This document shows, one piece after another, positions 1 to 40,114 of a stretch of 40,114 bases of DNA. The stretch covers positions 1 through 40,114 of the forward strand of contig JAOZPG010000021.1 in assembly GCA_029932855.1 (NCBI GenBank). The letters are read 5' to 3'. Positions within the stretch are counted from its first letter, which is position 1. Every line of letters begins with the position of its first letter. The position numbers were made by a program, and so were the translations under genes. Source of the stretch: Bacteroidales bacterium (lineage in GTDB: Bacteria > Bacteroidota > Bacteroidia > Bacteroidales > VadinHA17). Under the pieces are notes generated by a model. It saw only the letters and a list, made by a program, of their open reading frames with translations. It was not told the origin of the DNA and did not search any database.

Positions 1-292
1 AAGCCAGTATGTTTTTAAACTCCTCAAGTCCACCTGCTTCCAGTTCAACATAATTCTGAAAAGTATCGTCATTAGTAAAAACAACGGCTGTTCGATAATC
101 CCGGGGACCCAGGTTCTGTTCACCTGCAAGGCTACAGGCCTTCTCAAGTGCCGCATCCCTGTTCATCTTAATATCCAGGCCAACAAGAGGATTTGCTTTG
201 TCAAAATTATTATATGCATAATATCCGCTTATAACCGCAATTAGTACAATAATAATCCATGCTATGGGCTTTTTGAAAAAATCAGTTTTCAT
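1..292 (-). CDS. Partial membrane-anchored protein, N-terminal part only (possible CPBP-protease N-terminal region)
   Basis: The frame opens with ATG at 292 (minus) and runs off the window edge after 97 codons, so only the N-terminus is visible. It begins MKTDFFKKPIAWIIIVLIAV, a short basic segment followed by one hydrophobic helix (about residues 9-25), so a signal anchor is likely. The following region includes NRDAALEKACSLAGEQNL and NYVELEAGGLEEFKN. I recall similar sequence ahead of the membrane domain of some CPBP-family (CAAX-like) proteases in Bacteroidota, but that core is outside the window. The existence of the gene is well supported by its composition and frame; the family is only a guess. 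Confidence 0.6.
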   Translation of the reverse strand, partial: MKTDFFKKPIAWIIIVLIAVISGYYAYNNFDKANPLVGLDIKMNRDAALEKACSLAGEQNLGPRDYRTAVVFTNDDTFQNYVELEAGGLEEFKNILA

Positions 293-487
293 GATAATTA
301 ATTATTAATAGAAGCTTAATTCTTAATTCTTGATTCTATAAATATATAATATTTAATAAGAAAAAGTTATATTTACTTATGGGATGATTCCTGGTCATAG
401 TATAAGGCTGTTTTTTACGTGTTTCACCTATGATGACTGAAGTCTGAGTATATTAGAAATATTCTATGCTAAAGAACATTAAAATAA
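293..487. other. AT-rich divergent intergenic region
   Basis: This stretch separates the minus-strand partial gene from the plus-strand promoter. It contains a short run of tandem-like 'taattcttaattcttgattc' sequence near 318-337. I see no ORF or RNA gene here, and no clear TAnnTTTG box for the minus-strand gene. Confidence 0.4.
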
Positions 488-520
488 TATTGATACATGA
501 GCATATGTGCATTATTTTTG
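488..520 (+). promoter_or_regulatory. Bacteroidota-type promoter of the octaheme cytochrome operon
   Basis: A -7 box TATTTTTG (513-520) matches the Bacteroidota consensus TAnnTTTG. A -33-like TATTG ends at 492, leaving a 20-nt spacer. Transcription would begin near 525-528. That excludes the ATG at 507 as the start of the downstream gene and favours the one at 543. The element is nearly identical to the promoter at 4338-4369. Confidence 0.65.
497..512. promoter_or_regulatory. Near-palindromic operator in the promoter spacer (copy 1)
   Basis: ATGAGCATATGTGCAT is a 16-bp imperfect inverted repeat centred on CATATG with ATG/CAT ends. It abuts the -7 box, so a bound protein would overlap the sigma/RNA polymerase site. 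The same element, differing at one base, lies at 4346-4361 in the same position relative to the promoter boxes. Its function as an operator is inferred from symmetry, position and recurrence. Confidence 0.6.
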
Positions 521-542
521 TTACCTGATCACCAAAGAAATT

Positions 543-1265
543 ATGGAAAAGAATAATATTAGTATGGAAGGGATGACCACCATCAGTGTTGAGACTTTAC
601 TGGCAAGGTCACCGATGTGTGAAAAAATGGGTTATTTTATTTTGGAATCGGATCCTAATCCCGATTATTATGCCAAGGCGAATTTCCCTCCTAATAAGCA
701 TAATAGTATATGGTATTTATTCTTTATTATCGAGTGTCCTACAAGGAATCAGCAGGAATCAGTCTTAAGAAACATATCTGCTAAGAAGTCAGATGAGGGA
801 ATACTATGTAACATAGCTTTTGGTGAGCTGGATTTTCATGCAAAGAACTATTCTTTTCTGAGGATGAACATAGAAACAGAAGACAGTCAGGAATTATCTT
901 TACTATGTAAAGAACTGCAGGGCCTTGGTATTAAGTTTAAGAAAGACAGGAAGGCTGCACCCTGGGTGTCAAAACGAACATTCGTAAAATATACCGAATT
1001 TGTTGAGATTGGAGATGGCATTTATAAAGAAGCTTCTAATGACTCGCGATATTTCTTTTCTATACCCGGACTTGTCTCATTGGATGAATTGTATAGTAGA
1101 ATGAATAAGATAAAGAACAATTGTAATTTTCATCATTTCGACTCTTTTCTGGCAAGCCTTCCGAGTAAAAACAAATTTCTGGATTTCGTAGGTATATATT
1201 CAGATCATTGTAAAATTGAAAGGCTTCCTGAATTAAATAAAGAGATTAAAAAGCTCTTTGCCTGA
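543..1265 (+). CDS. Hypothetical protein, first gene of the octaheme cytochrome operon
   Basis: I do not recognise this protein. From ATG 543 it is 240 aa (MEKNNISMEGMTTISVETLL...). An upstream in-frame ATG at 507 lies inside the promoter/operator and is probably not used. There is no signal peptide, membrane helix, Cys cluster or heme motif, so it looks cytoplasmic and soluble. It is rich in aromatic residues and Lys, with segments such as NSIWYLFFIIECPT and FLRMNIETEDSQELSLLCKEL that suggest an alpha/beta fold. It ends 61 bp before the octaheme cytochrome gene and has no terminator after it, so co-transcription is likely. A regulatory or maturation role for the redox module is possible but unsupported by any motif. 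Confidence 0.75.
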   Translation: MEKNNISMEGMTTISVETLLARSPMCEKMGYFILESDPNPDYYAKANFPPNKHNSIWYLFFIIECPTRNQQESVLRNISAKKSDEGILCNIAFGELDFHAKNYSFLRMNIETEDSQELSLLCKELQGLGIKFKKDRKAAPWVSKRTFVKYTEFVEIGDGIYKEASNDSRYFFSIPGLVSLDELYSRMNKIKNNCNFHHFDSFLASLPSKNKFLDFVGIYSDHCKIERLPELNKEIKKLFA

Positions 1266-1326
1266 AACTTTAAACAGATTTTTTTTTACCGGGCTTGTTG
1301 TTATATAATTTTAGATATTAATTATC

Positions 1327-2931
1327 ATGTTGCTTATTAAGAAATCCAGGGAGAGATTCTTCAGACTACTGTCATTGTTTATTGCAATTTTGCTTCCATG
1401 GGTACTTGGCATACTGTACCTGAGTAAAGACAAGATAAGTGAGGGAGATGTACTTACTGAAGTGAATTTCAAGTACGACACCATGCCCAGGGTGGATCAC
1501 TCAAAATTCGGAATATTGAACAGAGACTTTAAAAGTCCACAGGAACTCACCCAGGCATGCCTGGCCTGTCATAACATGACAGCACATGATGTAATGCAAA
1601 CTTCCCACTGGAAATGGACCAGGGATTATGTTACAGACGAGGGCGATACTATGCAACTTGGGAAAAAGAATATAATAAATAATTTCTGTATAGGCATAGG
1701 ATCAAACGAGGCCCGTTGTACAAGCTGTCATATAGGATATGGCTGGAAAGATGATAATTTTGATTTTGATGACCCTTTGAATATCGACTGTATTGTATGT
1801 CATGACCGGTCGGGATCATATAAGAAATTTCCTACTATGGCAGGCTATCCGGCAGATACAGAGATGGTTTTTGGTGGTGTGAAATATTCTCCTCCTGATT
1901 ATCAGAATATAGTTAAGAACATTGGATCTCCGACTAATCAGAACTGCGGATCCTGTCACTTTGTTGGAGGAGGAGGTAATAATGTTAAGCATGGGGATAT
2001 AGCCAATGAACTGAAAGATATAAGCCGGGAGGTAGATGTACATATGGCCAGGGATGGCGGTAATATGAGCTGTGTTGACTGTCATAAAACCGACAGGCAT
2101 CAGATTAGCGGGAAGCTCTATTCCATAGCTTCAACCGACACAAACAGGGTTAGCTGCGCTCAGTGTCATTCCGGTTCACCGCATAAGGATAAGATTCTAA
2201 ACCAGCATACGGCAAAAATTGCCTGTCAGACCTGTCATATTCCCACATTTGCTAAAGTAAGTGCAACAAAAACTCATTGGGACTGGTCGACAGCAGGACA
2301 GTTTAATGATGATGGCAGCCTGAAGATTGAGAAAGACAGCATGGGAAATCTCAGTTACCACAGTATGAAGGGTTCTTTTGTCTGGGAAAAGAATGTTATA
2401 CCTGAATACCAGTGGTTTAATGGTAAAGCCAGGCATTATGTGCTTGGACAGAAAATTGATACTTCTGCTGTAGTCAGGCTGAATGAACTTGAAGGTGGAT
2501 ATGAAGATCCCAATTCCAAAATAATACCCATGAAGGTGCACAGGGCTAAACAGATATATGATAATGTGAATAATACAATGATACTGCCCCATCTTTTTGG
2601 CAAAGATACAAGCTCGTACTGGAAGAATTTCGATTGGCAGAAGGCAGCTACTGCAGGCATGGAAGCAGCCGGTCTTGAATACAGCGGGTCGTATGGTTTT
2701 GTAGAAACTGTAATGTACTGGCCGATTAATCATATGGTGGCTCCCAAGGAAGAATCATTACAGTGTGCAGACTGCCATTCAGAAAACAGCAGGCTTGCGG
2801 GACTGGATGGCTTTTACCTTAGCAGGAGGGACCGTAACTCTACCCTTGATCTTATGGGCTTTATTATGATAGTCCTGGCAGGCCTTGGAGTGGCGATACA
2901 TGGATTTTTAAGAATTAGCGGGAAGAAATAA
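1327..2931 (+). CDS. Octaheme c-type cytochrome, tetrathionate-reductase (OTR)-like family
   Basis: The 534-aa protein has exactly eight CxxCH heme c motifs, starting at residues 78, 131, 155, 207, 249, 277, 300 and 480. The 180-residue gap before the last heme and the KHGDIANEL segment near residue 221 fit the octaheme tetrathionate reductase family known from Shewanella OTR, whose members reduce small N or S oxyanions in vitro. An N-terminal hydrophobic helix (about 12-32) and a C-terminal one (about 508-528) suggest an extracytoplasmic domain held in the cytoplasmic membrane at both ends. The next gene, 15 bp downstream, encodes a b-type cytochrome that could supply quinol electrons. The physiological substrate cannot be read from sequence. 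Family assignment is strong; nitrite, hydroxylamine or tetrathionate reduction is inference. Confidence 0.9.
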   Translation: MLLIKKSRERFFRLLSLFIAILLPWVLGILYLSKDKISEGDVLTEVNFKYDTMPRVDHSKFGILNRDFKSPQELTQACLACHNMTAHDVMQTSHWKWTRDYVTDEGDTMQLGKKNIINNFCIGIGSNEARCTSCHIGYGWKDDNFDFDDPLNIDCIVCHDRSGSYKKFPTMAGYPADTEMVFGGVKYSPPDYQNIVKNIGSPTNQNCGSCHFVGGGGNNVKHGDIANELKDISREVDVHMARDGGNMSCVDCHKTDRHQISGKLYSIASTDTNRVSCAQCHSGSPHKDKILNQHTAKIACQTCHIPTFAKVSATKTHWDWSTAGQFNDDGSLKIEKDSMGNLSYHSMKGSFVWEKNVIPEYQWFNGKARHYVLGQKIDTSAVVRLNELEGGYEDPNSKIIPMKVHRAKQIYDNVNNTMILPHLFGKDTSSYWKNFDWQKAATAGMEAAGLEYSGSYGFVETVMYWPINHMVAPKEESLQCADCHSENSRLAGLDGFYLSRRDRNSTLDLMGFIMIVLAGLGVAIHGFLRISGKK

Positions 2932-2946
2932 GATAAATACAAAAAC

Positions 2947-4287
2947 ATGAAAAAGAGCACATATATATACAGAGGGTTTGAACGTTTCTGGCACTGGAGC
3001 CAGGCACTTCTAATTTTATTCCTTGCTTTTACAGGTTTTGAGATCCATGGGACTTATTCTCTAATGGGTTTTGAAAATGTGGTAAGATGGCACAATATTG
3101 CAGCATGGGCATTTATTATACTTATTATTTTCGCCATCTTCTGGCATTTTGTTACAGGCGAGTGGAAACAATATATTCCCACCACACATTATATTAAGGC
3201 CCAGTTTGAATATTATATAAGCGGGATATTTAGGGGAGCTCCTCACCCTACGCACAAGACTGTATATAATAAGTTCAATCCCATCCAGAGATTAATTTAT
3301 CTTGGTCTTAAGATGGTAATACTTCCGCTACAGGTGATTACGGGTTTTATATACATGTTTTATGTTTATCCTGACAATCCTATACAGGTAGGAGGTCTTG
3401 GTATTACAGCTCTCGTACATACAGCAATGGCTTTTGTACTTATTGCCTTTGTTATTGCCCATGTTTACCTTACAACAACAGGAGATACTCCTCTTTCGAG
3501 TATAAGAGCCATGATAACAGGCTGGGAAGTAATAGACATGGATGAAAAAGAAGAGAGAGAGAAGCACCTGCAACAGGCTGTGGATGATAGTGTGGCAGGA
3601 TATTACAGGATAGATTCAGAAGGTATACTCAGGGATGTAAATGAAGCCTGGCTGCGCATGTATAATTGCAAGGATAGGAATAAGGTAATAGGTAAACATT
3701 TTTCCATAACCAGAAATGAAAAGAATCTGGCTGAAATGGAAGAACTTGTAAATAAAGTATTGCAAAAGGGAGAAATGATAACCGGATACCCTGTAATGCG
3801 TAAGACCTTTGATGGAAAAGCAGGGAAACATCTCCTGTCTGCAAATCCTGTTCTTGAAGATGGTAAAATAACAGGTATGGAAGGTTTTATTCTTGATATC
3901 CATGACAGGGATGAACTCATGGAACATATGTACTATGCTGTAAGGAATAGTGGAGCCGGTTATTATCGTTTAGACAGTGATGGTAAAATAATGGATGTGA
4001 ACGAAGCCTGGTTGAAGCTTTATAAATATGATCATAAAGATGAAGTAGTTGGAAGGCATTTCTCAATTACCCGTAAATCCAAAGATCTTAATGATTTAAA
4101 GGGTATTTTCGATAGTGTTATGAACGGAGAATCTGTTTCAGGTAAACTTATTACCAGAAGATGTAAAGATAATTCAAAGGGAAAGCATATTCTCTCTGCC
4201 AGTCCTTTCTATATTGGTCATAAAGTAATGGGTATGGAAGGATTTATTCTAGACGTATCACAACTTTATGAAAAAATAAAATCCTAA
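2947..4287 (+). CDS. Cytochrome b561-type membrane subunit fused to two tandem PAS domains
   Basis: Residues 1-195 form a di-heme cytochrome b domain like those of formate dehydrogenase gamma or thiosulfate reductase PhsC, with membrane helices and candidate heme ligands His16, His49, His67, His158 and His172. A charged linker (about 198-210) leads to two PAS-like repeats at about 212-320 and 332-440, offset by roughly 120 residues and sharing GYYR-DS-G, DVNEAWL and GMEGFILD segments. The protein ends right after the second PAS, with no kinase, cyclase or HTH output domain. It lies 15 bp after the octaheme cytochrome gene and probably passes quinol electrons to it. The PAS pair may sense redox state or a ligand, or gate electron flow. 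The cytochrome and PAS assignments are solid; the signalling role is inferred. Confidence 0.88.
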   Translation: MKKSTYIYRGFERFWHWSQALLILFLAFTGFEIHGTYSLMGFENVVRWHNIAAWAFIILIIFAIFWHFVTGEWKQYIPTTHYIKAQFEYYISGIFRGAPHPTHKTVYNKFNPIQRLIYLGLKMVILPLQVITGFIYMFYVYPDNPIQVGGLGITALVHTAMAFVLIAFVIAHVYLTTTGDTPLSSIRAMITGWEVIDMDEKEEREKHLQQAVDDSVAGYYRIDSEGILRDVNEAWLRMYNCKDRNKVIGKHFSITRNEKNLAEMEELVNKVLQKGEMITGYPVMRKTFDGKAGKHLLSANPVLEDGKITGMEGFILDIHDRDELMEHMYYAVRNSGAGYYRLDSDGKIMDVNEAWLKLYKYDHKDEVVGRHFSITRKSKDLNDLKGIFDSVMNGESVSGKLITRRCKDNSKGKHILSASPFYIGHKVMGMEGFILDVSQLYEKIKS

Positions 4288-4337
4288 AGGACTGTTTTCA
4301 TATTTCTTTAAAATCAGTAAAAAAAATACTGAAATAA

Positions 4338-4369
4338 TTTGCATTATGAACATATGTGCATTATCTTTG
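4338..4369 (+). promoter_or_regulatory. Bacteroidota-type promoter of the DUF134/MinD cluster
   Basis: A TTTG -33 box (4338-4341), a 20-nt spacer and a TATCTTTG -7 box (4362-4369) match the Bacteroidota housekeeping promoter consensus. The predicted start of transcription near 4375 leaves a leader of about 20 nt before the ATG at 4394. Spacing and spacer sequence are almost the same as in the promoter at 488-520. Confidence 0.75.
4346..4361. promoter_or_regulatory. Near-palindromic operator in the promoter spacer (copy 2)
   Basis: ATGAACATATGTGCAT is an imperfect palindrome with perfect inner arms ACATATGT and outer ATG/CAT. It fills the spacer up to the -7 box. It differs from copy 1 (497-512) at one base. 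Its position just ahead of a gene for a DNA-binding DUF134 protein suggests autoregulation, which is inference. Confidence 0.65.
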
Positions 4370-4393
4370 TATTGAAATTACATTGAAAAATTA

Positions 4394-4885
4394 ATGCCAC
4401 GTCCACAAAATAACAGGATAGTTCATGAACCGCCACTTTTTAGCGAGTTTAAGCCATTAGGTGTGCCAAGTAAAAATCTTGAACATATTTCACTGAGTCT
4501 TGATGAATTTGAATCTTTAAGATTAGCTGATCATGTGGGACTTTCCCATGAAGAAGCATCTGAAGAAATGGGGATATCAAGATCAACTTTCAGTCGCCTG
4601 GTGGAAAGGGCAAGAAAGACAATTTCTGTATTCCTGATAGAGGGCAGGGCCCTTACAGTTGAAGGGGGGAATATCCATTTCAGGAACAATCTTATTAAAT
4701 GTAATAATTGTGGGCATATGTTTAAAACTCATATTGAAGATCAGTTTAACAATTGTCCAAATTGTGGTTCCGATAATCTTGTAAATCTAGCAGGAGGATT
4801 TGGCCACGGAATTTGTTGTACTAATAATAACTTAAAAAAAGGAGGTTATCATGCCAGGAGGAGACAAAACAGGACCTCATGGTGA
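4394..4885 (+). CDS. DUF134 (UPF0251) DNA-binding regulator with C-terminal zinc ribbon
   Basis: The start MPRPQNNRIVHEPPLFSEFKP is the typical DUF134 opening. Residues 34-78 (LSLDEFESLRLADHVGLSHE... then SRSTFSRLVERARKTI) form a sigma-70 region-4-like helix-turn-helix. A zinc ribbon follows with Cys103/106 and Cys121/124, plus a CC pair at 141-142. At 163 aa the protein is longer than the minimal family. DUF134 genes commonly head clusters of NifX-like and Fe-S MinD ATPases in anaerobes, as here. The last 35 bp overlap the next gene, so translation is coupled. It is the likely regulator of its own operon and perhaps of the octaheme operon through the shared palindrome. Family confidence is high; target sites are inferred. 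Confidence 0.88.
   Translation: MPRPQNNRIVHEPPLFSEFKPLGVPSKNLEHISLSLDEFESLRLADHVGLSHEEASEEMGISRSTFSRLVERARKTISVFLIEGRALTVEGGNIHFRNNLIKCNNCGHMFKTHIEDQFNNCPNCGSDNLVNLAGGFGHGICCTNNNLKKGGYHARRRQNRTSW
4838..4845 (+). promoter_or_regulatory. Strong Shine-Dalgarno sequence inside the DUF134 reading frame
   Basis: AAAGGAGG ends 5 nt before the ATG at 4851. Strong SD sites are uncommon in Bacteroidota. This one fixes the start of the DUF5320 gene inside the 3' end of the DUF134 gene. Confidence 0.7.
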
Positions 4886-5156
4886 GGGTCCGATGACAGG
4901 GCGCAGAATGGGAACTTGCGCTGGAAATGATTATTATGGACGCGGTGGCGGGCCGGGGTTTTATGGCTGGGGCCGGGGCTTTGGCTTTAGACATGGAGCA
5001 GGACGCGGCGCCGGATATGGCTATGGGTTTGGTGCCCGCTATGCGAACATTGATCCACAGGTTTCAAGCAAAACACTTATAGAGAATGAAATTCGCGTTC
5101 TTAAAGACAGGTTATCATCTCTGGAGGATGAACAGTCTAAATTGAATGAGGATTAA
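4851..5156 (+). CDS. DUF5320 Gly/Arg-rich small protein
   Basis: The N-terminus MPGGDKTGPHGEGPMTGRRM is the hallmark of DUF5320 proteins. The middle is very rich in Gly, Tyr, Phe and Arg (about residues 30-65), and the last 30 residues (LIENEIRVLKDRLSSLEDEQ) form a short coiled coil. The 101-aa protein has no catalytic motif, and its function is unknown. Members usually sit beside NifX-like and MinD/Mrp ATPase genes, matching this context, so a scaffold role for the Fe-S or cofactor proteins is conceivable. Translation probably starts from an internal SD within the overlapping upstream gene. Confidence 0.85.
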   Translation: MPGGDKTGPHGEGPMTGRRMGTCAGNDYYGRGGGPGFYGWGRGFGFRHGAGRGAGYGYGFGARYANIDPQVSSKTLIENEIRVLKDRLSSLEDEQSKLNED

Positions 5157-5163
5157 CTTAAAG

Positions 5164-5190
5164 GCCGGGTACGGCAATGTCCGTACCGGC
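5164..5190 (+). terminator. Intra-operon stem-loop, possible attenuator or weak terminator
   Basis: The arms GCCGGGTACGG and CCGTACCGGC pair over 10 bp with one bulged G and a 6-nt loop. They are followed by tattttatta, which is not a pure U tract. It lies 8 bp after the DUF5320 stop and ahead of the zinc ribbon gene. It may partly terminate transcription or stabilise the upstream mRNA. Confidence 0.55.
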
Positions 5191-5234
5191 TATTTTATTA
5201 TTAAAAGTTTTAAAAAATAAATAATATAGAAATT

Positions 5235-5450
5235 ATGAACGGAAAAGGAATAAATATGGGCCAGGGAAGAGGCATGGGACGTGGAGGAGGAAGAGGCAGG
5301 AACCAGGGTGGAGCCATGGGCACAGGAGGTTACTGTGTATGTGCCAAATGTGGTGAGAAAGTGCCTCATCAGCAGGGTGTTAAATGTACTACATTAAAAT
5401 GCCCCAAATGCGGTAAGACAATGATAAGAGAAGAACTGTTAAAGAAATAA
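5235..5450 (+). CDS. Gly-rich zinc ribbon small protein
   Basis: This 71-aa protein has a Gly/Arg-rich N-terminus (residues 8-32, repeated GRG/GRGG) and a Cys-rich C-terminus with C34, C36, C39, C51, C56 and C59 (YCVCAKCG ... LKCPKCG), which suggests a zinc or Fe-S binding ribbon. An alternative start at Met8 (5256) is possible. Proteins of this style accompany NifX-like genes in anaerobic bacteria and archaea, but I know of no assigned function. It is followed 2 bp later by the first NifX-like gene. The Gly/Arg-rich tails on two adjacent small proteins suggest a shared partner or nucleic acid contact, which is speculative. Confidence 0.8.
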   Translation: MNGKGINMGQGRGMGRGGGRGRNQGGAMGTGGYCVCAKCGEKVPHQQGVKCTTLKCPKCGKTMIREELLKK

Positions 5451-5452
5451 GA

Positions 5453-5791
5453 ATGAAAAAAGTATTTGCTATACCAACTATAAATAAGAAGCTTAGTGCA
5501 CATTTTGGTCACTGTCAGGAGTTTGCTGTTATAAGTACTGATGATAACAAGATAACAGATATTAAATACCTGGAGCCTCCTGAACATATGCCGGGTACCT
5601 ATCCTAATTTCCTGGCACGTAACGGGGTTAACATTATTATTGCTGGAGGATTAGGTGTAAAAGCACAGGACGTATTTGTTGCCAATAATATTGAAGTGTT
5701 TATGGGGGTAAACAGTGATCAGCCGGAAGAGCTGGTAGAGCAGTATTTAAAAGATCAGCTGGAAAGCGGGCAAAATCTTTGTGACCATTAG
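5453..5791 (+). CDS. NifX/NifB-like dinitrogenase iron-molybdenum cofactor domain protein (1)
   Basis: The 112-aa protein is a single cofactor-binding domain of the NifX/NafY/NifB C-terminal family (PF02579). It has the early SAHFGHCQEFAV motif, the central GVNIIIAGGLGVKAQDVF glycine-rich loop, and the family's late LVEQYLKDQL helix. A C-terminal CDH adds a potential metal ligand. No nif structural genes are present, so it probably works as in the ORP (orange protein) group, small proteins that hold a Mo-Cu-S or other metal cluster. It sits directly ahead of two Fe-S MinD ATPase genes with a 6-bp gap. Family is certain; bound metal is unknown. Confidence 0.88.
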   Translation: MKKVFAIPTINKKLSAHFGHCQEFAVISTDDNKITDIKYLEPPEHMPGTYPNFLARNGVNIIIAGGLGVKAQDVFVANNIEVFMGVNSDQPEELVEQYLKDQLESGQNLCDH

Positions 5792-5797
5792 TAAAAG

Positions 5798-6658
5798 ATG
5801 AAGATTGCAATAGCCAGCGGAAAGGGAGGGACGGGAAAAACCACTTTATCTACAAACCTTTCGGTATTCCTTTCGGAAACTGAAAAAGTTGTATTGGTGG
5901 ACCTGGATGTTGAAGAACCTAATTCAGGTTTATTTATTCAGGGTAAACTCTTATCCGAACATATACAATATAAGGAGATACCTGAGTGGGTACAGGAAGC
6001 CTGTACCTTGTGCGGGGAATGCCAGGATGTTTGTAATTTTAATGCTGTGATACAGCTTGGAGATTCCATAATGGTTTTTCCTGAGTTATGCCATAGTTGC
6101 CATGCATGTTCAGGACTGTGTCCGGTAGGAGCGCTTCCTATGAAGCCGAAGGAGATAGGCCTTATAAGAAAATATAAATATAATAATCTGGATTTTGTTG
6201 AAAGCAGGCTGAATATCGGTGAGGAGCAAAGTACCCAGCTTATAGCCAATACAAACCATTTTACAGACGAGAATTACAATAATGATTATATAAAACTTTT
6301 TGATTCTCCCCCGGGTACTTCCTGTCCCGTTATTGAAGCAACAAAAGGAGTGGATTATGTTGTGCTCATAACCGAACCCACACCTTTTGGCCTGCATGAC
6401 CTGAAACTGGCAGTGGATACTATGAGAGATCTGAATAAGAAATTCGGTGTTGTGATAAACCGTTACGGCATAGGTAATGACGATGTAATTGGATATTGTG
6501 AGGAAGAGAATATAAGCATACTTGCCAGGATCCCTAACAGAAGGGATATTGCCGAATTATACAGCAGAGGAGAGTTATTGTATGATAAGGTGCCGGAATT
6601 CGGATCAGAGATTATTAGTTTGTGGAATAACATAAGGAAGGAGGTGGAGGCAGAATGA
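5798..6658 (+). CDS. MinD-type P-loop ATPase with inserted 2x[4Fe-4S] ferredoxin domain (1)
   Basis: The deviant Walker A motif SGKGGTGKTT (residues 7-16) is that of MinD/Mrp/NifH-type ATPases. A ferredoxin-like insert carries C69/C72/C75/C79 and C98/C101/C104/C108, each CxxCxxCxxxC, consistent with two [4Fe-4S] clusters. The later DSPPGTSCP motif is the switch region. The 286-aa protein is cytoplasmic. It overlaps the next gene by 4 bp (ATGA), and that gene encodes a paralogue with cysteines at the same residue numbers, which points to a heterodimer. Related ATPases occur with ORP in Desulfovibrio. A role in loading or moving metal clusters with the NifX-like proteins is inferred. Confidence 0.92.
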   Translation: MKIAIASGKGGTGKTTLSTNLSVFLSETEKVVLVDLDVEEPNSGLFIQGKLLSEHIQYKEIPEWVQEACTLCGECQDVCNFNAVIQLGDSIMVFPELCHSCHACSGLCPVGALPMKPKEIGLIRKYKYNNLDFVESRLNIGEEQSTQLIANTNHFTDENYNNDYIKLFDSPPGTSCPVIEATKGVDYVVLITEPTPFGLHDLKLAVDTMRDLNKKFGVVINRYGIGNDDVIGYCEEENISILARIPNRRDIAELYSRGELLYDKVPEFGSEIISLWNNIRKEVEAE

Positions 6659-7533
6659 AAGAGATCGTTGTTATTTCAGGGAAAGGTGGTACAGGTAAAA
6701 CATCAATAACTGCTTCATTCTCAGTTCTTGCAGGCAGAGATGCCATATTAGCTGATTGTGATGTTGATGCTGCTGATATGCACTTGTTGCTGGAGCCGGA
6801 TTTTGCAAATCCCGGGGATTTTTACAGCGGTGAAGTATCGGAAATAATTGAGGATAAATGCACCCAGTGTGGAGAGTGCATGAAAGTATGTCATTTTGAT
6901 GCCATCTCGCTGATAGATGCTAAGCACAGGATAGATCCTGTTTCCTGTGAGGGATGTGGCTACTGTACACATGTTTGTCCCGAGAATGCTATAATAAGCA
7001 GGGAGCTTAATGTTGGTAAATGCTTTGTGTCATCGGTAAAGACCGGTACAAAAATGGTTCATGCCCGCCTGGGCGTAGCTGCCGATAATTCTGGTAAACT
7101 GGTAGCCAAAGTGAAGAATGAAGCAAAAGAGCTGGCAGTGAAGCTGGGTAAGAAATATGTACTTGTTGACGGGTCACCCGGAATTGGTTGTCCTGTAACT
7201 TCTTCACTAACAGGAGCAGATTTTGTTGTTCTGGTTACAGAACCATCAGTCTCAGGGGTTCATGATCTTAAAAGGTTGTATGAACTTGTTAAAAAATTCA
7301 GGATACCAGCAGGTTGTATTATAAACAAAGCAGATTTGAACAGCAAAACAAGTCAATCCATTATTGATTACCTGAAAGAAGAGAATATACTGTATCTTGG
7401 AAGCTATAAATATGATCTTGCTTTTACAAGGGCTATGACAGAAGGCAAGACCATTGTGGAATGGGATGGAGCAAACAGTATATCGTTATCAATAAAGGAA
7501 AGCTGGGAGAAGATAAAGGAAAGCCTGTTGTAA
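6655..7533 (+). CDS. MinD-type P-loop ATPase with inserted 2x[4Fe-4S] ferredoxin domain (2)
   Basis: This 292-aa paralogue of the preceding gene has Walker A SGKGGTGKTS (8-17), ferredoxin cysteines at 69/72/75/79 and 98/101/104/108, and the DGSPGIGCPV switch motif. The start ATG overlaps the stop of the upstream gene (ATGA), so both are translated together. The two ATPases are of near-equal length and probably pair. A 60-bp gap follows before the second NifX-like gene, with no clear promoter or terminator. Its role is inferred to be nucleotide-driven handling of Fe-S or metal clusters, not cell-division site selection, because MinC and MinE are absent. Confidence 0.92.
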   Translation: MKEIVVISGKGGTGKTSITASFSVLAGRDAILADCDVDAADMHLLLEPDFANPGDFYSGEVSEIIEDKCTQCGECMKVCHFDAISLIDAKHRIDPVSCEGCGYCTHVCPENAIISRELNVGKCFVSSVKTGTKMVHARLGVAADNSGKLVAKVKNEAKELAVKLGKKYVLVDGSPGIGCPVTSSLTGADFVVLVTEPSVSGVHDLKRLYELVKKFRIPAGCIINKADLNSKTSQSIIDYLKEENILYLGSYKYDLAFTRAMTEGKTIVEWDGANSISLSIKESWEKIKESLL

Positions 7534-7593
7534 TAATACAGGTAATACTATATATGGATATTATTAATAATGGAGCTTATAAAAATTTAAAGA

Positions 7594-7932
7594 ATGAGAA
7601 TAGCATTTACGACAAAAGGAGATAAATGGGAATCAATGATGGATCCCCGTTTTGGAAGGACAGAATATTTTTTGGTATATGACGATAAAAGCAAAGAAGT
7701 AACTGTATATGATAATACAGATGTACAGGGAGAGGCACATGGGGCGGGACCCAGGACGGCCACGGAATTGTTTAAGCTTAATCCTGATATACTTATTACC
7801 GGGAACGGGCCAGGTGGTAATGCCGGCACAGTCCTTGAAAAGGCTGGTATTGAAGTGTATATAGGAGCTGGCCAGATGACGGTTAAAGAAGCACTTGAAG
7901 CATTTTTGAATAACAAACTTGAAAAAATTTAA
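7594..7932 (+). CDS. NifX/NifB-like dinitrogenase iron-molybdenum cofactor domain protein (2)
   Basis: The 112-aa single-domain protein opens MRIAFTTKGDKWESMMDPRF, with DPRFGRTEYFLVYD as the characteristic early motif, and shows TATELFKLNPDILITGNGPG and the EKAGIEVYIGAGQMTVKEAL end typical of the family and closest to ORP-type proteins. It differs clearly from the first copy, so this is not a recent duplication. It is 3 bp from the MIP18-like gene, so the two are surely co-translated. It probably binds a small metal-sulfur cofactor; which one is unknown. Confidence 0.9.
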   Translation: MRIAFTTKGDKWESMMDPRFGRTEYFLVYDDKSKEVTVYDNTDVQGEAHGAGPRTATELFKLNPDILITGNGPGGNAGTVLEKAGIEVYIGAGQMTVKEALEAFLNNKLEKI

Positions 7933-7935
7933 ATT

Positions 7936-8226
7936 ATGACTGAAAAAGAAGTAATGGAAAAATTATCGGAGGTAATGCATCCTGCAATAAATCACTCCTT
8001 AATTGATCTTGGAATAGTTAAGGACGTAAAGCTGATGGATAAGACGGTGGGGCTGGAGTTCTGTTTTCCCTTCCCTAATATTCCAATTGCCGGACAACTG
8101 ATCAGCTCTGTTGAAAATATAATTCAGGAGCTTGGACTGCTATGTGTTTATAAAGAGACTCTTATGAACGAAGAAGAAAAGGCAAATTTTATGCAAATGG
8201 AGGCAGCCGCCTGGAAAGGGATGTAA
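7936..8226 (+). CDS. MIP18/DUF59 Fe-S assembly-type small protein
   Basis: The 96-aa protein matches the MIP18 (DUF59, SufT/PaaD-like) fold: an N-terminal helix ending in MHPAINHSLIDLGIVKDVKL, a strand pair DKTVGLEFCFPFPNIPIAGQ, and a helix LISSVENIIQEL. Members assist Fe-S cluster insertion or maturation. Cys residues occur in EFCFPF and LLCVYK. Its position between the NifX-like/MinD genes and an Fe-S flavoenzyme supports a cluster delivery role. Family assignment is good; the client protein is unknown. Confidence 0.82.
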   Translation: MTEKEVMEKLSEVMHPAINHSLIDLGIVKDVKLMDKTVGLEFCFPFPNIPIAGQLISSVENIIQELGLLCVYKETLMNEEEKANFMQMEAAAWKGM

Positions 8227-8274
8227 AAAAGCGATTAAACACTTAATAATTAATACTTAAAACTAAAAATTAGC

Positions 8275-10128
8275 ATGCTGAATCTTAAGAATGAATTCAT
8301 AATGCCCCCCTTAAAGCTTGGTTATTGTAATGGCCCGGGGGGAGATGTAAATAGCCGTCATCTTGATTTTTACAGGGAAAGGAACAGGAATATAGGCGCC
8401 ATAACACCCGAACCCTTATATATGGATGCAGGGCTAAGGGAGTTACCCACCCAGCTGGGGATAGATAATGATGATAAGGTGCAGGGTCTAATGGAGCTTA
8501 CATCAGCTATAAAAGAGAATGGGGCAAAAGCCATAGCTCACCTTAACCATCCCGGGAGGATGGCCAATCCCATGATTCCCGGTAATTATTTCTGGTCTGC
8601 CACAGACAAAGCCTGTGAGAATGGGGGCGCAAAGCCTGAAAAGATGAACAGGGAAATGATGGCCAAGGTTATTAAGATGTTTATTGACAGCTCATTAAGG
8701 GCAGAGAAGGCAGGATTTGATATTATTGAATTACAGATGGGACATGGTTACCTCATGGCACAGTTTCTCTCTCCTTCGGTAAATGACAGGGATGATGAAT
8801 TTGGTGGTAGTTTTGAAAACCGGATGAGCTTTCCCCTGGAAGTTGTAAAGTCTGTTGTGGATATTGTAAGTATTCCTGTTATTGCAAGGATAAGCGGTGA
8901 TGAGATAATTCCGGGGGGATTCCATGTACAGGACATGATACAATTCTCAGCTTTTCTGGAGAAGGCCGGCATACAGGCCCTGCATGTTACTGCAGGTTCT
9001 GCCTGCAGTAGTCCTCCATGGTTCTTCCAGCACATGTTTATTCCCAGGGGGAAAACATGGGAATTTGCTTCAATGATACAGGAAAAAGTGAATATACCTG
9101 TGATCTATGTGGGAAAGATAAACAGGCCGGAAGATATTGACTTACTAAAAGCAGAAAAAAAAGCTTCCTATATGGCAATTGGAAGAGCACTTGTTGCAGA
9201 TCCTGATTTTCTGGAGAAGTATTTCAATAAAGGACTGATACGTCCTTGCCTTGCATGTGCCGAGGGTTGCCTGGGGGGGGTGAAAGCCGGTAAAGGGCTG
9301 GCTTGTGTGGTTAATCCCCTCGTAAATACAGGCCTAAAGAAAGTTAAACCGGTTAAAGATGTTAAGAAATATGCAGTTGTAGGCGGGGGACTGGCCGGAA
9401 TGCAGGCTTCAATAATCCTGGCAGAAAGAGGCCATAAGCTTTGTCTTTATGAAAAGGATGAGCTGGGAGGACAGTTTAATCTTGCATATTTACCACCCGG
9501 GAAGGAGGACCTTAAAGCCATTATTGACTATTTTAAAGCTGAACTTGAATTACATAAAATAGATATAATACATAAAGAAGCAAGAGCTGACGATTTCATT
9601 AATTCTGATTATGATGCAGTAATAATGGCAAGCGGAGCAAGGCCTCTTATTCCCCCGGTGAAAGGATTAAAAGAATATTTCTGGACCGAATTCCTTAATG
9701 ATGATCAACTGCCAGAAGATAAGAAGATTGTGATTGTTGGCGGGGGCCTTATAGGCATGGAACTGGCTTCAAAGCTGATTGAAGGCAATAACCATATTAT
9801 TATAGTGGAAATGCTGGATGAGCTGGCCAGGGGCATGGAGATGATTGAGAAAGCAATGACCATTAGCAGGCTGAAGAGCAAAGGAGTTGAGATATATCTT
9901 AAACATAAACTGGTGGAGGTTGATGGCAGGAGCCTGACCATGGAAGATGATGAAGAACAGAAAAAGCTTGAAGATATTGATCATATTGTAATAGCAACTG
10001 GTATGAAGAGCTATATACCCTTTGAGCTTTCCGGAGATATGCCTGTCTATATTATTGGTGATGCTTCTAAAGCAGGAAAGGCACAGGAAGCCATTCATGA
10101 TGCTTATAAACTGGCAGTTAGTCTATAA
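8275..10128 (+). CDS. Old-yellow-enzyme/2,4-dienoyl-CoA reductase-like Fe-S flavoenzyme
   Basis: The 617-aa protein has an N-terminal FMN TIM barrel (about 1-315; motifs HLNHPGR, ELQMGHGYLMAQFLSP, NDRDDEFGGSFENR). A [4Fe-4S] motif follows at C325-x2-C328-x3-C332-x11-C344. The C-terminal FAD/NAD(P) half has two GxGxxG-type folds (GGGLAG at 370-375 and GGGLIG near 490). This is the layout of 2,4-dienoyl-CoA reductase, trimethylamine dehydrogenase and related anaerobic enoate reductases. The N-terminus is slightly atypical, lacking the usual 'NR' or 'P' signature in MPPLKLGYCNGPG. The substrate cannot be assigned. It could be the electron source for the Fe-S proteins encoded upstream, which is inference. 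Confidence 0.88.
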   Translation: MLNLKNEFIMPPLKLGYCNGPGGDVNSRHLDFYRERNRNIGAITPEPLYMDAGLRELPTQLGIDNDDKVQGLMELTSAIKENGAKAIAHLNHPGRMANPMIPGNYFWSATDKACENGGAKPEKMNREMMAKVIKMFIDSSLRAEKAGFDIIELQMGHGYLMAQFLSPSVNDRDDEFGGSFENRMSFPLEVVKSVVDIVSIPVIARISGDEIIPGGFHVQDMIQFSAFLEKAGIQALHVTAGSACSSPPWFFQHMFIPRGKTWEFASMIQEKVNIPVIYVGKINRPEDIDLLKAEKKASYMAIGRALVADPDFLEKYFNKGLIRPCLACAEGCLGGVKAGKGLACVVNPLVNTGLKKVKPVKDVKKYAVVGGGLAGMQASIILAERGHKLCLYEKDELGGQFNLAYLPPGKEDLKAIIDYFKAELELHKIDIIHKEARADDFINSDYDAVIMASGARPLIPPVKGLKEYFWTEFLNDDQLPEDKKIVIVGGGLIGMELASKLIEGNNHIIIVEMLDELARGMEMIEKAMTISRLKSKGVEIYLKHKLVEVDGRSLTMEDDEEQKKLEDIDHIVIATGMKSYIPFELSGDMPVYIIGDASKAGKAQEAIHDAYKLAVSL

Positions 10129-10197
10129 CGATTATATTTTGAATATAGGAGGACACAGCAATTATTAATATATGATCCATGTATTTATAAAGAATCA

Positions 10198-10701
10198 ATG
10201 CAGGTTGAAAAGGAAATAGAATACAAGGCCATAGGAGTCTTTAAAAGTAACTATACCCCTGAAACCGGAGCTCCCCGGCAGGGGATGCTCAGGCCTGATG
10301 AAACAGCAAGAATAGAGATATTTGAGCCTTACAGGGAGGCATTAAAAAGCCTGGACGAGTTTGAATATATTCTTGTTTTTTATCATTTTAACCTTACAGG
10401 GGACTGGGAGCCAATAGTAAACCCGCCTGGTTCAAGCCATGAACATGAGTTCGGACTTTTCTCAACCCGTAGTCCCAGGCGTCCAAATCCGCTTGGTTTT
10501 ACACTGGTAAAGCTTGATAGCATTAAGGATGGCATTCTTTATATTAAAGGCTCTGATGCTTTTAACGGTAGCCCGGTAATAGATATAAAACCATTCCTTC
10601 CCTCAGTAGATAGTGTTGAGAGTTCAATAAACTGGTATGTGGAAAAAGAACTTGGACATCATGATGAAGATTTTATTGATGACCCGGAATTTTACAGATA
10701 A
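10198..10701 (+). CDS. trmO: TrmO-like tRNA (t6A37) N6-methyltransferase (TsaA/UPF0066 family)
   Basis: The 167-aa protein has the family signature FSTRSPRRPNPLGFTLVKLD (residues about 81-100), the GAPRQG start motif and DIKPFLPSVDS near the end. In E. coli TrmO uses SAM to methylate N6 of t6A37 in threonine tRNA. This copy is shorter than the E. coli enzyme and resembles the compact archaeal form, lacking the C-terminal extension. A freestanding ThrRS editing domain gene lies 2.3 kb downstream in the same cluster, so two tRNA-Thr-related functions share the locus. TrmO-like genes are frequent in such anaerobic NifX clusters, so an alternative methylation target is possible. Confidence 0.85.
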   Translation: MQVEKEIEYKAIGVFKSNYTPETGAPRQGMLRPDETARIEIFEPYREALKSLDEFEYILVFYHFNLTGDWEPIVNPPGSSHEHEFGLFSTRSPRRPNPLGFTLVKLDSIKDGILYIKGSDAFNGSPVIDIKPFLPSVDSVESSINWYVEKELGHHDEDFIDDPEFYR

Positions 10702-10755
10702 TAATATTATTAATCATCCTGTTCAGGTAAGGGCAGGTAATAAAAATGAGAAGAA

Positions 10756-11193
10756 ATGAAATTGAAATTTGCCTTTGCAGTGGATAATAAGGGAAACTTT
10801 AAAGATGATCATTTTGGTGAAGCTGATAAGTATATCATCTATGAGGAGAATGAAGGAGACCTGGTTCGGATATCAGAAGAGCTTAATACCAAAAAGGATA
10901 TGGATGAATCTCATCAGCATGGTCTGAAGAAAAAGGGAAATTCAATATCCCGGCTGCTTAAGGAAAAGGGTGTCAATGTGCTTGTTACAAAACAGTTTGG
11001 TAAAAACCTGGATATTGTAAGTATGCATTTCATTCCGGTACTTGTTTCTTCTGAAAGGCCTGATGAGGCATTTGAAATAATAAAAAAGAATCTGTTCTGG
11101 CTCAGGGATGAATGGAAAAGGGATACTGAGAGATATAATCTTTTCTCCATGAAGTCAGGCCTGATGAAAACAGCAGTCAAAACAAGAAAATAA
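10756..11193 (+). CDS. NifX/NifB-like dinitrogenase cofactor domain protein (3), extended
   Basis: The third NifX-like protein is 145 aa. The domain covers about residues 1-115 (FAFAVDNKGNFKDDHFGEADKYIIYEE, then LLKEKGVNVLVTKQFGKNLDIV). A basic Trp/Lys-rich tail of 30 residues (FWLRDEWKRDTERYNLFSMK) is not found in the other two copies. A His-rich insert DESHQHGLKKKG near residue 55 may bind metal. The spacing of about 50 bp to trmO and 39 bp to the next gene fits one transcript. Function is as for the other NifX-like proteins: cofactor carriage, metal unknown. Confidence 0.85.
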   Translation: MKLKFAFAVDNKGNFKDDHFGEADKYIIYEENEGDLVRISEELNTKKDMDESHQHGLKKKGNSISRLLKEKGVNVLVTKQFGKNLDIVSMHFIPVLVSSERPDEAFEIIKKNLFWLRDEWKRDTERYNLFSMKSGLMKTAVKTRK

Positions 11194-11232
11194 ATACTTT
11201 TGTTTCAGTCAAACCGATAAACAATAAGAACA

Positions 11233-11682
11233 ATGAAAAAGAAAACTAAGCTTGCTATTATTATTTGTGACAGGTATAAAAGCTGTGCCGGGGGGAAGTG
11301 TTTTCGTGCAATGCATAACAGGGAAGGGGCATTTGATATTTACGATAAAGACGAGGATATTGAGCTTGTTGGCTATACAAGCTGTGGTGGCTGTCCCGGG
11401 GGTAATATTGAATATGCTCCCGAAGAAATGAAGAATAATGGTGCAGAGGTTATTCACCTGGCTACAGGCTTTGTGGTAGGATTTCCGCCCTGTCCCTATA
11501 TCGAGGATTTTAAAAAGTTTATCCCTGAGAAATATGGAATGAAAGTGGTGGTTGGTACACATCCTATTCCGGAGAAATACAGGATAACACACGAAAAGCT
11601 GGGAACATGGAATGACAAAAAATGGGAACAGCTTACCGGACCTACAATGACTGACGAGAAGACAAGACTGGCTTACGATTGA
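11233..11682 (+). CDS. CGGC-domain putative metal-binding protein
   Basis: The 149-aa protein carries C12, C18 and C23 in the first 25 residues and the CGGC motif at 51-54 (YTSCGGCPGG), plus C87 in FPPCPYI. This is the CGGC-domain family (PF08821), thought to bind metal, with no defined reaction. It is soluble. It shares the cluster with three NifX-like proteins and Fe-S ATPases, consistent with metal sensing or trafficking. The C-terminal residues (EKLGTWNDKKWEQLTGP) are not diagnostic. Confidence 0.85.
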   Translation: MKKKTKLAIIICDRYKSCAGGKCFRAMHNREGAFDIYDKDEDIELVGYTSCGGCPGGNIEYAPEEMKNNGAEVIHLATGFVVGFPPCPYIEDFKKFIPEKYGMKVVVGTHPIPEKYRITHEKLGTWNDKKWEQLTGPTMTDEKTRLAYD

Positions 11683-11744
11683 TTAAGGCCTGTTAATCGT
11701 ATATTTGCAGGATTATTTCCGGCATTTTACTCTTATTGTACTTA

Positions 11745-12968
11745 ATGAACAAATTACCTGCAAATATTTCCAGAAACAATTTTTTTGCTTTCTTATGGCA
11801 TGCATCATTCCTGGCATTTGCCGTGAATTTTATCGATGTGGATACCATTATGCCTTCCATGCTGGTCGAGGCAGGAGGGAATGGTTTTCATATTGGTATA
11901 ATGACTACAATAATGCTGGGGGGCTCAAGTCTTACCCAGCTTGTTTTTGCACGATACCTGAGTAACAAGGAGTATAAAAAAGGATTCCTGTTGTTCGGGA
12001 TAAACACCAGGATATTTGTATTGTTTGTAATGGGACTTATGCTGTGGTATTCAGGATTATTGCCCGGGGGGATAACTATATGGCTGATATTCTTTCTTAT
12101 TACTATTTATTCGCTTAGCGGAGCATTTTCAAACGTTTCTTATACCGATCTCCTGGGCAAATCCATAAACCCTGAATCAAGAAAAACCTTTTTTTCAGTA
12201 AAGAGGGTAGTGGCAGGTATTATACTATTGTTATCTGCTGCTTTGGCTAAGAAGGTCCTGGCTGGCAATGAATTTCCGATAAATTATGCATGGATGTTAT
12301 TTATTGCTTCTTGTATGCTCCTGATTGCCTCCCTGGGCTTCTGGAGAATAAAAGAGCATTTGTCGGCAAGACTGGAAGTAAAGGGCACAAGGCATTTTCT
12401 TGGATTACTAAGAAATGAGTTAAAATCAAACGGGAGGCTTATTTATTTTCTGGGCTTTATCAATACCATGGGTGTTAGCATGAGTCTTATGCCATTTATA
12501 ATGCTTTATGCCAAGAAAGTATTTGAAACAGGGAGTGCTGAAACCGGGACTTTCCTGTTTTTCAAAGTGCTGGGATCGGTTGCCACCGGCTTTTTACTGG
12601 TAAGCTTGTTTAGAAAATTCAAGTACAGGCAATTGCTATATACAAATCTTAGCCTGGTTGTTATGCTTATACTTATACTCCTGTTAAGTGAGGGCCGGCC
12701 CCCGTTTTTCCTGCTTTTCCTGCTAGGGGGCATAATTACTGCTTCCTATAGTATATCTATGAATGGTATATTACTGGAGATGTCGGGGAATGAAAACAGG
12801 GCCTTATATACAGGGATCACAGGGGCAGGAAATATTCTGCCGGCACTGTCTCCTATGCTGGGGGGCTGGATAATCGAGAGAACAGGCTTTCAGCCATTTT
12901 TCATTATTTATCTTGTGCTTATCTTGTCATCATTATTTTTTATCTATAAAATAAACTGTAAGAAATGA
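11745..12968 (+). CDS. MFS transporter, unknown substrate
   Basis: The protein is 407 aa from ATG 11745; an upstream TTG is not needed. About twelve hydrophobic helices are visible, with a central cytoplasmic loop near residue 210 (RIKEHLSARLEVKGTRHF). Features include a short basic loop (SNKEYKKGF) after helix 2 and the motif SYTDLLGKSINPESRKTFFSVKR, seen in a bacterial MFS subgroup found in anaerobes. The substrate is unknown. Its stop overlaps the start of the ThrRS-editing-domain gene (ATGA), so the transporter and editing domain are translationally coupled, perhaps around an amino acid or analogue. Confidence 0.8.
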   Translation: MNKLPANISRNNFFAFLWHASFLAFAVNFIDVDTIMPSMLVEAGGNGFHIGIMTTIMLGGSSLTQLVFARYLSNKEYKKGFLLFGINTRIFVLFVMGLMLWYSGLLPGGITIWLIFFLITIYSLSGAFSNVSYTDLLGKSINPESRKTFFSVKRVVAGIILLLSAALAKKVLAGNEFPINYAWMLFIASCMLLIASLGFWRIKEHLSARLEVKGTRHFLGLLRNELKSNGRLIYFLGFINTMGVSMSLMPFIMLYAKKVFETGSAETGTFLFFKVLGSVATGFLLVSLFRKFKYRQLLYTNLSLVVMLILILLLSEGRPPFFLLFLLGGIITASYSISMNGILLEMSGNENRALYTGITGAGNILPALSPMLGGWIIERTGFQPFFIIYLVLILSSLFFIYKINCKK

Positions 12969-13378
12969 AACTATTACTGATCTATTGTAAGGAATTTGCT
13001 TATACACCTAAAATAAAAACAATTGAATCTGCACCTGATCATACTGATTCAATGGAATTTGAGAATATTCAGACTGCCTTTATACAGGTGGAAGAGGAAG
13101 ATATTGAAAGAGAAGCAGAAATAAGTAAGAAACTGCTTAAAAATATAAAATGGGTATGTGGGAAGAATGATACCAATAAAAGGATTGTACTTCATTCTTT
13201 TGCACATCTGAGTGAAAGTAAGGCCCCGCCTGATTTTACCAGATCACTTTTTGATAAAATAGATGAAAGACTGACTAATTCCGGTTTCGAGGTTTTTCAA
13301 ACACCCTTTGGTTATTTTCTCGATCTAAGGGTAGATGCTCCTGGATTCTCATTGGCGAGGGTGTTTAAATCGCTTTAA
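12965..13378 (+). CDS. Free-standing archaeal-type threonyl-tRNA synthetase editing domain
   Basis: The 137-aa protein matches the N-terminal editing domain of archaeal ThrRS (PF08915, D-aminoacyl-tRNA-deacylase-like fold). It shows the start MKLLLIYCKEFAYTPK, the central VLHSFAHLSESKAPPDF motif (archaeal form PFAHLSS), and FQTPFGYFLDLRVDAPGFSLARVFKSL (archaeal form APFGWYK...KGHPLAELSR). In archaea this domain removes Ser from mischarged tRNA-Thr. Bacterial ThrRS uses an unrelated editing domain, so a standalone archaeal-type copy here is unusual. The terminal motif is divergent, with the Lys/His positions changed (DAPGFSL), so activity is uncertain. Transfer from archaea or an old anaerobe-shared module is likely. 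Confidence 0.8.
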   Translation: MKLLLIYCKEFAYTPKIKTIESAPDHTDSMEFENIQTAFIQVEEEDIEREAEISKKLLKNIKWVCGKNDTNKRIVLHSFAHLSESKAPPDFTRSLFDKIDERLTNSGFEVFQTPFGYFLDLRVDAPGFSLARVFKSL

Positions 13379-13420
13379 TTTCAGTTATTAGCAATTAAGT
13401 AAAAGTCCAGACACAGAACT

Positions 13421-14365
13421 ATGTATAAATATTTATTCGGACCTGTACCGTCGCGCCGCCTCGGAATATCCCTGGGAGTGGATCTTGTGCCACATAAGGT
13501 GTGTTCACTCGATTGTGTTTACTGCGAGTGTGGAGCAACAACAAAGCTTACAGGGGAACGTATGGAGTATATACCCTATAAAAAGGTAACAGAAGAGCTT
13601 GAACATTATTTCGCAAATAATCCCGATCCTGATTATATTACTTTTTCAGGCTCGGGTGAACCAACGCTTAATTCACGCCTTGGAGATGTTCTCTCATTTA
13701 TCAGGAAAAGCAAGCCACATGTACCTGTTGCAGTCCTTACAAACGGTACCCTGCTGGGAAATGAAGATGTAAGGAAAGAACTGATGGCTGCCGACCTGGT
13801 GCTTCCTTCACTTGATTCAGCCACAGAAGAAGGCTATAAGAAAATAAACAGGCCTTTCCCGGGTATTTCAATCGAAGATTATATTAAAGGCATAATTAAG
13901 TTCAGTAGTGAATTCAGGGGCGATATATGGCTTGAGATCTTAATAATACCAGGCTATAACAACAGTGAGGGAGAATTACTGAAACTGAAGGAAGTGATAA
14001 GTCTTATTAATCCTCAGCGCATACAGCTAAATACTCTTGACCGTCCCGGTGCAATTGAGGGATTACATCCGGCATCCAATGCAGAGCTGAAAAGCATAAT
14101 AGATCTCTGGGGCTTTGATAATGCCGAAGTAATTGCTAAAGCCCCCGACCGTAAGAATATAGCTTCATACAGGAAAGATGCAGAGAATGCTATTCTTGAA
14201 ACCATAAAGAGAAGGCCATGTACCCTTAAAGATCTTTGTACCATTCTGGGTTTACATATAAACGAAGTAAATAAATACCTCGATGTACTGGAATCTGAAA
14301 ACCTGATAACTGTGAGCAGGCAGGAAAGAGGATTATTTTACAGCCTCAGTAATAAATCTTTTTAG
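13421..14365 (+). CDS. Radical SAM protein with C-terminal winged-helix domain
   Basis: The 314-aa protein has the cluster motif C28-x3-C32-x2-C35 (VCSLDCVYC) preceded by FGPVPSRRLGISLGVDLVP, the hallmark of the COG0731-type (TYW1-like) Fe-S oxidoreductases. SGSGEPTLN and the PSLDSATEEGYKKINRP segment complete the barrel. Residues about 243-310 (ILETIKRRPCTLKDLCTILGLHINEVNKYLDVLES) form a winged helix that most family members lack or have in anaerobes only. It is the last plus-strand gene of the cluster. The substrate is unknown; RNA modification is one option given the neighbouring tRNA genes. Confidence 0.87.
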   Translation: MYKYLFGPVPSRRLGISLGVDLVPHKVCSLDCVYCECGATTKLTGERMEYIPYKKVTEELEHYFANNPDPDYITFSGSGEPTLNSRLGDVLSFIRKSKPHVPVAVLTNGTLLGNEDVRKELMAADLVLPSLDSATEEGYKKINRPFPGISIEDYIKGIIKFSSEFRGDIWLEILIIPGYNNSEGELLKLKEVISLINPQRIQLNTLDRPGAIEGLHPASNAELKSIIDLWGFDNAEVIAKAPDRKNIASYRKDAENAILETIKRRPCTLKDLCTILGLHINEVNKYLDVLESENLITVSRQERGLFYSLSNKSF

Positions 14366-14428
14366 TAGTATTTATGCTCTTGCCGGAACAATTACAAACA
14401 CATCCAGGCAGCAGGCTGAAAAACCAGG

Positions 14429-16399
14429 TTATTTTTCTTCCATTGGAATATGATTATCATTTTCTGTATGCATGGAGTTAGTGTTTTCCATGTAATAAAA
14501 ATGGCCATCTTTAGCACCTATCAATAGATCAGGTACTCCATTATTATTCCAGTCGACAGTAGTGGGACTTGTTGTATGACCTGCCAGTATTTGCTCAGCA
14601 AGCATCCCCATATCTTTGAAGATGACTTTATTATCATCTGAACTGATATTCCTCAGGAAAGTAACATTTTTGCTGTTCACAAGAAGATCCGGCTTCCCAT
14701 CCATATCCCAATCAACAAGAGATAATTTTCTTCTTCCGCTTCCTCCGGCAGTTTTCTGATTGAGCTGTAAGGGCTCATTATTTTCGTTAAAGAAGATTCG
14801 ATCAGCTGGTAATAGTACAAGTTTACCATCTTGCTCACTTCGTTGAAAGAATGCTAAAAACCCTTCATTATCAAGCATGATTAAATCCATTAAACCATCC
14901 TTGTTCCAATCATAAAATAACGGTGTGGTACGCCATTGAGTAACCAGATTATTTCCTTCAGGTTCCCACCAGTTCCAGGCAGGTTTCAGGTTTTTACCGT
15001 CCAGTTTAAGCCCAACAGACTTAGCTGCGGCTAATTTGGGACTATTTCCTGTCCCAATATTCTTATACCATAATATATCTCCCAGAATAGAGTTGATGAC
15101 AATATCCTTTAATCCATCATTATCCCAATCACCGACACTAAGAGTCGTGTAACCCCACTTTGCCTCGCACGGGCCCTGGATAGACCCATTATATCCTGCC
15201 TGGATCCTGATGATTTCATTATCTGCTTTAAGATAGACCGGTTCTGCCCATGAGGGTGGATATCCTCCGTCAAGATTTTCAATAAATCCAATATAACCCG
15301 CAGTATTCCCACAAATCAGATCTTCATCACCATCATTATCCCAATCTGTACTATATGGAGTGACCAGGGCTCCGAATTTTACATCGTCAGCTTGTTGCCT
15401 GAAAAACACTGGTGCTTTAAACCGGGGAGTATTGTTAATCAATTTCCCGGTATTTTCAATAAATGCAACCCTTCCATCTTCCTGCCCGACAATCAAATCA
15501 CAATCACCATCCTTATCCCAATCTATTGCTACCGGAACTATCATTTCCAGGTCCATTGTAATCGGAATACTATCTGAATAGCATAAATATTTTCCTGAAG
15601 AATATTTGGGTTGATTCCTGTTCCCGGTATTTTCAAAATATGTAAACTTATCCAGGAACTCTCCACAGATAATATCCAGGTCACCATCTTTATCAAAATC
15701 AGCAAAGTTTGCAGATGGCATTCCATATACATCTATGGGAGAGTCACCGGCATAAATTAATTCAGGTTCTTCATATACGGGATTCTCAGTTGTATTTTTA
15801 TTTTTTATTAAATACAGATAACCATGTAATGGTCCGTTCATCCATACACCTTCTTTATTATATGCGTTATCCCAGCCATAATCTGTCCAGTCACCTACGC
15901 TTACAATTAAATCCAGGGCATCATCTCCATTATAATCACAATATTTCCATTGGTTGGCCCTGATCTTATTAGCCTTATTATGAATGTTCTCTTCAGGATA
16001 GATCTCAATATATTTTTCTTCTTTCAGATTTGTAATTTCTTTACCCGGGATCAAATATCGTATTTTATCATTTATGTATGATGCCTGGATATTCTTATAA
16101 GCTTTTGATATTCTTACTCCGGCCTTAAAAACCGGCATTTTAACATTACCTTCTGTATTCTCGAAGTAATAAGTCCCGTTTGAAGGTTTATCCGGACAAA
16201 TAACCAGTAAATCGTAATCGCCGTCTCCGTCATAATCAGTTGGCAATGGCCATGCCCAGAGACCAACTCCCAGGTCAACAACCAGGCCTTTATTGTTGTA
16301 CTTCATCTTTTGTAGACCCATGCTTTTCTGAGGTTGGCTGTTTTTACAGGAGCTCATTAATACGACTAACAATAAAAGGATAATTGAACTAGTTTTCAT
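14429..16399 (-). CDS. VCBS/FG-GAP-repeat lipoprotein
   Basis: The 656-aa protein begins with a lipoprotein signal (LLVVLMSSC, Cys18). It contains many FG-GAP/VCBS blades built around calcium-type loops such as DYDGDGDYDLL, DFDKDGDLDII, DWDKDGDCDLI, DWDNDGDEDLI, DWDNDGLKDIV and DWDMDGKPDLL. This gives a beta-propeller exposed on the outer membrane or in the periplasm. FENTEG, FENTGN and YMENTN units recur within the blades. Such proteins in Bacteroidota accompany glycan or polymer utilisation genes. The nearby SSS symporter suggests a shared catabolic function, but no enzyme activity is visible. It converges with the radical SAM gene. Confidence 0.88.
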   Translation of the reverse strand: MKTSSIILLLLVVLMSSCKNSQPQKSMGLQKMKYNNKGLVVDLGVGLWAWPLPTDYDGDGDYDLLVICPDKPSNGTYYFENTEGNVKMPVFKAGVRISKAYKNIQASYINDKIRYLIPGKEITNLKEEKYIEIYPEENIHNKANKIRANQWKYCDYNGDDALDLIVSVGDWTDYGWDNAYNKEGVWMNGPLHGYLYLIKNKNTTENPVYEEPELIYAGDSPIDVYGMPSANFADFDKDGDLDIICGEFLDKFTYFENTGNRNQPKYSSGKYLCYSDSIPITMDLEMIVPVAIDWDKDGDCDLIVGQEDGRVAFIENTGKLINNTPRFKAPVFFRQQADDVKFGALVTPYSTDWDNDGDEDLICGNTAGYIGFIENLDGGYPPSWAEPVYLKADNEIIRIQAGYNGSIQGPCEAKWGYTTLSVGDWDNDGLKDIVINSILGDILWYKNIGTGNSPKLAAAKSVGLKLDGKNLKPAWNWWEPEGNNLVTQWRTTPLFYDWNKDGLMDLIMLDNEGFLAFFQRSEQDGKLVLLPADRIFFNENNEPLQLNQKTAGGSGRRKLSLVDWDMDGKPDLLVNSKNVTFLRNISSDDNKVIFKDMGMLAEQILAGHTTSPTTVDWNNNGVPDLLIGAKDGHFYYMENTNSMHTENDNHIPMEEK

Positions 16400-16460
16400 T
16401 AGTTTATAATTTTATAATTATCTGTAAAACCGTTAATTAAAGATTTGTAATCATTTGTAA

Positions 16461-16550
16461 GCCTGCCTGCCGACAGGCAATCGCCCGTTACACTTGCTCA
16501 TATTCTTCGCTCATGAGTTCGTTATTTTATTCCCCGCTACATTTCTTTTG
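16461..16550. repeat. Intergenic palindromic element, possible dispersed repeat
   Basis: TGCCTGccgaCAGGCA (16464-16479) is a 16-bp stem with 6-bp arms. It is followed by GC-richer sequence containing cttgctcatattcttcgctc, unlike the AT-rich intergenic DNA elsewhere in the window. Such TGCCTG/CAGGCA palindromes recur in many Bacteroidota intergenic regions. Only one copy is in this window, so repetition cannot be shown here. Confidence 0.35.
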
Positions 16551-16572
16551 CAATTAATAAAGAGAAATATTA

Positions 16573-18060
16573 TCACTGACGGTTCTTTTGTTTATTGAAC
16601 ATAACAAATACCAGGGCCAGCAGTATAAGTCCCAATGTACTCATAGCACCAATGATAATCGGATCTATACTGCTTTCAAGCCAGCTGTATTGTTCAGGTA
16701 AATTTCGGAAAAAAGAACTCCAGATAATAATTAAAATACTAAAAATCACAGATATTATTCCCTGTTTCTGACTTATCTTAACATTGAAAAGGCTTAACAG
16801 GAATAGTCCCAGGATACCACCCCCAAAGATGCCGGCAATTATCCACCATACATCCAGGGCACTCCGGGCATTTACCAGCAAGAGAGCAAATCCCATACCC
16901 AGCAATCCCCATACCACTGTAGTATATCTGAGAAATTTAACGCTTGTGCTTTCAGAAGCTTCAGGCCTCAGGTATTTCTTGAAGTAGTCAACATAAAGGA
17001 CAGTGGCCGAACAGTTAAGGGCTGAATCAATAGTGCTCATTGATGCGGCAAGAATTGCTGCTATTATCAGTCCTTTAAGTCCCACCGGCAACCGGGTAGC
17101 AATAAAATATGGAAATACCTGGTCTCCTTTGTTAACGGCTTCACCCAGAAGGTTCTCTGAGCCTGGAGAGTAAAATGCAAAGAGAGCAGTGCCAATATAA
17201 AGAAAAACAGCAGTCAGTGGAAGGTATATAAGCATAGCTATCCATACGCTTCTCTTTGCCTTTTTTTCATCCGGAACAGAACAGTATTTCTGGGTATAGT
17301 TCTGGTCTGCCATAAGATTTCTGAGGTTTTCGGTGAGTCCGTATATTATCATTACCCAGATGGTACGGTTGGCCAGAGAGAAAGATGTATCACCCAGATT
17401 GAACTTATCAGCCTTAAAAGCGTTCTGAATCAGGAAATCGGGTTTTGAAAACACTTCTGATGTTAAGAGCCAGGCAGTGAATAAAATTCCGCCTATCATT
17501 ATTACCGACTGCATTACGTCTGTCCATATAACAGCTTCCATTCCGCCCATCAGGGTATAGATAATGGTAACTATACCTATGGCTATGATCACATATTTAA
17601 TATCAACAGATATGAAGGAGCAGAGCAGGAGAGAGGAGAGGTAAAGGATAACAGCTGTTCGGCCTATCATAAATAGGACAAAAGAAAGTGAGGCATAAAT
17701 ACGTGCCCATGAACCGATTTTTTCTTCCAGGAACTCATAGACAGAGATTATTTTCTTTTTCCTGTAATAGGGTACGATATATTTTGTAACGAACCATGCT
17801 ACCGGCAATGCCGTGAGGGCAAATATCAGGGGATGCCAGTTAGTATCAAAGGCTTTTCCCGGTGTTGCAATGTAAGAAATGCTGCTTGTATAGGCACTCA
17901 TTACTGCCAGTCCAGCCGCCCAGGCAGGAATCCCGCGCCCGGCCACCATGAACTGCTCGGATGTTTTACTTCTCCTGAAAAAATATATACCCATTCCTAT
18001 CAGCACAAGGCCATAGAGGATAAGTACCGATGTGTCTATTGCTCCGAGTTTATACTCCAT
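16573..18060 (-). CDS. Sodium:solute symporter (SSS/SLC5 family)
   Basis: The 495-aa integral membrane protein has about 13 helices and SSS features: FRRSKTSEQFMVAGRGIPAW after helix 1, MSAYTSSISYIATPG in helix 2, and the sodium-site region LAASMSTIDSALNCSATV in helix 8-9. The substrate is not evident. The start codon overlaps the stop of the aldolase gene as TAATG, so the two were co-translated. Pairing with a DapA/NanA-type aldolase suggests uptake of a sialic acid-like or other keto-acid sugar, but this is inference. Confidence 0.9.
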   Translation of the reverse strand: MEYKLGAIDTSVLILYGLVLIGMGIYFFRRSKTSEQFMVAGRGIPAWAAGLAVMSAYTSSISYIATPGKAFDTNWHPLIFALTALPVAWFVTKYIVPYYRKKKIISVYEFLEEKIGSWARIYASLSFVLFMIGRTAVILYLSSLLLCSFISVDIKYVIIAIGIVTIIYTLMGGMEAVIWTDVMQSVIMIGGILFTAWLLTSEVFSKPDFLIQNAFKADKFNLGDTSFSLANRTIWVMIIYGLTENLRNLMADQNYTQKYCSVPDEKKAKRSVWIAMLIYLPLTAVFLYIGTALFAFYSPGSENLLGEAVNKGDQVFPYFIATRLPVGLKGLIIAAILAASMSTIDSALNCSATVLYVDYFKKYLRPEASESTSVKFLRYTTVVWGLLGMGFALLLVNARSALDVWWIIAGIFGGGILGLFLLSLFNVKISQKQGIISVIFSILIIIWSSFFRNLPEQYSWLESSIDPIIIGAMSTLGLILLALVFVMFNKQKNRQ

Positions 18061-18854
18061 TATAGTTTTATATTAGAGAAAGTGGCAAGGTATTTCTTTA
18101 CCTGTTTCCTTTCTTCATTATTAAGACTGTTAAGGGGCGGTGCCATATAGTCATCACAAATACCCATCAAAGATAATGCACATTTGATAGCAGAGCTTAT
18201 CCTTGCGGGATGTTTTCCAACAGTATAAATGCTATTATTTAGTCTCAATACATGTTCCCTGAGAAAAGCTATTTGTTCAGTATTTTTATTGATGCATGCA
18301 TCATAAAGCTTAACGAACAGGGAAGGGAAAATATTGGCTCCTCCTGCAACTGCCCCATGACCTCCCTTAAGTATGGTTTCAGGAAGGTGTAGCTCTGTTC
18401 CGGTAAGAACAGAGAAATCCGGGCTGTCCTTAAACTCTTCGATCAAAGAATAGAGAAAAGAGAGATCATCCGAACTGTCTTTTATACCAATAGCTCCCAT
18501 CTCATTTATTTCCCTGATTGTATCCAGTGTGCTGTGCAGCTTGGTATGACTTGGAATATTATAATAGACAAAAGGCAGTTCAGAGGCACGGGACAGGACC
18601 CCGGTGTATTTTATGATCTCGTACTGGTCAAGCGGGAAATAATATGGGGGTGTAATTACAATTGCATCTGCACCACAGAATTTGGAATATTCTGAAATAT
18701 CCTGTGTGTTTTCAAAAGAAGTGTCAAAGACCCCTGCTAATACAGGTATTCTGTGGTTTACATGCATACATGTCCTTTTAATTAGTTCCTTCCTGAGTTT
18801 TAGGCTCAGAGAGGGAGCCTCACCATTGGTTCCAAGTATAAACAAGCCATGAAC
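18060..18854 (-). pseudogene. 5'-truncated DapA/NanA-family aldolase
   Basis: The open frame encodes 261 aa when read from a TTG at 18845, and family similarity (VHGLFILGTNGEAP) continues a few codons to about 18854. The GTNGE motif normally lies about 40-45 residues into the protein, so the first strand and helix of the TIM barrel are missing. A stop codon occurs upstream in frame at 18876-18878. The rest looks intact: FVYYNIPSHT carries the catalytic Tyr and AIGIKDSSDD the Schiff-base Lys. No ATG is available for the remaining frame. Family members of full length are near 300 aa. It ends in a TAATG overlap with the SSS gene. Either a deletion or an assembly join removed the 5' end. Confidence 0.75.
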
Positions 18855-19132
18855 ATATTGAGGATGGCGTAAAACTTAAGGCAGCTGCCGATCTGGTAGA
18901 TATGGCTCCCGGATCTTTCTGCAGGTATTTTAAAAAGAAAACCAATAATACTTTTATGGATTATGTTAAGAATGTAAGGATAGGACTTGCTGCCAGGATG
19001 CTTATCGAGACTGAAAAATCCATTACCAGGATCTGTTATGACAGTGGCTATAATAGCCTGGCAAACTTTAATCATTACTTTAAATCCGTAATGAAAACCA
19101 CCCCCTCGGAATACAGGAAGCTATACAGATGA
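18846..19132 (+). pseudogene. AraC-family transcriptional regulator, C-terminal HTH remnant
   Basis: Reading in frame from about 18848 gives HEHIEDGVKLKAAADLVDMA, followed by PGSFCRYFKKKT, NVRIGLAARMLIE, SITRICYDSGYNSLANFNHY and TTPSEYRKLYR and a stop at 19132. This is a well-conserved AraC/XylS double HTH. Full-length proteins are about 280-300 aa, so some 200 N-terminal residues (sensor domain) are absent. An ATG at 18902 exists but starts within the first HTH. The remnant abuts the truncated aldolase head to head, so both lost their 5' ends at one point. Confidence 0.78.
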
Positions 19133-19243
19133 GAGTTAAAACTCAGTATAAAGAGTAGTTTATCCCAAGTAATACATCATATATCATCACTTGCCAGTTC
19201 AGATATGCGAATTTACCTGGTTTAGCATTTATTGGCAGTTCAC
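19133..19243. other. Short intergenic gap, no feature seen
   Basis: This AT-rich spacer lies between the AraC remnant and the 3' end of the MFS gene. I see no terminator hairpin or further coding remnant. Confidence 0.4.
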
Positions 19244-20416
19244 TTATTTTATCTGTTTCGAAAGGCCAATAAATAAAAGATATACAGCACTGGCCATCAT
19301 TACAAGAATACCACCGGTAAGCCATGAATCCATAGCAAGACCCACAAAGAAAGGGATAATTGCTCCCCCGCTTATTGCCATCATCATCAGTCCAGATATC
19401 TCGTTGGATCGTTCGGGCATCTTTACAACAGCAATGCTAAAGATAAGAGGGAATATGTTTGAGATTCCAAGACTTACGATAAATATAATGATCCAGGCTG
19501 CATAGGCACTGGTATTAAGGGCAAGTGCCCCCAGTGCCAGTATTGCCAGCAATGAAGAGCCTGCAAGGAACCACTTTGATGACAGTCTGGTTAATAATAT
19601 AGCCCCGATAAAAGTACCTATCATTTTTGCAAAGAAATACATTGACTTGCCATATTTTGCTACATCTGTACTAATACCCAGCTTTTCTTCAAGGAAGTTA
19701 GCTATATTGGAGTTCATGGCTACATCAATGCCAACTACAAGAAATATTCCCATAACCATCATTAAAATATAACTATTGCCAAGTAATTTAAAGCATGATG
19801 CCAGGCTTGCATGATTGCCGTCAGTCTTTGTTTCATCAACTTTTTCCCTGCCAAGCAATACGGAAACAAGTATAGCAATCAGTCCGAATAAATATAGCCC
19901 GTAGCGCCATTGTCCTTCAGGCATATCATCACCAAACAAAATAGCAAGTTTTGGACCGATTATAGCTGCAATAAAGGGTCCTGTCATAGAACCAAGCGAT
20001 TTAATGAACTGTGAAAAGCTCATATAACTTGATGCTTTATTATCAGGAACAATATCAACAAGCAAAGGATTGGCGGAGACCTGTATAATTGTATTACCTA
20101 TTCCCATAAGTGCAAAAGCTACAAGAATTACAGGAAGTGTATTCCCGAGCATCGGAACAAACAATGCAAGAGCTGTAACAATTATTCCGGTATTCAGTGT
20201 TTTTTTCTTGCCTGCTTTGTCCTGCCATATGCCCACAGGCACAGAAAGCAGAAAAAACCATATAAAAGAAACAAAGGGAATTAATTGCAGAATATACCTC
20301 GGGGTATCTGCACTTTGCTTTAATTCATCCACGCCTGTTCCGACAAGATCAATAAAGCTCATGACAAAAAATGTCAAAAGAAGTGGCATTATTTGCCATA
20401 CACTAAATTTTTTCAT
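19244..20416 (-). CDS. MFS transporter, sugar-permease-like
   Basis: The 390-aa integral membrane protein has about 12 helices. The loop after helix 2 (GIWQDKAGKKKTLNTG) is the MFS motif A equivalent, and MGIGNTIIQVSANPLLVDIV resembles the helix-4 segment of FucP/GlcP-type sugar permeases. It starts MKKFSVWQIMPLLLTFFVMS with no separate signal. The PhoPQ-related hydrolase gene lies 16 bp upstream in the same direction, so the pair forms an operon. The substrate is unknown; a sugar released by neighbouring enzymes is the simplest reading. Confidence 0.85.
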   Translation of the reverse strand: MKKFSVWQIMPLLLTFFVMSFIDLVGTGVDELKQSADTPRYILQLIPFVSFIWFFLLSVPVGIWQDKAGKKKTLNTGIIVTALALFVPMLGNTLPVILVAFALMGIGNTIIQVSANPLLVDIVPDNKASSYMSFSQFIKSLGSMTGPFIAAIIGPKLAILFGDDMPEGQWRYGLYLFGLIAILVSVLLGREKVDETKTDGNHASLASCFKLLGNSYILMMVMGIFLVVGIDVAMNSNIANFLEEKLGISTDVAKYGKSMYFFAKMIGTFIGAILLTRLSSKWFLAGSSLLAILALGALALNTSAYAAWIIIFIVSLGISNIFPLIFSIAVVKMPERSNEISGLMMMAISGGAIIPFFVGLAMDSWLTGGILVMMASAVYLLFIGLSKQIK

Positions 20417-20432
20417 ATTCTATCTTCTCATA

Positions 20433-21818
20433 TTAGTCTACTAATATTCCCTCATTATTAATCACGTATAGCCTTGTGCTTTTTGAATATTCATCTCCAT
20501 AAGCATCCTTATAAACCAGGTCAACATAAAAAGCCCTATAGCCTTCTTCTGGTAATTTTACATTTGCCTTAATTAATTCAGCTGCAGAATATTTTATATT
20601 ATTCCCTGTCCATGTTTCATCCCTGAAATCCCTGTCCTCCACTGAATCGGCTATCCATAGAACTGCATTGCTAAGGCTATTGGGACTTGTTTCAATTTCA
20701 ATCAGAACGCTGTCTTCTGTTTCACTTATTTCCCAACTGCATTTATTATAATATTTCCCGGTAAGTGTTTTTCCAAAGAAAACACTGAGTGCAGTAAATA
20801 CCTGCTTTCCGTCACCAAGTCCGTGACCGGCATTTGCTACATAATGCAAATAATTCTCTCCGGGTATGCTGTCAATATAATGTTTTATGGCATCCACAGG
20901 CCAGTACTCATCATTTGTGCCTATAAAGATCATCTTTGGCATTGTCAGTGCCTGCCTGTAAGAATAGGGATCTATCATAGTGGTAAGGGCTATTCCAGTA
21001 TCAGAACCTACCTGTTGTGGTATCTCCAGGCTAACATAATCAGCTATCTGCGCACTATAACTCTGCCAGGTTTTAATCTGGTAATCAAGATTTACAGGCA
21101 TATTAAGAACATCTATCACCATGGGTGCTATAGCTTCAACACGAGGATCGATTGCCCCGGTAAGCCATGTGGTCCATCCCCGTTTTGAGGCTCCTGTCAA
21201 TACGAATTCGTCAATTTCATGCTCCAATACCTCCATAGAGAATGCCTGCACTGCATCCATTGCTTTTACAACAGATTTTACCATGGGAAACAGGAGGGGC
21301 CAGCTATAATCACCGTCTTTTCTGAAATTATGCAGAGTATATGATATTAATGCATCCTCGCTAAGCTTATCATATAAAGGCTGGTTGGGGACCTGCCATA
21401 TTATTGAAACTATAGCCTGGTTCCTTCTGGCTATTGCAGCCATTGATTCTATAAACCTTTCATCATGTTTCCTTACAACAGGCTCTTTATTCTCGTTTTT
21501 GCCCCCTGTAATAAATAAGAGAGAACCATTGTAATTAAGTTCATCAGGCACAATAAGGCTAAGCCTGTGCTTCCATTTGTATTCTCTCCATTGTTGGGAT
21601 ATAAGCTCCAGCTCATATACTTTATATTCATCTGCATCATTTGTAGCTTTTAGTTGCCATGAAAAGCTTTTATCTTTATTATCAAGATAAGTTTTTAATG
21701 CAGTTTCCGGAAGTGTCCCGTTTGTTGTGGTTTTACAGGACGCCAGTGTAATAATAAAGGAGAGAAAAAGAAAACAGTAAGTTATCTTATTGGAAAAGAG
21801 TATATTATAATTTTTCAT
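20433..21818 (-). CDS. PhoPQ-activated pathogenicity-related (PqaA-like) alpha/beta hydrolase lipoprotein
   Basis: The 461-aa protein has a lipoprotein signal (FIITLASC, Cys28). It matches the PhoPQ-activated pathogenicity-related family (PF10142) through LKTYLDNKDKSFSWQL, HRLSLIVPDELNYNGSLLFITGG, the nucleophile elbow TGASKRGWTTWLTGAIDPRV, MIFIGTNDEYWPVDA (acid region), and VANAGHGLGDG (His). This fits an alpha/beta-hydrolase fold. The PhoPQ name comes from Salmonella; in Bacteroidota the proteins are exported and their substrate is unknown. The gene starts the minus-strand unit with the MFS permease. Confidence 0.88.
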   Translation of the reverse strand: MKNYNILFSNKITYCFLFLSFIITLASCKTTTNGTLPETALKTYLDNKDKSFSWQLKATNDADEYKVYELELISQQWREYKWKHRLSLIVPDELNYNGSLLFITGGKNENKEPVVRKHDERFIESMAAIARRNQAIVSIIWQVPNQPLYDKLSEDALISYTLHNFRKDGDYSWPLLFPMVKSVVKAMDAVQAFSMEVLEHEIDEFVLTGASKRGWTTWLTGAIDPRVEAIAPMVIDVLNMPVNLDYQIKTWQSYSAQIADYVSLEIPQQVGSDTGIALTTMIDPYSYRQALTMPKMIFIGTNDEYWPVDAIKHYIDSIPGENYLHYVANAGHGLGDGKQVFTALSVFFGKTLTGKYYNKCSWEISETEDSVLIEIETSPNSLSNAVLWIADSVEDRDFRDETWTGNNIKYSAAELIKANVKLPEEGYRAFYVDLVYKDAYGDEYSKSTRLYVINNEGILVD

Positions 21819-22045
21819 AACAATAATGTTTTAGTTATTGAATATAATACTCCAGGAAAAAAATAAATATACTTTTTCTGGGGATTTATTTCATTAAAAA
21901 CAAGAAAAAATGATGGGTAATAGTTCTTATATTATATTTATGGACTATAGAATTTTAACAGGCTCGTTTCTGAAAAAACAGGGATCCTTCTTTTCATAGT
22001 CTTATATATTTCTTAGTTTAGCAAATATTATTTCACAAAAAAATT
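21819..22045. other. Divergent promoter region between hydrolase and NlpC/P60 genes
   Basis: Both flanking genes are transcribed away from this AT-rich 227-bp region, so it must hold promoters for each. I could not find a clean TAnnTTTG match on either strand, and I saw no RNA gene or ORF. Confidence 0.4.
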
Positions 22046-23275
22046 ATGTATTTATTTAAAGGAATTGGTCTGTTTGCAGCATTATTTTTCTTCAGTATAA
22101 GCTCATGTAGTTTCGATAAATCAAATAACCGGCAGCTTCAGGTTCAGCAAATGATTGATTCATTAGAGCTGGTATATGCCCCTGATAAGAGGGTCAGCCT
22201 GTGGGACATTCAGATATGTAGTGAAACAAGCGGTCTGAAACTGAAGGGGAATGTGGATAACAAATTGGCTTTTGATGCCATTAATACTGTACTCTTAGCT
22301 AGCTTTGAAGATATTGTTAATGACATTATCCTGCTTCCTGAAGACCAGGGGGAAAGCCTGGTTACTGCCCTGGCTGGCAGTTCGGTTATAAATCTGCGCT
22401 CAAAACCTGAACGCAGTTCTGAACTGGTTACACAGGTATTGCTCGGAACACCATTAAGAGTGCTTAAATACAGTAATGGCTGGTATCTTATACAAACACC
22501 CAACAGCTATATCGGATGGATTGATCATGCTTCAATAGTATTGATAGGGCAGGAACAATTGAAAGAACACAGGAATGCAGATAAAGTAGTGTTTAACAGG
22601 CAATATGGTTTTTCTTATTCTGAACCTGATGCAGGTTCTCAGCTAGTAGGTGATCTGGTTATTGGCTGTATATTGTCTGTAAAAGCTTCAGAAAAAGGCT
22701 TTTACAAAATTTCTTATCCTGACGGCAGGGAAGCCTGGGTAAAACAAGAAGAGTTAACGGTATTTGAAGATATCCTGAATAAAAACACTGATGAAGATGA
22801 ACTTGTAGCAACGGCAATGAGATTTATGGGAATCCCATACCTGTGGGGGGGCACGTCTGCGAAGGCAATAGACTGCAGCGGACTAAGTTCTAATGTTTAC
22901 TTTATGAATGGCATACTCTTACGCAGGGATGCTTCACAACAGGCCTTTTATGGAGAGGATATAAGCACAGTCTATGATTATAAGAATTTCAGAAAAGGAG
23001 ACCTGCTGTTTTACGGAAGAAAGGCAAGTGATTCACTGGCTGAAAAGGTAACACATGTTGCAATATATATAGGGGATACTGAATTTATACATGCATCGGG
23101 AGCAAATGGCAGGGTATGGGTAAACAGTGTTGACAGCAGCAGGTATAACTTTCTTCCGGGCTATGTCGACATATTTGTCAGGGCTAAAAGGGTAATAGGT
23201 GCCGTTGATGGCAGGGGGATAGAAAGAATATCAGAGAATGCTTTTTACAAGGAAATAATAAAAAAAGCTGAATAA
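22046..23275 (+). CDS. SH3-NlpC/P60 cysteine peptidase lipoprotein (YkfC-like)
   Basis: The 409-aa protein has a lipoprotein signal (FFSISSC, Cys21). Two bacterial SH3 domains follow (about 108-165, with INLRSKPERSSELV and WYLIQTPNSYIGWI; and about 180-238), then an NlpC/P60 domain (about 250-385). Catalytic residues are visible: Cys277 in AIDCSGL, His337 in THVAIYIG and His349 in FIHASG. YkfC-type enzymes cut the bond between gamma-D-Glu and the diamino acid of peptidoglycan stem peptides that have a free N-terminal L-Ala. The next gene is a dipeptide epimerase acting on the L-Ala-D-Glu product, and an LD-carboxypeptidase lies further on. This makes a muropeptide role very likely. Confidence 0.9.
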   Translation: MYLFKGIGLFAALFFFSISSCSFDKSNNRQLQVQQMIDSLELVYAPDKRVSLWDIQICSETSGLKLKGNVDNKLAFDAINTVLLASFEDIVNDIILLPEDQGESLVTALAGSSVINLRSKPERSSELVTQVLLGTPLRVLKYSNGWYLIQTPNSYIGWIDHASIVLIGQEQLKEHRNADKVVFNRQYGFSYSEPDAGSQLVGDLVIGCILSVKASEKGFYKISYPDGREAWVKQEELTVFEDILNKNTDEDELVATAMRFMGIPYLWGGTSAKAIDCSGLSSNVYFMNGILLRRDASQQAFYGEDISTVYDYKNFRKGDLLFYGRKASDSLAEKVTHVAIYIGDTEFIHASGANGRVWVNSVDSSRYNFLPGYVDIFVRAKRVIGAVDGRGIERISENAFYKEIIKKAE

Positions 23276-23351
23276 AACGATTTTGAGCTGCCTGTCCTAG
23301 TGCAAAACATGGTTCAGGCCGGCTGAAAAAGTAATAAACAGGGAGCAAAAT

Positions 23352-24491
23352 ATGAAGGCAAAGAGAAGAACATTTATTAAAACTATAGGAGCAGCTTCAC
23401 TTGGAGCCATGATGGCAGGTGCTGCCGGGGCATGTGTTGAACAACCGTCGGTAAAGACCCGTAGCAATGGAAAGCTCAGTTTCAGTTACAGGCCTTACGA
23501 TCTTGAGCTGACACATACTTTTACAGTTGCAGGATATTCCAGGAACACAACACCTGTTGTGCTTACAGAGATACATTATGATGGTCTTGTGGGCTATGGA
23601 GAGGCATCAATGCCCCCATATCTTGGCGAATCGCAGGAATCTGTAATAAGGTTCCTGAAGAAAGTGGATCTGGAGCAGTTTAATGATCCCTTCAGGCTGG
23701 AAGAGATACTTGAATATGTTGACTCGGTTGATGAAGGGAACAGGGCAGCAAAGGCCTGTATAGATATTGCCCTTCACGACCTTATTGGTAAGATTGTTCA
23801 GCAGCCTTTATATAAACTCTGGGGACTGAACCCTGATAAAACCCCGCTAACATCTTTTACAATAGGAATAGATACTCCCGATGTGGTTAAACTGAAAACA
23901 GAGGAGGCTGCCCGCTTTAAGGTACTGAAAGTAAAACTTGGGGGAGGAAACGATAAGGAGATGATAAATACTATTCGCCTGGTTACTGATGTTCCCCTGT
24001 ATGTTGACGTTAACCAGGGATGGAAGGATAAGAATATGGCGCTGGACATGATACACTGGCTTAAGGAGAAAGGGATAGTGTTCGTGGAACAGCCCATGCC
24101 CAAGACCCAGGTGGATGATATGGCCTGGCTTACAGAAAACAGTCCCCTCCCAACAATTGCCGATGAGGCATTTCAGCGTCTGTCTGATGTTGCAAAATTC
24201 AAAGGCATTTATTCGGGGATCAATATAAAACTGATGAAAAGCACCGGGCTTCGTGAAGCACATAAGATGATAACGGTTGCCAGGGCCCTTGATATGAAGG
24301 TGATGATAGGCTGTATGACAGAAACATCCTGTGCCGTATCTGCTGCTGCCCAGCTCTCTCCACTTGTTGACTGGGCCGATCTTGATGGTAACCTGCTCAT
24401 AAGTAATGATATTTACGAGGGGGTTAAAGTTACAGATGGAAAGATCGTACTGCCTGATCTTCCCGGGATAGGAATAAAGAAATTGAGCTAA
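23352..24491 (+). CDS. Exported dipeptide epimerase (L-Ala-D/L-Glu epimerase-like, enolase superfamily)
   Basis: The 379-aa protein has a Tat-like signal (RRTFIKTIG at 5-13) and AGAC (Cys28), a possible Tat lipoprotein site. The enolase-superfamily barrel shows the KxK pair K193/K195 (LKVKLGG), metal ligands D219 (VDVNQ), E246 (VEQP) and D271 (ADEA), the second base K293 (IKLMK) and the DxD pair D343/D345 (WADLDGN) that binds the dipeptide amino group in Ala-Glu epimerases. It converts L-Ala-D-Glu to L-Ala-L-Glu or a related dipeptide. E. coli and Bacillus relatives are cytoplasmic, so the export signal is notable. Context with NlpC/P60 and LdcA supports peptidoglycan peptide recycling. Confidence 0.9.
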   Translation: MKAKRRTFIKTIGAASLGAMMAGAAGACVEQPSVKTRSNGKLSFSYRPYDLELTHTFTVAGYSRNTTPVVLTEIHYDGLVGYGEASMPPYLGESQESVIRFLKKVDLEQFNDPFRLEEILEYVDSVDEGNRAAKACIDIALHDLIGKIVQQPLYKLWGLNPDKTPLTSFTIGIDTPDVVKLKTEEAARFKVLKVKLGGGNDKEMINTIRLVTDVPLYVDVNQGWKDKNMALDMIHWLKEKGIVFVEQPMPKTQVDDMAWLTENSPLPTIADEAFQRLSDVAKFKGIYSGINIKLMKSTGLREAHKMITVARALDMKVMIGCMTETSCAVSAAAQLSPLVDWADLDGNLLISNDIYEGVKVTDGKIVLPDLPGIGIKKLS

Positions 24492-24493
24492 AC

Positions 24494-24529
24494 TTCGATA
24501 ATACCTAAATATTCGATAATACCTAAATA
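24494..24529 (+). repeat. Perfect 18-bp tandem duplication upstream of susC
   Basis: TTCGATAATACCTAAATA occurs twice with no gap (24494-24511 and 24512-24529) in the 61-bp gap between the epimerase and SusC genes. It may be a slippage product, or a duplicated site for a regulator or RNA contact. No other copy was seen in the window. Confidence 0.85.
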
Positions 24530-24552
24530 ATTATTTACTAAAACTAATAGCT

Positions 24553-27500
24553 ATGAAGAAAATCTTTACAATTATTGTAGCAATGGCTGTCAGTCTGCAA
24601 GCCTTTTCACAGATTGAAATAAGTGGAAGGGTTACAGACGGGGATACGGGAGAATCACTGCCAATGGCTACAGTTAGTATTGAGGGAACTTCCCTTGGCA
24701 CAATAGCCGATCTTGATGGTAATTTTACAATTACTGCAAATTCAGATACAGACATACTGGTTTGCAGTTTTGTTGGTTATTTGTCTAAAAGTATTAGTAT
24801 TGGCAATCAGAGGGTAATTAATGTAAGCCTTTTTCCCGATCTTGCCGAGATAGACGAAGTGGTTGTGACCGCTCTTGGAATCAAGCGATCAAAAAAAGCA
24901 CTGGGCTACGCAGTTCAGGATGTAAAGGGAGATGAGATATCAGAAACCAACCCTTCCAATGTTGTTTCTGCTCTGTCCGGAAGGATAGCCGGTGCGCATG
25001 TAGTAACTTCCTCGGGCCAGGTAGGTGCTTCTTCTACCATACAGATAAGGGGTAACAAATCACTTAGCGGTTCTGCTCAGCCCCTGTTTGTTGTAGATGG
25101 TACTCCTATTATGAACGGGATATCTTCTGCACGTTCTTCAACATCCAGCACCGATTTTGGTAATGCAGCCATGGATATTGATCCCTCTAATGTTGAGAGT
25201 ATATCAATATTAAAAGGACCAAGTGCTTCAGCTCTTTATGGAAGCCGGGCTGCAAACGGGGTTATACTCATAACCACAAAGAAAGGAGCCGGACAGAAAG
25301 GACTGGGTGTGGAATTCTCTTCATCACTTATCTTCGATAATGTTTACCTGCTTCCAAATTACCAGAATGAATACGGTCAGGGCCTGGAAGGAAGTGAGTT
25401 CCTTTACAAGAAATGGGAATCGAGTCCCAGGAACCGGGGAAAAAGCTACCAGGAATTTACAGACGCCAGGGGTTTTCAATGGGGTACAGAGCCCGGACAG
25501 GGAAGGATGATGGATGCTGATGAAAGCTGGGGAGTCAGGCTGGGTGCAGGGCTGTTGGTAGCCCAGATGGATTCTCCCATTGATCCGGAGACAGGCAATA
25601 TAATAAAAACTGACTGGAAAGCCAATCCTGACAATGTAAAGGATTTCTATGAGACAGGTATTACTTCTGTGAATAACCTGTCACTTACAAAAGGTGGGGA
25701 AATGGGCCATTCACGCTTTACAATGGGTTATTCCAAACAAAAAGGTACATCTCCCAATACAGACCAGAGAAAGATGAATCTTGGTATTAATTCAGGTATA
25801 AAGTTATCAGATAAGCTATCGGTTGACGTCAATGTAAATTATGTGAACCTGAAGAATGACAACCTGCCACAAACCGGTAACTCAATGAGAAACCCATTGC
25901 TGGAGTATAATGCATGGTTTGGCCGCCAGGTTAATACAAAATATCTTAAGGATCATTACGATGAGATTATTGACTATAAAGGTAATCTGACAGCTTTTAA
26001 CTGGATGATGGGTTACGGATCCCAGCATCCCAACCCTTACTGGAATGCATATAAGAATACTATGTCAAGGGACAGGAACCGAATTTATGGCAATGCTGCT
26101 ATAAACTATGAGCTTTTTGAAGGCATTGAACTGATGGCCCGCGTTGGTACAGACTTTTTTACAGAGAACAGGAGGTTTATTTATCATAAGTATTCCCGCG
26201 ACTGGACTCCAATGTATACCGATGCTACTAACGGGAATCTGTGGGAACAATACAGGATAGAAAGTGAAACAAATGCCGATCTCCTTCTTAAAATAAATAA
26301 GAATATCAGCGATGACATTACATTATTTTCTACCATTGGGGGAAACTACCGGAAAGCATTTGATCAGTATGCAACTACATCAGGTACCAACCTGGTAATT
26401 GCCGACTTCTTTTCAACATCTAACTTTGAAGGAGAGCCAAATGTGGATTTCACAAAATACACTAAAGTTACAAACTCGGTATTTGGATCAGCAAATATGG
26501 GTTTCAGAAATTATTTGTTCATGGACCTTACTTTAAGGGGTGACTGGAGTTCAACACTTCCTAGTGAAAACTGGAACTACTGGTATCCCTCTGTTAACCT
26601 GGGCTTTATTTTTACTGAAGCACTGGGAATAGCATCTGATGCCATTACATATGGAAAACTGAGAGCAGGATATGCCATTGTGGGTGATGACACATCTCCT
26701 TACAGCCTGTCCCCTGTATTTTATTCACAGGGTACTACTTTCAATAATGGTACCAGTGCAAATGGCATTAATATGTTCGGGGTACAATCAACCCTTCCAA
26801 GTGTGGATCTTTTGCCTGAAATGACCTACAGTACCGAGATAGGTGGCGAGTTCAGATTCCTGAAAAGCAGGTTGGGCCTTGATATTACTTATTATAATGC
26901 TACAACCAAGAACCAGCTGATAAATGTTGATATTCCATATTCATCGGGATACAGCGGCTGGATGAAAAATGCAGGCAGTATAAATAACAGTGGCATTGAG
27001 CTTCAGATTAACGGAACTGTTATAAAATCTGATAATGGATTTAACTGGAAGGCCTTACTCAACTGGTCAACCAACAGGAATGAGGTGGTGGAATTAGCAG
27101 ATAATCTCGAAGAACTTCATATTACAACCTATATGAGTTTAAACAGTAACACTTCTTTAATGGCATTTCCCGGTAAGGAATGGGGTGCCATATATGGTAC
27201 AAATTACCAGAAGAACGAAGATGGAAAGATAATTGTCAGCTCCAGTGGCCGGCCGCTTTCAACACCCAAGCCTGTTATACTTGGCTATGTAAATCCCGAT
27301 TGGATAGGGGGGATAGCTAATACATTCTCATATAAAGGACTGTCTTTAAATGTTCTTGTTGATTTCAGGAAAGGTGGTGATGTATTCAGCTATACAAAAG
27401 CTATAGGGCAAAAAACAGGAATACTGCAATGCACTGTTGAGGATGGAATACGTGAGAACGGGATAGTGGTTGATGGTGTTTATGAAGATGGTACAGAAAA

Positions 27501-27825
27501 TACTTCTGTCATTTCTGCACAGGATTTCTGGTCGGCATCCAGGAACTGGGGAGAGCTTTCAATTGTTGACGGAAGCTTTATCAAACTGCGTGAAGTAGTA
27601 TTATCCTATAATATCCCGTCTTCAATTACGGATAAGCTGAAGTTGCAAAGTGCTATGTTCTCTCTTTTTGGTCGTAACCTTGCATTACTGTATACTGATA
27701 AGAGCAATGATGTGCATATCGATCCCGAAGTATCAACAGGAGGCTCCACGGGAGGGATAGGACTTGAACAGTACCAGTTGGCACCTTCGCGTTCGCTGGG
27801 ACTAAAACTTAACATTAAATTTTAA
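24553..27825 (+). CDS. SusC/RagA-type TonB-dependent outer membrane transporter (1)
   Basis: The 1090-aa protein has a signal peptide (MKKIFTIIVAMAVSLQAFSQ). A carboxypeptidase-regulatory-like domain follows (about 22-105, GRVTDGDTGESLPMATVSIEGT), then the SusC TonB-box-like IDEVVVTALGIKRSKKALGY, the plug (SGRIAGAHVVTSSGQVGASS, PLFVVDGTPI, SILKGPSASALYGSRAANGVILITTKKG) and a beta barrel ending in LGLKLNIKF. It imports ligand bound by the SusD lipoprotein encoded 5 bp downstream. Position after NlpC/P60 and dipeptide epimerase genes, and before an LD-carboxypeptidase gene, suggests a peptide or muropeptide ligand rather than a glycan. No glycoside hydrolase gene lies near. The ligand is inferred from neighbours only. 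Confidence 0.93.
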   Translation: MKKIFTIIVAMAVSLQAFSQIEISGRVTDGDTGESLPMATVSIEGTSLGTIADLDGNFTITANSDTDILVCSFVGYLSKSISIGNQRVINVSLFPDLAEIDEVVVTALGIKRSKKALGYAVQDVKGDEISETNPSNVVSALSGRIAGAHVVTSSGQVGASSTIQIRGNKSLSGSAQPLFVVDGTPIMNGISSARSSTSSTDFGNAAMDIDPSNVESISILKGPSASALYGSRAANGVILITTKKGAGQKGLGVEFSSSLIFDNVYLLPNYQNEYGQGLEGSEFLYKKWESSPRNRGKSYQEFTDARGFQWGTEPGQGRMMDADESWGVRLGAGLLVAQMDSPIDPETGNIIKTDWKANPDNVKDFYETGITSVNNLSLTKGGEMGHSRFTMGYSKQKGTSPNTDQRKMNLGINSGIKLSDKLSVDVNVNYVNLKNDNLPQTGNSMRNPLLEYNAWFGRQVNTKYLKDHYDEIIDYKGNLTAFNWMMGYGSQHPNPYWNAYKNTMSRDRNRIYGNAAINYELFEGIELMARVGTDFFTENRRFIYHKYSRDWTPMYTDATNGNLWEQYRIESETNADLLLKINKNISDDITLFSTIGGNYRKAFDQYATTSGTNLVIADFFSTSNFEGEPNVDFTKYTKVTNSVFGSANMGFRNYLFMDLTLRGDWSSTLPSENWNYWYPSVNLGFIFTEALGIASDAITYGKLRAGYAIVGDDTSPYSLSPVFYSQGTTFNNGTSANGINMFGVQSTLPSVDLLPEMTYSTEIGGEFRFLKSRLGLDITYYNATTKNQLINVDIPYSSGYSGWMKNAGSINNSGIELQINGTVIKSDNGFNWKALLNWSTNRNEVVELADNLEELHITTYMSLNSNTSLMAFPGKEWGAIYGTNYQKNEDGKIIVSSSGRPLSTPKPVILGYVNPDWIGGIANTFSYKGLSLNVLVDFRKGGDVFSYTKAIGQKTGILQCTVEDGIRENGIVVDGVYEDGTENTSVISAQDFWSASRNWGELSIVDGSFIKLREVVLSYNIPSSITDKLKLQSAMFSLFGRNLALLYTDKSNDVHIDPEVSTGGSTGGIGLEQYQLAPSRSLGLKLNIKF

Positions 27826-27830
27826 GAGCC

Positions 27831-29273
27831 ATGAAGATCAATATTATTAAAATACAGCTAATTGCAATCGTACTGGCATTATTGTCAGTTGTATCCTGCA
27901 CAAAAAACTTCGAGGAAATAAATACAAATCCTAATAATCCCGCAGTTGCCCCCCTTGAAAATGTCTTTGCTAATGTTATTTACAGCCTTAGCTCAAGGTT
28001 TGGTTCATCAGAGATGAAATACCCGGCTTCCTTTGTGGGCCATATTACAAAAGGACGCTATATTGATGTTACAAACTATAAGGATACGCCAACCAGTGTT
28101 CTCTGGTGGAGTACATACAGAACAATAATGTCTAATGCCAATTTTGTTATCAAGGAAGCGGAAGCCGAGGGAAATAATAACATGATAGGGGCCACCATGG
28201 TAATAGAAGCCTATGCATTACAAATGGTTGTGGATGCATACGGTCCGGCACCCTACTATGAGGCTGGACTTGGTGCTGAAGGCCTGATACATCCCGCATA
28301 TGACAGGGAAAATATTATTTATGATGAACTTCTAAAGATGCTTGATGAAGCTAATGATCTATTGGTGGATGATATTTCAAACGGATCACTTGGTGATGGC
28401 GATCTTCTTTACGGAGGAGATATTACAAAATGGAAAAAGTTCTGTAACTCCCTGCACCTGCGTCTCGCGATACGTATTTCCAATGTGGATCCGTCAACGG
28501 CAGGAGTGGAGATATCAAAGATACTGGGAGATACAGATAAGTATCCTGTTATTAGCAGTAATGATGATAATGCAGCACTGGTATTCCCGGGAGGAGAAGA
28601 CTGGAGAGAACCATGGACTGCCCACCACGGCTCTATAGGTGACGACTGGATGGCCAGGCCTCTTGTAGATAGTATGAATAAATTTGCAGACCCCAGGCTT
28701 GCAATGTATGCCGATTCACTTTCAGACGGTACATACAGCGGCCTGGTTGTAGGTGAATCTGCCGATACAATCTATTCAAGGATAAACGACAGATTCGTTA
28801 ATAATCCGGCCGGTTCGGTTTATTTTCTTAAGTATGCGGAAGTTGAATTTATTAAATCCGAAGCTGCCCAGCGTAGTCTTTATCTTACGCCTTCTGAAGC
28901 AGAGGAAGCCTATAATGCGGCTATTACTGCCTCATGCGAGGAGTATGGGATATCTTCAACAAAAATATCTGATTATCTTGCAGGGACAGATGTAGCATGG
29001 ACAGGGAGCCTTAACCGTTTATATGTACAGAAGTGGATAGCACTGTTCAGGCAAAGCTGGGAATCATGGTCGGAAATGAGAAGGACCGATGTTCCCTTGC
29101 TTCCTTTGGCATCTCGTGCCTCTGTAGAAAATCACAACAGGGTGCCTGTCAGGTTCTCATACCCCGATTCTGAAATAAAGCTGAATGGCGATAATATCCC
29201 AACGGATGTTAATGAAGTTGATAATTACTGGGGTTACCAAATATGGTGGGATACACGTACAGGAATACAATAA
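27831..29273 (+). CDS. SusD/RagB-family nutrient-binding outer membrane lipoprotein (1)
   Basis: The 480-aa protein has a lipoprotein signal (LALLSVVSC, Cys23), followed by TKNFEEINTNPNNPA, the start typical of the SusD-like_2 subgroup (SusD/RagB family, PF12771) rather than classical SusD. Tetratricopeptide-like helices and the late YVQKWIALFRQSWESWSEMRRTDVPLL and the final NYWGYQIWWDTRTGIQ motif are also subgroup marks. It caps the SusC protein encoded just upstream. SusD-like_2 proteins are often linked to peptide or non-glycan substrates, which fits the peptidase neighbours. A terminator follows at 29291. Confidence 0.92.
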   Translation: MKINIIKIQLIAIVLALLSVVSCTKNFEEINTNPNNPAVAPLENVFANVIYSLSSRFGSSEMKYPASFVGHITKGRYIDVTNYKDTPTSVLWWSTYRTIMSNANFVIKEAEAEGNNNMIGATMVIEAYALQMVVDAYGPAPYYEAGLGAEGLIHPAYDRENIIYDELLKMLDEANDLLVDDISNGSLGDGDLLYGGDITKWKKFCNSLHLRLAIRISNVDPSTAGVEISKILGDTDKYPVISSNDDNAALVFPGGEDWREPWTAHHGSIGDDWMARPLVDSMNKFADPRLAMYADSLSDGTYSGLVVGESADTIYSRINDRFVNNPAGSVYFLKYAEVEFIKSEAAQRSLYLTPSEAEEAYNAAITASCEEYGISSTKISDYLAGTDVAWTGSLNRLYVQKWIALFRQSWESWSEMRRTDVPLLPLASRASVENHNRVPVRFSYPDSEIKLNGDNIPTDVNEVDNYWGYQIWWDTRTGIQ

Positions 29274-29290
29274 TTAATTCATAATAATAA

Positions 29291-29325
29291 GGAAGCAACT
29301 CTTAAAACGGGTTGCTTTCTTTTTA
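29291..29325 (+). terminator. Rho-independent terminator after susD (1)
   Basis: A stem of AAGCAAC/GTTGCTT (29293-29299 and 29311-29317) with an 11-nt loop is followed by tctttttat. It lies about 20 bp after the SusD stop and would separate the SusC/D unit from the LD-carboxypeptidase gene. Confidence 0.7.
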
Positions 29326-29360
29326 TAAACTACCGGTATCTGTCCGCTACACAAATATAT

Positions 29361-30305
29361 ATGAAGAAATTTTTTCCTTCTAAGCTAAAAAAAGGAGATC
29401 TTATCGGACTCGTTACTCCGGGCAGTCCTGTTACAGAGAAACAACTTGGCGAGGCCGTTACGAAACTTGAGAAAATGGGTTTCAGGACTTATTACATGGA
29501 TTCAGTGCTTGATGAGTATGGCTATTTGGCAGGCAGTGATGAAAACAGGGCAGGGGAGCTGATGCATATGTTCACCAGGAGGGAGGTGGATGCCATAATG
29601 TGTGTGAGGGGAGGCTATGGGTCAATAAGGATATTGGATTTTCTGGATTATGAACTTATAAGGCAAAACCCTAAGATTTTTATTGGATATAGTGATATAA
29701 CTGCCATTATAACTGCTATTTATCAGCAAGCGGGACTTGTTGCATTCCATGGAATGATGGGAGAATCTGCCTTCAATGATTTTGCAGTCGATTCATTCAG
29801 GAAAATACTTGTGTTTCCCACAGACAGATATAAATATCCATATGAAAGAGAGAAAAATACAGGTAATAACCCGGAGTTTGATATTTATACTATAAGCCCG
29901 GGTGAGGCTGAAGGAGTACTTATAGGAGGAAACATAAGCGTTCTTGATTCAATGACGGGCAGCAGGTTTGAACCCAATTTTGAGAATAAGATAGTTTACC
30001 TTGAAGAGATAGAAGAAAAAACCTACAGGGTGGATAAAATGCTTTTTCACCTGCTTAGCGCCACTAACTTAAAGCAGGCTGCAGGAATTGTGATGGGAGT
30101 ATTCAAGGAATGCAATATTAATGATAAACCATCCTTAAGTTTACAGGAGGCAATTACAGGCCTTCTTAAACCTTTGCAAATACCTGTAGTATATGGAATG
30201 CCTTTTGGTCATATAGATACAATGCTTACAATACCAACAGGCGTCATGGCAAGGATGGATGCCGGAAAGAAAAGCCTGGAACTGACTGAGAGAGCGGTAG
30301 TATAA
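29361..30305 (+). CDS. ldcA: LD-carboxypeptidase (peptidase S66, LdcA/YkfA type)
   Basis: The 314-aa protein starts KKFFPSKLKKGDLIGLVTPG, typical of S66 enzymes. The nucleophile Ser111 lies in FIGYSDITAI. The Glu (IVYLEEIEEKTYRVDKM) and His (GMPFGHID, near the C-terminus) complete the Ser-Glu-His set known for LdcA. LD-carboxypeptidases remove the terminal D-Ala from the tetrapeptide stem of peptidoglycan. No signal peptide is visible, so it is cytoplasmic. Together with the NlpC/P60 and dipeptide epimerase genes it reproduces the ykfA-B-C gene set of Bacillus, here interrupted by a SusC/SusD pair. Confidence 0.92.
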   Translation: MKKFFPSKLKKGDLIGLVTPGSPVTEKQLGEAVTKLEKMGFRTYYMDSVLDEYGYLAGSDENRAGELMHMFTRREVDAIMCVRGGYGSIRILDFLDYELIRQNPKIFIGYSDITAIITAIYQQAGLVAFHGMMGESAFNDFAVDSFRKILVFPTDRYKYPYEREKNTGNNPEFDIYTISPGEAEGVLIGGNISVLDSMTGSRFEPNFENKIVYLEEIEEKTYRVDKMLFHLLSATNLKQAAGIVMGVFKECNINDKPSLSLQEAITGLLKPLQIPVVYGMPFGHIDTMLTIPTGVMARMDAGKKSLELTERAVV

Positions 30306-30341
30306 GAATGTCCCCTGTTCCGCTAAAACAATCTATGATCC

Positions 30342-31835
30342 TTATTTCCTGAAATCAGCAAGGGCTGTCATTAATTGTTCCAGCTTGCTCACAGTAACAG
30401 ATGTGGGACAGTTATAATTATTAACCGCCATATAAAATGCAATTTCCCTTCCTGAAACAGATATTACATAGCCCGAATATGCTTTTGTGCGTGTAAGAGT
30501 ACCACTTTTTGCCCTTAAGTTGCCCTCTGCCGCAGTTTCTTTGAACATATCTTCAATTGTACCGTTTACCCCGGCAATAGCCATAGAGTTAAAGTAATCA
30601 TCAAAATACGAGCTGTTAAATCTCATGTATTTAAGAAGAAATACAATCTGGGCGGGTGTAACAATATCCTTCCATGAAACACCACTTCCGTCGTTCATTG
30701 AAAGGCCCTTTACCTTCATTCCTTTTTTTGCCCAGTATTCTACCACCGAGTCGGCTGCCACTTCTGTTTCAGGTACTGCATTCAGCTTTAATCCTGAATG
30801 CAGGTTAAATATCTCGGCAAAGAGATTGATACTGTGTATGTTTGTCTGTGCAATTATTTCCCTTAGTTCGGGTGAGCTATAAGTGTCAATAAGCATGGTG
30901 CTCCGGGGAATATAAGCATCCCTCTCAATAAGAATCCTGGCAGTTGTGGCAGCTTTTCCAATAGCAATCTTATTTGCATTTAAGGCAGAGTCAAGCTGTG
31001 TGGCTGCCAGCAGGGCGGGGTCGGGCACAGAAGCAGTTAGTTTGTAGTTGTTCTCATTAAGTGGTAATCGACCGCGTAAATAACGAATATTTGAATAAGG
31101 AGCGCCAAATATGCTTACATTAGCTGAACTGATAGTATCGCCTGTTATAGTATTATTAAAAACTATAGCGGGAATTCCGGGATAATGACCCGCTATTTCA
31201 GCTGTATCACCAATATTGCTGCCCGTATTTAAATAAATGTTATAATTATTATCATATATGCTCAGGCCACAGGGCTGGTGTCCATATGAACTTGCCATAT
31301 CCTCCCACATCCATGAGGCAGGTAGCATATCCCGGCTGAAAAAGCTTCCGTCTCCTATAACTGCTCCTGTTATGGAGTCTATGCCCATGGCTTTTACTGC
31401 GTCAGTCCAATTATCAAGAAACTGTTTGCCTGAAGTTGAATCAAAGTAGCCCGAACCAAGTGTGGGGTCACCGCCCCCTATGATGTAAATGTTTCCGTTC
31501 AGCAGCCTGTTAATACTGTCTATGCTACCTGAATACTCCAGCCTTGTCTCAAAGCGGTGTTCAGGACCAAAAAGCTCCAGGGCAGTGGCAGTAGTAAGAA
31601 GCTTCAATGTCGACGCAGGCCTGAAGGACATATCTTTATTCAGGGAGGAGAGTACCTCCCCGTTATTCATATCTACTGCATAAAAGCCAATTGTGGCATT
31701 ACTGAAATCATCAAAATCCCGGATCTCCTTAAGTAGTTTGTTCAGGCTGTGATTCCTTTTTTCCAGGGGCCTCCGGAACTGTGAGTAAGTATTAAAACTG
31801 ATAATAAGCAATAGCCCCAAAAACAGCTTTCTCAT
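30342..31835 (-). CDS. dacB: D-alanyl-D-alanine carboxypeptidase/endopeptidase, PBP4 type (peptidase S13)
   Basis: The 497-aa protein has a signal peptide (MRKLFLGLLLIISFNTYS). The SxxK motif is S75-T-L-K78 (RPASTLKLLTTATALELFGP), the DGSGVS segment that follows a SMN triad lies near residue 380, and the third motif is KSGT (RAKSGTLTRTKAYSGYV). A large insert domain between SxxK and SxN, as in PBP4, accounts for the length. It removes the last D-Ala or cuts D-Ala-mDAP crosslinks in the periplasm. It converges with the LD-carboxypeptidase gene across 36 bp and extends the peptidoglycan theme of the locus. Confidence 0.9.
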   Translation of the reverse strand: MRKLFLGLLLIISFNTYSQFRRPLEKRNHSLNKLLKEIRDFDDFSNATIGFYAVDMNNGEVLSSLNKDMSFRPASTLKLLTTATALELFGPEHRFETRLEYSGSIDSINRLLNGNIYIIGGGDPTLGSGYFDSTSGKQFLDNWTDAVKAMGIDSITGAVIGDGSFFSRDMLPASWMWEDMASSYGHQPCGLSIYDNNYNIYLNTGSNIGDTAEIAGHYPGIPAIVFNNTITGDTISSANVSIFGAPYSNIRYLRGRLPLNENNYKLTASVPDPALLAATQLDSALNANKIAIGKAATTARILIERDAYIPRSTMLIDTYSSPELREIIAQTNIHSINLFAEIFNLHSGLKLNAVPETEVAADSVVEYWAKKGMKVKGLSMNDGSGVSWKDIVTPAQIVFLLKYMRFNSSYFDDYFNSMAIAGVNGTIEDMFKETAAEGNLRAKSGTLTRTKAYSGYVISVSGREIAFYMAVNNYNCPTSVTVSKLEQLMTALADFRK

Positions 31836-31867
31836 TCTATTAATAATTTAATTAATTATAATTCGTT

Positions 31868-32014
31868 TTATGATTCAAATATCATGGAAATTGCTTTTAC
31901 AAGCAAATCCATGTCCTCTTTATTATATGGATTTGAAGTCATTCCCCCGGTTATTTTCACTATTGATAAAATAAATTTAGCCTTATGAGGTCTAAAACCT
32001 ATAAAATTTCCATG
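31868..32014 (-). pseudogene. Possible C-terminal remnant of a decayed gene upstream of dacB
   Basis: A 48-codon frame bounded by stops reads HGNFIGFRPHKAKFILSIVK, followed by ITGGMTSNPYNKEDMDLLVK and AISMIFES before its stop. The SNPYNKEDMDLLVKAI part looks like the last helix of a protein such as a pyridoxal-dependent enzyme. No plausible full start exists (GTG at 31957 would give a 30-aa peptide). It lies on the dacB strand, 32 bp upstream. It may equally be a chance frame in non-coding DNA. Confidence 0.25.
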
Positions 32015-32042
32015 CTAACTTAACGGGTATGACTTAATGTAT

Positions 32043-32050
32043 TAACTTTG
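32043..32050 (+). promoter_or_regulatory. -7 promoter box of the acyl-CoA ligase gene
   Basis: TAACTTTG matches TAnnTTTG. Transcription would start near 32056, about 10 nt before the ATG at 32066. That makes the upstream in-frame TTG at 32048 an unlikely start. A clear -33 TTTG box is not visible. Confidence 0.55.
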
Positions 32051-32065
32051 CAAAAAATTATTGTT

Positions 32066-33745
32066 ATGAAAACATATAGTAAACTGAATTTTGCTTCAAT
32101 AATACCTGATGTTGTTTCCAGCTTTGCTGACAATAAAGCACTGGGATTTGTTGATGGGGAGTATCTTACTTATTCCCAGATGGGAGATAAGATAAAAGCT
32201 GTTATGGCATTTCTCGAATCCCTGGGGATTGATCCGGGTGACAAGGTGGTTATATTTGGTCAAAACATGCCTAACTGGGGAGTAGTGTACCTGGCCTTGC
32301 AGTGCATGGGTGTGATTAGCATCCCTGTTCTTCCCGATTTTAATAAGCATGAATTGGAAAATGTACTGCTGCATTCTGAGGCAAAAACCATATTTATATC
32401 AAAGAATCTTGAATATAAACTGAATGATATAAAAAAGGATTTAATTGAGTCTGTTATTAGCATGGAAGATTTCAGTCTTCTGGAAGGAAAATCATCTGCC
32501 AGGGCTGAATTCAATAAAGATGCAAGTCCTCTTAAAACATATAATCCTGATGAGGAGGCACTTGCCATACTCCTTTACACATCCGGTACCACAGGTAACT
32601 CAAAAGGGGTTATGCTGTCTCAGAAGAATGTTATAAGCAATGCCATAGAGGCAGGTGGTGTTCAGACCATACTTGAGAATGATAGATTCCTGTCAGTCCT
32701 GCCACTATCTCATACATACGAAAATACTCTTGGTTTTATACTCCCGATACTGAGCGGGGCAAATGTAAGTTACCTGACAAAAGCTCCTACAGCAAGTGTG
32801 CTTCTTCCTGCCTTACAAAAAGTCAGGCCTGATGTTATGCTTACGGTGCCAATGATAATTGAAAAAGTTTACCGAAACAGTATACTGCCTGTCATTCAAA
32901 AGAATGCTATTACGAGAAGCCTGCATAAATTCAGGCCGACACAAAAACTATTATATCGAATGGCAGGGAAAAAATTATACAAGACCTTCGGTGGCAATCT
33001 TAAGTTTTTCGGTATAGGAGGAGCTAAACTTGATGCTGTGGTTGAGCGCTTTTTAAGAGATGCCCGCTTCCCCTATGCCATAGGATACGGTCTTACGGAA
33101 ACATCTCCTCTGGCAGCCGGTTCTAATGCTTCCATGACCAGGTTCCAGGCAATAGGGCCAAAGATTAAAGGCTGTGAAGTAATAATAAATAAGCCGGATC
33201 CGCATAGCGGAGAAGGGGAGATATGGGTAAAGGGTCCCAATGTTATGCTGGGTTACTATAAAGACAAAGAAAGAACAGCGGAGGTAATGACCCCTGATGG
33301 CTGGTTCAAAACAGGTGATCTGGGGGTTTTCGACAGACAGGGCTGGCTAAGCCATAAAGGAAGGCTGAAAAATATGATAGTTGGTGCCAACGGAGAAAAT
33401 ATATATCCGGAGGAGATAGAATCACTTATCAACAACTTTCGTCATGTAGTGGAGTCCATAGTTATTAAAAAGAAAGGTAAGCTGGTAGCAATGGTCCATT
33501 TCAACAGGGAGGAGCTTGAGAAGAAGCTTGTGGGGATGAAGTCAGGTATTGGCAGCGAAATTGATAAGAAGCTGGAGGGAGTTACCAGCAGGGTGGAAGA
33601 ATACATAAATGATCTTGCATCAGAACTACAGGCCTATATCAATACCAGGGTAAATAAGTTTTCACGGATACAGGTCATGCTTGTCCAGTCTGAACCATTT
33701 CAAAAAACAGCTACACAGAAAATCAAAAGATATTTGTATTACTAG
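32066..33745 (+). CDS. Long-chain fatty acid-CoA ligase-like AMP-binding enzyme
   Basis: The 559-aa protein belongs to the ANL superfamily. It has the P-loop ILLYTSGTTGNSKGVMLSQ, the substrate-site GYGLTETSPLAAGSN, and GWFKTGDLGVFDRQGWLSHKGRLKN, which carries the hinge and adenylation Asp. A closing GANGENIYPEEIESLI resembles long-chain acyl-CoA synthetases. The last 100 residues hold a helical insert (KLEGVTSRVEEYINDLASEL) and a late FQKTATQKIKRY that carries the conserved Lys. The start at 32066 is chosen because the promoter box overlaps the upstream TTG. It activates fatty acids with ATP and CoA; chain length is unknown. asnA follows 15 bp downstream. Confidence 0.9.
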   Translation: MKTYSKLNFASIIPDVVSSFADNKALGFVDGEYLTYSQMGDKIKAVMAFLESLGIDPGDKVVIFGQNMPNWGVVYLALQCMGVISIPVLPDFNKHELENVLLHSEAKTIFISKNLEYKLNDIKKDLIESVISMEDFSLLEGKSSARAEFNKDASPLKTYNPDEEALAILLYTSGTTGNSKGVMLSQKNVISNAIEAGGVQTILENDRFLSVLPLSHTYENTLGFILPILSGANVSYLTKAPTASVLLPALQKVRPDVMLTVPMIIEKVYRNSILPVIQKNAITRSLHKFRPTQKLLYRMAGKKLYKTFGGNLKFFGIGGAKLDAVVERFLRDARFPYAIGYGLTETSPLAAGSNASMTRFQAIGPKIKGCEVIINKPDPHSGEGEIWVKGPNVMLGYYKDKERTAEVMTPDGWFKTGDLGVFDRQGWLSHKGRLKNMIVGANGENIYPEEIESLINNFRHVVESIVIKKKGKLVAMVHFNREELEKKLVGMKSGIGSEIDKKLEGVTSRVEEYINDLASELQAYINTRVNKFSRIQVMLVQSEPFQKTATQKIKRYLYY

Positions 33746-33760
33746 ATTCTTATTTCAGTT

Positions 33761-34795
33761 ATGAAGTGTATTATTCCAAATGATTACCAAAGCATCCTTG
33801 ATCTTAAGCAGACAGAGAGGGCAATTAAACATATAAAAGATTTTTTCCAGGAAAATCTTGCCGCCGAGTTGAAGCTGAGAAGAGTTACAGCCCCTCTTTT
33901 CGTTCAGAAAGGTACAGGCATAAATGATGAGCTTAATGGAGTAGAAAGGCCGGTGTCTTTCAGGATAAAGGATATGGACGATGCACAGGCAGAGATAGTA
34001 CATTCACTGGCAAAGTGGAAGAGAATGATGCTCGCAGATTATAATATATCCAGTAATTATGGACTATATACAGATATGAATGCAATCAGGCCGGACGAAG
34101 AGCTTGATAATCTTCATTCAATTTATGTTGACCAGTGGGACTGGGAAAAGATAGTATTACCTGAAGACAGGACACTGGATTATCTTAAGTCTGTTGTAAC
34201 CAGGATATATGAAGTACTGAAGCGTACCGAATTCGTTGTATTTGAGAGCCATCCTGAGATAAAACCCATATTACCGGATGATATTTTCTTCATTCATACC
34301 GAAGAACTATATAAAATGTATCCTAATCTTGAACCTGCAGAAAGAGAGCAAAAAATAGTTGAGAAGCATAAAGCAGTGTTCCTGATAGGCATAGGACACG
34401 ATATTGCCGGAGGAAAAGCTCATGATGGCAGGGCACCTGATTATGATGACTGGTCGACTGAAACAGAAAATGGATATAAGGGCCTTAATGGAGATATCCT
34501 GGTCTGGAACCCTGTGCTAGAGTCAGCATTTGAGTTATCTTCAATGGGCATAAGAGTGGATAAAACAGCTCTTTTGAAGCAACTGGAAATAAGGAAAAGA
34601 ATACAGCAAAAGGAGCTCTTGTTCCACAGCAGGTTGTTAAAGGGTGAGTTTCCCGAGTCTATAGGAGGAGGTATAGGTCAGTCACGTCTTTGTATGTTTT
34701 TCTTAAGAAAAGCTCATATAGGTGAGGTGCAGGCAAGCATATGGCCCGGACAAATACTTAATGAATGTGGGAAATCGGGGATACAGCTTATGTAA
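33761..34795 (+). CDS. asnA: Aspartate-ammonia ligase (asparagine synthetase A)
   Basis: The 344-aa protein matches AsnA over its full length. It has the typical opening SILDLKQTERAIKHIKDFFQ, ELKLRRVTAPLFV, FRIKDMDDAQAEIVHSLAKW, LYTDMNAIRPDEELDNLHSI and YVDQWDWEKI. It ends with GGIGQSRLCMFFLRKAHIGE and VQASIWPGQI, which hold the class II aaRS-like motif 3 Arg. It makes asparagine from aspartate, ammonia and ATP. Length is normal and the frame intact. It probably shares a transcript with the acyl-CoA ligase gene, though the functions are not obviously linked. Confidence 0.95.
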   Translation: MKCIIPNDYQSILDLKQTERAIKHIKDFFQENLAAELKLRRVTAPLFVQKGTGINDELNGVERPVSFRIKDMDDAQAEIVHSLAKWKRMMLADYNISSNYGLYTDMNAIRPDEELDNLHSIYVDQWDWEKIVLPEDRTLDYLKSVVTRIYEVLKRTEFVVFESHPEIKPILPDDIFFIHTEELYKMYPNLEPAEREQKIVEKHKAVFLIGIGHDIAGGKAHDGRAPDYDDWSTETENGYKGLNGDILVWNPVLESAFELSSMGIRVDKTALLKQLEIRKRIQQKELLFHSRLLKGEFPESIGGGIGQSRLCMFFLRKAHIGEVQASIWPGQILNECGKSGIQLM

Positions 34796-34846
34796 GGATA
34801 TCTCTGTTTTTTTGTGTTATGTATACATATTATTTCTAATTAATTA

Positions 34847-34854
34847 TATATTTG
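34847..34854 (+). promoter_or_regulatory. Candidate -7 box upstream of susC (2)
   Basis: TATATTTG matches TAnnTTTG but there is no well-spaced -33 TTTG. If used, the leader of the SusC mRNA would be about 155 nt long. The 221-bp intergenic region otherwise shows no ORF or clear hairpin. Confidence 0.35.
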
Positions 34855-35016
34855 ATTTTTGCAACTGTATGATTATTGCGTAAATTGGCAGTTGTTTTGT
34901 AATTATTACGGACAATTTTTTTGTTGATTAATGAAATTCTCTAATGCTTACAGCTTGAATTTCCTTTATTCTGGATCTTATCCTGGTTCAGCTAAGAGGA
35001 GTAAAATTTAATATCT

Positions 35017-38000
35017 ATGTCTAAACTATTGAACAAAATCTTTTTGCTCGTTCTCATTATCGCTTCTCAAAGTCTGTCAGCGCAGATTAACGTAAGCGGT
35101 AAGATAAGTGATGAGAATGGAGAAGCTCTTATCGGTGCCACTATTGCTGTAAAAGGAACCGCATCAGGAACATCTGCTGATCTTGATGGAAATTATGTGA
35201 TACAGGTCAGTGACGAAAATACGGTACTTGTATTTTCCTTCGTTGGTTATTTAAGCCAGGAGATCAGGGTTGGAACCAACACACTGCTTAATGTAATCCT
35301 TAAACAGGACATGACAAAAATAGATGAAGTTGTAGTTGTTGGTTACGGCGTTCAAAAGAAAAGTGATGTAACCGGAGCCATTGTTTCAGTGAAATCGGAT
35401 GAGATAGTAAAAACTATAGCACTGAACGCAGCCAGTGCCCTGCAGGGGAAAGCAGCAGGTGTAGCTGTAACTTCCAATTCAGGGACTCCCGGAGGATCTC
35501 TGAAAGTCAGGATCAGGGGAATAGGAACCATTGGTAATTCAAATCCGCTTTATGTAGTGGATGGATTTCCTACGACTGATATAAGTTATCTGAATCCTGG
35601 AGATATTGAATCTATGGAGGTTCTGAAAGATGCTTCTGCATCTGCTATTTATGGTGCAAGAGGTGCAAACGGGGTTATACTAATTACTACCAAGTCCGGG
35701 GAGAACCAGGAAGGCGTGATAAGTTTCTCTTCTTATTACGGAGTACAGTCTATCCCGAAAACGCCAGATATTATGACCGGTCCCGAATATTACCAGACCA
35801 TGAATCAGATGTATGCCAATGGAGGCCAGACTTTCCAGTTAAAGCAGACCACCCCTGAAGGCTTACCCTACGCTGCAGACACAACTCGTACTACTGACTG
35901 GTTTGACCTGATGAGCAGAGTTGCACCGGTTAAAAACTCCGAGTTATCCATAGCCGGCGGCAATGAAAAAACACATTATCTGCTGGGAGGAAGCATTATG
36001 AATCAGGAGGGGACCATAATTGGTTCTTCCTATGATCGCCAGACGATGCGCTTTAAAGTAGATACAAAAGTTAATGACTGGCTGGAAATTGGATTTAATG
36101 GTAATGTTTCAAGGAATACCAGGACAAACGTAACAGAACGAAGCATGTATTATGGCATAGTTCTTAATACCCTTCGTACAGATCCTTTAACTCCGGTTTA
36201 TAACGATTCCCTTGACCGCTATTACGAACCAGCCTACCAGGATATTGGTAACCCGGTAGCTAATGTGGCCTATGACAATTATGTTAACAGGAGGGTCCGA
36301 ACTATAAATAACACCTATGCACAGATAAGTTTCCTGGAGGACTTTATGCTCAGATCCAGCTTTGGTTTTGACATGAGTTTTTCCACCAGTGATGATTATT
36401 ATCCTGAGCGATATTTCCTGGGGAGTGATAAAAATGACAGGTCATACAATACGATTTATCAATATCATGGGCAAACACAGTCGTGGCTGAATGAAAATAT
36501 CCTTAGTTACTCTAAGGATATCAAGGATCACAGTATCACTGCCATGGCAGGTTTTACTATGCAGGAGGTCAATTCACGCTGGATTACTGCAGAGAAAGAT
36601 ACCCTGGCAAAAGATCTTGAATTACTGAGATATTTTGACGCGGCAACAGGGGAGGCCAGGGTTAAAGGAAGCGCCTCTTCCAGTGCCATGGTCTCTTACC
36701 TCGGAAGGCTGAATTACAATTACAAGGATAAATACCTGTTGACAAGTTCAGTAAGAGTTGACGGTTCTTCACGTTTTGGGGCAGAGAACCGTTACGGAGT
36801 GTTCCCCTCAGTTTCCCTGGGATGGAATATTCTAAAGGAAGCTTTTATGGAATCTGTACCGCTCTTATCTATTCTTAAGCTTAGGGCAGGCTGGGGACAG
36901 ATAGGAAATGACAAGATCGGGAACTACAGCTATTCTGCCGGAGTGAACTTCGACCTGGAACATAGCTATATTCTGGGTGGTCCTAACTCTCAACAATACC
37001 AGGTATATGGTGCTGCCCCGAATAATTTCGGGAATCCCTACCTCAGATGGGAGACTGTTGAGTCAACCAATTTTGGTGTGGATTTTGGCCTGTTTGACAA
37101 CAGGATATCCGGTAGTATGGAGTATTATATAAAAAATACAAAGGATATGCTGGTAAGAGAGCCTGTTCCACAGTACGTCGGATTTTCCTCCAATCCTTAT
37201 GCAAACATAGGAAAGATGAGAAACCAGGGATTTGAAATATCCATTAGCTATAAAGAAACAATGGGGGATTTCGATTATAATGTTACCATAAATGCTGCAA
37301 TGAACAATAACGAGCTGGTGACACTTGGAAAAGGACAACCCATTACTGCCGGTAGCATACAGGCAGGGTCGATTTGCCTGAACGATATAGGACATCCGAT
37401 AGGGTCTTTTTACGGCTATGTTACCGACGGTCTCTTTCAAAATGCTGAAGAGATTGCTGCAGGCGTACAATCCAGTGCACAACCCGGAGATATAAGGTAC
37501 ATTGATCTGAATGGGGATGGGGCTATTAATGATTACGACAGGACCTTTATCGGTAATTCTTTGCCTAAAGTTTTCTATGGCATGAACTTTAATGCCGGTT
37601 ATAAGGGTTTTGATCTTCACCTGTTCTTCCAGGGAAGCTATGGTAATGATATATTCAATGCAACAAACTGGTATCTCTGGCATACCACTGAGCACTATAA
37701 CCGCTCAAGAGAATTGCTTGGAAGCTGGGACGGGGAAGGATCAACAGATAAATTCCCCGCACTGAACACTAAAGACCTGAATGGAAACAACCTTATTTCC
37801 GACAGGTATATTGAAGATGGTAGTTACCTCCGCCTGAAAAACATACAGATAGGATATAACCTTCCTGAATCAGTCATTGGTTCAATTGGATTACAACAAG
37901 TAAGGATATTTGTTGGAGGTCAGAACTTACTGACATTTACAAAATACAGCGGACTTGATCCGGAGATCGGAAACCTGTACAGTGACCTGAGTGCAGGAGT

Positions 38001-38061
38001 AGACCTGGGAACCTATCCACAGGTAAGGATCATACAGGCCGGGACCAAGATCGTTTTTTAA
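35017..38061 (+). CDS. SusC/RagA-type TonB-dependent outer membrane transporter (2)
   Basis: The 1014-aa protein has a signal peptide (IFLLVLIIASQSLSAQ), the carboxypeptidase-like domain (GKISDENGEALIGATIAVKG), the TonB-box region IDEVVVVGYGVQKKSDVTGA, the plug (ALQGKAAGVAVTSNSGTPGG, PLYVVDGFPT, MEVLKDASASAIYGARGANG) and the barrel. The late segment DIRYIDLNGDGAINDYDRTFIG is the usual calcium-like loop of SusC proteins, and the end is PQVRIIQAGTKIVF. It differs strongly from the first SusC in the barrel, so its ligand is different. It is followed by a classical RagB/SusD gene and a PKD-like lipoprotein. No degrading enzyme is within the window, so the ligand cannot be guessed. Confidence 0.95.
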   Translation: MSKLLNKIFLLVLIIASQSLSAQINVSGKISDENGEALIGATIAVKGTASGTSADLDGNYVIQVSDENTVLVFSFVGYLSQEIRVGTNTLLNVILKQDMTKIDEVVVVGYGVQKKSDVTGAIVSVKSDEIVKTIALNAASALQGKAAGVAVTSNSGTPGGSLKVRIRGIGTIGNSNPLYVVDGFPTTDISYLNPGDIESMEVLKDASASAIYGARGANGVILITTKSGENQEGVISFSSYYGVQSIPKTPDIMTGPEYYQTMNQMYANGGQTFQLKQTTPEGLPYAADTTRTTDWFDLMSRVAPVKNSELSIAGGNEKTHYLLGGSIMNQEGTIIGSSYDRQTMRFKVDTKVNDWLEIGFNGNVSRNTRTNVTERSMYYGIVLNTLRTDPLTPVYNDSLDRYYEPAYQDIGNPVANVAYDNYVNRRVRTINNTYAQISFLEDFMLRSSFGFDMSFSTSDDYYPERYFLGSDKNDRSYNTIYQYHGQTQSWLNENILSYSKDIKDHSITAMAGFTMQEVNSRWITAEKDTLAKDLELLRYFDAATGEARVKGSASSSAMVSYLGRLNYNYKDKYLLTSSVRVDGSSRFGAENRYGVFPSVSLGWNILKEAFMESVPLLSILKLRAGWGQIGNDKIGNYSYSAGVNFDLEHSYILGGPNSQQYQVYGAAPNNFGNPYLRWETVESTNFGVDFGLFDNRISGSMEYYIKNTKDMLVREPVPQYVGFSSNPYANIGKMRNQGFEISISYKETMGDFDYNVTINAAMNNNELVTLGKGQPITAGSIQAGSICLNDIGHPIGSFYGYVTDGLFQNAEEIAAGVQSSAQPGDIRYIDLNGDGAINDYDRTFIGNSLPKVFYGMNFNAGYKGFDLHLFFQGSYGNDIFNATNWYLWHTTEHYNRSRELLGSWDGEGSTDKFPALNTKDLNGNNLISDRYIEDGSYLRLKNIQIGYNLPESVIGSIGLQQVRIFVGGQNLLTFTKYSGLDPEIGNLYSDLSAGVDLGTYPQVRIIQAGTKIVF

Positions 38062-38080
38062 AATGGTAAAACTAAAAGAC

Positions 38081-39778
38081 ATGAAAAAGATAAGTACTTA
38101 TATTGTTTTGATTATCCTGGTTTCATTTTTAACCGGATGTATGGAAGATTTCCTTGAAAGGAAAGAACCGGCTGTAATCAGTCTGGATAACTTCTATGCG
38201 GATGCTGATGATGCTGAAATGGCCATTGTTGCCTGTTACGCACCACTTCAGTGGCCATACTATGTCTCTCCTTTAATGCTTCCGGATATAATGTCTGAAG
38301 ATGCCGTAAAAGGGAGCACTTATGGAGACAACTCTCTTGACTGGAATGAAATGGCAGAGTTCCAGGGAGTAACTTCAGCACTTATTGTTGAATGGAAATG
38401 GCGCACAATCTTTAAAGTCATATTCAGGGCTAACCAGGTATTAAGCTATGTGCCCGATATCGATATGGATGAAGTACGGCGGAACCAGATTCTTGGTGAA
38501 GCATATTTTCTCAGGGCCTATTCATATTTTGAATGTGTAGTATCCTGGGGCAATGTTCCAATAATTACAGAGCCGCTGGAAGATTACTATATAAGCAATA
38601 ATACAACAGAAGAGGTATGGGCACAGGTAATAAGTGACCTGGAACAAGCCATTTCCCTGCTTCCCGATAAGTCTGAGTGGTCTGCAAACCAAATCGGCAG
38701 GGCTACCAAAGGAGCTGCAACTGCATTGCTGGGTAAATCCCATCTTTACCGTAAAGAGTTTATGGAGGCAGAAGATGTACTTAATACTCTGATAAAATCG
38801 GGGGAATACACTCTGGCTAACGAATTTTCAGAGGTATTCTCACTGGAAGGAGAAAATGGGAGCGGTTCTATATTTGAACTTCAGTTTGCTGAACTTGGCG
38901 AAGATGCTATATATGAAGCCGAAGGTAATTTTATTATTAAATTCCAGGGACCAAGAGATGTTACCGGCTGGGGATTTAACCAGGGTACATTTAAACTGCT
39001 TAATGAGTTTGGTTACTATTCGGTTGATAATGAGAGTCTTTATAAACTTTCAAATTACGGTTTAAATGGTCCCGATTTCTTTACTCTTGCAATCCAGGTC
39101 AGTGCATTATACGGTAACCAGTATGACTCTTACGAAGCGTTCAAGGTAGATCTTGCCGGGGTACTGTCGCCTATTCAGCTGAATGATTATGAATACATTA
39201 TTTGCCGTTCAATGTTTAAGCCAACAGATCCGAGGTTTAGTTCCACCTTTATCTTCCTGGATGAGACAGTAGAAGGGGTCTATGTTGATCCGAATATTGC
39301 AACCGACCATTATACTGGTATCTATAATATGAAAGCTTTTATGGCTCATATACCTGATATATGGAGGCTGGCACCCATTAATGAAAGGATAATTCGTTTA
39401 AGTGATATCTATCTGATGTATGCCGAGGCTGTCGTTCAGAACGATCATCTTGATGAAGCAAAAACATACCTGAATCTGGTAAGGCAAAGAGCTTCAAACG
39501 GAAGTGCTTTTACATTAAATGATTTCCCAAATTATTCCAATGGCTACGGAGTGCCATATGCAGATACGAAAGAAGATCTTCTTAAAGCCATCTATAATGA
39601 ACGCCGTTTAGAGCTTGCCTTTGAGCATCACAGGTTCTGGGATCTGGTAAGAACCGGCCAGGCAGAGGAGGTGCTGGGTGAATTTGGTTACGTGGAAGGA
39701 ATACATAATGTATTCCCAATTCCCCAGAAAGATATAGACCGTTCAGGCGGTGTACTTGTACAAAATTACGGATATTAA
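38081..39778 (+). CDS. SusD/RagB-family outer membrane lipoprotein (2)
   Basis: The 565-aa protein is read from ATG 38081, because MKKISTYIVLIILVSFLTGC is a standard SPII signal (Cys20); a start at 38063 adds six residues ahead of it. MEDFLERKEPAVISLDNFY and ILGEAYFLRAYSYFECVVSW are classical SusD/RagB features, as are GRATKGAATALLGKSHLYRK, LSDIYLMYAEAVVQNDHLDE, YNERRLELAFEHHRFWDLVR and FPIPQKDIDRSGGVLVQN. It partners the SusC encoded just upstream (19-bp gap). A lipoprotein gene follows 11 bp later in the same unit. Confidence 0.93.
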   Translation: MKKISTYIVLIILVSFLTGCMEDFLERKEPAVISLDNFYADADDAEMAIVACYAPLQWPYYVSPLMLPDIMSEDAVKGSTYGDNSLDWNEMAEFQGVTSALIVEWKWRTIFKVIFRANQVLSYVPDIDMDEVRRNQILGEAYFLRAYSYFECVVSWGNVPIITEPLEDYYISNNTTEEVWAQVISDLEQAISLLPDKSEWSANQIGRATKGAATALLGKSHLYRKEFMEAEDVLNTLIKSGEYTLANEFSEVFSLEGENGSGSIFELQFAELGEDAIYEAEGNFIIKFQGPRDVTGWGFNQGTFKLLNEFGYYSVDNESLYKLSNYGLNGPDFFTLAIQVSALYGNQYDSYEAFKVDLAGVLSPIQLNDYEYIICRSMFKPTDPRFSSTFIFLDETVEGVYVDPNIATDHYTGIYNMKAFMAHIPDIWRLAPINERIIRLSDIYLMYAEAVVQNDHLDEAKTYLNLVRQRASNGSAFTLNDFPNYSNGYGVPYADTKEDLLKAIYNERRLELAFEHHRFWDLVRTGQAEEVLGEFGYVEGIHNVFPIPQKDIDRSGGVLVQNYGY

Positions 39779-39789
39779 AAGTCAATATC

Positions 39790-40114
39790 ATGAAAAATTC
39801 AATACTAATAATTCTATTTGTTTTAGCAATCACAGCAATCAGCAGCTGCAAAAAAGAGGATGAGCCTTTCGCTGCTTTTAAAGCCTCTGCCACAACTGTA
39901 GTAGTAGGAGAAGAAATAGAATTTACAATCACAGGAAACGGGGAATATTGGTCGTTCTGGCCGGGAGCAGGAGAGATTAACGGGACAAATATTGATGAAA
40001 AGGTGTTTTATTATACTTACACTGTCCCCGGTAAATATTACCCGAGAATTATTGCATCAAACCTGTTTGATGACAATACTGTTATGAGGGATTCCGCCAT
40101 GATTGAGATAACAG
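39790..40114 (+). CDS. Partial PKD-like surface lipoprotein, third gene of the second SusC/D unit
   Basis: The frame starts at ATG 39790 and runs past the window end (108 codons visible). It opens MKNSILIILFVLAITAISSC, a lipoprotein signal with Cys20, then KKEDEPFAAFKASATTVVVG and a beta-rich domain. VGEEIEFTITGNG, the Trp-rich YWSFWPG and YYTYTVPGKYYPRIIASN are PKD/immunoglobulin-like. Such lipoproteins after SusD often act as surface glycan- or ligand-binding proteins (SGBP type). The C-terminus is not visible, so the complete domain set is unknown. Confidence 0.85.
   Translation, partial: MKNSILIILFVLAITAISSCKKEDEPFAAFKASATTVVVGEEIEFTITGNGEYWSFWPGAGEINGTNIDEKVFYYTYTVPGKYYPRIIASNLFDDNTVMRDSAMIEIT

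Follow-up and report, generated by a model that had tools for sequence, protein, structure and literature searches.

Comparative analysis suggests that two palindromes in a 40,114-nt stretch of a Bacteroidales genome (hereafter, the window) serve as operators for the DUF134 protein (4394-4885), which would regulate its own operon and, in the window's genus, an operon encoding an octaheme cytochrome; we assign this reading a probability of about 0.86. The original prediction, that DUF134 controls both operons, is strongly supported by the conservation of the site, by the correspondence between helix and operator classes and by a common set of target genes. Moreover, the putative control appears to extend further than these two operons, to genes for iron-sulfur and metal clusters across many bacteria. 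The relevant features of the window are as follows.

490-492, + strand: -33-type TTG of promoter 1, read from the sequence
497-512, + strand: putative operator 1, ATGAGCATATGTGCAT
513-520, + strand: -7 box of promoter 1, TATTTTTG
543-1265, + strand: first gene of operon 1, without Pfam or NCBIfam family
1327-2931, + strand: octaheme c-type cytochrome of the tetrathionate reductase family (TIGR04315, 625.6 bits, cut-off 375)
2947-4287, + strand: cytochrome b561-type protein with two PAS domains
4338-4341, + strand: -33-type TTTG of promoter 2, read from the sequence
4346-4361, + strand: putative operator 2, ATGAACATATGTGCAT
4362-4369, + strand: -7 box of promoter 2, TATCTTTG
4394-4885, + strand: DUF134 protein (PF02001), proposed autoregulator
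4577-4597, + strand: codons for the start of the recognition helix, SRSTFSR, residues 62-68 (variable specificity positions)
4851-5156, + strand: DUF5320 protein
5168-5187, + strand: terminator-like hairpin
5235-5450, + strand: 71-aa glycine-rich zinc-ribbon protein
5453-5791, + strand: NifX-type protein (PF02579) resembling the MrpORP C-terminal domain
5798-6658, + strand: MinD-type ATPase with 4Fe-4S ferredoxin motifs
6655-7533, + strand: second MinD-type ATPase with 4Fe-4S ferredoxin motifs
7594-7932, + strand: second NifX-type protein
7936-8226, + strand: iron-sulfur assembly protein (PF01883)

The near-identical promoter pair with its 16-bp near-palindrome had been described exactly. The two putative operators are identical at 15 of 16 bases, and operator plus -7 box agree at 22 of 24. 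Both promoters are of the Bacteroidota type; in each, 20 nt separate the -33 and -7 elements and the near-palindrome abuts the -7 box. The window contains 28 TAnnTTTG boxes, counting both strands; the two at the operators match at 15 of the 16 preceding bases, and the best pair that includes neither operator site matches at nine. A window scan with the 16-mer at up to three mismatches returned four matches against 1.5 expected, two of the four being the same palindromes in reverse reading; taken alone, this excess is weak. The listed GTG start of the first gene, at 507, falls within operator 1, the first in-frame ATG past the -7 box being that at 543. Terminator-like hairpins are not in excess in the region (seven, versus 7.8 in shuffles).

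The whole genome (2,618,192 bases) was scanned with the pattern ATGNACATATGTNCAT, for which the two window sites are the only places with at most one mismatch. Two mismatches add 17 places, against nine for the control pattern, and none of the 13 checked on both strands carries a TAnnTTTG box directly behind the site; at one two-mismatch place (L010) such a box lies off register by one base, behind a poor palindrome. When the pattern includes the -7 box, the two window sites are the sole exact matches genome-wide, with eight other places at two mismatches against none for the control. The motif is not frequent across the genome, and this objection to the original prediction falls.

Conservation upstream of DUF134 orthologues was likewise borne out in relatives. 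Across 117 genomes of the family, 46 of 110 motif matches sit 19-38 bp upstream of a same-strand DUF134 match (seven DUF134 matches below cut-off being left out of the counts), and a reversed control pattern occurs at seven places. At up to two mismatches, motif and DUF134 occur together in 43 genomes, the motif by itself in two, DUF134 by itself in 32 and neither in 40 (Fisher p = 2.6e-9, for genomes that are related to each other); at up to three mismatches the figures are 55, 10, 20 and 32 (p = 2.2e-7, with the same relatedness). A perfect TGAAC-N4-GTTCA within 150 bp precedes 69 of 162 DUF134 genes versus 35 of 870 other ORFs at the same loci, many of the latter being, by reading, sister operators or divergent neighbours. 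A more general palindrome rule, in which base identity at half-site positions 3-5 is unscored and symmetry there counts, finds a site upstream of 141 of 210 DUF134 genes, versus 5 of 210 shuffled regions and 71 of 902 other ORFs. For this count identical DUF134 sequences were merged, 60 of 80 named loci were kept as rows of their own and upstream regions shorter than 60 bp were left out.

The association has exceptions. The 69 genes without a site by this rule include a MARPHKSRK group that by reading appears to lie inside operons, together with many MPNRRR-type and some Chlorobia-like copies that in-operon position does not explain. At several loci accepted by the rule (e.g. L300, L301, L336 and L337) a symmetry-only scan is not significant against shuffles, and on three of four enterobacterial plasmids (L338-L340) a site is visible by eye that fails the rule. 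A DUF134 search run without a positive control found no gene in four draft genomes, two with good sites (G003, G097) and two with ATGAACCAATGTTCAT variant sites (G044 and G054, the latter scored 100% complete), and G019 has one C-type site, yet P-type DUF134 alone was found there. Phylum-wide, the Bacteroidia-type pattern of half-site plus -7 box fails: in a sample of 395 genomes it occurs at 20 places in 18 genomes, versus eight for the control, with a DUF134 match near none of the 20. By reading, other classes of the phylum have other half-sites and spacing, with the operator centre 14-64 bp, often 15-29 bp, before the start codon. DUF134 loci in this sample were taken from a profile search, since a simple helix filter missed 19 of 20 loci.

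The bases of the putative operator follow the recognition helix of the adjacent protein. SRxTxxR helices go with G at half-site base 3 (254 of 262 half-sites), and helices ending in N or K with T (20 of 20). At base 5, SRxTxTR helices whose first x is not S have A in 173 of 200 half-sites and G in 10, and SRxTxGR/GN helices have G in 45 of 46. Helices of the window class carry S in place of the first x and T or S in place of the third; 11 of their 22 half-sites have C at base 4, compared with 1 of 200 for the helices whose first x is not S, that one (L119) resembling a chance site. The 3' half of operator 1 has the C that occurs in operators of these S-type genes. One locus with a window-class helix (L318) comes from another class of the phylum, and two genomes (G001, G018) each hold two DUF134 paralogues, one per class, each with an operator of its own class. 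These classes are clade-wide and rest on three, one and two helix changes on the tree, so few that significance was out of reach for independent-pairs tests.

A third line of comparison concerns the genes behind palindromic sites that lie away from DUF134. These number 51, three of which were unread (one in the window itself and two at the ends of contigs); 44 of the 48 readable sites head operons of one common gene set, which includes NifX, MinD, DUF5320, zinc ribbon, DUF89 and HdrBC, and at the other four the target genes are absent. Of the 44 positives, at least L097 depends on a glycine-rich stretch matched while low-complexity filtering was disabled. The count is 35 of 48 for the families of the window's cluster alone, and none of 13 non-palindromic motif matches heads a target-set operon. 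Proteins resembling the 71-aa zinc ribbon directly follow putative operators in other genomes, DUF134 heads a NifX-MinD-MinD-MrpORP operon in Peptoclostridium, and DUF134 precedes NifX on all four enterobacterial plasmids read. The redox regulon originally proposed consists mostly of the NifX/MinD iron-sulfur set, and the octaheme part proves limited to the genus.

The window protein belongs to PF02001 (77.7 bits versus a cut-off of 27 in a profile search), a family to which the versions of Pfam and NCBIfam consulted assign no function and which we take to be the same as UPF0251 and COG1342. Its helix is of the SRxTxxR type, with S62, R63, T65 and R68 invariant in both alignments, and the structure model places a helix-turn-helix at 36-83 (block pLDDT 88-97) with the recognition helix at 63-83. 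A fold search with this model gave weak E-values, HypA and MCM ranking first at an rmsd near 10-14. Four cysteines in a C-terminal CxxC...CxxC arrangement are invariant in all 13 selected rows, the window protein included, and would form a zinc-ribbon-like part, which by reading is absent from the 104-106 aa members on enterobacterial plasmids. Pfam matches sigma region 4 (Sigma70_r4_2, E 2.3e-6) in the protein and no sigma region 2; an ECF sigma-70 factor requires both regions, and this identity was rejected. The helix-turn-helix fold is shared with ECF sigma region 4 and with the DNA-binding domains of DeoR proteins, from which DUF134 differs in having no sigma region 2 or DeoR effector domain among its Pfam matches; DUF134 sites are, moreover, symmetric putative operators, unlike the -35 element of ECF sigma factors.

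From these comparisons we infer that DUF134 would bind between the -33 and -7 elements as a dimer, each recognition helix contacting one half-site, and would control the operon that encodes it, an orange-protein-like set (DUF5320, zinc ribbon, NifX, two MinD-type ATPases and the iron-sulfur assembly protein). Since the operator lies on the core promoter here and near the start codon in other lineages, DUF134 is most likely a repressor, and by analogy probably one whose repression would be lifted by a metal or redox signal, as in simple one-component autoregulators. Simple one-component autorepressors follow a TetR/LexA-like logic, and DUF134, though of an unrelated protein family, resembles them in that the regulator gene leads its operon and its own promoter bears the operator. 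MerR-type sites also lie between promoter boxes, and the position of the operator inside the 20-nt spacer would suit an activator working in that manner. We consider activation unlikely, given that spacers of about 19-20 nt are normal for Bacteroidota promoters and need no remodelling, and that the loose placement of the operator in other classes (centre 14-64 bp before the start) suits blocking.

DUF134 would further control the octaheme/cytochrome b-PAS operon in the window's genus. The octaheme cytochrome and the cytochrome b-PAS protein are encoded there as first described; the octaheme gene is not the first of the operon, being preceded by the ORF at 543-1265, homologues of which directly precede the octaheme gene in four other genomes (G004-G007). 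All three genomes from the genus (G000, G026, G027) have the site at this operon, and in each the octaheme operon directly precedes the DUF134 operon. None of ten octaheme loci in other genera has the site, the nearest being a 9/10 match without a -7 box in G009 (L283), so the octaheme genes are unsupported as a general target outside the genus. This confinement to loci adjoining a DUF134 operon is what local copying of the promoter, with no functional co-regulation of the octaheme operon, would produce. We hold copying to be rather improbable, however, because all three genomes retain the operator although the flanks differ, and because in G027 it lies directly upstream of the octaheme gene itself.

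The palindrome could instead be bound by a CRP/FNR-family regulator, DUF134 being merely one of its targets. The 5-4-5 layout resembles that of FNR-type sites, a CRP/FNR-like gene is divergent from the ATGAACCAATGTTCAT site in G034 and G044, and G097, which has a site and no DUF134 found, has such a gene on the contig of the site; in addition, 13 of 24 CRP/FNR-like places listed (at least 66% identity) share a contig with a DUF134 match. Such genes are present in 113 of 117 genomes, however, so that their presence does not follow the site and is uninformative as a discriminator, and G020 (64% complete) has both site and DUF134 with no CRP/FNR-like gene at E 1e-20. DUF134 is the commonest gene immediately behind the site. 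Furthermore, the operator tracks the DUF134 helix class even among paralogues within one genome, a pattern that a single common CRP/FNR protein would leave unexplained, and we regard this alternative as having a slim chance. A LexA-type SOS box, suggested by sequence likeness alone (the core GAACATATGTTC equals what we take to be the Gram-positive LexA box), can be dismissed, as the targets found are not repair genes and a search that gave lexA matches in 9 of 14 control genomes gave none in the window genome (G000) or 11 family relatives and matches in only 3 of 20 genomes searched, all of other families and none above cut-off.

The window cluster combines MinD-type ATPases and NifX-type proteins, a trait of the ORP operons of Desulfovibrio vulgaris, with which, on the features given in PMC6345978, it also shares 4Fe-4S ferredoxin motifs, NifX/orange-protein-type proteins and an MrpORP-like domain. 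No two-domain MrpORP exceeded the NCBIfam cut-off among ten window proteins scanned, the best match being the first NifX-type protein (5453-5791), in the C-terminal domain only (112.3 bits versus 450). In D. vulgaris these operons are controlled, according to PMC3897727, by sigma-54, the enhancer-binding protein DVU2106 and IHF, unlike the putative control of the window cluster by DUF134 at a TAnnTTTG promoter. The literature searched, mostly outside subscription papers, yielded no account of DUF134 as a regulator and no publication linking any two of DUF89, DUF134 and dinitrogenase cofactor. The DUF134 name occurs in an archaeal G-quadruplex survey and in a Bacillus phage-region paper; UPF0251 appears in a mutation table in another publication, and PF02001 comes up in a Plasmodium paper. 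The operator, regulon and specificity positions for PF02001 are proposed here, on comparative grounds.

In a wider reading, to which we lean somewhat, DUF134 proteins would be widespread factors with a helix-to-operator code, autoregulation and NifX/MinD control from Bacteroidota to Clostridia and enterobacterial plasmids, recruiting local electron-transfer operons. In this code, three SRxTxxR residues would specify three bases of a palindrome centred on CATATG, and the operon recruited here would be that of the octaheme cytochrome. If true, a domain of unknown function would become a regulator family for which operator, targets and specificity residues are stated, and orange-protein-like operons outside Desulfovibrio would gain a regulator. 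The pairing of protein and DNA variants makes DUF134 control directly testable, and the target list (NifX, MinD, DUF5320, DUF89, HdrBC and zinc ribbons) points to a common function for poorly understood genes.

The two near-identical promoters of the original prediction were confirmed together with their palindromes: 15 of the 16 bases preceding the -7 box are equal, and outside these two sites the best-matching pair in the window's 28 boxes shares 9 of 16. The motif also proved rare: a genome scan found no third site at up to one mismatch, and the next best genome places for the pattern including the -7 box carry two. The first operon does encode the octaheme cytochrome, preceded by an additional gene that had been overlooked.

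Features of the window
497-512: putative operator 1, octaheme/cytochrome b-PAS operon
543-1265: first gene of that operon, behind operator 1, no Pfam or NCBIfam match
4346-4361: putative operator 2, DUF134 operon
4394-4885, plus strand: DUF134 gene
5235-5450: short glycine-rich zinc-ribbon protein, below the 80-aa ORF cut-off

We estimate at roughly 0.86 the probability that both palindromes are operators of the window DUF134 protein, a putative autoregulator. The regulator's own promoter carries a conserved operator. Searching 117 family genomes with the 24-mer (at most 3 mismatches) returned 110 places in 65 genomes, most commonly as ATGAACATATGTTCAT then TATATTTG, and 7 places for the reversed control. 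Of the DUF134 matches in these genomes, 109 exceeded the cut-off and were used, and 7 fell below it and were left out; 46 of the 110 places precede a DUF134 match by 19-38 bp, in line with the predicted retention of the site in relatives. Many DUF134 genes without a match at that stringency present a degenerate TGAAC-N4-GTTCA at the equivalent place. A separate scan of 80 named loci, some of which equal family-genome contigs in length, so that they do not form an independent sample, found the perfect form in 36 of the 79 with at least 60 bp upstream, and 9 of its 10 bases in another 15. After merging of identical sequences, here and for the helix classes, a site rule leaving half-site positions 3-5 unscored accepted 141 of 210 DUF134 genes versus 5 of 210 shuffled upstream regions, and 71 of 902 other ORFs of the same loci, many with operator-like letters.

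Operator classes go with helix classes, as defined by the start of the recognition helix.

DUF134 helix classes and operator half-sites
SRxTxTR: TGAAC
SRSTF[TS]R (the window's class): TGAAC/TGCAC mixtures
SRATFGR: TGAGC
SRGT[IY]QR: TGTGC
SRQTF[GS]N: TTAGC/TTGGC

Two classes stand side by side in each of two genomes (G001 and G018), with its own operator type at each gene. The table overstates independence, because whole clades share a class and events are few (3, 1 and 2 helix changes on the tree). The predicted model of the window protein has a helix-turn-helix at 36-83, with a recognition helix (63-83) that starts at the variable residues. Fold searching matched ECF sigma region 4 and the DeoR DNA-binding domain with probability 1.00 (best rows rmsd 0.5-1.0 over 38-50 columns, E-values only 0.03-0.1), HypA and MCM chains ranking top by E-value at rmsd near 10-14; the single match to solved structures by sequence was a DeoR domain (7bhy, E 0.00086).

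The palindromic sites have common targets. The palindrome rule was passed by 95 of the 110 places, 44 before DUF134 and 51 elsewhere. Among 48 of the latter, a target-set gene was found within the first four ORFs behind 44, versus 0 of 13 places failing the rule, several families having been defined from the matches themselves, DUF134 serving once (as third gene) and glycine-rich matches (e.g. L097) being possibly false with the low-complexity filter off. The set comprised NifX, MinD, DUF5320, glycine-rich zinc ribbon, DUF89, CGGC, radical SAM, HdrB/HdrC, old-yellow-enzyme type, octaheme, DUF4405 and methyltransferase; restricted to families of the window's own cluster, the count is 35 of 48. 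Several genomes have proteins like that at 5235-5450 encoded immediately after an operator. A perfect TGAACATAAGTTCA also occurs on the minus strand of L169 near 5486, 61 bp before a gene that, from its N-terminus, presumably resembles a cytochrome bd oxidase subunit.

Sharing of the site by the octaheme operon, as predicted, holds within the window's genus and at 0 of 10 octaheme loci elsewhere, and this genus-only spread is one main reservation about the DUF134 reading. The octaheme sites of the host and its genus-mates G026 and G027 show the C belonging to the one DUF134 class detected in that genus. Homologues of the 543-1265 gene stand before the octaheme gene in G004-G007, and G026 retains a 51-aa match to its protein; G027 yielded no homologue, and its octaheme gene comes directly after the operator. 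Among the other main reservations, sites occur in G003, G097, G044 and G054 with no DUF134 found, 69 of the 210 DUF134 genes lack a site by the rule, and in G019 a C-type site coexists with a P-type DUF134. In G002 a good site precedes only a short DUF134-like piece in the draft (L019), family searches finding no DUF134. Binding by a CRP/FNR protein, an unlikely explanation, is favored by a CRP/FNR-like gene that adjoins some clusters, is divergent from the methyltransferase operon at L079 and L082 with a ATGAACCAATGTTCAT site between, and has 13 of 24 close relatives on the same contig as DUF134.

The association of DUF134 with its site extends further. Elsewhere in the phylum, the rule was applied to 40 DUF134 loci drawn from further classes and orders, one of them (L303) from another family within the window's order; 32 passed, and L295-L298, L306, L313, L320 and L321 failed, of which L313 and L321 contain near relatives of the palindrome; outside Bacteroidia, site centres mostly lie 14-64 bp before the start codon. 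In Peptoclostridium, DUF134 is followed by NifX-MinD-MinD-MrpORP. DUF134 relatives occur in 177 plasmid records, and among six examined DUF134 precedes NifX on one E. coli, one Citrobacter and two Klebsiella plasmids (L337-L340). These enterobacterial plasmids are conjugative or mobilizable, and downstream of DUF134-NifX the Klebsiella pair has genes for a thioesterase and a Dps-family protein. Sites were accepted by rule in Acetoanaerobium (L335), Peptoclostridium (L336) and the E. coli plasmid (L337); L338-L340 failed it, with CATATG-centred TTGGC/GCCAA pieces seen by eye only, and both our overall estimates were set slightly lower because of these three.

DUF134 would bind the operator directly, as a dimer, and would act by repression, since the site lies over the promoter or leader. 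It would respond to a metal or redox signal, possibly sensed through the C-terminal cysteines; short members without them exist. This proposed control differs from that of the Desulfovibrio orange protein (ORP) operons, for which two reports describe regulation by sigma-54, DVU2106 and IHF (PMC6345978, PMC3897727). On balance, we lean towards DUF134 being a widespread regulator family with a helix-to-operator code that may control NifX/MinD genes from Bacteroidota to Clostridia and enterobacterial plasmids.
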